Position numbers and translations under genes: made by a program. Of a stretch of 48,984 bases of DNA, positions 1-48,984 are shown piece by piece; position 1 is the stretch's first letter; each line of letters begins with the position of its first letter. The stretch covers positions 1 through 48,984 of the forward strand of contig JAKBCC010000006.1 in NCBI GenBank assembly GCA_021808105.1, given 5' to 3'. A model generated the notes under the pieces. The model searched no databases. It worked only from the letters and a program-made list of their open reading frames with translations, and was not told the DNA's origin. Source of the stretch: Planctomycetota bacterium (GTDB lineage Bacteria > Planctomycetota > Phycisphaerae > WQYP01).

Positions 1-379
1 CTAATCGACAATTATCCGGCCCCCGTAGCGTCCGCTTAAAGAAATGCGGAAATGGCCGCCTGGCCGCAGACTGGCGTCCCCGGACCCTGCTTCTGCCCAC
101 AAATATTTCCGGCGGCGACGGGATTCTATTCCGCGTGAATCGCGTTGGCGATCAAGTGCGACTGGATTACATCCGGGCAATGCACCAATCCCAATGAGCT
201 TTTTTCGGAAATCGCCCCCCGGACGATCCGCCTGCAAATTAAAAATCGTCCCACAATCCACGTCATTCGACCGTATGACTCATCAGAAACCTTTTTCTGT
301 TGCGGTCCGCCCTGCATTGACGAGGCACGCGGCGATACCAAGGCCTGGCCAAGGCATGACCGAGTGCTTTAGATTGAAT
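1..379. other. No gene supported
   Basis: Open frames exist on both strands here, but none has a convincing ribosome binding site, recognisable protein features or a fit with its neighbours. The longest plus-strand frame (44-460) runs across the promoter of the next gene, which argues against it. I see no RNA gene or repeat in this stretch. Confidence 0.5.
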
Positions 380-407
380 TTGCCGTTTTCGGCGCTTTGC
401 GTATACT
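380..407 (+). promoter_or_regulatory. Promoter for the repeat-rich PEP-CTERM gene
   Basis: A -35-like TTGCCG (380-385) and a -10-like TATACT (402-407) are separated by 16 bp. They lie about 50 bp before the ATG at 457. The same TATACT hexamer with a 16-bp spacer appears ahead of rpmA and serA in this window, which makes a housekeeping-sigma promoter credible. Confidence 0.5.
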
Positions 408-456
408 CAATTCACAAGAATACAAGGGTTCGCAGTTTTATTCGGGAGGATATGGG

Positions 457-3400
457 ATGATAGCTTACTCACGTCGTAGGCGGTGCCGAAAAAGTCTTCT
501 GTCGGTTGTTTCGCTGGCTGTGGTTGTGGGAGTGTCATCGGCGGCGCAAGCCACCACCATCACCGTTACTGGATTTACCGGGGGGCCGGGGCAAAATGGC
601 GGGACGGCCGATGCAACGGCTCGTAGTGGCAGCATCACAGATGCGGACGCTATGGCTACTGCGACTGGCGGCAATGGAGGAAACGGGACTGCGACCACTC
701 CAAATGGCGGCGCGGGAGGAACAGCAAGCGCTGGTGCTTACATCGGTACCGGCGGGCCAGCCCTGACGGATTTCCCGCAGGTTATTGTGTCCGCCACGGC
801 AATTGGTGGGCAAGGCGGCTATGGTGACACCGCCGCGCGAGGCATTAGTGGTAACGGCGGCTACGCTTCCCTCGGAACAGTCAGTGGGGGTTCTTCATCA
901 CTTGGGGCAGCCGTTTTCGTCACTGGCTCTGTGCAAGGTGGCGACGGCGGCCTCGCACCATCAGAAAGGCTCTCAAACGCAGTCCGTGGATATTCCAATG
1001 GAGGCTCTCTGGCACTGACACAGAACGCCACGGGTGGATCGGCGTTGAATCCCTTTGGCAGCGGCGGCTATGCCAGCAGTGTACTCAATGAAAACTTCGC
1101 CGGAGCTTCCAATGCCCCATCATCCCTGACATTAAATGTCAGTTCCATGGGTGGCAATGGCGGAGCAGCCAACACCTTCACCACCACCACTGGCCAGATT
1201 CAACCGATACCCGGTGGCAGGGGAGGCGGGACGATGAGTTCCGCCGTCGGCAGCCTTTCCGGCGATGGTGCGGTAACCATTGACGCCACTGCCATCGGCG
1301 GCAATGGCGGCGCGGCAGATACGGTCGCAGTTATTTCTGCAGGCCCAAGTGGCGTTGCTCAGTTAGGCCAGGTGAGTGGTCAATCAGGCAGCGGCGCGGT
1401 TAGTGTGTCGGGCACAGCCGTCGGCGGTAACGGCGGCAACGGAATTGACGAGAGCCTCAACAATAGTGTGCGTGGCCAAACGGCGGGTCCCCTGAGCTTG
1501 ACGCAGAATGCCACCGGTGGTTCAGCATTGAATCCTGGTGGCAGCGGCGGCTATGCCAGCAGTGTACTCAATGAAAACTTCGCCGGAGCTTCCAATGCCC
1601 CATCATCCCTGACATTAAATGTCAGTTCCACTGGTGGCAATGGAGGAACGGCAGGCACCCTCACCAGCATCGGTGGCCAGATTCAACCGATACCCGGTGG
1701 CAATGGAGGCGGGACGATGAGTTCCGCCGTCGGGAGCCTTTCGGGCGATGGTGCGGTAATCATTAACGCCACTGCCGTGGGGGGAAATGGCGGCGCGGCA
1801 GATACGGTCGCAGTTATTTCGGCGGGCCAAGGCACCATTGGCCAACTGGGCCAGGTGGAAGGCCAGTCGGGTTCCGGAGCGGTTAGTGTATCAGGAACGG
1901 TGATCGGCGGTAACGGCGGCAACGGAGTTAACGAGAGCCTCAACAACGCGGTGCGCGGCCAAACGGCGGGGCCACTGAGCTTGACGCAGAATGCCACTGG
2001 TGGTTCGGCATTGAATCCCTACGGCAGCGGCGGCTATGCCAGCAGTGTGCTCAATGAGAATCTCGCCGGCTTTTCCAATACCCCATCGTCCTTGACATTG
2101 AATGTCAGTTCCACTGGGGGAAATGGAGCGGCGGCGGGCCTCTTCGCCAGCACCACTGGCCAGATTCAACCGATACCCGGTGGCAAAGGAGGCGGGACGA
2201 TGAGTTCCGCCGTCGGCAGCCTTTCCGGCGACCGTGCAGTAACTATTAACGCCACCGCCATCGGCGGCAATGGCGGCGCGGCGGATACTGCCGCAGGTAT
2301 TTCCGGTGGCCAAGGCACCGGTGGCCAACTGGGCCAGGTGAGTGGTCAATCTGGCACCGGCGCGGTTAGCATATCAGGAACAGCGATCGGCGGTAACGGC
2401 GGCAACGGAGCTAACGAGAATCTCGACAACGCCGTGGGTGGACAAACGGCGGGGCCACTGAGCTTGACGCAGAATGCTACCGGTGGTTCGGCATTGAATC
2501 TAGGTGGCAGCGGTGGCTTCGCCAGTAGTGTGTTGGATCAGAATCTCGCCGGCTTTTCCAATGCCCCATCGTTCTTGACATTGAATGTCAATTCCACTGG
2601 GGGCAATGGAGGAGCGGCAGGCACCTTCACCAGCACCAGTGGCCAGATTCAACTGATCCCCGGTGGCAATGGAGGCGGGACGATGAGTTCCGCCGTCGGC
2701 AGCCTTTCCGGCGACGGTGCGGTAACGATTAACGCCACCGCCATCGGCGGCAATGGCGGCGCGGCGGATATTGCCGCAGGTATTTCCGCTGGCCAGGGCA
2801 CCGCTGGCCAACTGGCCCAGGTGAGTGGTCAATCAGGCACCGGCGCGGTTAGCGTATCAGGAACGGTGATCGGCGGAAACGGCGGCAACGGAGTTAACGA
2901 GAGTCTCGAAAACGCCGTGAGCGGACAAACGGCAGGTCCACTGAGCCTGACGCAGAATGGCAGTGGCGGTTCGGCGTTGAATCCCGGCGGCAGCGGTGGC
3001 TCCGGCGGCAGTGTGCTTATTGAGAACCTCGTTGGCGCGAATGCGCCATCATCCCTGACATTAAATGTCAGTTCAACCGGGGGTAATGGCGGGGCCGCCG
3101 GCACCAACCCCAGCACCGGTGGCCAGCCTCAAGCGGTACCCGGCGGCAATGGAGGCGGGACGCAGAGTTCCGCCGTCGGCAGCCTTTCCGGCAACGGTGC
3201 GGTAACTATTAACGCCACCGCCATCGGCGGCAATGGCGGCGCGGCGGATATTGCCGCAGGTATTTCCGCTGGCCAGGGTGCCGCTGGCCAACTGGGCCGG
3301 ATGAGTGGTGAATCAGGCACCGGCGCGGTTAGCGTATCAGGAACGGTGATCGGCGGTAACGGCGGCGACGGAGCTAACGAGGTCCTTGACAATGTGGGCG

Positions 3401-5292
3401 GCCAAACGGCGGGGCCACTGAGCTTGACGGAGAATGCCACCGGCGGATCAGCGTTGAATCCAGGTGGCAGCGGCGGCTTCGCCAACAGCGTGTTGAATCA
3501 GAATCTCGCCGGCTTGTCCAATGCACCGTCATCCCTGACCCTGAATGTCAGTTCCACGGGTGGCAATGGCGGGACGGCAGATGCATTCACGAACACCAGT
3601 GGCCAGACTCAAACAATACTCGGCGGCAAGGGAGGCGGGCCGATAAGTTCTGCCCTCGGCAGCCTTTCCGGCAACGGTGCGGTCACCATTAGCGCCACCG
3701 CCATCGGCGGCAATGGCGGGGCGGGGGATACCGCCGCAGGTATTTCTGCAGGCCCAAGTGGCGTCGCTCAGTTAGGCCAGGTGAGTGGTCAATCAGGCAC
3801 CGGCGCGGTTAGCGTGTTGGGAACCGCCATTGGTGGTAATGGCGGGAACGGAGCTAACGAGAATCTCTACAACGCCGTGGGTGGCCAAACGGCGGGGCCA
3901 CTGAGCTTGACGCTGAACGCCACCGGCGGATCAGCGTTGAATCCCGGTGGCAGCGGTGGCTTCGCCGACAGCGCGTTGAATCAGAATCTCTCCAGCTTGT
4001 CCAGCTCGCCGTCATCCTTGACCCTGAACGTCAGTTCCACGGGTGGCAATGGCGGAGCGGCCGATGCTTTCGAGACCACCAGTGGCCAGGTTGAGTCGAT
4101 CCCGGGTGGCAATGGAGGCGGGACGATGAGTTCCGCCGTCGGCAGCCTTTCCGGCAACGGTGCGGTGACCATTAACGCCACCGCCGTGGGCGGCAATGGT
4201 GGCGCGGGGGAAGATGCTGTAGGTATTTCCGGGGGCCAAGGAGGCATTGCCCAATTGGGTCAGGTGAGTGGCCTATCGGGCACCGGAGCGGTTAGCGTGT
4301 CGGGAACGGCGATCGGCGGAAACGGTGCGTACGGAGCTAGCGAATCTCTGAATAATTTGGTGACCGGAACAACCACAGGCTCCCTGTATTTAACGCAGAC
4401 AGCGCAAGGGGGTAACGGCGTTAACGGCGGCAATGCGGTCAGTAGCTTAACCCCTTCCGCTTCCGAAAGTAGCAATCTGACCTTGGTATCCCAAGCTATA
4501 GGGGGCGTCGGGGCTTTCCCAGGACCCGGCCTGATGGTTGGTAGAGTGCCACAATCGGGCACCGCTCTGGCGGATGCCGGCGGCATGGCGGAGGCCGGAA
4601 CTGCCACCACAATCGCCACCGCGCGTTCAAGCGCCGGAGATTTTATTCAATCGATTGTCACGCAAGCCGGCGCACCGTTATCTTCAAGTGTTAGCCGGAA
4701 TGTAGAGAGCTTCGCCTCAATCGGTCAACCCATGCGGATCAGTGACGTGGCTGGACTGCAGGCAGTTTCTTATGCAACTGGTTTTACGTCCCTGACGGCA
4801 CCAACCTCCGATGGTGCGGTGGAATTGGGGAGTGCCTTATTGCAGGCGGGAGGTGACTCCTCGCCAATTGCGTATACCGCAAGCGCGACGTGGGATTTCA
4901 ACCCTGTAAAGCTTTGGGTCCCCGGGCAAAGCATGATTGTTACATTCTCAAATGTCGGCTATACCGGGTCGGGATTGGTAAGCTTTAAAATTCTTTTGAA
5001 CAACGAATTGGTTGGAGGGGTTGGCGACCAAGGGACATCGGTAAATTTTGCGATGGCCCAGAATTATTTTACACATTCACCGATAGATCTGGGAACGCTG
5101 GATGCTATGCCGCAGAACTCAACGCTGGAATTATTACTTTCTGTGGTCAGTACTGCCGGTGGTGTATTTGATCCGACCGTCAATTTATACAATGGCCCAT
5201 TGTCCAGCGTACCGGAGCCGGGAGCCTTGGCGATCCTGCTCCTGGGCACTTTGCCCATGGTATTACGAAGAAGGCGGAAAGCTTCACAGTAA
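457..5292 (+). CDS. Giant glycine-rich repeat protein with PEP-CTERM anchor
   Basis: A 1611-residue exported protein of unknown function. The ATG at 457 is preferred over an in-frame TTG at 397, because GGGAGGA lies six bases before it and the promoter covers the TTG. An N-terminal signal peptide (RRRRCRKSLL then a hydrophobic stretch ending ...AAQA) leads into Gly/Asn/Ser/Ala-rich sequence full of GGNGG motifs. Seven repeats of about 161 residues fill roughly residues 190-1310. A non-repetitive region of about 260 residues follows, then a PEP-CTERM tail: VPEP, a hydrophobic helix and the basic end RRRRK. In this family the tail directs sorting by an exosortase and release at the surface, often with exopolysaccharide. 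No exosortase gene is in the window. A surface or biofilm-matrix role is inference only. Confidence 0.85.
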   Translation: MIAYSRRRRCRKSLLSVVSLAVVVGVSSAAQATTITVTGFTGGPGQNGGTADATARSGSITDADAMATATGGNGGNGTATTPNGGAGGTASAGAYIGTGGPALTDFPQVIVSATAIGGQGGYGDTAARGISGNGGYASLGTVSGGSSSLGAAVFVTGSVQGGDGGLAPSERLSNAVRGYSNGGSLALTQNATGGSALNPFGSGGYASSVLNENFAGASNAPSSLTLNVSSMGGNGGAANTFTTTTGQIQPIPGGRGGGTMSSAVGSLSGDGAVTIDATAIGGNGGAADTVAVISAGPSGVAQLGQVSGQSGSGAVSVSGTAVGGNGGNGIDESLNNSVRGQTAGPLSLTQNATGGSALNPGGSGGYASSVLNENFAGASNAPSSLTLNVSSTGGNGGTAGTLTSIGGQIQPIPGGNGGGTMSSAVGSLSGDGAVIINATAVGGNGGAADTVAVISAGQGTIGQLGQVEGQSGSGAVSVSGTVIGGNGGNGVNESLNNAVRGQTAGPLSLTQNATGGSALNPYGSGGYASSVLNENLAGFSNTPSSLTLNVSSTGGNGAAAGLFASTTGQIQPIPGGKGGGTMSSAVGSLSGDRAVTINATAIGGNGGAADTAAGISGGQGTGGQLGQVSGQSGTGAVSISGTAIGGNGGNGANENLDNAVGGQTAGPLSLTQNATGGSALNLGGSGGFASSVLDQNLAGFSNAPSFLTLNVNSTGGNGGAAGTFTSTSGQIQLIPGGNGGGTMSSAVGSLSGDGAVTINATAIGGNGGAADIAAGISAGQGTAGQLAQVSGQSGTGAVSVSGTVIGGNGGNGVNESLENAVSGQTAGPLSLTQNGSGGSALNPGGSGGSGGSVLIENLVGANAPSSLTLNVSSTGGNGGAAGTNPSTGGQPQAVPGGNGGGTQSSAVGSLSGNGAVTINATAIGGNGGAADIAAGISAGQGAAGQLGRMSGESGTGAVSVSGTVIGGNGGDGANEVLDNVGGQTAGPLSLTENATGGSALNPGGSGGFANSVLNQNLAGLSNAPSSLTLNVSSTGGNGGTADAFTNTSGQTQTILGGKGGGPISSALGSLSGNGAVTISATAIGGNGGAGDTAAGISAGPSGVAQLGQVSGQSGTGAVSVLGTAIGGNGGNGANENLYNAVGGQTAGPLSLTLNATGGSALNPGGSGGFADSALNQNLSSLSSSPSSLTLNVSSTGGNGGAADAFETTSGQVESIPGGNGGGTMSSAVGSLSGNGAVTINATAVGGNGGAGEDAVGISGGQGGIAQLGQVSGLSGTGAVSVSGTAIGGNGAYGASESLNNLVTGTTTGSLYLTQTAQGGNGVNGGNAVSSLTPSASESSNLTLVSQAIGGVGAFPGPGLMVGRVPQSGTALADAGGMAEAGTATTIATARSSAGDFIQSIVTQAGAPLSSSVSRNVESFASIGQPMRISDVAGLQAVSYATGFTSLTAPTSDGAVELGSALLQAGGDSSPIAYTASATWDFNPVKLWVPGQSMIVTFSNVGYTGSGLVSFKILLNNELVGGVGDQGTSVNFAMAQNYFTHSPIDLGTLDAMPQNSTLELLLSVVSTAGGVFDPTVNLYNGPLSSVPEPGALAILLLGTLPMVLRRRRKASQ
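1036..4400 (+). repeat. Seven in-frame tandem repeats of about 483 bp
   Basis: The block encoding GGSALNP recurs near 1036, 1519, 2002, 2485, 2968, 3445 and 3928, so the period is 483 bp (161 codons), with one unit of about 477 bp. Each unit carries, in order, SSLTLNVSS, GGNGG, PGGxGGGTMSSAVGSLSG, ATAIGGNGGAAD, LGQVSGQSG and GQTAGPLSLT. Units one and two are identical over more than 75 nucleotides (about 1066-1147 and 1549-1630). This points to recent duplication or gene conversion. Confidence 0.85.
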
Positions 5293-5452
5293 ATGAAAAC
5301 TTGGTGCCGCCCCCCCCGTTTTTCTAAACGGTAACCTTTCGCACGATCGGCAACCGAATGGTTCACCCCTGCGACTACCCCGCCATCTCCTGCAGTTCGG
5401 AGGCACTGCGGGTAGAATACAGGCCGGTGTTTGGCAGAGGTAGTCTTAGATC

Positions 5453-7264
5453 ATGCTGCGTGAACTGCATATTTCCAATTTGGCCGTGATTGCGGATGCG
5501 GCGGTTGAATTCGACGCGGGCCTGAACTGTTTTACGGGGCAGACCGGAGCCGGCAAGTCGCTGGTGTTGGGGGCGTTGGAACTGCTGCTGGCGTTGCGGT
5601 CAGGGCAGAATATGCTGCGGGCCGGGGCCAGCGAGGCGCGTATTACCGGTGTATTTGTTATTCAAAACCCCGCCCTGCGCCGCCGCCTGGCGGAGATCAC
5701 CGATCTGCCCCTGACGGATGAACCGGAAATTATTCTCGTGCGGCGAATTCATGAATCAGGCCGCACCACGGCTTCACTTAACGGCCAGCCGCTAACCGGC
5801 TCGATGCTTAAAAACATTGCCGAGACGCTGGTAGACATTCACGGTCAGCATGATGCACAATATCTGCTTAAGGCCGCCAATCAACTGGCGCTGCTTGATG
5901 ATGCAGGACATCTTAGTGCGGTCGCGGAAGAATTCCGCGAACTGTATCAGCAGCGGCGGGAATTGATGATTCAATCGAGGGAACTCAATGCGTCGCAAAC
6001 CCTGCGCCGGCAACAGATGGAACTTTATGAATTTCAGTTCCGGGAAATTGATGACGCTGCCCCGCAACCGGGGGAATTAGAGGTCCTTGAAGCGCGGCAT
6101 CGGCTGTTAAGCAATATCGAAAAAATTAAACGCCTCGGCGGCAGCGCGTATGAAGCGCTCTATGAAGATGACGCCGCCATTATCGGCCGACTGAAGACCG
6201 TTACCGCAGTTCTTCTGGAGGCGGCGGAATTAAACCCTGATTTTATCGCCGCCGCCGGACAGGTAAAAGATTCCACGATTGCCCTGGATGATGCGGCCTT
6301 TACTCTGCGGCGCACACTGGATCATCTGGAACTGGACCCCGAAGAACTGGCGACGGTAGCCGATCGGCTCAATACGCTCAATCGACTGATCAGCAAATAT
6401 TGCGGCCATGGCGGCGGTCTGGATCAGTTGCTGGAGTATCACGAAAGCAATAAAGTGCAGCTGGCACAATTAAAATCCGCCGATCAAAACTCCGCCGACT
6501 GCGACGCACACATTGCAGCGATGGAAAAGCAGCTATTAACCATTGGCGCCAAACTTTCCCAGGGGCGGAGAAAAGCTGCGGAAGTTGTTATGCCGGGGGT
6601 GCATCAGCAACTGGCGGATTTGGGAATGAAAGAAGCCCGGTTTCATATTGAATTTCTGCCGGTGCCCGGCGCAGGAGAGACGGAGGGCCACCCAGACGAT
6701 CCATTTGCTTCACCCAGTGGAATGGAGACGGTGGAGTTTATGCTGGCACCCAATCCCGGGCAGCCGGCGCGGCCGTTGCGCAAAATCGCCAGTGGCGGAG
6801 AACTGTCACGCGTGATGCTGGCGGTGAAGTCCATTTTGGCCGCCTCCGACCGGGTTAGCGTGCTGGTGTTTGATGAAATTGACGCCAACGTCGGCGGACG
6901 GATGGGCACGATTATTGGTGAAAAATTGCGCGATATCGCCGGGCGGCACCAAGTGCTGTGCATCACGCATTTGCCGCAGATTGCAGCCTATGCGGACCGG
7001 CATATCAGTATTCGTAAAGTCGTGCATAATGGCGAAAGTTTTACATCTGTGGCAGCTCTGGCCGGACAGGTGCGCCTGGAGGAACTGGCGGAAATGATTA
7101 CGGGGAAAAATATTACCCCCACCTCACTGGCGCAAGCCCAGGAACTTTTGGCCTTGGCAGTTAGAAAAGCAGAGCCTGCGGCACGGGCGGCACCGACAAC
7201 AGACTCCAAGCGCGGCAAGGTGAAAGCCCCAGCCGCAACTCGAAAAAGCATGGCGGAGAAATAA
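5453..7264 (+). CDS. recN: DNA repair protein RecN
   Basis: SMC-like ATPase that acts in the cytoplasm in recombinational repair of double-strand breaks. It is 603 residues long, close to the usual 550-590. The N-terminal half opens with the family signature LRELHISNLAVI and a Walker A motif GQTGAGKS (residues 29-36). A long middle region is rich in Glu, Gln and Leu, as expected of the coiled-coil arms, and includes DIHGQHDAQ near residue 128. The C-terminal half has the ABC signature ASGGELSRV near residue 445 and a Walker B segment VFDEIDANVGG near 470, followed by the TH-P-Q-A switch region (CITHLPQIAAYAD). The last 30 residues are a basic, low-complexity extension. The MATE gene follows 52 bp downstream on the same strand. 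Confidence 0.95.
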   Translation: MLRELHISNLAVIADAAVEFDAGLNCFTGQTGAGKSLVLGALELLLALRSGQNMLRAGASEARITGVFVIQNPALRRRLAEITDLPLTDEPEIILVRRIHESGRTTASLNGQPLTGSMLKNIAETLVDIHGQHDAQYLLKAANQLALLDDAGHLSAVAEEFRELYQQRRELMIQSRELNASQTLRRQQMELYEFQFREIDDAAPQPGELEVLEARHRLLSNIEKIKRLGGSAYEALYEDDAAIIGRLKTVTAVLLEAAELNPDFIAAAGQVKDSTIALDDAAFTLRRTLDHLELDPEELATVADRLNTLNRLISKYCGHGGGLDQLLEYHESNKVQLAQLKSADQNSADCDAHIAAMEKQLLTIGAKLSQGRRKAAEVVMPGVHQQLADLGMKEARFHIEFLPVPGAGETEGHPDDPFASPSGMETVEFMLAPNPGQPARPLRKIASGGELSRVMLAVKSILAASDRVSVLVFDEIDANVGGRMGTIIGEKLRDIAGRHQVLCITHLPQIAAYADRHISIRKVVHNGESFTSVAALAGQVRLEELAEMITGKNITPTSLAQAQELLALAVRKAEPAARAAPTTDSKRGKVKAPAATRKSMAEK

Positions 7265-7316
7265 ACTGAAATCCACCACTGATTATCCCGAATGGGAAGA
7301 ATCCGAAGCAGCCGGT

Positions 7317-8756
7317 ATGGCCCCGCAGAATCTCCAGCCGTTGCCGACAAAAGCACCCGGCCGCCGCCTGGATTTTGTCGACCGCAAGCCTACGGCGGCA
7401 TTGGTCTTGAAGCTGGCCAGTCCCGCCATTGCCGAACAGGTACTGGCCGCGGTCATTGGCCTGACCGATACCGTGGTCGCCGGACACCTGCCGGGCACGG
7501 CAAATACGATTGCAGCAGCGTCAGCGGCCGTGGGTATTATGACGTATTTGCAATGGTTTGCGGGGCTGATGACGGCGGCGCTGGGCGTTGGAGCTACAGC
7601 GATTGTGGCCCGGGCGTTTGGGTCACGCCGCTCCCGCATGGCGCAGAGAGTCGCCGGCACGTCGGTGAGTTCGGCCTTTATCGCCAGCACGCTGCTGGCT
7701 CTGCTACTGTATATTTTTGCCCGGCAGATTTCATACGGCTGCGGCCTTAGCGGACTGGCGGCCCATTATGCCCGGCAGTATCTGCAAATTATGGTGATTA
7801 CCATCAGCCTGCAAACCACAGCGCAAATCGGCATGGCGTGCATCCGCGGGGCCGGCGATACGGTGCGACCCATGGCTATTATGTTCATGGTCATGGTGGT
7901 CAATCTGGTGGCGTCGACCGTGTTTGCATACGGATATTTTGGCCTGCCGGCGTGGGGAATTCGCGGCGACGCCTTTGGCACGCTGCTGGCCTATCTCACC
8001 GGCGGCATCTGTGCGGCGGTGGTTTTATTTACCGGCTTAAGCCCCATTAATTTGCGCCTGCGGCATTTAAGAATTATCCCGCATATTTTGACCCGCGTAT
8101 TGAAGATCGGCATTCCCAGTTGGGTGGAGGGGATTCTGCTGTGGGGCGGGCAGTTTTTAATTGTGATTTTTGTTATTAATTCCAAAAATGATCCCAACGG
8201 TTATCTGCTGGCCGCGCATAACGCCGTTTTGCGCATTGAATCCATTTCATTTCTTCCCGGCTTCGGGTTTGGCATTGCCGCATCTACACTCGTGGGGCAA
8301 TATCTTGGAGCCGGCAAGCCGGAAGCGGCCCGGCAGGCGGGCAAAATCGCCAATACTCTGGCGCTTGTTACCATGACAGTTCTGGCGTTGCCGATGATAT
8401 TCTGCCCGGGGTTTATGCTGTCCTTAATTGTTAATTCACCGCCGGTAATTAAGGCGGGCTTCTGGCCGCTGGTCATTGCGGGCCTGGCGCAGCCGGGATT
8501 TGCCCTGGCGATTGTATTTTCCGGTGCGCTAAAAGGAGCCGGCGAAACAGTGCTTCCGATGCTGTGCACGGTTTCCGGAATTCTGGTGGTGCGGTGGGTG
8601 GTGTTGGCCATCGGGCTTTATTGGTTGTTGACGCATGGAATCCATGGGGACAACCTCATCGCCGTGTGGGTGGCGATATGGATTGACCTGAATTACCGGG
8701 GGATATTTAACGCGATTGTTTATGCACGCGGGCGCTGGCAGAGTAAAAAAATCTGA
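7317..8756 (+). CDS. MATE-family multidrug/Na+ antiporter
   Basis: Inner-membrane exporter of the MATE family, which extrudes cationic drugs or metabolites in exchange for Na+ or H+. It is 479 residues long with about twelve hydrophobic segments in two similar halves. Typical sequence is visible: LASPAIAEQVLAAVIGLTDT in the first helix, and GAGDTVRPM and GAGETVLPM at matching positions in the two halves. The frame stays open upstream into recN and no strong ribosome binding site marks the ATG at 7317, so the true start could be slightly earlier. It is probably co-transcribed with recN given the short gap. The substrate cannot be read from the sequence. Confidence 0.88.
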   Translation: MAPQNLQPLPTKAPGRRLDFVDRKPTAALVLKLASPAIAEQVLAAVIGLTDTVVAGHLPGTANTIAAASAAVGIMTYLQWFAGLMTAALGVGATAIVARAFGSRRSRMAQRVAGTSVSSAFIASTLLALLLYIFARQISYGCGLSGLAAHYARQYLQIMVITISLQTTAQIGMACIRGAGDTVRPMAIMFMVMVVNLVASTVFAYGYFGLPAWGIRGDAFGTLLAYLTGGICAAVVLFTGLSPINLRLRHLRIIPHILTRVLKIGIPSWVEGILLWGGQFLIVIFVINSKNDPNGYLLAAHNAVLRIESISFLPGFGFGIAASTLVGQYLGAGKPEAARQAGKIANTLALVTMTVLALPMIFCPGFMLSLIVNSPPVIKAGFWPLVIAGLAQPGFALAIVFSGALKGAGETVLPMLCTVSGILVVRWVVLAIGLYWLLTHGIHGDNLIAVWVAIWIDLNYRGIFNAIVYARGRWQSKKI

Positions 8757-8796
8757 AGGTCCACACGGCGGGCCTGGCGCGACCTCACTGCGGTTC

Positions 8797-9150
8797 CTAA
8801 TGCAGCGGCACAACACGCCTGGGTACCGCAAGGGTCATGTGATCGCTGATTTGCGTGGGGTCTAATTGCACCGCGTCCAGATTCGGACTGCCCCGTCCGG
8901 ACCAGAGCCAGATATTGTCGGTATCCAGGGATGATATCCAGAAACTGAAATGCCCCCTGGTATTCACAGGATAATAGTGCCGCGTAAAGGTGCTCCCCGG
9001 AGGCCCAACCGATAACTCCGCGCCCGCGGCGGGGAAACTTGTGCCTTGCCACGTGGCCATACCCGCCACATGCGCACAGGACGGCAACACGCTGCTTAGA
9101 GCCAGAAGTACCAGTAGACTAACAATACGGGCTGTCCACTCGAGTTTCAT
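8797..9150 (-). CDS. Small predicted lipoprotein, unknown function
   Basis: A 117-residue protein that I do not recognise. The ATG at 9150 is chosen because GGGAG stands about seven bases upstream and the protein then starts with a clean type II signal peptide: KLEWTARIVSLLVLLALSSV followed by the lipobox LPSC. The mature part is short and rich in aromatic residues (HYYPVNTRGHFSFWISS, NIWLWSGRG). It is likely a beta-rich domain anchored to a membrane by lipidated Cys. It is convergent with the MATE gene. An upstream in-frame start would add 33 residues ahead of the signal peptide and is unlikely. Confidence 0.65.
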   Translation of the reverse strand: MKLEWTARIVSLLVLLALSSVLPSCAHVAGMATWQGTSFPAAGAELSVGPPGSTFTRHYYPVNTRGHFSFWISSLDTDNIWLWSGRGSPNLDAVQLDPTQISDHMTLAVPRRVVPLH

Positions 9151-9283
9151 AATGTACTCCCGAAGAATTTTCGCCTGCCGATGCAGGAGTAGCTTGCCGG
9201 TACTATTAACCCGGTTATGAGCGCAGCACGAAAGAATTGCAGGGCGCAATTCTAAAAAAGGGTGGGGCTTTGACGATAGTTTT

Positions 9284-9556
9284 TTAATTGGCAGCGGCTA
9301 CGGCGGCGGCCTGTTCAATGGGTTCCACTGAAACTTTCAGGTTGGGGGCAAAGTGCACCCGGCCCGGTGCCAGTGCAAAAAGGCTGTCATCGCGCGCCAG
9401 GCCGACGTTCTTACCGGCGCGATATCTTGTTCCGCGTTGCCGAATAATAATCGAACCGGTGGTGACGACTTCGCCGGCATAGGCTTTTACACCGAGGTAT
9501 TTCGGATTGCTATCGCGTCCGTTCTTGGTGGAACCTTGACCTTTTTTATGCGCCAT
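9284..9556 (-). CDS. rpmA: Large ribosomal subunit protein bL27
   Basis: Ribosomal protein bL27, whose N-terminal tail reaches the peptidyl-transferase centre. It is 90 residues, the usual length. The family signature is complete: [21 protein letters not shown] at the N-terminus (spanning residues 2-22), then [12 protein letters not shown] and [15 protein letters not shown]. The N-terminus starts directly with the mature-like sequence and has no cleavable extension of the Firmicutes type. In most bacteria rplU (bL21) lies immediately upstream; here the upstream side holds only a promoter and then the divergent hpf gene, so rpmA appears to be transcribed alone. Confidence 0.96.
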
Positions 9557-9619
9557 GACACATCTCCAGGATAATCAACGGCGAACCAATGGTTCGCCTG
9601 CGAATTTCGCAAGCCACTA

Positions 9620-9647
9620 AGTATACGGACTGGGCGCTTGATTGCAA
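9620..9647 (-). promoter_or_regulatory. Promoter for rpmA
   Basis: Read on the minus strand, TTGCAA (9647-9642) and TATACT (9625-9620) are separated by 16 bp. They lie about 65 bp before the rpmA ATG. The match to a housekeeping-sigma promoter is good and supports separate transcription of rpmA. Confidence 0.6.
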
Positions 9648-9766
9648 GTGCCCGGCAACGCAAGATTTCTGTCGGTTGACTGTAGCGTTATAAGCCGATA
9701 ATTTAGATACGGTTCTCGCCGCAGCAAAACCGCTGGTACAGGCGGAGGCTGCAAGGAGTTATATAC

Positions 9767-10072
9767 GTGATCATCACCATCACATGCCGTCATCTTGAAG
9801 TGACCCCGGCCATTCGCGAACATGCGGAGGCGCGGGCCAATAAGATTTTAAAGTATTATGACCTTATCAAGGAAGTTGAAATTATCCTTGACGGCAGCGA
9901 AGCCAAACATAAGCGGGTGGAATTTATCATCAGTGCTGAGCACCGCAACATGTTTGTCGGATCCCAGGAAGGTGATGACCTGTATGCCTGCATGGATCAG
10001 GCCGCCCATAAGCTTGAACGTCAGATTACGGAACATAAAGACCGATTCCGTAATCGTAAACATCCGGGGTAA
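9767..10072 (+). CDS. hpf: Ribosome hibernation promoting factor, short form
   Basis: HPF/RaiA-family protein of 101 residues, which binds the 30S subunit at the decoding centre in starved or resting cells. The fold's conserved elements are present: ITCRHLEVTPAIREHAEARA, a KxL-YYDLI turn, then VEFIISAEHRN and the helix DDLYACMDQAAHKLERQI. It lacks the C-terminal dimerisation domain of long HPF. The start is a GTG at 9767, supported by AAGGAG eight bases upstream. The order hpf-ptsN-ptsH resembles the proteobacterial rpoN operon, although rpoN itself is not here. Confidence 0.9.
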   Translation: MIITITCRHLEVTPAIREHAEARANKILKYYDLIKEVEIILDGSEAKHKRVEFIISAEHRNMFVGSQEGDDLYACMDQAAHKLERQITEHKDRFRNRKHPG

Positions 10073-10164
10073 CCCGAACCGCTGGGCGGATATCACGCAC
10101 AGCGGACCATAGAATTAAATCATGCTGGGATCGTCGGCGATTAAATGTGTGAGATAAGCAACCC

Positions 10165-10641
10165 ATGAAACTCGGTGATTTTATCGTAAAGGACTCCATT
10201 GTCCCGGAACTCAAGGCCAAAAGCCGTGATGGGGTCATTCGAGAACTTGTGGAAGCTTTAGCCGCCGCTGGTGCATTTGCCGCTACGGATGTCGATACAA
10301 TCTGTAAAGCGATTTTGGACCGGGAACGGCACGGCAGCACGGGTTTTGGCAAGGGCGTTGCTGTGCCGCACAGCAAACTCGCGTGTGTAAAAAAGCGCGT
10401 TGGCACCATTGGTCGCAGCGTCGTGGGGATCGATTTTTCAGCCTTGGATCAGGCTCCTGTATTCAGCGTGGTGCTGTTGCTTTCCCCGCCGGATAATCCG
10501 GATGGCCATCTGCACGCGATGGAGAATATTTTCCGCAATCTCCAGGAGGATAACTTTCGGCGTTTTCTGCGGCAGGCGTCTTCGCGTGAGGAAATTGTTG
10601 AACTCATTGAAGAGGCCGATCAAGCCGGCATGGCTCGCTGA
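10165..10641 (+). CDS. ptsN: PTS IIA-type protein, nitrogen-regulatory PtsN class
   Basis: A 158-residue single-domain EIIA of the fructose/nitrogen class. Such proteins accept phosphate from HPr on a histidine and regulate other proteins instead of transporting sugar. The phosphorylation site is visible as GVAVPHSK with His69, preceded by ERHGSTGFGKG. The family's closing helix (DNFRRFLRQASSREEIVELI) is complete. No IIB or IIC domain is attached or nearby, which fits a regulatory role. It lies 92 bp after hpf and 63 bp before ptsH, so the three probably act together. PtsN as against a generic fructose-class IIA is an inference from context. Confidence 0.85.
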   Translation: MKLGDFIVKDSIVPELKAKSRDGVIRELVEALAAAGAFAATDVDTICKAILDRERHGSTGFGKGVAVPHSKLACVKKRVGTIGRSVVGIDFSALDQAPVFSVVLLLSPPDNPDGHLHAMENIFRNLQEDNFRRFLRQASSREEIVELIEEADQAGMAR

Positions 10642-10704
10642 CGTGCTTTTATTCCCTGAAGCCAGATGACTATACGCGCATAATACGGTCGGTGCCGCCG
10701 AATC

Positions 10705-10968
10705 ATGGACAGACAAGTAAAAATTTCAAATCGACTCGGCCTGCACGCCCGCCCGGCGATGCAGTTTGTGGATGTTGCCAATCAATTCAGGAGCAATATC
10801 CGCGTGTGGAAGGGAGAGCAATGTGTTGATGGCAAAAGCATCATGCACATGATGATGCTTGCCGCCACCGAAGGCACCGGCCTGAAGCTGGAAGCCGACG
10901 GAGAAGACGCCGGCAAAGCACTGGACGCCTTGGAAGGCCTGATCAACGGCCGCTTCGGCGAAGAGTAA
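10705..10968 (+). CDS. ptsH: Phosphocarrier protein HPr
   Basis: HPr-family phosphocarrier of 87 residues. The active-site loop GLHARPA contains the phosphorylatable His14. The second conserved block DGKSIMHMMMLAA carries Ser45, the equivalent of the serine phosphorylated by HPr kinase in other phyla. The C-terminal helix is present (GEDAGKALDALEGLI). No Enzyme I or HPr kinase gene follows; the next gene is an unrelated PEP-CTERM protein. HPr probably feeds PtsN in a regulatory phosphotransfer chain, with Enzyme I encoded elsewhere. Confidence 0.93.
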   Translation: MDRQVKISNRLGLHARPAMQFVDVANQFRSNIRVWKGEQCVDGKSIMHMMMLAATEGTGLKLEADGEDAGKALDALEGLINGRFGEE

Positions 10969-11186
10969 TACGTTTCCAGCCTCCGCCGGGCCAAAATCTC
11001 GGTTTTTCCAGCATCTCGTATCTTATTTGCCTATACTGAAAAACCGCCTTTTAATACTAACGTCCTATATTATAAATCTGAACATCATTTCATTGACTTT
11101 ATTATAAATCAGATTAATCTCAAGCGTGATTGAAGTATGTCGCTTCACTTTTATTGGAACACTTTTACGAGCGGAAAGGGCGGAGT

Positions 11187-12257
11187 ATGTTTAACCCTGC
11201 ATCAGCAAAACCTGGAGTAACAGGTGGTCACAAACTTCTGGCGGCGTCGGCAATGATGATCCTGGCGGCAGGCAGCATCAATGGCGCAGCAAGTGCCATG
11301 ACCATTACCCCGCATTTTGAAAGTTCAATTACCGGCAGCGCCAGTTACAGCACCATCGCTTCTGATATCAATAGCGCGTTGACATTTTATAACCAGAACA
11401 TCCTTAATAACGTTAATGTAAGCATCGATTTTGCTGTTACCTCCACCACGTCCGGCGCTTCGTATCTGGGTCAAAGCAATAGCACCATTTATACCCCGTC
11501 GTACAACACGTACACGTCCGCTATGCAAACCAATGCAACGCAGAACGCAAACGCTATCGAACTGACTGCTTACAACAATCTGCAATATGGCAATGACAGT
11601 AACGGGGCGAAAAGCATCGACGCCACAGCACCAAATATGCGAGCGCTTACCGGCTCCGCCACTTACAACGGCGGCTACAATACCAGCGGAAACTATGTTG
11701 GAAATTCCGGAACGGTTGATGGCGTCATTACGCTGAATGCCGCCGACCTTTCGGGTTTCGGCGGAGGTGGAAAGTACAGCGCCGGTCGAGTTATTCAACA
11801 TGAGGTCGATGAAGTGCTGGGTATCGGCGGCAGCGGGTCCACCCTGACGAGTTCTACAACGCCCGCTGCCACCTACGGGCCGCTGGACCTGATGCGTTAC
11901 TCCGCGCTGCATACCGCAAGCTATACCAACAGCTCAACCGCTGCATCCTATTTCTCCATTGATGGTGGGGCTACCAATCTGGTGAACTTTAACCAGAACC
12001 CCGGCACCAATGGCCAGACCGGCGGTGATTTTGGCGATTGGAGCAGCCAAGGCAATACCGGTAATTATGTTCAGTTGGCATTTACATCCAGTTCACAGGG
12101 AGCCGCAAGTATCAGCGCAACTTCTCCGGAGGGAATCGCGCTGCAGGCGATTGGTTATGAGATGGTGGTTCCTGAACCTTCCACGTTGGCTCTGTGCGGC
12201 GGATTGCTGATCGGCCTGGGCCTGATGCGCCGCCGGGCCGGGAACCTGTCGCGGTAA
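11187..12257 (+). CDS. PEP-CTERM metalloprotease-like protein (NF038122-like)
   Basis: A 356-residue exported protein. The ATG at 11187 follows AAGGG by six bases and places a signal peptide at the N-terminus (KLLAASAMMILAAGSINGAA), so the earlier in-frame start at 11130 is less likely. The middle is Ser/Thr/Asn-rich. Near residue 210 lies GRVIQHEVDEVLGIGG, an HE...E/D-L-G pattern like the zinc-binding core of the PEP-CTERM NF038122 family, but without the second histidine of a classical HExxH. The tail is a PEP-CTERM signal: VVPEPSTLAL, a hydrophobic helix and RRRAG. A secreted, surface-sorted protease is the likely role; catalytic activity is not certain. Confidence 0.7.
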   Translation: MFNPASAKPGVTGGHKLLAASAMMILAAGSINGAASAMTITPHFESSITGSASYSTIASDINSALTFYNQNILNNVNVSIDFAVTSTTSGASYLGQSNSTIYTPSYNTYTSAMQTNATQNANAIELTAYNNLQYGNDSNGAKSIDATAPNMRALTGSATYNGGYNTSGNYVGNSGTVDGVITLNAADLSGFGGGGKYSAGRVIQHEVDEVLGIGGSGSTLTSSTTPAATYGPLDLMRYSALHTASYTNSSTAASYFSIDGGATNLVNFNQNPGTNGQTGGDFGDWSSQGNTGNYVQLAFTSSSQGAASISATSPEGIALQAIGYEMVVPEPSTLALCGGLLIGLGLMRRRAGNLSR

Positions 12258-12270
12258 AGGCGCGGTAGAA

Positions 12271-12336
12271 CACCGGGGTGATAACCCGGTGGTCCGTTGG
12301 CGGCAGTGGATCAACCACCGGATTAACATCCGGTGC
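12271..12336 (+). repeat. Paired-hairpin intergenic repeat, copy 1
   Basis: Two adjacent hairpins: CACCGGG/CCCGGTG (12271-12277 and 12285-12291) and CACCGGAT/ATCCGGTG (12316-12323 and 12328-12335). The two halves are also rough inverted copies of each other. Related copies lie at 16652 and 18165, each next to a gene end or start. No T-tract follows, so a simple intrinsic terminator is unlikely. Confidence 0.8.
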
Positions 12337-12398
12337 TTGTGAAGAAAGTCGCGCTTCCAACCGATCGGGTCCTTTGCAGCACTCTTGGTTATCCGGCC

Positions 12399-13997
12399 TT
12401 ATGGCTTACTGGCCTGAAAGGGAAGTGCCGGCAGAGATGCTTTATTCATCAGGTTCGGCACAGCGATGTCGCTGAAAGCAAATCTTACGGCTGTCGGGTT
12501 ACTGATCTCCGGTGATTGAACGACCACGGTTTTTCCGACTATTTGCGCCTGGGCATTGACGAATGTACCATCGGCACCGGCGAGTTGGAACCAGTTCAAA
12601 GGCTTTCCATTGCGCGAGAGCAGTCCGCCGCCGACATCTGTAAAGTGAATGACAACCTGATTCCCATTAAACTCGGCGGATTTAAACACCGGTCCCGAAT
12701 AGGTTTTTCCGGAATGAAATATTTTCGCCAGGGCAATACCCGCCAGACGCACGCCAACGGCCCGTTTATTGGCGGGATGTATATTTTTGATATTGCCGAT
12801 ATCAATCGTTGAAGCAATACCGCAATTTGGAATTCGCCAGGCCGCTTTTTCTTCGGCCTGCCAGATCAGCGGCTCCATCGGATCGTTGCCATAATTAAAC
12901 GGGGCAATCTGCACGATATAAAATGGGAAATTTCCCTGCTTCCATAATTTTCGCCACGAACCAATCAGTGCCTTGAGATGATAGTAATAGAGATGATCAT
13001 GGGAAGATACGTTATTTTCTCCCTGATACCAGATCGCACCGCGAATGGCATACGGAATCAGGGGATGGATCATGCCGTTAAAAAGAGTGGTCGGATTTTG
13101 ATGCGCGTCCGGCTGCCAGTCATTATGGGGAATCTGGTAATTATACGCGTGGGGGCTGCGGATGGCGTTTTCCGGCTCACGCGGCAGTTTGGGCATGGGC
13201 TTTCCTTTTGCCTGGGCTTGTCTGGCTTCGCGCAGCCACGCACTTATGGCTGTAAGGTACCGGGAATTCAACTTTTTCTGCCGCTTCGCCATTGATCGCA
13301 GCCACGCCTGACCGGCTTTCAGTTGCGGCACGGCAAAAAAGCCCTGTTTGGGGATCCAGGGTTCAATATTTGTGCCGCCCCAATCCGCTTCAAGCAGACC
13401 AATGGGAACATGAAGGGCCCGATGCAGGGTCAATCCGAAGAAATAGCCCACGGCAGTGAAGCCCGCGAGATTCTTCGGCGTACAGCGATGCCAGGCGGCC
13501 GCCGCCTGCCTTTTTGGGGTACCGGAAAAATTAGATTCGATCATCGGCACGTGGTAGAGACGGATATTCTGATGGGTTCCCTTGGCCAGTGCCGCCGCGA
13601 GATTCGTGCGGCCAAACCAGCCTCCCATGGGATACTGCATATTGGATTGCCCGGAGCAAAGCCACACATCCCCCACCAGAACATCGTGAACAACCATGGT
13701 TTGCGCGCCGGAAGTTATGGTTAAGTCGCGAGCCGTAGTGCTATGATGCATCGGCGGAAGTTTAGCCATCCAGTTGCCGTGGGCGTCGGCAGTTGCGGTA
13801 ACCGTATGGCCCGCAAAGGTGACAGTAATTTTTTGCCCCCGCTTAGCCCAGCCCCATACCGGATCCTTCATGCCGCGTTGCAACACCAGATGATTGGTGA
13901 ACAGATTGGAAACAGTAAAAGGCGTTGACGCATGGACCGCCGGCCAGTATCCGAGAATCACCGCCAAGCTGATAAGCATCGAGCCCATGAATCTCAT
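12399..13997 (-). CDS. Sialate O-acetylesterase-like SGNH hydrolase
   Basis: Exported carbohydrate esterase of 532 residues, of the sialate O-acetylesterase family that removes acetyl groups from sugars. The ATG at 13997 is eight bases after GGAG and fits better than the ATG two codons earlier. It has a signal peptide (MLISLAVILGYWPAVHAS). An N-terminal beta-domain holds VLQRGMKDPVWGWA. The SGNH serine lies in DVWLCSGQSNMQYPM, and the block GAIWYQGENN is the other hallmark of the family. The C-terminal part is a beta-domain with YSGPVF and FTDVGGGL. It is probably periplasmic and acts in polysaccharide scavenging. It is convergent with the PEP-CTERM protease gene. Confidence 0.88.
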   Translation of the reverse strand: MRFMGSMLISLAVILGYWPAVHASTPFTVSNLFTNHLVLQRGMKDPVWGWAKRGQKITVTFAGHTVTATADAHGNWMAKLPPMHHSTTARDLTITSGAQTMVVHDVLVGDVWLCSGQSNMQYPMGGWFGRTNLAAALAKGTHQNIRLYHVPMIESNFSGTPKRQAAAAWHRCTPKNLAGFTAVGYFFGLTLHRALHVPIGLLEADWGGTNIEPWIPKQGFFAVPQLKAGQAWLRSMAKRQKKLNSRYLTAISAWLREARQAQAKGKPMPKLPREPENAIRSPHAYNYQIPHNDWQPDAHQNPTTLFNGMIHPLIPYAIRGAIWYQGENNVSSHDHLYYYHLKALIGSWRKLWKQGNFPFYIVQIAPFNYGNDPMEPLIWQAEEKAAWRIPNCGIASTIDIGNIKNIHPANKRAVGVRLAGIALAKIFHSGKTYSGPVFKSAEFNGNQVVIHFTDVGGGLLSRNGKPLNWFQLAGADGTFVNAQAQIVGKTVVVQSPEISNPTAVRFAFSDIAVPNLMNKASLPALPFQASKP

Positions 13998-14113
13998 ATC
14001 CATATCTCCAGTTGCTGAACATTAAAACCTGTGGCGTTTCGGCTGTGAAGGACTATATCGGCAACAGAAAAATTAGCAACTAATGGAGTGAAATGGGTAT
14101 AAGTTAGCACCGT

Positions 14114-14142
14114 TTGCCAAGTTCCTGCGGGCCGGGCATTAT
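14114..14142 (+). promoter_or_regulatory. Possible promoter for argG
   Basis: TTGCCA (14114-14119) and CATTAT (14137-14142) are separated by 17 bp and lie about 40 bp before the argG ATG. The -10 is imperfect. No ARG-box-like palindrome is apparent to me. Confidence 0.35.
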
Positions 14143-14181
14143 ATTGGACTTGGTTTTGATTTGGCTTTGGAGTTGACTCTT

Positions 14182-15399
14182 ATGATTGAAACGGCGAAAA
14201 AGATTGTACTGGCTTATTCCGGCGGCCTGGATACGTCCGTAATTCTTCCGTGGCTTAAAGATAATTACCCCGGCTGCGAGGTCATCGCGTTTGCTGCGGA
14301 ACTTGGGCAGGGTGATGAGCTCGATGGCATAAAGAAAAAAGCTCTGGCCAGCGGGGCGGATAAGTGCATTGTCGCTGATTTGCGGGAAGAATTTGCCCGT
14401 GATTACTGCTTTCCCATGCTGCGGGCCGGGGCGGTTTATGAACACAATTATCTGCTGGGAACGTCCATCGCGCGCCCGCTGATCGCCAAACATCAGGTGC
14501 GTGTGGCGCATGAACTCGGTGCCGATGCTGTAGCTCATGGTGCCACCGGCAAGGGCAATGATCAGGTGCGCTTTGAACTTACCTACATGGCCCTTGGCCC
14601 GGAACTGCAGATTATTGCCCCGTGGAAAGATGATCGCTTTGAACTTCGCAGTCGCGAGGCGGCCATTAAATATGCCAGGGAAAAAGGTGTGCCGATCAGC
14701 CAGACGGTGAAAAAGATTTATTCACGGGATCGCAATCTCTGGCACATTTCCCATGAAGGAGCGGATTTGGAAAATCCGGCCAATGAGCCACTGGATAATT
14801 TGTGGGTGATGAGTGTGCCGGTCAGCAAAGCTCCGGCGAAAGCGGAATTTGTTACCGTGGGCTTTCAGGCGGGAACGCCTGTAAGCGTCAATGGACGACA
14901 ACTGGCAGCGCATAAAATCATCGAAACGCTTAATACCATCGCCGGACGCCACGGCGTGGGGCAGGTGGATCTGGTGGAAAACCGCCTGGTGGGCATGAAG
15001 AGCCGCGGCGCGTATGAAACGCCCGGCGGCACCGTGCTGCTGACGGCCATTCGGGCCTTGGAAGCCCTGTGCATGGAGCGGGATTTGGCCCATTATAAGC
15101 AGCAAATTGCGCTGAAATATGCAGATCTGGTTTATTATGGCCAATGGTTTCATCCGCTTCGGGAAGCACTGGATGCGTTTGTGACCGCCGCGACGCGCCA
15201 TGTCACGGGATCAGTAAAAATCCGCCTTTTCAAGGGACGGGCCACCGTGGCATCGGTTACGTCGGCGGGTAGTTTGTATCGGCCTGATCTTGCAAGCTTT
15301 ACCATGGGAACGGAATACGACGGCAAAGATGCGATTGGCTTTATCAAGCTTTTCGGCCTGCCCATGAAGGTCAATGCCATGCGCGACAGCCGGGATTGA
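14182..15399 (+). CDS. argG: Argininosuccinate synthase
   Basis: Cytoplasmic enzyme that joins citrulline and aspartate using ATP in the arginine pathway. It is 405 residues, the normal length. The ATG at 14182 follows GGAG by eight bases; the open frame also runs back to a TTG at 14161, which is less likely. The ATP-binding PP-loop is KIVLAYSGGLDTSVI at the N-terminus. Substrate-binding blocks follow: EHNYLLGTSIARPLIAK and AHGATGKGNDQVRFEL. No other arginine gene is adjacent, though speA (arginine decarboxylase) lies 9 kb away. The start of the gene is separated from the divergent esterase by about 180 bp. Confidence 0.97.
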   Translation: MIETAKKIVLAYSGGLDTSVILPWLKDNYPGCEVIAFAAELGQGDELDGIKKKALASGADKCIVADLREEFARDYCFPMLRAGAVYEHNYLLGTSIARPLIAKHQVRVAHELGADAVAHGATGKGNDQVRFELTYMALGPELQIIAPWKDDRFELRSREAAIKYAREKGVPISQTVKKIYSRDRNLWHISHEGADLENPANEPLDNLWVMSVPVSKAPAKAEFVTVGFQAGTPVSVNGRQLAAHKIIETLNTIAGRHGVGQVDLVENRLVGMKSRGAYETPGGTVLLTAIRALEALCMERDLAHYKQQIALKYADLVYYGQWFHPLREALDAFVTAATRHVTGSVKIRLFKGRATVASVTSAGSLYRPDLASFTMGTEYDGKDAIGFIKLFGLPMKVNAMRDSRD

Positions 15400-15489
15400 A
15401 CTTATGGCCTGCAATAAGCCGATAAATGAGGAAGTATTTCCGGGCGTTGTGGCCCACGATAAACAGGACCGGCGCAAGGAGCACGCTTC

Positions 15490-16581
15490 ATGACGCAAAC
15501 CGATACTCATAACGCGCCAATTTTGGTGACGGGCGGTGCCGGATTCATCGGCTCAAATTTCGTCACCTCCTGGATCGGCAACGTCGGCACGCCGGTGGTG
15601 AATCTCGATAAACTCACGTATGCCGGCAACCCGGAAAATCTGGCGCAGTTGCAGGGCAACCGGCAGCATATATTTGTGCAGGGAGATATTAATGACCGAA
15701 AGGTTATTGATCAGCTGCTGGCGGCGCATCAGCCGCGGGCCATCGTTCATTTTGCTGCGGAAAGCCATGTAGATCGGTCCATTCATGGGCCGGAAGATTT
15801 TGTCGTCACCAACGTCAATGGCACATTTCATCTTCTGGAGGCTGCGCGGGCGTACTGGTCCAAACTTCCCGAGCCCCACAAGACCAATTTTCGATTTCTC
15901 CATGTTTCAACCGATGAGGTGTATGGGTCCTTAAGTGCGGATGATCCGGCCTTTACCGAAACGACGCCCTACGCCCCTAATAGTCCATACTCCGCGTCCA
16001 AGGCGGCTTCGGATCATCTGGTGCGGGCGTATTTTCACACCTACCACATGCCGGTGCTGACCACCAATTGCTCCAATAATTATGGTCCGTTCCAATTCCC
16101 GGAAAAGCTTATCCCCCTGATGATTCTTAATGCGCTGGGCGGAAAACTGTTGCCGGTTTACGGCGACGGCTTGAATGTCCGCGATTGGCTTTTTGTTCCG
16201 GATCACTGCGACGCCATTCGGGAAGTGTTGAAGGCCGGACGCCCCGGGGAAACCTACAACATCGGCGGCAACAGTGAAATGAAAAATATTGAGGTTGTCA
16301 AAACCATCTGTTCGATTCTTGATGAATTGCGCCCTGATTCCCCCTACCGCCCGCACGCATCACTGATTCAGTATGTCAAAGACCGGCCCGGCCATGATCG
16401 GCGGTATGCCATGGATATTACCAAAATAAATCGCGAACTAGGCTGGAGTCCCAAATGCTCATTTACGGATGGCATTCGTGCCACGGTGCAATGGTATTTA
16501 GATAATAGTACCTGGATTGCCCACGTGGCCAGCGGGGAATATCGCAATTGGGTGGAAGCGAATTATGCCAAACGCGGTTAA
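15490..16581 (+). CDS. rfbB: dTDP-glucose 4,6-dehydratase
   Basis: NAD-dependent short-chain dehydrogenase that converts dTDP-glucose to dTDP-4-keto-6-deoxyglucose, the second step to dTDP-rhamnose. It is 363 residues. The Rossmann glycine motif is [11 protein letters not shown] near residue 14, followed by [12 protein letters not shown]. The family's active site is clear: [10 protein letters not shown] and the catalytic Tyr-Lys pair in [27 protein letters not shown] and [10 protein letters not shown] are also diagnostic. AAGGAG eight bases upstream fixes the ATG. It heads the block rfbB-rfbA-rfbC. rfbD, the final reductase for rhamnose, is absent from this window, so the end product may be another deoxysugar or rfbD may lie elsewhere. 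Confidence 0.96.
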
Positions 16582-16651
16582 TATCATGGCAGTTTCAGGC
16601 GATCTGTGAAGCGGCGTCCCGACGCATCACCGTCGGCGGCCCGCGGGAATA

Positions 16652-16680
16652 GATCAACCACCGGATTACCATCCGGTGCT
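16652..16680 (+). repeat. Paired-hairpin intergenic repeat, copy 2 (right half)
   Basis: The hairpin CACCGGAT/ATCCGGTG (16659-16666 and 16671-16678), preceded by GATCAAC as in the other copies. The left hairpin is missing or too diverged to see. The repeat sits in the rfbB-rfbA gap, about 40 bp before the rfbA start, so it will be in the transcript leader of rfbA. Confidence 0.75.
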
Positions 16681-16719
16681 CCCGGCTTGCGGAACGGCCA
16701 AACTTGTGGAGAAGTAAAT

Positions 16720-17598
16720 ATGCGTAAGGGAATTATTCTTGCCGGCGGTGCCGGCACGCGATTGCATCCGGTGACACTGGCGGTTTCCAAACAGTTGCTG
16801 CCGGTGTATGACAAGCCGATGATTTATTATCCCCTTTCCACCCTGATGCTGGCCGGGATCCGAGATATCCTGCTTATTTCTACACCGCTGGATACGCCGC
16901 GATTTCAGCAGTTGCTCGGTGATGGCAAACCCTGGGGTCTGAATATTTCTTATGCCGTGCAACCGGAACCCAACGGCATTGCCCAGGCGTTTATTATCGG
17001 GAAGGAATTCATCGGCAACAGCCCCAGTGCTCTGGTGCTGGGCGATAATATTTTCTACGGCCACGATTTCGCCGCCGATCTTCATGCCGCCGCCGCTGAA
17101 ACCACCGGAGCCACCGTTTTCGCCTATCCTGTTGTGGACCCGGAACGCTACGGCGTGGTGGAGTTTGATCCACATTTCAACGCCCTGTCACTGGAGGAAA
17201 AGCCGGCGAAGCCAAAATCCCGGTATGCCGTCACCGGTATATATTTCTACGGACCTGATGTGGTGTCGGTGGCTGAAAATCTTAAGCCATCGGCGCGCGG
17301 GGAACTGGAAATCACCGATGTTAATAAGGTGTACCTTGCCAGGAAAACCCTGCGGGTAAAAGTCATGGGCCGGGGAATGGCGTGGCTGGATACCGGCACG
17401 CATCAATCCCTGCTGGATGCTTCCATGTATATCCAAACCATTGAACGTCGCCAGGGCCTCAAAGTGGCGTGCCCGGAGGAAATCGCCTGGCGGCGCGGAT
17501 TTATAACCGCCGATCAACTGCGGCAACTGGCGAAGCCTCTGTCAAAAAATGAATACGGGCAGTATCTGCTGGAAATCCTCGAAGAAAAGCTGGCTTGA
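16720..17598 (+). CDS. rfbA: Glucose-1-phosphate thymidylyltransferase
   Basis: Makes dTDP-glucose from glucose-1-phosphate and dTTP, the entry step of the dTDP-sugar pathway. It is 292 residues, the usual size. The ATG at 16720 follows GGAGAAG by five bases; an open frame from 16606 would add 38 residues encoded by the intergenic repeat and is rejected. The nucleotide-binding signature [15 protein letters not shown] is at the N-terminus. [20 protein letters not shown] and the later [12 protein letters not shown] and GVVEFD blocks are all typical. It lies between rfbB and rfbC, with two bases between its stop codon and the rfbC start. Confidence 0.97.
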
Positions 17599-17600
17599 AT

Positions 17601-18143
17601 ATGAAAGTAATACCCACCGAAATTCCTGATGTGCTGCTCCTGGAACCTGCGGTTTTCCGCGACTCCCGCGGCTTTTTTATGGAAAGTTATAATCAGCGAT
17701 CGTTGGCCGCTCTGGGAATCAACGCTGGTTTTGTGCAGGACAATCACTCCCGCTCCACCCGCGGCGTTTTACGCGGATTGCATTACCAGATTCAGCAGCC
17801 CCAGGGAAAGCTGGTGCGTGTGGTGCGCGGAGAAGTGTTTGATGTGGCTGTGGATATTCGCCGCCGGTCGCCGACGTTCGGCAAATGGGTCGGCTTTCAC
17901 CTCTCGGATGAAAACCTGCGCATGGCATACGTGCCGCCGGGATTCGCGCACGGCTTTGTCGTACTTTCACAAACCGTCGAGTTTCTCTACAAAACCACCG
18001 ATTATTACGCCAAAGAATTCGAGCGGTCCATTTCCTATAACGACCCCGCCATCGGCATATCCTGGCCGGATGCCGGTGACCTGGTGCTATCCGAAAAAGA
18101 CCGCACTGCGCCTCCGCTTAGCAAAGCGGAAATTTACGGGTAA
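17601..18143 (+). CDS. rfbC: dTDP-4-dehydrorhamnose 3,5-epimerase
   Basis: Cupin-type epimerase acting on dTDP-4-keto-6-deoxyglucose. It is 180 residues. Family motifs are DSRGFFMESYNQRS, VQDNHSRSTRGVLRGLHYQ (with the catalytic His of the cupin) and PPGFAHGFVVLS. The ATG at 17601 is two bases after the rfbA stop; a TTG two codons earlier overlaps that stop and is also possible. Translational coupling with rfbA is likely. The last gene of the usual cluster, rfbD, does not follow; instead a hairpin repeat comes next. Confidence 0.95.
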   Translation: MKVIPTEIPDVLLLEPAVFRDSRGFFMESYNQRSLAALGINAGFVQDNHSRSTRGVLRGLHYQIQQPQGKLVRVVRGEVFDVAVDIRRRSPTFGKWVGFHLSDENLRMAYVPPGFAHGFVVLSQTVEFLYKTTDYYAKEFERSISYNDPAIGISWPDAGDLVLSEKDRTAPPLSKAEIYG

Positions 18144-18164
18144 ACAGAGCATGGCGTCATAAAG

Positions 18165-18231
18165 CACCGTGGTGATAACCCGGTGGTTGGTTAGCAGCAC
18201 TGGATCAACCACCGGATTATCATCCGGTGCT
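18165..18231 (+). repeat. Paired-hairpin intergenic repeat, copy 3
   Basis: A near-full copy: the left hairpin is degraded (CACCG...CGGTG with GTGATAACCCGGTGGT intact) and the right hairpin CACCGGAT/ATCCGGTG is perfect. The segment GGATCAACCACCGGATTA is shared with copy 1. It lies 20 bp after the rfbC stop. Confidence 0.8.
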
Positions 18232-18331
18232 CTCCAAGTAATGACGACGATGGCGTACCTCAACACGATGATACGGCCGCGTCGCAGAGGGGGAAAAGAA
18301 AAAAGCGCCCCGGGCTCGCCAGGCCATGTGA

Positions 18332-18589
18332 TTATTTCTTGAGCTTACGGGGCGAACGCGGTGTGAAAACCAGTTCCTCCGCTGCAACCTCAAAGCTCTC
18401 TGAATTTTCATCCGGATTCCCAACCGGCCGCGCACGCACGAGATGTCGGCCCATGGAACCTATAGGCCCTCTATCTTCAACAACGATTACCGGAAGATTG
18501 CTGCTCCCAAAGCGGATTTTAGCAGGGCAACCGACCGTGAATCCCACCCGCCCGGCTTTTCTCTGTTTACGACCCCGTATTTTTATCAT
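18332..18589 (-). CDS. Small basic protein, unknown function
   Basis: An 85-residue protein that I do not recognise. The ATG at 18589 is supported by AGGAG upstream; an open frame to 18649 would add 20 residues and is less likely. The N-terminus is very basic (KIRGRKQRKAGRV) and the middle reads as a compact beta-rich segment: VGCPAKIRFGSSNLPVIVVE and GPIGSMGRHLVRAR. The end is acidic then basic (FTPRSPRKLKK). The gene is divergent from the ATPase gene at 18743, with a palindrome between them. A nucleic-acid-binding role would fit the charge but is only a guess. Confidence 0.55.
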   Translation of the reverse strand: MIKIRGRKQRKAGRVGFTVGCPAKIRFGSSNLPVIVVEDRGPIGSMGRHLVRARPVGNPDENSESFEVAAEELVFTPRSPRKLKK

Positions 18590-18680
18590 AACGCGCTCCT
18601 GCAAGCCAATGCATTGAATATTATAGCATTTGCTACCACGGTTTAACACCGGTCAAAAGTTCCCATGCACCTGCGGCATA

Positions 18681-18719
18681 TATTGGATAAAATAACACTT
18701 AGTGTTATATTATCCAATA
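18681..18719. promoter_or_regulatory. 39-bp palindrome upstream of DUF4143 ATPase
   Basis: Outer arms TATTGGATAA (18681-18690) and TTATCCAATA (18710-18719) are perfect. Inside, ATAACACT/AGTGTTAT (18692-18699 and 18701-18708) pairs around a single T, with one mismatch between the stems. It sits 24 bp before the ATPase ATG in the divergent intergenic space, so it could be an operator or a recombination-type site. A related hairpin follows the gene at 20044. Confidence 0.8.
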
Positions 18720-18742
18720 CCCGTGCTGTTCAGGAGCCGCCG

Positions 18743-19984
18743 ATGTATGACCGATTTCTCACAAAAGCCGTCCTTGCGGCCTTGAAGGATACGCCCGTGG
18801 TATTGCTTCAGGGGCCGCGACAATGCGGTAAAAGTACGCTGGTTCAAAGCCTGGCGCGCGGGCCGCACCGGGCCAGATATATTACGCTGGATGACCCTGT
18901 GGCACGGGCCGCCGCGGTCAGTGCACCGTCGGATTTTATTGCCGGTATGACGGGGCCGGTCGTGATTGATGAGGTGCAACTTGCTCCCGAGATATTTCGG
19001 CCCATCAAGCTTTCCGTAGATAACAATCGCCGACCCGGACGATTTTTACTGACAGGCTCATCCAATATTCTGCTGTCGCCAAGGCTTTCCGATTCTCTGG
19101 CCGGGCGAATGGAGATCATTCCACTGCAGCAACTTTCACAAGGGGAGATCGCTGGCAGCCGTGAGGGTTTTATTGACATGGCATTCGGGAAAAAGCCTCC
19201 GCCCATGCGCGATTATGCCACCATCAGCCGCGATCGCCTGGCGAAAGTGATCACCGCCGGCGGCTATCCTGAGGCGATCCATCGCCGGGAGCCACGACGG
19301 CGGGAGGCCTGGTTTAATTCCTATATCACCACCCTTCTGGAGCGCGATGTGCGGCAACTGGCCGCGATTGACGGCCTGACGCAGATGCCGCGGCTGCTGA
19401 GCCTGCTGGCGGCGCAGACCGGCGGCTTGTTGAATGTTGCCGAGCTTTCGCGTGATCTGGGTTTTGCCCAGCCCACCTTGGCACGCTATCTAACGCTGCT
19501 GCAGGCGACCTACCTGTATCAGCCGCTGCCGGCATGGTCTATCAATATTCATAAACGGTTAATTAAACGGGAGAAAGTTTACCTCAGCGACACCGGATTG
19601 GCAGCGCACCTTCGCAATGTGGACGCGCAGAATCTTGCCGCCCCGCAACACAATATGGGGGCACTGGTAGAGTCGCTGGTGGGACAGGAGCTGCGTAAAC
19701 AAAGTGCCTGGAGCGCTATGCACCCCAAAGTCTACTACTATCGCACGGCCGACGGTAAAGAGGTGGATTTTGTACTTGAGGGTCGCAACGGCGGAATTGT
19801 GGGCGTGGAGGTGAAAGCCAGCCTGAATGTGAAGGCGTCGGAGCTGGCGGGTCTGCGCGATCTTGCCCAGACCGCAGGCAACAGATTTATCCGCGGCATC
19901 GTTTTGTATCTGGGCCGCGATGTCCTGCCGATCGGCCCCCATATCACCGCCATGCCCCTTACGGCCCTGTGGACGCCCTGCTGA
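18743..19984 (+). CDS. DUF4143-type AAA ATPase
   Basis: A 413-residue ATPase of the AAA_14 plus DUF4143 architecture. The start at 18743 follows CAGGAG by six bases. The N-terminal domain has Walker A GPRQCGKST (residues 24-32) and Walker B PVVIDEVQ, then the sensor segment RFLLTGSSN. A winged-helix-like middle (LSRDLGFAQPTLARYLTLLQ) precedes the DUF4143 domain. Near the end lies DGKEVDFVLE...GVEVKAS, which looks like a PD-(D/E)XK nuclease core. Family members are widespread and often horizontally acquired; their role is poorly defined. Here the gene stands alone, flanked by matching palindromes, which suggests a self-contained module. Confidence 0.88.
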   Translation: MYDRFLTKAVLAALKDTPVVLLQGPRQCGKSTLVQSLARGPHRARYITLDDPVARAAAVSAPSDFIAGMTGPVVIDEVQLAPEIFRPIKLSVDNNRRPGRFLLTGSSNILLSPRLSDSLAGRMEIIPLQQLSQGEIAGSREGFIDMAFGKKPPPMRDYATISRDRLAKVITAGGYPEAIHRREPRRREAWFNSYITTLLERDVRQLAAIDGLTQMPRLLSLLAAQTGGLLNVAELSRDLGFAQPTLARYLTLLQATYLYQPLPAWSINIHKRLIKREKVYLSDTGLAAHLRNVDAQNLAAPQHNMGALVESLVGQELRKQSAWSAMHPKVYYYRTADGKEVDFVLEGRNGGIVGVEVKASLNVKASELAGLRDLAQTAGNRFIRGIVLYLGRDVLPIGPHITAMPLTALWTPC

Positions 19985-20041
19985 TTGCGACCCGGACAAG
20001 AACCGGAAGGATAAAAGATCGTGACATGTATATGTTTGGAG

Positions 20042-20080
20042 TATTGGATAATCTAACACTTGCCGTTAGATTATCCAACA
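20042..20080. repeat. Hairpin downstream of DUF4143 ATPase
   Basis: Perfect 14-bp arms TTGGATAATCTAAC (20044-20057) and GTTAGATTATCCAA (20065-20078) enclose the loop ACTTGCC. The outer TATTGGATAA matches the palindrome ahead of the gene. It begins about 58 bp after the ATPase stop. No U-tract follows, so it is not a standard terminator. Confidence 0.8.
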
Positions 20081-20281
20081 TAATGGCTCCCGGGCAATAC
20101 GGTGACGGCAACCCGGATGAACGTGATGTCAATCGCTAGATGTGTTTCCGATCCGTCAGACGGTGCCCATCTGTTCCGGGACCCGGCGGCACAGGTATGC
20201 ATCACTACGCGGCCTGGATGAATTTGAAATCATCCGAAATAACTTATCGGCTGCCGCGGCAAGCATTTTATTGGCAAAGCG

Positions 20282-20725
20282 TCACGGCGTGACGTTAACG
20301 GGGCACGAGCGAACCAGACCGGTATTATCGTCAAGCTCCCAGGCCGCAGGTGGCTGATGTTGCGTTGAACCCGCTGGAACAATCAGATAGACCAACTCCG
20401 GCCAGAGAGCCTGTGTGTCTGTGTGGCTTATGGCAGCGCTGTGGTCAGGATGAGAATGGTAGATGCCCACAATGACCTGACGCAGTAAGTCCAACTGTTT
20501 CTCCACGCTCATCCATGCTTGCGGGGCAATGGCATAGGCGCGGTGGCGGCTTTCCGGTACCGCGTTGTTGGCCACGGGCACAGTGGAGGTCACGCGCGTG
20601 GTGTCGCCGACGGATTCTCCGATCAGAAAACCGCAGGCTTCAAAGGGGTAGTCACGTTGGGCATGGCTACGCAGTACCTCCAGCAGGGGCGCTGTAATAA
20701 TCAGGTGTCGGCGGGTGTGCGTCAT
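20282..20725 (-). CDS. M67-family JAMM metallopeptidase
   Basis: A 147-residue zinc peptidase of the JAB1/MPN/Mov34 type. The zinc-site motif HxHx7Sx2D is intact as HSHPDHSAAISHTD, and the upstream catalytic Glu lies in YPFEACGFLIG. Bacterial relatives cleave C-terminal peptides from ubiquitin-like sulfur carriers, for example in cysteine or cofactor synthesis. The ATG at 20725 begins a compact domain (THTRRHLIITAPLLEVLRSH); earlier in-frame starts back to 20869 would overlap the divergent rhodanese gene and are less likely. It is divergent from a rhodanese-domain gene, which supports a sulfur-transfer role by inference. No sulfur carrier gene is adjacent. Confidence 0.85.
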   Translation of the reverse strand: MTHTRRHLIITAPLLEVLRSHAQRDYPFEACGFLIGESVGDTTRVTSTVPVANNAVPESRHRAYAIAPQAWMSVEKQLDLLRQVIVGIYHSHPDHSAAISHTDTQALWPELVYLIVPAGSTQHQPPAAWELDDNTGLVRSCPVNVTP

Positions 20726-20805
20726 AAAGATTTCCGCTACTGAACGAACCATGCTTATAATAACACTGTCTGGAATAAATGAGTTTCCAGTATTCGGAGA
20801 ATGTG

Positions 20806-21210
20806 ATGACCCAAAGAGATCACGATCAAACCCCCTCGCCGGGATTACCCCCTGCGTCCGCTGCACCAAAAATCAATTTGAATCCGGAATGGGAAGTGCA
20901 TCCCCTGGATGTGCATAAACTGAAAAACACCGGAACCGAGATATTAATTCTGGATGTGCGCCAACCGAAAGAATGGGATTTAACCCACATAGACGGTGCC
21001 AAGCTGATCCCACTGGACCAGTTGCCGCAGCGCGTTACCGAGCTGGAAAATTGGCGCGATAAACCCATTGTCGTGCATTGCCACCACGGGGCGAGGTCCT
21101 TACGGGCGGCAGCCTGGTTACGGCAGGCGGGCTTCGCGCAGGTTAAGTCCATGGCGGGGGGCATAGAGGCATGGAGTTTGCTGGTGGACAAGGCCGTTGG
21201 TCGGTATTAA
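20806..21210 (+). CDS. Rhodanese-domain sulfurtransferase-like protein
   Basis: A 134-residue single-domain rhodanese. The active-site loop is HCHHGARS with the catalytic Cys92 and the family's usual small-loop size. Earlier blocks LILDVRQPKEWDLTHIDGAKLIPL are typical of the CH2A/CH2B motifs. The ATG at 20806 follows CGGAGA by a few bases; a start at 20779 is also possible. The first 25 residues are polar and probably disordered. It lies divergent to the M67 peptidase, so the two may share a regulatory region. Rhodaneses carry sulfur as a persulfide; the partner is unknown. Confidence 0.88.
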   Translation: MTQRDHDQTPSPGLPPASAAPKINLNPEWEVHPLDVHKLKNTGTEILILDVRQPKEWDLTHIDGAKLIPLDQLPQRVTELENWRDKPIVVHCHHGARSLRAAAWLRQAGFAQVKSMAGGIEAWSLLVDKAVGRY

Positions 21211-21303
21211 TTGTGCCGCCTGCTATCGGGATTGCGGCGGGTCAAAACATAGCCCTGTGCCGGGCTTCAGTGAGGGCCGCACGGTCATGGCGGCCTTGTC
21301 GCT

Positions 21304-21331
21304 TTGCCATGGGGGTATTTTGGCCTATACT
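21304..21331 (+). promoter_or_regulatory. Promoter for serA
   Basis: TTGCCA (21304-21309), a 16-bp spacer and TATACT (21326-21331) lie about 75 bp before the serA start. The layout matches the promoters seen ahead of rpmA and the first gene in the window. Confidence 0.55.
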
Positions 21332-21408
21332 TCTGGATTCCGGAAGGGTTTTTTGCAAACTTCCGGATTGGTAATGGTAGTCGTTGAATTGGAATGGGAT
21401 TTTCTAAG

Positions 21409-23022
21409 ATGATTAAAATTCTTGTAGCCGACAAAATCGCCGATGAGGGCTTGGACCTGTTAAAAGCGCAACCCGATGTAGAATTAACCAATAAACCCAA
21501 GTGGAATCCTGGTGAACTCGCCGCTGAAATCGGCAATCATGATGGAGCCATTATCCGCAGCGGCGTGAAAATTAAAGCGTCCGAGCTGGAAAATCCCGGT
21601 CGCCTCAAGGCCATCGCCCGCGCGGGAGTTGGCGTGGATAATGTGGATGTAACGGCCGCCACTAAGGCGGGCGTATTGGTGATGAATACGCCGGATGCCA
21701 ATACCATTACCACAGCGGAACATGCCATTGGGCTGATGATGGCCCTGTCGCGGAAGCTGGCTGCCGCCGATGCTCATGTTCGGGCGGGCCTGTGGGAACG
21801 CAACAAATACATGGGCACGCAGTTGGCGGGCAAAACACTGGGGATCATCGGCTTTGGCCGCATTGGCCGTGCAGTGGCCAAGCGCGCACTGGGTCTGGAA
21901 ATGAAAGTGGTGGCGTTTGATCCATTTTTCTTCGCCAATAATGCCCTGGATGGCCAGGTCTCCATGACCCATGATGTTGAATCCCTGCTGCCCCAGTGTG
22001 ATTACGTCACCGTGCATGTGCCGGGTGATAAAACCAAGGGCCTTATTGACGCGGCCAAAATCGCGTTGTGCAAAAAAGGCGTGCGGTTTATCAATTGCGC
22101 CCGTGGCGGCGTTATCAGTGAAAAAGATTTGGCGGAGGCCATTGCCTCCGGGCATGTCGCGGGTGCGGCGCTGGACGTGTTTGAAACTGAACCGCCGGCC
22201 AATACTTCACCGTTGTTCGCCCTGGGCGATAAAGTACTGCTGACGCCTCATTTAGGAGCCAGCACCAACGAAGCCCAGACGGCGGTTTCCATTGACGCGG
22301 TCAATGAGATTCTGCTGTATCTCCGGGGCAAGGGTATTGAAGGTGCGGTGAACGCCGGCGGCATTGAGATGAATCTTTCCGCGCCGGAAAAGGCGTATGC
22401 GGATCTGGCCCAGCGTATGGGCATTATTCTTGGGGCGATCGCGGAAAAGGGCTTCAGTTCCATTACATTGCGCACCAATGGCGAACTGCCCAAACGTATT
22501 GCCGCCACCCTGCAGCGTCTGGCCGTGATTGAATTGTTAAAGGGCCATATTGATCAGACTCCCAATGTGGTCAACGTGCTGCATCTGGCGGAGCAGCGCG
22601 GTATCAGTATTCGACAGGAGACCATGGGGCAGGCGATGCAGCGCACGCTTCAGCACAGCATCGAGCTGGAAATCACCGAAGGCGATCATCGGCATTCCAC
22701 CATCGGAACAGTGTTTGCGGATAATTTGCCGCGCGTGCTGGCGATTAAGGGCTATTGGATGGATATGGTGCCGGAAGGTGCCATGGCCCTGATTGTCAAC
22801 AAAGACCGTCCCGGGGTAATCGGGTTTGTGGGCAATACCTTCGGCCAGCAGAAAATCAACATTGCCGATATGAGCATCAGCCGCAAGGGAGACAAAGCCC
22901 TGATGTTGCTGAAGCTGGATGCTCCACCGACGGCGGAATGTTTGGCGGCTCTGCAGAAAGATTCGGGAATTGAAGTAGTCAAGACGTTTGTCCTGCCGGC
23001 CTTGCCGTCGGCGGGGGCGTGA
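21409..23022 (+). CDS. serA: D-3-phosphoglycerate dehydrogenase
   Basis: First enzyme of serine synthesis; it oxidises 3-phosphoglycerate using NAD+. At 537 residues it is the long form. The N-terminal substrate domain contains [11 protein letters not shown]. The nucleotide-binding domain has [20 protein letters not shown], and catalytic residues lie in [13 protein letters not shown] and in [12 protein letters not shown]. An intervening ASB domain and a C-terminal ACT domain ([18 protein letters not shown]) complete the fold; the ACT domain usually senses serine. The ATG at 21409 starts the conserved sequence [16 protein letters not shown]; an ATG five codons earlier is possible. An ArsR-type regulator follows after 16 bp. 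Confidence 0.95.
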
Positions 23023-23038
23023 TTCAGGAAGCCGGGCT

Positions 23039-23386
23039 ATGGCAAAACGCATCGCAGGTGAATTGCGGAAATTATCCCGGTTTCAATGGGATGATAAGAC
23101 TTTTGCCGCAATTTTTAGCGCTCTGGGGGAACCCACGCGGGTGCACATCATGGAAATTCTCCCGCGCGAGGCCATTTGCGAAGATATGTACAACGTCATT
23201 GAATTAGCCCGGGAACTGGGACTGACTCAACCCACGATCTCGCATCATTTGAAACTTCTGCGCACCGCGGGCCTGGTGAAAAGCCGCCGACAGTGCAACA
23301 GCGTCTATTTTTACGTGAATCAGCCGGTGGTTCGAGCGTGGCTCAATGAGGTCGGCAAGCGTTTTGGCTGCGGGAGCGGCGCTTAG
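23039..23386 (+). CDS. ArsR-family transcriptional regulator
   Basis: A 115-residue winged-helix protein. The DNA-binding helix-turn-helix is clear in LGLTQPTISHHLKLLRTAGL followed by the wing VKSRRQCNSVYFYVN. The start at 23039 follows AGGAAG by seven bases. Cysteines occur in EAICEDMYN, in RRQCNS and near the end (RFGCGSG), but they do not form the ELCVCDL motif of metal-sensing ArsR proteins, so the signal is unknown. The gene sits between serA and speA with little space before it, so it may be co-transcribed with serA. It ends in TAG, which shows that TAG works as a normal stop in this genome. Confidence 0.85.
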   Translation: MAKRIAGELRKLSRFQWDDKTFAAIFSALGEPTRVHIMEILPREAICEDMYNVIELARELGLTQPTISHHLKLLRTAGLVKSRRQCNSVYFYVNQPVVRAWLNEVGKRFGCGSGA

Positions 23387-23512
23387 ACGGTGCAGGCCGG
23401 TGCGTTACTAAGTGTTATGCAATAAGAATCATTTAATGGTTGGTGCAGGCCCGGCAGATCGGCAAATTGGAATGAGCTGACGGCGGGCCGCAATAAACCG
23501 GGAGTCAACACG

Positions 23513-25438
23513 GTGATGAATCTCTCTTCAGGATGGTCCATTCAAGATGCCGTGGATACCTACGGAATCAATAACTGGGGCAAGGGATATTTTTCCATTA
23601 ATCCACAGGGCAATGTAGCGGTGCACCCGGAAAAAAATCCGCAACGCTCGATCGATCTGAAAAAGCTGGTGGACCAATTGATTATGCGCGATATTCAATT
23701 GCCTACGCTGGTGCGGTTCAGCGGCATTCTGCGCCACCGCATGGGCGAAATGAACGATGCCTTCCAAAGCGCTATTGCGGAAAATAATTACAAGGGTAAA
23801 TATATCTGTGTTTACCCCATTAAGGTCAATCAGCAGCGCCATGTGGTAGAGGAAATTCTGGAAGTTGGTGCGCAGTACGGCTGGGGACTGGAAGCCGGCA
23901 GCAAACCGGAACTGCTGGTGGTGCTGGCGCTGACCAACGGCAAAGACACGCCCATTATCTGCAACGGATTCAAAGATGATGAGTTTATTGAAACCGTGGT
24001 CCTGGCGCAAAAGCTGGGCAAAAAAATTATTCCCGTCATTGAAAAATTCACCGAACTGGAACTGCTGATTAAATACGGCGAAAAGCACGGCGTGCGCCCG
24101 CAAATGGGAATGCGCGTGAAACTGGCAACCCGCGGCAGCGGGCGCTGGGAATCCTCCGGCGGGGCGCGCAGCAAATTCGGGCTTTTTGTCGCGGAAATAT
24201 TGCGGGCCTTGGAATATCTGAAAGAACGCAACATGCAGGACTGCATCAAGCTGCTGCATTTTCATCTTGGCAGCCAGATCACCAATATCCGCACCGTTAA
24301 AAATGCCCTCAACGAAGCGGCACGCGTCTACAGCGAACTGGCGCGCGCGGGAGCGGGATTGGAATATCTGGATGTCGGCGGCGGCCTGGGTGTGGATTAT
24401 GACGGCAGCCAGACCAATTTTGAATCCTCCACCAATTACACCCTGCGCGAATACGCCGGTGATGTGATTTTCCGCATCCAATCCGTGTGCGATGAGTGCG
24501 GCGTCAAGCATCCGACCATTATCAGTGAAAGCGGCCGGGCGATGGTCGCGTACCACAGCCTGCTGGTATTTAATGTCCTGGGCGTCAGCGGCTTTGACTA
24601 TTTTGATGTACCGCATGAACTGCCGGCCGGCGATGATATTCCGCAGCCGGTCAAAGACCTTTTTGATTCCTGGAAAGATGTGAACAAAAAGAATTTTCTG
24701 GAAATATATCATGACGCTTCGCAACAGCGCGATGAGGCTCTGAATTTGTTTAATCTGGGGTATTTGAGCCTGGAATTACGCAGTCTTACTGAAAAGCTCT
24801 ATTGGAGCGTATGCGGCAAAATCCTGAAGGTGCTCAAGGAAATTGAATACGTCGGCGATGATTTTGAAACGCTGGAATCTCAGCTTTCCGATACCTATTT
24901 CTGCAACTTTTCGCTGTTTCAGTCCATGCCGGATTCCTGGGCCATTAAACAGTTGTTCCCCATTATGCCCATTCACCGCCTGGCGGAAGAACCAACCCGG
25001 CGGGGCGTATTGGCGGATATTACCTGTGACAGCGACGGCAAGATAGATTGTTTTATCGACTTGCGTGATGTGAAAAAGACGCTGGAACTGCATGAATACA
25101 ACGGCTCCGATTATTTTATCGGGGCATTTCTGGTGGGTGCCTATCAGGAAATTCTCGGTGATTTGCATAATTTGCTGGGGGATACCAATGCCGTGCACGT
25201 GGAACTTGATGAAGCCGGTGAAATCCATGTCGATGAATTAGTCCGCGGCGATTCCGTACGCGAAGTGCTGCAATATGTGCAGTTTAATGCCGATGAACTT
25301 ATGGCCCGGATGCACAAAGATGTGGAACGGGCCGTGCGGGAAAAGACCATCTCCATTGAAGAATCCGCATTGCTGCTGCGCTTCTATGATTCAGGTTTGC
25401 AGGGTTACACGTACCTTGAGGAACCACATGAACGGTAA
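23513..25438 (+). CDS. speA: Biosynthetic arginine decarboxylase
   Basis: PLP enzyme of fold III that turns arginine into agmatine, the first step of one route to putrescine and spermidine. It is 641 residues, typical for SpeA. The N-terminal block WSIQDAVDTYGINNWGKGYF is a hallmark. The PLP lysine lies in VYPIKVNQQRHVVEEI. Later blocks HFHLGSQI, DVGGGLGVDYDG and ESGRAMVAYHS are the expected barrel and cofactor sites, and ADITCDSDGKID near the end holds the active-site cysteine. The start is either GTG at 23513, eight bases after GGGAG, or ATG at 23516. psd begins inside its last codons. Confidence 0.95.
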   Translation: MMNLSSGWSIQDAVDTYGINNWGKGYFSINPQGNVAVHPEKNPQRSIDLKKLVDQLIMRDIQLPTLVRFSGILRHRMGEMNDAFQSAIAENNYKGKYICVYPIKVNQQRHVVEEILEVGAQYGWGLEAGSKPELLVVLALTNGKDTPIICNGFKDDEFIETVVLAQKLGKKIIPVIEKFTELELLIKYGEKHGVRPQMGMRVKLATRGSGRWESSGGARSKFGLFVAEILRALEYLKERNMQDCIKLLHFHLGSQITNIRTVKNALNEAARVYSELARAGAGLEYLDVGGGLGVDYDGSQTNFESSTNYTLREYAGDVIFRIQSVCDECGVKHPTIISESGRAMVAYHSLLVFNVLGVSGFDYFDVPHELPAGDDIPQPVKDLFDSWKDVNKKNFLEIYHDASQQRDEALNLFNLGYLSLELRSLTEKLYWSVCGKILKVLKEIEYVGDDFETLESQLSDTYFCNFSLFQSMPDSWAIKQLFPIMPIHRLAEEPTRRGVLADITCDSDGKIDCFIDLRDVKKTLELHEYNGSDYFIGAFLVGAYQEILGDLHNLLGDTNAVHVELDEAGEIHVDELVRGDSVREVLQYVQFNADELMARMHKDVERAVREKTISIEESALLLRFYDSGLQGYTYLEEPHER

Positions 25439-26108
25439 AGATCCGCAGTGGCCGGGCCTATCGCTTTTCGGCTGGTGCTATTGGCTGCCCATGCTGATTA
25501 CCGGCATATTATTCATGGGGCTGCTCTATTTTGTCACGCCGATTCTCACAGGCCTGATGGCGCTTGTAACGCTGGCATGTATGTTGTTTTTTCGCGATCC
25601 GCCCCGTTTTATTCCGGATCAACCCGGCCTGATGGTTTCCCCGGCTGACGGCAAAATTGTTGAAATTACCCGATTGGAACACCACGACGCATTAAGCGGT
25701 CCGGCTTTGCGTATCGGCATATTCTTAAGCGTATTGGATGTACATATTAACCGAAGCCCATGTGATGGCGTCGTGGCATCCGCGCGTTTTGAGCCGGGGG
25801 AATTTCTTGATGCCCGCAACCCACAGGCCGGCATCCGCAATCAATCCAACACCCTGATACTCCATGCATCCTCGGCTCAGGATCATCCGCCGATCGCGAT
25901 TGTCCGGCAGATTGTCGGTGCCATCGCCCGGCGGATCATCTGCCCCATTACCATCGGAGCACACCTCAAACGCGGCGAACGCTTCGGCATGATTGCCTTC
26001 GGCAGCCGCACCGAATTAATTGTCCCGGATGCTGATACCTGGGAACCTCTGGTGCAAATCGGGCAACAAGTCAAAGGCGGAAGCACCGTGCTATTGCGGA
26101 AGCGTTAA
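25428..26108 (+). CDS. psd: Phosphatidylserine decarboxylase proenzyme
   Basis: Makes phosphatidylethanolamine by decarboxylating phosphatidylserine at the inner membrane. It is 226 residues, matching the short PSD-A class. It opens with two hydrophobic segments. The catalytic core has [10 protein letters not shown] and [16 protein letters not shown]. The self-cleavage site that makes the pyruvoyl group is GGST close to the C-terminus, so the alpha chain will be only a short tail, as is usual for the class. The ATG at 25428 follows GAGG by six bases and overlaps the speA end by 11 bases, which implies coupling. The stop overlaps that of the convergent prepilin gene by four bases. cdsA lies 15 kb away. 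Confidence 0.93.
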
Positions 26109-27106
26109 TTATTGGCGTCTGGCACAAACATGCGAAACAGCGGGTCCTGCATGGCCGTTTCAAACGCGACCGAGCCGGAAACTCCGCCGCCCATGGCGTT
26201 GGGAGCATTGTGATATTGCACCTGCGACATCCATTCAACATGGCCATCCCAGAACCCTAGGTTACCTCCGCCATTATGTCGAGCGCTTAAATAATCACCG
26301 GTGTTGTATCCGATCGGGTCCATAACTTCATCATTAAACAATGATTTTTGCCCGGATTCTTCCAGAAACACCAGGAATCGCGGGTTGGTAATGGTGGCGT
26401 CACGGATAGGATAACTCCACGGCGTCGTGTAGGTTCCGCCTCCGCCGCCGGCACCACTGCCGAATATGGTTGGCAAAACTTTGGATTGTGAATTCAGAAG
26501 CGAATTGATGGAATAGCTCCAGAATCCGCCATTTCCCGGGCCGGTTAATATGGTTCTGCCGTCCGGGCTAAGCCGCAAGGCTTGGGCGCTGGTGCGAATA
26601 CCGTTATCCACCGGACACATGAAAATGCGGGCGAAGCGGTTGTGCAGGGGGTTCAAATTTAAGGTTGCCGCCACACTTCCTGCCGGAGCGGAACCTCCAA
26701 AACCCAGCAGGTTGGGCACCATCGGTGCCTGGGGAACACCCGCCATATATGGATAGAGGGCACCATAATAAAGATTGTAATCGGCGGTGGAATTCCAGAC
26801 GCTGGTTTCCTGAGCCGTCGGATTGGTTGAGTTATTGGCGGGATGAGGAAATAAAATTCCGTTCAGCGGAAATGAACCGTCATTGGTTTGTACATATTCA
26901 CGCAGGCCCGTGAGAAGCTGCTTGACGTTACTTTCACATACGACCGCATTGGCATCCGCCCGGGCCTGCGCCAGCGCGGGCAACAAAAGCGAAATCAACA
27001 GCGCAATAATGGAGATAACCACCAGCAATTCAATCAGCGTAAAGGCCCGAATTGTTTGCCCTGTCCCAATCGTCGCCGGGCGGTCGGTAGCAGAATCATT
27101 TTTCAT
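26105..27106 (-). CDS. DUF1559-type prepilin-like protein (H-X9-DG)
   Basis: A 333-residue pseudopilin-like protein of a kind abundant in Planctomycetota. The N-terminal methylation motif is [20 protein letters not shown], but the residue before the Phe is Ala (IRAFTLIE) instead of the usual Gly. The C-terminal motif H-X9-DG is present as [17 protein letters not shown]. The middle is Asn/Gly-rich with a short cysteine pair. Such proteins are thought to be processed by a prepilin peptidase and displayed outside; their job is unknown. No secretion or pilus gene is nearby. AGGGG sits before the ATG. Confidence 0.9.
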
Positions 27107-27421
27107 ACGTTACCCCTGTTAACAACTGCGTAAAACGCCCTTGGTGATTTTATGCGACCAGATTCCCTTCCGTTTGATCACGGAATCAATATCCAGTGAT
27201 CCCCGTGTATGGCCTAACGCACCAACAAGAGCGTTGATGCAGTTTACACTAAAGTTTTCTTGTTCGTAATAGTAAAAATATTATCGGATGTCGCGTTATG
27301 GGCGCTTCGCGCTTCGCCCAACGGCTGATAATTTTAAGCGATCATGCAAAAGCGTCGTGCATCGCAGAAATGATGTTTCAAATGTCCGCGCCCTGAAAAC
27401 GAGCGGATCCGGTCTTCCTGT
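27107..27421. other. Intergenic stretch with small hairpin
   Basis: This holds the leader of the prepilin gene and the 3' flank of the ketosynthase gene. The only structure I can see is TGGGCG...CGCCCA near 27299-27320 with the loop sequence CTTCGCGCTT. There is no T-tract and no credible small gene. Confidence 0.4.
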
Positions 27422-28615
27422 TTACCCTGCTAGAACGCACATCCCAATGTGCCCGCCAAAGCCTTGCCCGATGGTAATGCTGCGTGCCGGCTGCGAAATA
27501 CTCTGGCCCGTTGGCAGCTCGCCATGCTGATGACACAGTGTTGAAATCACCATGCCTAGCAGCCCGGACGCTCCCAGTGAATGCCCAAGCCAGCGTTTAT
27601 GGGAAAAAACCGCTGCTTCCGCCTCGCACGCGCGGCCAATGGCTGCTAATTCAACCTGATCATGCTGCGTACCGGCGGCATGGGCATGAACAAACGCAAC
27701 CTCTTTGCCCGCTGCGCATGCCCTTAGCCCACGCTCCAGAGAATTACCGGCCGGGTCAATGGCCAGCAAGTGCGTTGCATCCGCCGCCAACAGGCAATTC
27801 TCCACTTCCACGCTTCCACCATCACCGGCCTGAAGGCATACCGCCGCCGCCGCCTCAGTGATAAAAAAGCCACTGCCCGATGCATCAAAGGGTAGGCAGT
27901 GCCGGTGACCGCTTCCATCACGCGCGGCCAGAACGCCCAAATTTTCAAAACTATGTTCAAACAACGGATGAATGGATGCATCTGCCGCAACGATAATCGC
28001 CCGATTGAATTTCCCCCGTTTAATTCCATTGCACGCCCGATGCACGGCAACCAATGATCCCGCACATGCCGCGACATGGGTTTGCACCGGGCCGCCGGGA
28101 TTTATTACGTTTGTCAGCACCGTTTGCAAGGCCGCCGGTCCAAACGCCACATGCCACGCCAGATTCTCAGACACTTGCGCCCCGACATGCAGCGCTGCGC
28201 ATGCCTCCAGCAGGCGCAAGACCGGTCCCTTGCTGGTTGCGACAAACAACGCGGTATCGTCCTGGGAACAGACTTCAGCGTTCCACCCGGCTTTGGCCAA
28301 AGCTTGCAGACAGGCGAAAATCCCAAGTTCAATGGAGCGGTCAAGGTGATCCGGAATGATGGAATGTTTTGCCAAGCCATCCGCACCTGACGCTTCCGGA
28401 ACGTTCATTCCTTCAGTGCATGAGCCAGGATATGCAAAACCCAGTGCGCCGGCGTCCGCTGCGGCCTGATTGCGCAGATGCGTTACCACCTCTTGGCAGA
28501 TTATCCCGCGGTCCGCCAGTCGTTGATCAGCCCGAATTGCCGCCCACAACATCTCCGGCGTGCACCCCAGCGGTGTTACCGCAGCCATCGATTCAATACC
28601 AACACGCGTCTTCAC
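27422..28615 (-). CDS. Beta-ketoacyl synthase-like protein (KAS I/II type)
   Basis: A thiolase-fold condensing enzyme of 397 residues. The catalytic triad seems intact: Cys184 in VAACAGSLVAVHRA, His312 in HAHAAGTQHDQVE and His345 in RWLGHSLGASGLL. The N-terminus VGIESMAAVTPLG is typical, and FDASGSGFFITEAAAAVCL matches the FxxxRDGF/EGA block with changes. It differs from the housekeeping FabF in several places and no acyl-carrier protein or reductase is nearby. It may serve a specialised acyl or polyketide product. The predicted start is a GTG at 28615 without a good ribosome binding site, so the N-terminus is uncertain. Confidence 0.82.
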   Translation of the reverse strand: MKTRVGIESMAAVTPLGCTPEMLWAAIRADQRLADRGIICQEVVTHLRNQAAADAGALGFAYPGSCTEGMNVPEASGADGLAKHSIIPDHLDRSIELGIFACLQALAKAGWNAEVCSQDDTALFVATSKGPVLRLLEACAALHVGAQVSENLAWHVAFGPAALQTVLTNVINPGGPVQTHVAACAGSLVAVHRACNGIKRGKFNRAIIVAADASIHPLFEHSFENLGVLAARDGSGHRHCLPFDASGSGFFITEAAAAVCLQAGDGGSVEVENCLLAADATHLLAIDPAGNSLERGLRACAAGKEVAFVHAHAAGTQHDQVELAAIGRACEAEAAVFSHKRWLGHSLGASGLLGMVISTLCHQHGELPTGQSISQPARSITIGQGFGGHIGMCVLAG

Positions 28616-29124
28616 AGGCGGCTAAAGATAGGTGTACTGCCCATCGCCTGCAAGCGCCGCCCAGTCGTTGCCTCGCCAAAGTTAAACTGGCCGCTACTTA
28701 ACCAAGGTTAAAATGTCCTCCTTCGGGGCCCGTGGCGCAGCCGGTTTTGCGAAGTTGTCCATTATCCAAGCCGGGGTATTGTCAGCAAACCGCCGACTGA
28801 ACACGAAACACCATTCCGGGAAAAGTTGCCCGCTGGCACCGCAATTTCATGGCCCGATCCAAAACAAAGGTACCTGACACCTTTTCCAAATAAAGGTGTC
28901 AGGTACCTTTTAATTCGGGAAATTCAGGAAAAGATCGGGTCGTCGGGAGAAAATGCAGCGTGCCATCGAACTGCGTTACGGTCGCAGCGGAATGCTACCG
29001 CATTGAGCCAGGAGATTCGCGGCCTGTAATCTGCGATGCTCCGGCAGTATACTGAAGCCTTTACGCCGATGGGCGGCGCAGGGCACTGCGGGAATTTCGG
29101 CGTTTTTGGTTCGGGGAAATGGTT
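28616..29124. other. Intergenic region with perfect inverted repeat
   Basis: No gene is supported in this 509-bp stretch. It contains the 19-bp inverted repeat at 28866 and, near 29048-29053, a TATACT that may be the -10 of a promoter for the next gene; I cannot see a good -35. Confidence 0.45.
28866..28910. repeat. Perfect 19-bp inverted repeat
   Basis: Arms AAAGGTACCTGACACCTTT (28866-28884) and its exact reverse complement (28892-28910) enclose the loop TCCAAAT. The sequence resembles the GGTGTCAGGTACC hairpin seen in many unrelated bacterial genomes as a dispersed element (recalled, not checked). It is isolated, 250 bp from the nearest gene on each side. Confidence 0.85.
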
Positions 29125-29997
29125 ATGTCGGCTCCGGTACATCCTTACGGTGATTATGGCGTTGCGTTGCGTACGCTTCGTTCGGGGCGCAATTTTCTCG
29201 GTTACGTGCTGTTTTTCAGCGTGATGCTGCAAGTGGTGGGATTTATTCTGATGCGTTTTACCACCCAGCCGTACCGTGGGGGCAACCCGGTAATTGTGGT
29301 GCACCATTTGCCACGCCATCGCAGCGCCTGGTCAAATCCCACACAGCAACCAGTTCTGCGAGCCGGCTTACCGGAAAGCCTCCAGCATTTTCCCGCAGCG
29401 GAGGCCGATGGGCAAAGCATTGAAAATTATCAATCCGACCGCATGGTCATGGGCGAAAAGGCCGGGCGACGGTTGAACCTTCGGCGACAATGGCGTGAAA
29501 GTTATTACCTCATTGCGCCGATTGCCCAACTGCTGGGTTTACTGGCATCGGGTTCGCAGGCCATTATTATTTTTGTCACGCTGCTGGTCATTCTGGTAGC
29601 GCAGGCACCGGGCGTGGCCAATATGACGCGCAGTTTTATCTGGTCGGTTATTCTGCTGTTTATGGTTTTCCCCTGGCAATATGTGCTGCCCGGCTTTCCG
29701 ATTCCCGGGGTGCTCTACGGCTGGCATGAATTACACAGCACACTGGCGCTAGCCTTTTTACCGCCGCCGGGACATGGGATTTCATTTGATCAGCGCCTCT
29801 TAATTGTCGGCCGATATGTCTTATGGCCGGTGCTGGCGCTGGTAGTGATGCTGGTAACCGCGGAACGGTTCCGTGCGGGCGTGCGACTGGCCATCGGCCA
29901 CCCCCTGCAAAGCATGATGCTGGGGGACAATCGCGGCGCAACTGCTTCGGCACCGCGGCCTGCCTCCGGCCCCGGCGCGCCGGGCACCAAGATCTGA
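29125..29997 (+). CDS. Multi-pass membrane protein, unknown function
   Basis: A 290-residue protein that I do not recognise. The ATG at 29125 is preferred to one two codons earlier because TCGGGGA then lies at the right distance. The first hydrophobic helix (NFLGYVLFFSVMLQVVGFIL) is followed by a soluble stretch of about 90 residues with many Arg and Gln, then four or so membrane segments: LIAPIAQLLGLLASG, IIIFVTLLVILVA, SFIWSVILLFMVFPW and VLWPVLALVVMLV. The C-terminal tail is Ala/Pro-rich. It precedes the BamD-like and LptE genes, so a cell-envelope role is plausible. It is not a transporter of any family I can name. Confidence 0.7.
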   Translation: MSAPVHPYGDYGVALRTLRSGRNFLGYVLFFSVMLQVVGFILMRFTTQPYRGGNPVIVVHHLPRHRSAWSNPTQQPVLRAGLPESLQHFPAAEADGQSIENYQSDRMVMGEKAGRRLNLRRQWRESYYLIAPIAQLLGLLASGSQAIIIFVTLLVILVAQAPGVANMTRSFIWSVILLFMVFPWQYVLPGFPIPGVLYGWHELHSTLALAFLPPPGHGISFDQRLLIVGRYVLWPVLALVVMLVTAERFRAGVRLAIGHPLQSMMLGDNRGATASAPRPASGPGAPGTKI

Positions 29998-30048
29998 TAG
30001 GTTCATAGACCGTGCAACCGACCGCCCTTTGCTCTATACTTTTCGCCG

Positions 30049-31071
30049 ATGAGATTGTTCATGAAACATCGCCTTGATTCGCATTGCCTGACGGCGAGAA
30101 TTGTTGCGCTGGCCGTGCTGTTGTTATGGCTGCCCGCACTTGGCCGTAACTGCCGCGCTTTAGTAATTGTGCCCCGGCCCACACCTTCCTGGCTGTTGCA
30201 GAATGGGGTATGGGTGCCTCTGGTAGCACCGAATCCCAATACGCCGCCGGGACAGGTGGCGGAAATGATTCACGAATTAAATTCAGGCCGACCGCAACAC
30301 ATCCCCAAGCTGGCTCGCCGTTGGATCACCGCCAACAAAAACAATCCTCTGGCACCGGAAGTGCTGCTGCTGCGCGGGGATGCATACAACGCCATGGGAG
30401 AAAAATATACGGCTCTGTTCGCGTATGAAGATTTGCTGGATAATTACCCCACCAGTCCCCTCTATGGCCCGTGCCTGCGGCGGGAATATAATATCGCCTG
30501 CGCCTTTCTTCGCGGATACAAACGCAAATTTCTGGGCCTGCGTATTCTGCCGGTGACCGGTGACGCCCTGGAACTTTTACGCCGCATACAAGATCGCCAG
30601 CGCGGATCACCGTTGGCAGAGCTGGCTGGCATTCGTGTCGCCGATTACTACTATAGTGATGCGCGCTTTAACCGGGCGTTCCAGTCTTATCAGGACTTCC
30701 TGCGACGGTATCCCTACAGCCAATTCGTTGTCAAAGCGACGTTAATGGACGTGCAATGTCTGCTGGCCACTTTCCGCGGCGTAAAATTTGACCTCACACC
30801 GCTGCGCAATGCCGATGCACAACTTGAAACGCTCACGCAGGAATACCCGCACTTTTCCCAATTGCTGCAGGTCAAGGCTCTCGAAGAACGTATCTATCAG
30901 ATTGAAGGCCACAAGGAACTGGAGATTGCCCGGTTTTATATTCGCTTCAGCAAGCCGGCCGCCGCGCGATATTATTACAATCGGGTTATTAATGACTGGC
31001 CGGATACGCAATGGGCGAAAATCGCCAAAAAGGAACTCGTGGAGCATTTTGGGCCGGAGGCGATCAAGTGA
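30049..31071 (+). CDS. BamD-like outer-membrane assembly TPR protein
   Basis: A 340-residue exported protein with tetratricopeptide-like repeats, similar to BamD (YfiO), the lipoprotein that helps BamA insert beta-barrels. The signal peptide is IVALAVLLLWLPALGRNCRA; the Cys in it is not in a convincing lipobox. Repeats can be followed from PEVLLLRGDAYNAMGEKYTA and YEDLLDNYPTSP through FQSYQDFLRRYPYSQFVVKA to IARFYIRFSKPAAARYYYNR and DTQWAKIAKKELVEHFG, the last being the BamD C-terminal pattern. The start may be 30049 or the Met four codons later. The LptE start overlaps its stop codon. Confidence 0.75.
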   Translation: MRLFMKHRLDSHCLTARIVALAVLLLWLPALGRNCRALVIVPRPTPSWLLQNGVWVPLVAPNPNTPPGQVAEMIHELNSGRPQHIPKLARRWITANKNNPLAPEVLLLRGDAYNAMGEKYTALFAYEDLLDNYPTSPLYGPCLRREYNIACAFLRGYKRKFLGLRILPVTGDALELLRRIQDRQRGSPLAELAGIRVADYYYSDARFNRAFQSYQDFLRRYPYSQFVVKATLMDVQCLLATFRGVKFDLTPLRNADAQLETLTQEYPHFSQLLQVKALEERIYQIEGHKELEIARFYIRFSKPAAARYYYNRVINDWPDTQWAKIAKKELVEHFGPEAIK

Positions 31072-31595
31072 CTATCTCCCTGAAAATCGTGCGCACCGGG
31101 CGAAGCCTTGCGGGAATACTTGCATTGATCCTCCTGACGATACTTCCCGCCGGGTGTGGATACACCATGAAATCCATTTATCCTGCGGGCATTCATACTG
31201 TCGCGGTGCCCATCTGGAAAAACCACACCTTTCGCCGCGGCTTGGAATTCCGCCTGACGGAAGCCATTGATAAAAATATTGAATCGCGCACGCCGTACCG
31301 ACTGGCACCGATGAATCAGGCGGATACCGAATTAACCGGCACCATTGAAACGGTCACTGAAGGCGTTTTAAGCAACAGCTTCCAAACGAATTTGCCGCAG
31401 GAAACACAAATTACCCTGGTGGTGAATTTTACCTGGCGAAACCTGCGCACCGGAGCCGTGCTGTCGCGACGGGTTAATTTCGCCGCCTCCAGCACCGAGA
31501 TTCCGCAAATCGGCCAGCAACTGCCGGACGCTGAACAAATGGCAGTCGAACGCATGGCCAAGGCGGTGGTCAATCAAATGCAGAAATCCTGGTAA
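31068..31595 (+). CDS. lptE: LPS-assembly lipoprotein LptE-like
   Basis: A 175-residue lipoprotein of the LptE family, which plugs LptD in the outer membrane and helps insert lipopolysaccharide. The signal peptide ends in the lipobox LPAGC, giving a mature start CGYTMKSIYP. Then come HTVAVPIWKNHTFRRGLEF and an ESRTPYRL stretch, both typical of the fold, with a long C-terminal helix (AEQMAVERMAKAVVNQMQ). A GTG at 31068 overlaps the stop codon of the BamD-like gene and follows GGAGG by seven bases, so the two are coupled. This suggests an outer membrane with LPS-like lipid. Confidence 0.85.
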   Translation: MTISLKIVRTGRSLAGILALILLTILPAGCGYTMKSIYPAGIHTVAVPIWKNHTFRRGLEFRLTEAIDKNIESRTPYRLAPMNQADTELTGTIETVTEGVLSNSFQTNLPQETQITLVVNFTWRNLRTGAVLSRRVNFAASSTEIPQIGQQLPDAEQMAVERMAKAVVNQMQKSW

Positions 31596-31675
31596 ATGCG
31601 TTTGTGCAACGCGGTACGGCTGAAAAAGCGGGCCTGAATAATTTCCCAAAACATCGCTTACCGGCCCTCACAAAG

Positions 31676-31694
31676 CCGCCGGCTCTGCCGGCGG
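31676..31694. repeat. GC-rich hairpin downstream of lptE
   Basis: Arms CCGCCGGC (31676-31683) and GCCGGCGG (31687-31694) with a three-base loop. It lies 80 bp beyond the lptE stop and has no T-tract, so a role as terminator is weak. Confidence 0.45.
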
Positions 31695-31791
31695 TGCGAT
31701 TCTCAATGGCCGCGCAAAACCGCGAAATTATATTGGTATCGTTCGTGAGTTGTCACGGTGAACTATATCCGCAGTATTTTTGCGGAGAAAT

Positions 31792-31816
31792 AAAAAAGGC
31801 CCGTTTTACAGGGCCT
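31792..31816 (-). terminator. Intrinsic terminator of the 22-residue protein gene
   Basis: On the minus strand a stem AGGCCC/GGGCCT (31816-31811 and 31802-31797) with an eight-base loop is followed by a run of T residues. It stands about 57 bp after the stop of the short lysine-rich gene at 31873, which supports that gene being expressed. Confidence 0.65.
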
Positions 31817-31872
31817 GAGAGTGCATGGAAGTCTTAAGAGAAATTGGCAAAGCCGGGCGAAACGCCACAGGC

Positions 31873-31941
31873 TTACTTTTTCTTCTTGTCCTTCTTAGGT
31901 TTCTTGACTTCCTTCTTCTGACTGTTGTTGCCCTTGGCCAT
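31873..31941 (-). CDS. 22-residue lysine-rich small protein
   Basis: A 22-codon gene running ATG to TAA. The protein begins MAKGNNSQKKEVKK and ends KPKKDKKKK, so half its residues are lysine. The start has an excellent ribosome binding site, AAGGAG, seven bases upstream, and an intrinsic terminator lies downstream. Nearly the same N-terminus (MAKGxNSQKKExKKPKK) occurs in short unnamed proteins of other bacteria as I recall, but I cannot check that here. The charge suggests binding to RNA or the ribosome; this is inference. The gene sits between lptE and the initiator tRNA, on the opposite strand to both. Confidence 0.75.
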   Translation of the reverse strand: MAKGNNSQKKEVKKPKKDKKKK

Positions 31942-32204
31942 AACAGGACTCCTTATAAGGGACTGAAAAACACAAATACATCGCCACGCGACGATGTAAA
32001 TACACGACACCGAAGAGTAAACTAAAAATAATAGTAACGTATTGGCGGATAAACGCCAGCGAAAAATAAGTGTCGGTTTCAGCGGTTTGCATTAAAGGCA
32101 TGAAACGGGCATAATATGGAACTCGGCGTATGAAGGCCAGATGGAATTCATAAGCCGAAGCACGCAGTTGGTCGGGTGAAATCCGACTGGCAGCCGTGCT
32201 AAAA

Positions 32205-32210
32205 TATAAT
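32205..32210 (+). promoter_or_regulatory. -10 element for the initiator tRNA
   Basis: A perfect TATAAT lies 16 bp before the tRNA 5' end. The -35 region (around 32182-32188, TCCGACT) is poor. Its position gives a short leader, as expected for a tRNA gene. Confidence 0.5.
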
Positions 32211-32226
32211 GCGATTAGAAATTGAT

Positions 32227-34007
<1,781 letters not shown>

Positions 34008-34011
<4 letters not shown>

Positions 34012-34511
34012 TGTGGTATCCCCTTGAGGATGTTGCATATTTCGCTAAATTTATCCGTTGTTCTTGGATTCTTCCATATAGCCTCTGTGCCGCTATTGGG
34101 ATCCCCGGGATCACGCATTTTCAGGCCCGTGATAGGGGGATTGTACTGGCTCATGAAAGTATGGTCGTCGTCTTCCAGAATCCAGAAGCCATCGGGTTGG
34201 AAGTTCTTTTTCAGGTGGATGAGGTACAGGTGGTCCCACTCGGAATGCAAAGGTGTCATTGCTCGGGTTTTGGAATAAGCGGAGACGGTCTTCACTTGTA
34301 TCCTGATTTCCTTTGCGCTAATATTATTTCTAGCCATTATATCGCAGCCTTTTTCGCTTGGATTGTCCGAGAATTTTGCGCTCCAAGCACCCCCGTCCAT
34401 ACAACGGACGCAACACATCGCGTAGTATTCTCCGATAACACCCGTCTTTGGGTCTCCCTGGGGAAGCCATGTGAGGCACTCATCCTTTTTCTGTGGGTGA
34501 AATTGTAACAT
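34008..34511 (-). CDS. PD-(D/E)XK-like protein, unknown function
   Basis: A 167-residue protein. IGEYYAM near residue 26, then KGCDIMARN and IRIQVKTVSAY resemble the E...D...Q/E-V-K core of the PD-(D/E)XK fold, seen in small nucleases and in DUF6998/DUF4365-like proteins. The rest (WDHLYLIHLKKNFQPDGFWI) fits the same fold, in which a beta sheet follows. Its stop codon overlaps the recombinase start as ATGA, so the two are translationally coupled, and it might help the recombinase or protect the element. The ribosome binding site is weak. A nuclease activity is inferred only. Confidence 0.6.
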
Positions 34512-34532
34512 GTTTAAGGCTTCATGTTGTTG

Positions 34533-34576
34533 TTGCTGGGATTGTAATTGCTGGGATTGTAATGCTGGGATTGTAA
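34533..34576. repeat. Three tandem 15-bp repeats
   Basis: TTGCTGGGATTGTAA occurs at 34533-34547 and 34548-34562, and a third copy lacking one T at 34563-34576. They lie just upstream of the PD-(D/E)XK-like gene inside the mobile element. Such short direct repeats could be iterons, protein-binding sites or a simple slippage product. Confidence 0.75.
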
Positions 34577-34699
34577 AGAACTCAACGTCTGGTATGCTTC
34601 TGCATAGGCTTTGATGGCAGCATTAATTTCACTCAAACACATATTTCAATATCCATAAAGAGCTTTGCGGGGAATCATCGTCGCTGGTCGTTGTTGCGC

Positions 34700-34960
34700 C
34701 TACCGTCGCTTTAAACGTTTATATTTATTGCTGCATTGACGACAGATCGTTGGGTCACCGTGTTCTTTGGCGCGGCTAAAATCTTGGGGCAGCATGGGGA
34801 ATTCCTCCCCACACATACCCTCCACATCATCGTTTTTCTGTCCGAAATAGTGGCCGCATTTGCCGATCACGAGTAGAAGCGGATATCCCGATCCTCGCTT
34901 GTAGGCGTTAATGAAGTCCACTGCTTCTTTAAGTCGTTTATTATCTCCGAGATTCGACAT
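34700..34960 (-). CDS. Small cysteine-rich protein, unknown function
   Basis: An 86-residue protein with Cys at IGKCGH, GMCGEE and the pair CRQC near the end. His residues lie close by, so one zinc site is likely. The ATG follows GGAGG by seven bases, a strong ribosome binding site. The end is very basic (NKYKRLKRR). It lies within the mobile element between the PD-(D/E)XK-like gene and the replication-type gene. It might be a small DNA-binding or regulatory protein; I do not recognise a family. Confidence 0.6.
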   Translation of the reverse strand: MSNLGDNKRLKEAVDFINAYKRGSGYPLLLVIGKCGHYFGQKNDDVEGMCGEEFPMLPQDFSRAKEHGDPTICRQCSNKYKRLKRR

Positions 34961-35223
34961 TTGTGTGCCTCCAAAAAAATAGTATCAGGCCCCGTAGGGC
35001 TGTTATTAACCTCTGTTCGGGACTCCGGACGCCCAGGGCACCCCGAACACGCCAACCACGTATATCAGTGTAGCAGCGGGTACTGCGTGAATCAAGTGGT
35101 TGGCGGCCCGGGAAAGTTTTTCCCCGTTGCCATCGCCGCGTGTCGCGGCACGTTCCAGGGGAAGAAGGGGAACAGGGGCCTGGGGGCATTGGGGCCTCAT
35201 TGCCCCCAGAGCATTGCGTGCCC
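34961..35223. other. Intergenic stretch inside mobile element
   Basis: I see no gene or RNA with support here. The sequence contains several GC-rich short runs but no strong hairpin or repeat. Confidence 0.4.
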
Positions 35224-35517
35224 TTAGCTCTGCGCACGATGTTCCGCCTCTGATGATGTCGGTCTCGGTTTCGCGTGCCCGCCGATGGCTCTGCCCCGCA
35301 TTACCGTCTCAGCACACAGGAAAGAACAATACGCCGCGTCAGATATATTGAGTCCGCCGCAAACCTCCGCCTGCGGACACGCCTCCGGCGGAACCGCCGG
35401 AGGCGGTGCCGGAGCGTGGCCGCGGCGGTGATTTCGGGGGATGACTAATAGCATCCCCTCCTTCCCTTCCATCCATAGCAACATGGATGCTGATTTCAAT
35501 GTTTTTGATGGTTTCAT
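35224..35517 (-). CDS. Possible small basic Pro-rich protein
   Basis: A 97-codon frame starting at ATG 35517, about eight bases after AAGGA, and 32 bp beyond the replication-type gene. The product starts KPSKTLKSASMLLWMEG and has a Pro/Ala/His-rich middle (HAPAPPPAVPPEACPQ). A second frame on the same strand (35339-35536) overlaps it, and the coding evidence does not favour either strongly. A GC-rich palindrome lies inside. Treat as uncertain. Confidence 0.25.
   Translation of the reverse strand: MKPSKTLKSASMLLWMEGKEGMLLVIPRNHRRGHAPAPPPAVPPEACPQAEVCGGLNISDAAYCSFLCAETVMRGRAIGGHAKPRPTSSEAEHRAQS
35381..35404. repeat. 24-bp GC-rich palindrome
   Basis: Arms GCCTCCGGCGG (35381-35391) and CCGCCGGAGGC (35394-35404) flank two A residues. 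It is in the mobile element downstream of the replication-type gene. It could form a strong hairpin or be a binding site; a two-base loop is too tight for a simple hairpin unless the ends open. Confidence 0.7.
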
Positions 35518-35549
35518 ACGGGGTATTTCCTTCCAACCTATGGGGTTGT

Positions 35550-37052
35550 TCATTCCATGGATTGCTCTACGATTTCCATCTCCGCGCCCTGATCCCGGAT
35601 ACATAACTTGCCTTTCAGCAATTGAATTTCGGTTTGGCGCTTGGCCACTTGGTCATACCATGGTTCGGGGTGCTCCTGCCTCCACATTTCCAGAAGCTCT
35701 GGAATGCAATCCTCATTGCGTTTGTCGAGGATGGCCGCAGCGGATAGCAGATTGCCAAAACCCTGCAAAATGCGTTGGAGGGCGTTCTCGCCCACGCTGG
35801 GGATTGGCCGGTTGGGGGTTGCGGTACTCCATGCCGCCTGTACCTGTTGCCAGAATTCACTGGGGGTGGCGTCACGGTTTCCCTTGGAGTTATGTTGGGT
35901 ATTCAACGTAAGCCACACTTGGGTCAAATAGGCCCAAGTGCCCGGTATTTTACGCTCCAGCATGGCCATGCTTTCAATTTGAAATTCTTTGAGTTTTTCC
36001 CTGCGGATTTGAAATTCGGTGCGTGTGACGCTACTTGCCAAGGGGTTATTCCACAGGCCGCGTTCCCATGCCTTTTCGGGGTGTCGTTTTAACTCGATCT
36101 GCTTATTGTAAATTCGGACATGTAATTGTTCTCCGCCGATACGGATACTGGTAAGGGTGCGCCCTTTTTGGAATAACGCTTCAAGTTTCTGATCTTCCTG
36201 CATGTACCGGCGGACATTACGGGCCACGGTAATCCATTTGGGCAGGTGGTCATGGTCATAGATATCCGGCATTTGCAATGGTACCGGGCAATGAGTATCC
36301 GTGGTAAGGTGCAGTTCGGATATTTTGTCCCAATTCCGCGTACCTCCGATTTGGTCTAACACATTGTCGATTGCCTCCAGCAATTCGTAGGGCCTTCTTC
36401 CGGCGATAGCCTGCGGATAGGCCTCCACCATGCAATTTGGCGTTCGCTCGGAGAATTCTTCTTCTGAGAAGTACATAGCCAGTTGGCCGTGCTGGATTCC
36501 GTAACGATATTTTTTGCGGCCGTAAGGCAGGATCGCCCATGTCTGATTGCCGATGTAAAACGTATACTCCGCCGGTTTTTCCCGGACATTGGCTTGAAGG
36601 GCGGCCAGCATGGAGAGGGCTTCCGGATTCGTCCATTTAACCCCTAATCCGATTTTGATGGTATCAATGCCGCGCCAGATGGTGATGGACTGGTTGGTAT
36701 CGGGATTGGTGTTGTGGAGTGGGGAAGATACAGTTGGTAACGGATCGAAGAGCGTTGCGAGCGCGGATGTGGTTGCGCCGGGCATGGGTTTCACGGTGGT
36801 GGCGGTTCCGATTTGCGGGAAAGTCACTCTACGCTTTTTGCTACAATAAAACTCGATGGGGCCTTCGACGATCACGCGCCGGCCTCGGTATTTGAAGAGT
36901 TCATCAAAGCCGGCGGAAGCATTGACTGGCGCAATACCGCCCTCCATGATGACGTCAATGGTGACGCCCTCGGCTAGAACCTCTCCGAGGTGGTTTGTGC
37001 GGGGGCGAACGGCTTGCAGAATTCCTTCGATTCGGTAGCAGGGTGCGGTCAT
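35550..37052 (-). CDS. Replication-initiation-factor-like protein
   Basis: A 500-residue protein. The block LHVRIYNKQIELKRHPEKAW followed by VTRTEFQIRREKLKEF resembles the replication initiation factors (Rep_trans/NicK-like) of small plasmids and integrative elements. An N-terminal OB-like part (YRIEGILQAV...RRVIVEGPIEFY) precedes it, then WRGIDTIKIGLGVKW starts the Rep-like part. A catalytic tyrosine cannot be assigned with certainty. The ATG follows AAGGAG by eight bases and overlaps the stop of the small upstream gene as ATGA. It would allow an excised circle to replicate or be nicked for transfer. Family assignment is from memory of motif patterns. Confidence 0.55.
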   Translation of the reverse strand: MTAPCYRIEGILQAVRPRTNHLGEVLAEGVTIDVIMEGGIAPVNASAGFDELFKYRGRRVIVEGPIEFYCSKKRRVTFPQIGTATTVKPMPGATTSALATLFDPLPTVSSPLHNTNPDTNQSITIWRGIDTIKIGLGVKWTNPEALSMLAALQANVREKPAEYTFYIGNQTWAILPYGRKKYRYGIQHGQLAMYFSEEEFSERTPNCMVEAYPQAIAGRRPYELLEAIDNVLDQIGGTRNWDKISELHLTTDTHCPVPLQMPDIYDHDHLPKWITVARNVRRYMQEDQKLEALFQKGRTLTSIRIGGEQLHVRIYNKQIELKRHPEKAWERGLWNNPLASSVTRTEFQIRREKLKEFQIESMAMLERKIPGTWAYLTQVWLTLNTQHNSKGNRDATPSEFWQQVQAAWSTATPNRPIPSVGENALQRILQGFGNLLSAAAILDKRNEDCIPELLEMWRQEHPEPWYDQVAKRQTEIQLLKGKLCIRDQGAEMEIVEQSME

Positions 37053-37291
37053 AGTGTTTTCTCCTTGTTATCAGAAAGTGGTGAAACTGAACTTACAATT
37101 CGGCGGGCGATGAGCGACGCCAAAAGCCGCCGGGCCTTGTCGGCGTCTGCTACGGCCTCGACGCGGTCAGCAGTTTGGTACTGAAAACGCCATGCGGGGT
37201 TATCTGAATGTATTGCTGGCGTGCGGTCTGCGCGGTCGTCGCCGCAGCGGACTGATTGTCGGGTCGTAAAATTAGATCGTGACCTGGCCAT
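37049..37291 (-). CDS. Small basic protein upstream of rep-like gene
   Basis: An 80-residue protein that I do not recognise. It starts ARSRSNFTTRQSVRCGDDRA and continues with an Arg/Ala-rich helix, RVEAVADADKARRLLASLIA. Its stop overlaps the start of the rep-like gene as ATGA, which supports translation. There is no strong ribosome binding site before its own ATG. It could be an accessory or regulatory partner of the rep-like protein, by position only. Confidence 0.5.
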   Translation of the reverse strand: MARSRSNFTTRQSVRCGDDRADRTPAIHSDNPAWRFQYQTADRVEAVADADKARRLLASLIARRIVSSVSPLSDNKEKTL

Positions 37292-37322
37292 AGCCGGTCA
37301 CGATAGATGATGGGATTAGGCC

Positions 37323-38300
37323 TTACCGGTACGCGGCGGAAGAATGTTGCGTACCACTTTTTCCGAGTGCCGTTGCCCAGAGCTTGGCATAAGCCCTTAG
37401 TCGTCTGCGGAAGGCCTCATCGTCAACGTCGGCAAGTGTGGGATCAGATTGGTTCCCAACGGTATCCCGAGCAGCCGCGTCGAATAGGGCGCGGATGTCC
37501 TGTGGCCCCAGCACGTGGCAGTTGATTGGTTTAAGAGAGTTGCTGAAATGTAGTAGAAGGCCACCCAGTCGGGCCTTGATAAGCCACAGGCTGGGTTGGG
37601 ACTGCGGACGTGGAATTAAAGCGGTGTTCAGTCGGGCCAGGCTGTAGCGTTTTGCCGGGTCGTTTTGCCATTTATATCTTAGTCGGGCTATACCGGGATC
37701 ATTCGCAACGTGCGGGTCGACTGAAATCAACGTCTTCAATGCCGTGAGATCACCCAGCCGGGCGGATCGTAATAAGCGGGAAGGTGGTTTGCCATACAAG
37801 AGCATGCATGGAATAAAGACACGGATAAAAAATTGCATTTCAGCCTCACGCATGACCGATTCGGCAAATGGTGTAAGTTGGGCGGGCTTGAGCATTGTTT
37901 GGATTTGGCGGTCCAGCCCCGCTTCGAATATTTTGCAAAGCCAGTTACCGAATCGTATGCCAGAGGCGCGGCGTTTGTCTGATAAGCCGTTCCAAATGCC
38001 AAGCATGCGGATATTGGCGTCGCGGGCAAATGAGAAACTCCAGCAGCGGTAGAGCTTGGCACCCGTGCGTTCGTGGCTCTCAAAGAGCATGGTAAAGAGG
38101 ATTGCCCGAATCTTGCGGGTGGATGTGTAACAGGCATGCCAGTGTGTCGGATGTTGTGGATATTGCCAACTGGACGGCAACTTATTCACTAAGTTCGGAT
38201 CGACGGCGCGGCGGATGTCCGGGGCGGAAAATGCGATGATTTTTGCCAGCATCCTGATTGCCGGGGGTTTGTCTTTGCACCACTGGTTGATGGCCTTCAT
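37323..38300 (-). CDS. Unknown 325-residue protein in mobile element
   Basis: I do not recognise this protein. It is rich in Arg, Lys, Leu and aromatics and has no signal peptide or obvious repeat. Notable blocks are HPTHWHACYTSTRKIRAILF near residue 55, an SFARDANIRMLGIWNGL segment and an AESVMREAEMQFFIRVFIP helix. The first half looks helical. It lies between the methylase and the small gene ahead of the rep-like gene, on the same strand with modest gaps, and so is probably part of one transcription unit. A replication, mobilisation or defence function are all possible. Confidence 0.6.
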   Translation of the reverse strand: MKAINQWCKDKPPAIRMLAKIIAFSAPDIRRAVDPNLVNKLPSSWQYPQHPTHWHACYTSTRKIRAILFTMLFESHERTGAKLYRCWSFSFARDANIRMLGIWNGLSDKRRASGIRFGNWLCKIFEAGLDRQIQTMLKPAQLTPFAESVMREAEMQFFIRVFIPCMLLYGKPPSRLLRSARLGDLTALKTLISVDPHVANDPGIARLRYKWQNDPAKRYSLARLNTALIPRPQSQPSLWLIKARLGGLLLHFSNSLKPINCHVLGPQDIRALFDAAARDTVGNQSDPTLADVDDEAFRRRLRAYAKLWATALGKSGTQHSSAAYR

Positions 38301-38364
38301 AACGGCTCACAAGCATTGCCCGATGACTGATTTAGTTCGGTCGAGGATTGTTCCTGAGTCATTA

Positions 38365-39270
38365 CTACCCCACCCAATCCAACGACCTGCCGATAAGAAG
38401 TTCGCTCATTTTCGCATGGTGTGTATTTTTCATTGATATCAAGCGGGTTTGGAAGGCGTGCTTTTCCGCAAGCTGATGCACATCGCGGGCGTCATCATAG
38501 GTCATAAGAAAATCGCCCTGCACGCTTTGAATGGCGGAGAAAAGCTGCTCGTGGTCGAGGCGATGGTGCGTGTACAGCCGTGATCCTGCCCGTTTGCCGG
38601 CCGCGGTCCCCGCTGTGTACGGGGGGTCGATAAAAAACGCGGCGTTTTTCATGCCGTAGTGATCTTGGATTGCCTGCACCCCGTCTCCCTCTTGAAACGT
38701 GAAGCGGTCCCGAATCTTGGCGATGGCTTGGATTCGTTGCGCCAGGGTGACGGGATACCACCTTGATCGCAGTCCTTTGCCGCTTTCACCGTTCTTCATC
38801 AGGCTGGCCCCCGGTGCAAGAATCCCGCCGTGGAAAGTGCGATTTTTCAGCACTGTGCGGAAGGCAATTTCCGGCGTGCTGTTACTGGTTTTTGCCAGTT
38901 CCTCGCGGACGTTATGGTAGGTCAGGTCAAAGGTCAATATCCGCTGAACGAGCCACTCGGTTTCTGGCCCGAGAATCGTTTTCCAAACTGCCGCGACTTC
39001 GCTGTCCAGTTCGACAAGCAGCACATGCCCGGCTAATTCCTCGAAGGCTGCGGTCAAGCCGACCGTTGCACCGCCTGCAAATGGTTCGATCATCAAGTCT
39101 GGGCGATGGGTACGGCTTCTTAGCCATTCGCGCACGCGCGGCACTAGCCACGTTTTGCCACCGGGATACCGAAATGGGCTGCGTTTCGGCACGGACGCGA
39201 CGTTGACCACCCGGTCCGGGATACCGACGTTCCAAAATGCCTGCTGGTAACCTGCGTTAAGACGGCCCAA
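38365..39270 (-). CDS. D12-class DNA adenine methylase
   Basis: N6-adenine methyltransferase of the Dam/D12 class, 301 residues. Motif X is FRYPGGK (residues 33-39), motif I is EPFAGGATVG (residues 62-71) and motif IV is DPPY (residues 215-218), in the order alpha. A TTG start at 39270 is backed by an unusually perfect Shine-Dalgarno sequence, GGAGGTGATCC, inside the end of the endonuclease gene. The two genes overlap by 14 bases. It is the likely protecting methylase of the adjacent NotI-type enzyme. A class mismatch is worth noting, because modification in NotI-like systems can also be on cytosine. Confidence 0.9.
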   Translation of the reverse strand: MGRLNAGYQQAFWNVGIPDRVVNVASVPKRSPFRYPGGKTWLVPRVREWLRSRTHRPDLMIEPFAGGATVGLTAAFEELAGHVLLVELDSEVAAVWKTILGPETEWLVQRILTFDLTYHNVREELAKTSNSTPEIAFRTVLKNRTFHGGILAPGASLMKNGESGKGLRSRWYPVTLAQRIQAIAKIRDRFTFQEGDGVQAIQDHYGMKNAAFFIDPPYTAGTAAGKRAGSRLYTHHRLDHEQLFSAIQSVQGDFLMTYDDARDVHQLAEKHAFQTRLISMKNTHHAKMSELLIGRSLDWVG

Positions 39271-40129
39271 GGATCACCTCCGTCGTAGGTGGGTTGCCAT
39301 CCAATTTCTCGTCAACTCTCTGCTGTAATTGCGCTACAAACCTGTCGACGTTCCCCGGATCAGATCGGGTAAGTTTTGCCAAGCTTTCATCAAACCTCGT
39401 GTATACAGTTTGCCCCTTTGTCAAAGCATATACCCCGGTCGCCGGACTTTTGTGAAGATCGTATATGAACCAAGCCATTTCCGCTTCGTTGGCGTCCACC
39501 GATTGCAGAATTGGCAGCGTCTCAAAAAAGCCTCTGTTGATGGCAACGGCTGTTTTTTTACCCCACGCCTTGAAGATTCCACCTTTGAATATTAATTGGG
39601 GGGCCAGCCGCTTTCGGGAGGACGAAAGATAATCCGGAGTCGGATACCACTGCTCCCGGCTCCAGTCCATGCCGGCCCGGGCTTTCGGGTTTTCCATGTA
39701 GTGTTCAAACGGATTACGCACATTCCCTGAAATGTATACCGCTTGAACTTCCAAGGCACCGAAGTCGATTATTTTTCCGTGATCGTCATACGAGCATAAA
39801 ACAACGTCAATATTGCCAGTAGATTTATCGTAGGCGTCCTTCAGGCGGACTTCAGTAAGTGTCGTCCACTTGGCACCCGGTGGGAAGAAAAACTCTGCGG
39901 CATCCTCGGCAATCAGCCAGCGCTCGCGGAACCTGATGGGGCAGGTGATGACCACCGATCCTCCGTCAAATATGCTGCACACGCCAAGCGGGTCATTCGC
40001 CTTGTCTTTGGTGCAATTCGGCACCCTGTTGCCGAACGGGCACAAGCGATTTTTCCGGCACCGCCGGGCCTCGTCCGAGTTATCCGCAATCGGGAACCCG
40101 AAAACTTCTGCAAGCGGCTGTTTTGGCAT
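39257..40129 (-). CDS. NotI-family type II restriction endonuclease
   Basis: A 290-residue endonuclease of the NotI family, which cuts long GC-rich sites. The family's metal-binding cysteines are visible as C24, C30, C39 and C51, in the blocks RRCRKNRLCPF, VPNCTKDKANDPLG and VCSIF; in NotI such cysteines hold an iron. The nuclease core is Asp108 in GNIDVVL with E127-V-Q129 in ALEVQAVY, matching the NotI D...ExQ variant of PD-(D/E)XK. The ATG has AAAGGA upstream. The methylase gene overlaps the 3' end by 14 bases. The pair would act as a restriction-modification system carried by the element. The recognition site cannot be deduced. Confidence 0.88.
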   Translation of the reverse strand: MPKQPLAEVFGFPIADNSDEARRCRKNRLCPFGNRVPNCTKDKANDPLGVCSIFDGGSVVITCPIRFRERWLIAEDAAEFFFPPGAKWTTLTEVRLKDAYDKSTGNIDVVLCSYDDHGKIIDFGALEVQAVYISGNVRNPFEHYMENPKARAGMDWSREQWYPTPDYLSSSRKRLAPQLIFKGGIFKAWGKKTAVAINRGFFETLPILQSVDANEAEMAWFIYDLHKSPATGVYALTKGQTVYTRFDESLAKLTRSDPGNVDRFVAQLQQRVDEKLDGNPPTTEVILGPS

Positions 40130-40426
40130 GAATACAGATTCCTTTCCGGATTATGGCGCTGTGTCTGAAGCAGATACTATCATTCCAATAAATCCAAACA
40201 AAAGTATACCATAGGGTTAGAAACATGCGGTACCGATTGTATCGGGTACACTACCGCCGGAACAATGGAATGTAACGACAACGCCACAGCCCACATTCAA
40301 ATTGTGCGCGCATCCGGACGTACAAGCAACGCGCTCGCCGCCGAGGGTGTTGCGTGCGATGGTTTTATTTGCCGTAGGCAAGTAGCGCCGTTGCCATCGG
40401 CAGATTAGCCTTATCGCCGTCTCCTT
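40130..40426. other. Upstream region of the element's operon
   Basis: About 300 bp between the endonuclease start and the right core. It should hold the promoter for the minus-strand gene set. I see no clear -35/-10 pair and no gene. In an excised circle the first 60 bases from the core would extend the recombinase frame (see findings). Confidence 0.4.
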
Positions 40427-40435
40427 CCGCTAATA
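40427..40435. other. Right attachment core (attR candidate)
   Basis: CCGCTAATA, identical to the nine bases at the tRNA 3' end (32295-32303). It is followed at once by the A-run that forms the left arm of the terminator. The bases ahead of it (TCTCCTT) differ from the tRNA T-arm, so only the core is shared. Confidence 0.5.
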
Positions 40436-40473
40436 AAAAAGGCCGCCCCCTTTGGGCGGCCTTTTTTATTAGC
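40429..40473 (+). terminator. Strong bidirectional intrinsic terminator
   Basis: Perfect 20-bp arms: GCTAATAAAAAAGGCCGCCC (40429-40448) and its reverse complement (40454-40473) with the loop CCTTT. The GC core GGCCGCCC/GGGCGGCC is flanked by A-runs and T-runs, so it works on both strands. No plus-strand gene lies directly before it, other than the element's right end. It is a likely original terminator of the initiator tRNA before the insertion. Confidence 0.85.
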
Positions 40474-40507
40474 AGGGGAATTCAGAGAGGTGAGCAGTAG
40501 AGCGAAT

Positions 40508-40738
40508 CGGGCTGCGGCCCGATTAGAGCACGTGTGAGTAGAACAGGTGAACAGTAGAGCAAATACGGCTGGGACATAGAGAGTGGCTGTCGCCCAAACT
40601 GCGCCTCCTGCGGTCTACTTTCTACTCTCTACTGCTCAAGCCTCGATCGGGCTGCGGCCCGTTTAGGGTAGAGAGAGTTGAACAGGTGAACCGTAGCGCA
40701 CATTCGGCTGGGACATGAGAGCGGCTGCCGCCGAAACT
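40508..40738 (+). repeat. 139-bp imperfect direct duplication
   Basis: CGGGCTGCGGCCCG occurs at 40508 and 40648, and GAACAGGTGAACAGTAGAGC (40541) is matched by GAACAGGTGAACCGTAGCGC (40680); the spacing is 139-140 bp. The stretch CGGCTGGGACAT and a GCTGxCGCC segment are also repeated. Copy B lies 130 bp before the cdsA start. No gene is supported in this region, which runs from 40474 to 40868. Confidence 0.75.
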
Positions 40739-40868
40739 TTTGCCCCGACCGGATTTCCATCATTTCCAAAGTGGACATCCCCCGAGTCTGTCCGAGAAAA
40801 ATTTTCTGCGGCCATTTTACGCCGGCGTGCGGTATCCGTACTATAATCGGGGTTTACGGAAGCCGCTT

Positions 40869-41786
40869 ATGTTCAAATTGCGTCTGATCTATGGCCTGCT
40901 GTTCGGGGGCCTGCTATTGACGATGTTCTATTTTGATCAAGCGCTATCCGCAGGCTGGCCAGGCCGAACTATGTCTTTTCCGCCCGGCACACTTATGGCG
41001 TTAAGTTTACTGGGGATTATTCCCCTGGCCACCGCGGAAATGCGCCGCTTGCTCAAGGCTGAGGGCGTGGCGATTTCCATGCGCGTGTGCGTAACAGCCT
41101 CACTTTTGTGCATGATCTGGCCCTGGCTGGAGCAACTGTCCCAGATACTCTTAAACCATCCCCAGGGTGCCAGCCCCATTGCGGTGCGTGTGGCCTGGTG
41201 GTTTCACACCATTAAACCGTACTACTTGGTGCCCACGGTTTTATCCCTGGGCCTGGTGGGTGCGGTGGTCATGTACAGCCGAAGCCAGAAAATTGACGGG
41301 GCGATGGCGTCGGCGGGCGGCTCCTTATTGGCTATTGTGTATCTGGGGGTCATGCCGGGATTTTTTATGCCCATCCGCCTGACGCACTCCGCCGGTATGG
41401 TGGTATCAATTCTGCTGATGGTAAAAGGGGCGGATATGGGAGCCTACGGTGTCGGGCGGTGGCTGGGAAAACATAAATTGATCGCATGGCTTTCTCCGGG
41501 GAAAACATGGGAAGGCTTTTTCGGCGGTTTGGCGGCGGCGGCTTTAATTGGCGCGTTACTGTCGCATTTTTCACCTGAGTTGGGGTGGTGGGAAGGGCTG
41601 CTGGGAGGCATGGTGCTGGGTGCGGCAGGACAAATGGGGGATTTGCTGGAAAGCCTGCTGAAACGGGATGCAGGCGTCAAGGATTCCGGCGTGGTACCGG
41701 GATTTGGCGGCGTATTGGATCTGCTGGACTCTGCGCTTTTTGCAGCTCCCTTGGCCTATTGGATGTTAAAACTGGTTCATAGCTGA
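40869..41786 (+). CDS. cdsA: Phosphatidate cytidylyltransferase
   Basis: Integral membrane enzyme making CDP-diacylglycerol, the branch point for membrane phospholipids. It is 305 residues with about eight hydrophobic segments. The C-terminal signature is complete: KRDAGVKDSGVVPGFGGVLD followed by LLDSALFAAPL. An earlier block KGADMGAYGVGRWLGKHKL and the WEGFFGG motif are also typical. The ATG at 40869 follows GGAAG by six bases; the open frame extends 43 codons upstream to a TTG, but that part is not membrane-like and is rejected. psd lies upstream, so both steps to phosphatidylethanolamine are in the window except the serine transferase. Confidence 0.95.
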   Translation: MFKLRLIYGLLFGGLLLTMFYFDQALSAGWPGRTMSFPPGTLMALSLLGIIPLATAEMRRLLKAEGVAISMRVCVTASLLCMIWPWLEQLSQILLNHPQGASPIAVRVAWWFHTIKPYYLVPTVLSLGLVGAVVMYSRSQKIDGAMASAGGSLLAIVYLGVMPGFFMPIRLTHSAGMVVSILLMVKGADMGAYGVGRWLGKHKLIAWLSPGKTWEGFFGGLAAAALIGALLSHFSPELGWWEGLLGGMVLGAAGQMGDLLESLLKRDAGVKDSGVVPGFGGVLDLLDSALFAAPLAYWMLKLVHS

Positions 41787-41816
41787 TCTTGATGGCCGGG
41801 ATTTCAGGAATTGCAC

Positions 41817-42647
41817 ATGCAAACGCAAAAATCCAACAGCGGCTTACTGCGGAAGAATTGCAACACTCAGACGGGCGATGGCAGCAACATATCGCATGTC
41901 GGTCGCCCTTGGATGCACATCATCCTGGCACTGGCTCTGACCGTCAGCTTTATATGCAGCAACGGCCCATCGGGACAAGCCGCAACCACTGCCGAGGCAC
42001 CCTCACCAGTCTTCACCGCCCTGCAGCGCCGCGTGGCACGCAAGCTTGGCGCTTTGGCATCGGATAGCTGGCGCACGCGGCGACATGCGCAGCGAAGTCT
42101 GCTGTCCACCAAAGGTTTTATTTTGCCGCAACTTGCCGCGGCGATGGTTACAACACACAATGCCGAACAGCGCAACCGGCTGCTGCGGATTTGCATGCAA
42201 CTGTATCTGCGGCAATTTAACTGGCTGCATCATGGCAGCGCTTTTATCGGCGTGGAGTTCATCACCAATCCGCTGGAACTACGAAAGCACGGAAAGCCCC
42301 AATGGATTCCCGCAGTGGCGGTGGTGCATACCGTCCCGGGATTTCCCGGCGGCTTATATATGCGTGACAATGATCTGATCATCGGAATTAACGGCCACAA
42401 AATTCCAGCGTACAACACGGCCACAGCTTTCCGCGCGGAAATTCAGAAATATCAGCCCGGCAGCAAGATAACCCTGCTCCTGCTGCGCGACGGGAAACTG
42501 ATAAACGTCATCGTGCAACTAACCGGCATCCCGACTGATCCGCTGGCGGGCCAGGAACTTTTGAATCAGCGGGATCTCATCGTGCAGCACCTGATCGCCA
42601 AATATCTCCCCGCAAAACCCCTGATTTTAGCCGCCGCCCACCGGTAG
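41817..42647 (+). CDS. Exported PDZ-domain protein
   Basis: A 276-residue protein with a leader of about 35 residues, a signal-peptide-like helix (IILALALTVSFICSNGPSGQAA) and a C-terminal PDZ domain: FIGVEFITNPLELR near residue 140, VVHTVPGFPGGLYMRDNDLI, then INGHKIPAYNTATAFRAEI and KITLLLLRDGKLINV. The middle is a helical repeat-like stretch (ARKLGALASDSWRTRRHAQ). The ATG at 41817 follows AGGAA by six bases; a TTG at 41811 is too close to it. A periplasmic or surface role is likely. PDZ proteins often bind protease substrates, but no protease domain is fused and none is adjacent. Confidence 0.72.
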   Translation: MQTQKSNSGLLRKNCNTQTGDGSNISHVGRPWMHIILALALTVSFICSNGPSGQAATTAEAPSPVFTALQRRVARKLGALASDSWRTRRHAQRSLLSTKGFILPQLAAAMVTTHNAEQRNRLLRICMQLYLRQFNWLHHGSAFIGVEFITNPLELRKHGKPQWIPAVAVVHTVPGFPGGLYMRDNDLIIGINGHKIPAYNTATAFRAEIQKYQPGSKITLLLLRDGKLINVIVQLTGIPTDPLAGQELLNQRDLIVQHLIAKYLPAKPLILAAAHR

Positions 42648-42654
42648 TTTTACG

Positions 42655-45600
42655 TTACATCGACGGCTTATGCGGCACCCGCACCGAGTCGAGATTTATT
42701 TTGCCGGTGTTGTTTTGATCGTACCGCAGCATAATGGTGTTGTTGCCCGCCGCCAGGGGCAGGTAAATGGCAATATTTTGCCACGTATCCCAGCTTGGGG
42801 TAGAGGGGATGCTTAATTCGCCGGTCATCGCACCGTTGACGTACACATTCATGGTTTTAAGGGTGTTCAGATCGGCATTGGCTACACGGAACGCCACGCG
42901 GTACCGCCCCGCCGTGTGTCGCCGCAGATAATAGCTGACACCGGTACCAGGCAACGCAAAGCCTGCGATAAATCCGCCGGCCGTATAGCCGGTGTGGTTG
43001 GTCATAATGGCCGGCCGTAAATTTGGTGACGGGCCGAACAAGTGTGTATCAGTATACATATCGTTGCTGGTTTTCAGGGGTACCGTCGGCGGCGTGGGAC
43101 CGAAGATCGACGCATCCTGCGAATCCAGAATTTCCATTTCTTTATGGATATTTTGCATTCCACGCAGATGCACGGTCACTTTTTCGCCCGCTGGAATTTT
43201 TACCAGCGTCACCGGGCCGATGACATCAACATCCGTGTGCCAGCCACCGGCGGCCTGCGAAAGAGCATAGCGATTTTCAACAGCTTGAAGGGCTTGGCCG
43301 TTGACCATAACCGCGTTTGCGGCCTGGCCATGGACGCGCAGGACAAAATGTTTGACCGTTGAACTGTAAGCGCCGGCGTTGGCAGCAAGGTGAATATCGG
43401 TGCCGGTATGCAGGCTTTGTGCGGTAATGGCCTGGCGATGGAACTGTCCATGTTGATAGTCGTAGGAGTCGCCATCATCATCGTAAAATTCACCCTGGCT
43501 TTCCTGCGCTGCCGGATAAATATCGAGATAAATCATTTCCGGTTTGGCGGTATGAATCGCTTTTACCGGATCAGCCGCCGGGATAATGGCTCCGTCTCTG
43601 ATAAACAGCGGCCAATCCATCCAGGAGTCTTTGTTAAGCTGGTAATTAATCCATTTACCGCCGGTGAGGCGATCGCCGCGGAAATAATCAATCCAGTCGC
43701 CCGGCGGGAGATAGAGCCGCCGGGTTGTGGATTCATCTTTGCCGTCGCCCATTTTTTCCACCACGGGCGCGGCCATCATCCAATCACCGAACATCCATTG
43801 ATCGGTAATAGCGGCGACGTTGTGATCTTTGGGATAAGCAAAGGTTAATGGCCGAACAATTCCTACGCCCGTTTCAGTGCAGGCCGCATGTTCCAGCGCA
43901 TACACATAGAAAAACCAGCTGTACCGCTGCCGAATGGCCTGTTTGACGGTTTCACAGGCCTGATCGCCAAATACCCAGGGCTGTCGGCGTTCACCGAGCG
44001 TGCAATGCGTGCGTAACGTGGGGCAAACAGCCGTGAACTGGAACCAGCGCGTGTAACACTCTGCTGTGGGGTGGCCGCCAAAACCGCCGGTATCCTGTGC
44101 CCAGCGCATCTGTCCGAGATTAATGGTGTTAATCATGGCCAGCGTCTGCAGCCGCATCACCTCAAAGCTGGTATTGATATCCCCGGACCAGGTGGCATAG
44201 GCGTAACGTTGTGAACCCAGGTAAAAATTACGGTTAATCGACCACACACGGTTGCGCGGGCGGTCTTGCCGCTGGCCTTCATATAAAGACTGCTGCATGT
44301 GCAAAAATTCAAAATTGCCCATGTAACCGTAATCAGCTTCATCATTCCAGAAACCTACGATGCCGTGCTGCATGCACTGGTGGGTCCAGGTGGCGTGCCA
44401 ATACCATTGGCGGCAGATGGGCTTATAGAAATCAACATCCAACGACATCAGATGGGAGAAGTAATCGGCAAAAGGCTTTTCGCCCGGCAGGAAAATATCC
44501 AGCTTTTTGGCTGTGGCCCCCTGCGTGGTCATAGGCGCAATTTTGCCCTTGACCGTGCTGATAATAATGCGGGGCTTCATAATTCCGGTGATCTTGCATT
44601 CCAGCGCCCCCGTCCAGTTAATTAAAGCATCGGGATTATCCGGCGTATACAGAGCCTGCGAATATTTCACGGGATTCCAGCGGAATTCGCCATAATGGCT
44701 GGCGCCCCAGTCTTTCCAATCAAAATCCAGCGTAAAGTTATCAATGGGAATGTCCAGAGCGCGGTAGGTTTCCAGATACTCGCGCAGCAATTCCTGATTG
44801 GTGCCCCACTGCGAATTCGTAAAGCCATACGCCCACTTCGGAAACAACGGCATTTTCCCACTGGCCAACGCCAGACCCTGAAAAATCTCGGGCGGAGTAC
44901 CGACAAAAATAAAGACCGTCAGGCTGTTGGGGCGGAAGTAATTGCGGCCATAGTTATCCGCTTTGGCATCGCCATAATAAAAGCCGATATCATCCGGGCC
45001 GATATGAAAATATCCGCCATCGGAATCCACCAGAATGCCATAGCCGTCAGTGGTCCAGGTAAAGGGCGCTCCGCCGCCGCCTTCCACCGAGGCTTCAACC
45101 TGATATGTGTCATTGGCGACGCCCGCCCCATCTTTAATCAGCGGCAAAATATTTTTCGACCAGCACGCTGAATTGCGAATGCCGTAGAACTTGGCCTGGC
45201 GGTTGCGCCGAAATGAAAAGCCGGTTTGGGCCTGATCTTTGGGATTGACATGTAAAGATTCAGCAGCGGTTTGCTGCAAAAGTACCTGGCCGTGGGAATC
45301 CATTATTGTCAGGCGGCACGGATCGCGGCTGACGTGCAATTCAAAGCCACTGGTAACCATGCGGATGCCATCAACCGTGGAATCCACCTTGGCCGCCGGA
45401 TCACCCGGGAAAACCGCTTTGGGGTCCAGCACGGGCGTGTGTGGATCGCTTTTGCCGGCGGCCAAAAGATCCAGCCGCAGAATGTGCGGCGACAGTGGCT
45501 GTACCCGCAGCACATCGTTACCAATAACAAACTTAAGGCCGCCAGCCTCTGCGACAACACTTGAAACCACCCCCAGCGAAGGGGCCTTTGAATTCGCGGC

Positions 45601-45675
45601 ATGGGCCTCGGCGGAAACTGCCGTGGTAAGTGCCGCTGCCGCGGAAATTTTGAGAAAATTACGCCGATCCTGCAT
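42655..45675 (-). CDS. Tat-exported GH31 glycoside hydrolase with C-terminal CBM
   Basis: A 1006-residue secreted alpha-glycosidase (glucosidase or xylosidase-like) of family GH31. The N-terminus has a twin-arginine signal, DRRNFLKISAAAALTTAV, ending at AEAHA. The GH31 N-terminal beta domain includes SFRRNRQAKFYGIRNSA; the barrel has DFDWKDWGASHYGEFRW, the nucleophile in GFWNDEADYGY near residue 445 and the acid/base Asp in YAYATWSGDIN near 495. A DUF5110-like part follows (LYLPPGDWIDYFRGDRLTGG), then a C-terminal sugar-binding module of CBM35/CBM6 type (GRYRVAFRVANAD, YVNGAMTGEL). The partner pathway is likely plant or algal polysaccharide use. Substrate is not decided by sequence. Confidence 0.93.
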   Translation of the reverse strand: MQDRRNFLKISAAAALTTAVSAEAHAANSKAPSLGVVSSVVAEAGGLKFVIGNDVLRVQPLSPHILRLDLLAAGKSDPHTPVLDPKAVFPGDPAAKVDSTVDGIRMVTSGFELHVSRDPCRLTIMDSHGQVLLQQTAAESLHVNPKDQAQTGFSFRRNRQAKFYGIRNSACWSKNILPLIKDGAGVANDTYQVEASVEGGGGAPFTWTTDGYGILVDSDGGYFHIGPDDIGFYYGDAKADNYGRNYFRPNSLTVFIFVGTPPEIFQGLALASGKMPLFPKWAYGFTNSQWGTNQELLREYLETYRALDIPIDNFTLDFDWKDWGASHYGEFRWNPVKYSQALYTPDNPDALINWTGALECKITGIMKPRIIISTVKGKIAPMTTQGATAKKLDIFLPGEKPFADYFSHLMSLDVDFYKPICRQWYWHATWTHQCMQHGIVGFWNDEADYGYMGNFEFLHMQQSLYEGQRQDRPRNRVWSINRNFYLGSQRYAYATWSGDINTSFEVMRLQTLAMINTINLGQMRWAQDTGGFGGHPTAECYTRWFQFTAVCPTLRTHCTLGERRQPWVFGDQACETVKQAIRQRYSWFFYVYALEHAACTETGVGIVRPLTFAYPKDHNVAAITDQWMFGDWMMAAPVVEKMGDGKDESTTRRLYLPPGDWIDYFRGDRLTGGKWINYQLNKDSWMDWPLFIRDGAIIPAADPVKAIHTAKPEMIYLDIYPAAQESQGEFYDDDGDSYDYQHGQFHRQAITAQSLHTGTDIHLAANAGAYSSTVKHFVLRVHGQAANAVMVNGQALQAVENRYALSQAAGGWHTDVDVIGPVTLVKIPAGEKVTVHLRGMQNIHKEMEILDSQDASIFGPTPPTVPLKTSNDMYTDTHLFGPSPNLRPAIMTNHTGYTAGGFIAGFALPGTGVSYYLRRHTAGRYRVAFRVANADLNTLKTMNVYVNGAMTGELSIPSTPSWDTWQNIAIYLPLAAGNNTIMLRYDQNNTGKINLDSVRVPHKPSM

Positions 45676-45798
45676 GGATAAAACTCCAAATCAATTTTTA
45701 TGTAGGCGGCGAAACGTAGTTTTACCGGCAATCAGGGATTTGTCAAACCAAGCGGAGCGAAATTTTGTGCCCATGAGCCGCTGATGGCCGTTTTGTCT

Positions 45799-46539
45799 TC
45801 ACTCCGCGCTGTTTGCGTTGCGGGCAATCCAAGGTGCTACATAGCGGCGAATATACTCTGGGCAGGCGGAAAACCCATGGGTTCCCCAATGATTGCATTC
45901 ATCCACCAGGGCGGGCGTCCAGATATCCTGATGTACTTTTGCATAAAGATTCTCCGCGTCACAAAGCTTCGCAGGCCGTTTGAAACCAACAAAACCGCAG
46001 GATACCTGTGGCTTACGGTCGCTGGTGCCGAATAAACATGTTCCAATTCCCAGAACGATCCAGTCACGATGGGAATAAAAATTATAAATCCCTTTCCGCA
46101 ACCGCCGCAGCGCCGGACGTAAATCATAGGTGCTGGAAACCGCTCCGCTGAGAAATACCAATCCGTCGATGCTGCGATCCGGCGGCAGCATTTCGACCGC
46201 GAAAATCGCCGGCCCGGCACCGCCGCTGTTAGCCACCACATGCACCGGGCGGCCTGGATACTGATCCTGATAGCTTTGAATGATCTGCACCAGCTCGGCG
46301 GCCCTGGCCCGGTTTCGCCGCAGCCACATTAAATTCGGAAAGTACCCTTCCGGAAACGCGATGCCCCAGTAAAATATCCGCACTGCACCGGGAACCGCGC
46401 CGAGCAGACCATCCACCATGGCCTGTGCATACGGGCCTGCGGCCTCGATACCCGGAAGAACGAGAGTAAGCCCGTGCTCTAAATCAGCGGTGCTGACAGC
46501 GGATTGCCGAAAGAAAGGCAGGCCATAAAATCGTTCCAC
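45799..46539 (-). CDS. Alpha/beta hydrolase-like protein
   Basis: A 246-residue protein of probable alpha/beta-hydrolase fold. The strand-turn-helix with the likely nucleophile is HVVANSGGAGPAIFAVE, a variant of GxSxG with Asn in place of the first residue. The later acid may be the Asp in YSHRDWIVLG, and the His at CNHWGTHGFS is a plausible base. It has no signal peptide. The start is a GTG without a strong ribosome binding site. It is divergent from the sigma-54 activator gene and lies upstream of the GH31 gene on the same strand, 123 bp away. The substrate is unknown. Confidence 0.65.
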   Translation of the reverse strand: MERFYGLPFFRQSAVSTADLEHGLTLVLPGIEAAGPYAQAMVDGLLGAVPGAVRIFYWGIAFPEGYFPNLMWLRRNRARAAELVQIIQSYQDQYPGRPVHVVANSGGAGPAIFAVEMLPPDRSIDGLVFLSGAVSSTYDLRPALRRLRKGIYNFYSHRDWIVLGIGTCLFGTSDRKPQVSCGFVGFKRPAKLCDAENLYAKVHQDIWTPALVDECNHWGTHGFSACPEYIRRYVAPWIARNANSAE

Positions 46540-46633
46540 CAGCAGCCGAAAAAATTCACCCCAGTATAGGCATTTTATGTTCTATTGATATACAATGGAT
46601 GTATAGTGCGTATGGAATCTGGAGACTTCTTTC

Positions 46634-48148
46634 ATGGCCTTATTGAATTCCGATGAACTGCCGCTGGCTCAGGCCATCGCGCAACTGACGTTTTGCAATC
46701 CCTTTGTGCCGGAGCGAATGGAATTAGAGCGCGCGGTACTGGGTGATGATTATGTTGCCTCGGATACCGCCTGGAACTTTCCCACCACCGGGCAGATGGA
46801 ACGCCCGAACGAAACGCGCACGCGGGAAAAGGTTGCGGCATTTGTTGCCACGCTCCGCCGTCGGATGGCGGGCAAGGCTGCGCCGAGTTTACAGGAATGG
46901 CGGCTCTATCAGGATGCCGTGGTGCATTATCTGTTTTATGCTCTGGAAGGTGATTTTTATCGCACAGTGACGGACAGCAAAAGTAGCGCGGGTTATGCCG
47001 GCCTTTACGCCCGTTACCTGGAGATATTCCAAGACCTTCTGGAAAAGCCGGCGGCAGGGCGCGCGTGTCACTATCGCGCGGAACATTTATTTGCCTGCTG
47101 TTACCAGGTCACGCGCGCATTTCAGGGAATCTACCGTTCCATTATCGGCTTTTCACCTTGCATGATTGATCTGCGGGCCAAGGTTTGGGAGTCCATTTTC
47201 ACCCATAACATGCGCCTTTACCAACTCGAGCTATATGACAAAATGGGCGACATTGCCACGCTGATCGTCGGACCTTCCGGTACCGGCAAGGAGCGCGTGG
47301 CACAGGCCATTGCACAGGCCCGCTATCTGCCCTTTCATGCCGCCACAAAACGTTTTGCCGATGTGCCGGAGAATTTATTTTCCACCACGGTTCTCTCCGC
47401 GTTATCACCCCATCTCATTGAATCGGAACTTTTCGGCCACGCCCGCGGTTCATTTACCGGAGCACTGGGCGATCGCAAGGGCCGCCTGGAATCATGCCCG
47501 CCGCACGGGTCATTATTTCTTGATGAAATCGGCGACGCGGATGAGCCGATTCAGGTCAAGCTTTTGCGCGTGCTGCAATACCGTATCTTTGAGCGCGTAG
47601 GCGACAGTGTGCCGCGCACTTTCCGCGGCAAAATTATCGCCGCCACCAATCATGATCTGGCCCGCGACATGCACAGCGGCAAATTCCGCCAGGACTTTTA
47701 TTTTCGCCTCTGTTCCGATGTCATCACCACGCCATCACTGCGTCAGCAGATTATCGAAGCCCCGGAAGATGTGGACAATCTGATCGACTTTATTACGCAG
47801 CGATTCATCCCCGGCGAACACGACCGCCGCAAGCTCAACGCCGACGTCAAATTATGGATCACCCGTCATCCCGATTATGCCTGGCCCGGAAATTTCCGGG
47901 AGTTGGAGCAGTGCGTAAAAAATATTCTGGTGCGGCGCAACTATCAGCCGCCGGATTTATCGCGCGGCGATGGGCAATCCGGGCAATTCACCCAAATCCG
48001 TGATGGATTGATGACGGAGGAAGAACTTTTGAACTTTTACACGACACTGGTGTACCAGAAAGTCGGCACCTATGAATCCGCAGCGCGGAGTCTCGGCATT
48101 GACCGCCGAACCGTAAAATCCCGCGTCACCGGCCCCATGAAGGCGTAA
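46634..48148 (+). CDS. Sigma-54-dependent transcriptional activator
   Basis: Enhancer-binding AAA+ ATPase of 504 residues that remodels sigma-54 RNA polymerase. The AAA+ domain has Walker A GPSGTGKE (residues 213-220), the sigma-54-contact loop GSFTGA (272-277, normally GAFTGA) and Walker B SLFLDEIGD. The C-terminal part ends with a Fis-like helix-turn-helix (SAARSLGIDRRTVKSRVTG). The N-terminal 195 residues are not a receiver, PAS or GAF domain that I recognise; they are helical with aromatic-rich segments (WRLYQDAVVHYLFYALEG). The input signal is unknown. It has GGAG nine bases before the ATG. Sigma-54 and its gene are not in the window. Confidence 0.9.
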   Translation: MALLNSDELPLAQAIAQLTFCNPFVPERMELERAVLGDDYVASDTAWNFPTTGQMERPNETRTREKVAAFVATLRRRMAGKAAPSLQEWRLYQDAVVHYLFYALEGDFYRTVTDSKSSAGYAGLYARYLEIFQDLLEKPAAGRACHYRAEHLFACCYQVTRAFQGIYRSIIGFSPCMIDLRAKVWESIFTHNMRLYQLELYDKMGDIATLIVGPSGTGKERVAQAIAQARYLPFHAATKRFADVPENLFSTTVLSALSPHLIESELFGHARGSFTGALGDRKGRLESCPPHGSLFLDEIGDADEPIQVKLLRVLQYRIFERVGDSVPRTFRGKIIAATNHDLARDMHSGKFRQDFYFRLCSDVITTPSLRQQIIEAPEDVDNLIDFITQRFIPGEHDRRKLNADVKLWITRHPDYAWPGNFRELEQCVKNILVRRNYQPPDLSRGDGQSGQFTQIRDGLMTEEELLNFYTTLVYQKVGTYESAARSLGIDRRTVKSRVTGPMKA

Positions 48149-48356
48149 TTTTCATGAGGTGGCGGGCAATCAGCTGGATATTGAGGCGAAGATCCACCCT
48201 GGTATAGCCGAAGTGCTGGCGGTGGAAGTTGTGGGACATCGCCGGATCAGCGAAGCTTCCCGAACCGTCGTGACAATCGTACCGGCTCGCGTGTATAATA
48301 CGTAGTGAACATACGGTGCGAAACCAGCCGGACACGATGCAGGCGGAGGCCTAGTT
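48149..48356 (+). promoter_or_regulatory. Intergenic region with a promoter at 48270-48299
   Basis: GTGACA (48270-48275), an 18-bp spacer and a perfect TATAAT (48294-48299) make a good promoter about 58 bp before the next start. It does not resemble a sigma-54 site, so the neighbouring activator probably does not act here. An antisense frame (48126-48335) is unlikely to be real. Confidence 0.55.
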
Positions 48357-48614
48357 ATGTCATTTAAAAAGAACGTTGCATACGCCGCGGGGATCGGGGA
48401 GATATTTGGGCTTTATCGCTCGACATTCCGGAGCCGCACCGGTCAGGTATTGGCACAACTCTTTGAGCAAAACAACGGATGGCTCATTGCGTACGTTTCG
48501 TTCTCCGAGGGGCTGAAGCCGGAAAAGGTAAAAGATAACTACGTGGGGGATCTGAAGCAGTACGCGAATCAGCACGGCTTTACCGGAAAGTTGAAACTGA
48601 TTTATTGCGAGTAA
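48357..48614 (+). CDS. Small soluble protein, unknown function
   Basis: An 85-residue protein that I do not recognise. The ATG at 48357 follows AGGCGGAGG by seven bases and a good promoter. The sequence is evenly mixed, without a signal peptide or cysteine cluster (one Cys at the end, YCE). It has a predicted helix-rich part (GQVLAQLFEQNNGWLIAYVS) and a basic stretch (KPEKVKDNYVGDLKQYANQ). A further gene starts ten bases after its stop, so the two probably form one transcript. Function cannot be given. Confidence 0.6.
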   Translation: MSFKKNVAYAAGIGEIFGLYRSTFRSRTGQVLAQLFEQNNGWLIAYVSFSEGLKPEKVKDNYVGDLKQYANQHGFTGKLKLIYCE

Positions 48615-48624
48615 TGGAAGTGCC

Positions 48625-48984
48625 ATGCCAACGACCATCCGTGTCTCGATCCGACTGCCTTATTTGCTGGCCTTGCCGGGTGGCAACTATAAAACGCCAA
48701 GTGTCGGTGGATCAGTGCGTTTGACCAAACGATCAATCACCAATACGGATGGCACCCCCGAGGCTCGGACTGACGCCTCGACGACATTCAAGGCATTCCC
48801 GGGCGGCACCGCTTCGGACCAGGAACGCCAGCGCCACACCGAAGCGGAAAAGCTACTTCGCCGCGTCAATCATCTTCTGCGATGGTATCGGGTCAAGACG
48901 GGGCAAGCGACGATCATCGAACTGACGAAAGCTCAGGCCGGCGCGTTCCATTTTCGGAGCACGCGATCCGGCGTGGGCCTTGTT
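48625..48984 (+). CDS. Unknown protein, truncated by window end
   Basis: An open frame of 120 codons starting at ATG 48625 with GGAAG four bases upstream and no stop before the window edge. The product begins PTTIRVSIRLPYLLALPGGN and has an Arg/Gln-rich helical part (QERQRHTEAEKLLRRVNHLL) followed by ELTKAQAGAFHFRSTRSG. It directly follows the 85-residue gene on the same strand. I do not recognise a family. The gene is partial at its 3' end. Confidence 0.5.
   Translation, partial: MPTTIRVSIRLPYLLALPGGNYKTPSVGGSVRLTKRSITNTDGTPEARTDASTTFKAFPGGTASDQERQRHTEAEKLLRRVNHLLRWYRVKTGQATIIELTKAQAGAFHFRSTRSGVGLV

Follow-up and report, generated by a model that had tools for sequence, protein, structure and literature searches.

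A subfamily-specific palindrome at the candidate promoter of DUF4143 ATPase genes

A DUF4143 gene between two related palindromes

The window, by which we mean the whole stretch of 48,984 nucleotides analyzed here (contig JAKBCC010000006.1 of a Planctomycetota bacterium), hosts a gene whose product is a STAND-like AAA+ ATPase that carries a winged-helix segment and a predicted nuclease domain of the PD-(D/E)XK type. The gene lies between two related palindromes, hereafter P1 and P2 (Table 1). The corresponding open reading frame is listed from 18665, but the true start, judged by N-terminal conservation, is at 18743. Pfam recognizes only AAA_14 (PF13173) and DUF4143 (PF13635) in the protein, and no transposase or recombinase domain. 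PADLOC places it in the PDC-S01 family with 529.6 bits, and an NCBIfam search of the protein returned one match, far below the cut-off.

The AlphaFold model of the protein has a mean pLDDT of 94. Residues 1-292 match the STAND ATPases 2qen (VIA Z 16.2, 252 aligned residues, rmsd 4.5) and 2fna (VIA Z 15.4, 250 aligned residues, rmsd 4.1), followed by a plant NLR, CED-4 and Avs5, and the matches of the full-length model span mostly residues 1-327. Judged from the model, the protein has the NTPase, helical and winged-helix fold of the STAND NTPases and belongs among them. The same NTPase-plus-winged-helix arrangement is seen in SSO1545, PAB2304 and the module of Avs, NLR and CED-4; unlike these, the DUF4143 protein has a C-terminal domain with PD-(D/E)XK-type residues, which leaves no space for a repeat sensor. 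The active site of PD-(D/E)XK nucleases follows the pattern E/D...D...(D/E)xK, and the residues E340, D342, E356 and K358 reach at least 90% conservation in two alignments, one of 71 and one of 61 sequences, which suggests, at the level of conserved residues, membership of this superfamily. The winged helix is modeled with helices at 212-224, 232-239 and 243-255. When the sequences of solved structures were searched with the protein, only non-significant matches were found, among them those of the winged-helix segment to ArsR-type repressors (E 0.26 and 0.5).

According to the text of PMC12988326, PDC-S01 is the fourth most common defence system across prokaryotes (9986 archaeal and 29494 bacterial systems), consists of an ATPase domain fused to a member of the PD-(D/E)XK superfamily and underwent multiple transfers between domains; validation is pending for most such defence candidates. 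DUF4143/PDC-S01 is a candidate phage-defence gene, very common and hardly studied. The window genome alone holds seven DUF4143 genes, and at least two of the others are directly preceded by palindromes of 39-41 bp that are unrelated to P1. A toxin-antitoxin pairing was also considered for the DUF4143 gene; the neighbouring genes differ between loci.

The initial annotation of this DNA described the gene as flanked by related palindromes, and this is confirmed. P1 has 19-nt arms with one mismatch around a 1-nt centre and is separated from the ATG by a spacer of 23 bp. P2 has perfect arms of 14 nt (20044-20057 and 20065-20078) and begins approximately 58 bp 3' of the stop codon (19982-19984); the two palindromes are equally long, and their alignment needs no gap. 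With three mismatches allowed, a degenerate search finds just these two sites in the window, as compared to a mean of 0.19 sites in 100 shuffles of the window, only one of which had two. The exact pattern is confined to this locus in the whole genome (94.6% complete) and occurs in 5 out of 61 genomes, all from one genus (represented by 8 genomes) and always beside the DUF4143 orthologue. We accordingly reject a regulon of many sites of the window type. Both palindromes are present in the window genome (G000) and in three relatives (G002, G004 and G007). A fifth species (G005) has a single copy, longer and perfect, upstream of its DUF4143 orthologue, and no P2 was found there. In the alignment of the five species P1 stands out as a conserved block amid otherwise diverged intergenic DNA. 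P2 is nearly identical across four species, while the approximately 58 bp that precede it have diverged, as has the following sequence in the window genome. We rejected P1 as a simple intrinsic terminator, as it lies upstream of the gene, over a candidate promoter; for P2 the same reading is unsupported, as P2 is absent from the list of the terminator scan.

Table 1. Features of the DUF4143 locus, in positions of the window
Feature	Position	Strand	Basis
P1, 39-bp palindrome, inferred operator	18681..18719	+	sequence; conserved block
Candidate -35 hexamer TTGGAT in the left arm of P1, spacer 17	18683..18688	+	sequence reading
Candidate -10 hexamer TATATT in the right arm of P1	18706..18711	+	consensus match only
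Shine-Dalgarno-like AGGAG	18732..18736	+	sequence reading; conserved in five-species alignment
AAA_14 + DUF4143 ATPase gene, PADLOC PDC-S01, 413 aa	18743..19984	+	Pfam, PADLOC, AlphaFold
Walker A region, residues 24-32	18812..18838	+	invariant G24, R26, G29, K30
Winged-helix segment, residues about 207-272	19361..19558	+	model helices; palindrome correlation
PD-(D/E)XK-type motif E340-x-D342 ... E356-x-K358	19760..19816	+	alignments
P2, second 39-bp palindrome copy, 3' of the gene	20042..20080	.	sequence; conserved in four species

Upstream palindromes across the DUF4143 family

We searched for DUF4143 genes with a profile built from 32 proteins and scored the palindromes around them. Within the taxonomic family, 58 genes matched the profile from position 25 or earlier and had at least 60 bp of upstream sequence; orthologues were kept in this set, and one gene was counted twice (L044, identical to L089). 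An upstream palindrome scoring at least 9 precedes 32 of these 58 genes, whereas 14 of the 1158 stretches taken from elsewhere in their loci reach this score; with a score of at least 12, the counts are 24 out of 58 and 0 out of 1158. When only the phylum-wide loci are considered, 11 of 28 genes score at least 9, compared to 6 of 277. For a wider set we also dropped hits that scored below 200 bits or had fewer than 85 bp of upstream sequence, and reduced 118 genes to 103 non-redundant ones. This set takes in more loci of the phylum as well as 15 of 16 plasmid loci (Azotobacter, Rhizobiaceae, Novosphingobium, Thermus, Spirosoma, Ruminococcus, Wolbachia and others), the one from Actinomyces (L185) being left out. 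Again the genes are enriched in upstream palindromes with respect to their neighbours (score of at least 9 in 40/103 and 11/230, respectively; P-value = 4e-20, Mann-Whitney test), although this and the other P-values of the survey are optimistic, since the planctomycete loci that supplied the profile are themselves surveyed, each control ORF was simply taken to begin at its first start codon, and the genes are related by descent. Scores of at least 12 are found upstream of 23/103 genes and 2/230 neighbours. On the other hand, 51 of the 103 genes score below 8, some of them with imperfect palindromes. Downstream of the genes, palindromes are not enriched (score of at least 9 in 3/103 genes and 10/230 neighbours). 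The signal is also detectable on viral contigs (42 loci, or 37 genes after removal of 5 redundant ones), where looser cut-offs were applied to genes (at least 100 rather than 200 bits) and to control ORFs (at least 100 rather than 150 aa): 12/37 genes and 10/141 controls score at least 7 (P-value = 2e-4; P-value = 0.002, Mann-Whitney test), while the difference at a score of at least 9 is not significant (4/37 and 5/141, P-value = 0.09).

Because palindromes are enriched upstream and not downstream, the P1-type palindrome is general to the family, though not universal, and P2 is not general. The initial annotation had proposed to look for such palindromes around other DUF4143 genes: many of them do have one upstream, but about half have no strong palindrome and few have one downstream.

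To compare palindromes between proteins, we took the stretch from -62 to +2 of 97 genes, with the stretch from -140 to -76 as a control, and considered sequences as shared at a score of at least 14. Among 111 pairs of proteins with 50-60% identity, 28.8% share the upstream sequence, and this percentage increases to 84.4% of the 64 pairs with 60-90% identity; the control stretch is shared by 0% of the pairs in both classes. Palindromes of the CCTTGCAAAT type are found in Planctomycetota, Acidithiobacillus and Dinoroseobacter, and a GAATGATTATCATTC core is common to a planctomycete locus (L171) and a Thermus locus (L181) whose proteins are 48% identical. These comparisons suggest that each protein subfamily has its own palindrome, which is kept with the gene in different genomic places.

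When overall identity is held constant, the similarity of the palindromes follows the identity of the winged helix (partial r 0.139, permutation P-value = 0.002), a small correlation over pairs that are not independent. It does not follow the ATPase part (partial r -0.014) or the nuclease part (-0.053). The correlation, weak as it is, points at the winged helix as the domain expected to read the palindrome. In many STAND proteins, however, the winged helix does not bind DNA. A host regulator might occupy the palindrome in place of the DUF4143 protein. We consider this highly improbable: one genome has several DUF4143 genes with unrelated palindromes, palindromes as similar as those of the planctomycete and Thermus loci above recur across phyla, and in 61 genomes the window-type palindrome is found only at the DUF4143 gene.

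Palindromes scoring at least 8 (49/97 genes) are 35 bp long in the median, with the median centre at 28 bp from the start codon on its upstream side, and 46 of 52 end no more than 22 bp away from this codon. A -35/-10 pair is contained in several of them, for example a perfect TTGACA-N17-TATAAT in one locus (L051) and TTGGAT-N17-TATATT in the window, where a consensus scan places the -35 one base away and the region has 3 matches compared to 2.1 expected. Over 52 palindromes, promoter-like hexamers match 7.7 of 12 positions, compared to 7.1 in shuffles that preserve the palindrome (P-value = 3e-4); the effect is modest, and many single palindromes do no better than their own shuffles. By this measure the palindromes of the family tend to hold a promoter. 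Together with their symmetry and their specificity for the protein, this gives them, at the level of sequence, the features expected of an operator over the gene's own promoter.

Palindromes of this kind could also work in the transcript, P1 as a 5' hairpin that controls translation or mRNA stability and P2 as a 3' hairpin or terminator. The predicted RNA folds are indeed stable, with -22.7 kcal/mol for the P1 region (z -3.6) and -17.6 kcal/mol for P2 (z -5.5), and the mismatches within palindromes lean towards G-T over A-C (38 and 22, respectively; P-value = 0.052), as would fit an RNA hairpin. However, 95 of the 133 mismatches are not G-T, a palindrome that holds the promoter would be only partly transcribed, its similarity follows the winged helix of the protein, and P2, as mentioned, is missing from the terminator scan. 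We therefore regard a role in the transcript as very unlikely.

Cassettes in different genomic places and the outer edge of P2

Where relatives differ in genomic context, their homology often extends from approximately the left edge of the palindrome to approximately the stop codon. Of the 30 listed pairs with at least 70% identity, 19 have the left edge of homology within 10 bp of the palindrome (a hand count, in which pairs overlap). Over all left-divergent pairs, this is the case for only 84 out of 344, because distant pairs align inside the gene. The initial annotation had proposed to look for empty sites in relatives, and one was found: a palindrome-plus-gene cassette of the window genome (G000:C192) sits between flanks that, in a relative lacking the cassette (G003:C309), are only 72 bp apart. 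In a second relative both flanks occur 0.5 kb apart without the gene (G005:C57), and two more (G002 and G007) have the right flank alone. Homology with the right flank starts 1 to 30 bp past the stop codon at the G000:C192 site and 5 to 7 bp past it when G002 is compared to the same empty sites. On the left, approximately 100 bp next to the palindrome of G000:C192 match neither side of the empty site. No target-site duplication was recognized at the one filled/empty pair inspected, whose flanks have diverged. At another locus, G003 carries rmlC without a DUF4143 gene (G003:C72), while in G005 the last 110-140 bp of rmlC (Pfam PF00908) are duplicated across the DUF4143 gene, 3' of it (L094, G005:C8). 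The argument that an unvarying locus would have made against the initial annotation does not arise, as the locus does vary.

A rearrangement junction coincides with the outer edge of P2, which is joined to different DNA in the window genome and in the three relatives that share P2. In these relatives P2 is fused to the end of a Maf gene (L012:4282-4947, L013 and L011; Pfam PF02545 in G007), the last codons of which come from P2 when compared to the Maf of G000, G003 and G005. The Maf frame reads into P2 in G004 and G007 and stops inside P2 in G002. In the window genome Maf has its own end and is found on a different contig; P2 is followed there after approximately 200 bp by a JAB gene and then by rhodanese and phosphoglycerate-dehydrogenase-like genes.

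Second palindrome copies are rare elsewhere (L032/L095, L101, L074 and L067). In L032/L095 the copies are identical (39/39), and the repeat carries the upstream flank and approximately 38 nt of the gene; in L101, L074 and L067 the second copies are partial. As gene starts, upstream flanks or both go with the repeat, the second copies in L095, L101, L074 and L067 look like decayed tandem duplicates. In L067 an internally deleted DUF4143 copy (4970-5480, reverse complement), reduced to the gene start and approximately 200 bp of the end and accompanied by a palindrome, lies 1.9 kb downstream of the intact copy. We considered P2, too, as the remnant of a decayed second gene copy and rejected this reading for the window clade, in which P2 is not followed by a gene start and has been conserved across four species.

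These data bear on the suggestion, made in the initial annotation, that gene and palindromes form a mobile unit. The presence of one cassette in one relative and its absence from another stands in its favour, as does the junction at P2, where P2 stands in the place of the last codons of Maf in three relatives. So do the frequent start of homology at the left edge of the palindrome and the identical palindromes on both sides of a family member (L032). A minimal mobile element, which the AAA+/nuclease protein would move and for which the palindromes would serve as ends or as recognition sites, would fit these observations. It is nonetheless unlikely in our judgement. The inverted repeats at both ends that characterize an insertion sequence are not found as a rule, since the downstream side is not enriched in the survey; the loci with palindromes on both sides are those of the window clade, L032 and, within longer repeats, L101 and L074. 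Moreover, the second copies of L095, L101, L074 and L067 resemble decayed tandem duplicates, no target duplication was recognized at the inspected site, the 100 bp left of the G000:C192 cassette are unaccounted for by either side of the empty site, and the left edge is sharp in a minority of the left-divergent pairs. Conservation of this edge could equally stem from selection on an operator.

The palindrome might also serve both as operator and as end site of a one-gene mobile element. The protein would then read its own palindrome through the winged helix and repress itself there, and the activated STAND-nuclease would cut or recombine at the same site and move the cassette, so that junctions would fall precisely on the edge of the palindrome, as seen for P2. 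We hold this combination to be decidedly improbable.

Several other repeats were noticed. Just past the DUF4143 stop codon, L089 and L074 carry a long inverted repeat (55 bp and 41 bp, respectively) whose ends are GGAGCCTGTCCAAGTAAT-like, probably another small repeat element, and a sequence similar to one half of it lies left of the G000:C192 cassette. A dispersed, MITE-like repeat of approximately 190 bp (L053:1-190, G002:C5:9600-9790) has many copies in at least 7 of the 8 genomes that represent the genus, with none for G005 among the matches listed. Window positions 18166-18239, which contain a 17-bp inverted repeat (18173-18222), and 12271-12338 resemble a dispersed repeat copy in G007 (G007:C327, 14878-14951), and a similar stem-loop is found near a DUF4143 gene of G000:C49.

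A candidate self-repressing defence gene

Taken as a whole, the sequence evidence makes it rather probable that P1 is the gene's own operator, at which the STAND-nuclease protein represses itself, and that palindrome and gene form a cassette. P1 would cover the promoter of the DUF4143 gene, and the protein, as a symmetric oligomer, would probably bind it through the winged helix and keep its own gene repressed until the protein is titrated or switched by a trigger such as invading DNA. The cassette would be autonomous, consisting of a promoter-operator and one gene, with the palindrome of the subfamily staying with the gene. The initial annotation had raised self-regulation as one possibility, and the position of the palindrome near or over the promoter and its covariation with the winged-helix segment argue well for it. 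Auto-repression alone does not explain P2. In the window clade the operator may have been duplicated to the 3' side of the gene and kept there, perhaps because it forms a loop with P1 as a further binding site or acts as an antisense promoter, and would mark the end of a rearranged segment.

Operons of toxin-antitoxin systems and restriction controllers are autoregulated through a palindromic operator over their own promoter. The DUF4143 cassette would be alike in that a mobile stress or defence gene is kept off by its own operator, and different in that one protein would be both the regulator and the nuclease effector. A STAND-type ATPase at a promoter has been described in mycobacteria, where the SSO1545-like IniR is reported to bind one; there, according to the text of that report, DNA binding is predicted for a separate C-terminal domain and the target is another operon, iniBAC (PMC5760070). 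The word 'palindrom' does not occur in that text.

Evidence on induction may come from Thermus thermophilus, in which TT_P0211, an AAA_14 and DUF4143 protein, is reported in the text of PMC4406477 to be 6.6-fold up with plasmid DNA in a strain with Argonaute, with no such change in the strain without it. We infer from position and product that TT_P0211 is the DUF4143-type ATPase gene annotated in the corresponding part of pTT27. This gene has a TGAATGACTATCATTCA palindrome at -20 to -3, ending 3 bp before the start and containing TATCAT on one strand; its score of 6.5 is below the thresholds of the survey.

Outside preprints and most subscription journals, almost nothing is in print on how DUF4143/PDC-S01 proteins work. 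The main text of PMC12988326 contains none of 'palindrom', 'operator', 'promoter' and 'autoregulat', and a palindrome or operator at DUF4143 genes is not mentioned in the available text of PMC4406477, PMC12988326 and PMC13356809; PMC2635572 contains both COG1373 and 'palindrom', though in passages that have nothing to do with each other. What is added here to the knowledge of PDC-S01 is the cis palindrome and the structure of the cassette.

With tens of thousands counted, DUF4143/PDC-S01 proteins are among the commonest candidate defence systems. A promoter palindrome that is specific for the subfamily and travels with the gene suggests that the protein keeps itself off until it is needed. If true, it would provide a predicted DNA target and an auto-repression circuit for these proteins, would open simple assays, such as gel shift, reporter and induction by phage or plasmid, and would explain how a single gene, found by itself at many sites in genomes, can nevertheless be kept under control.
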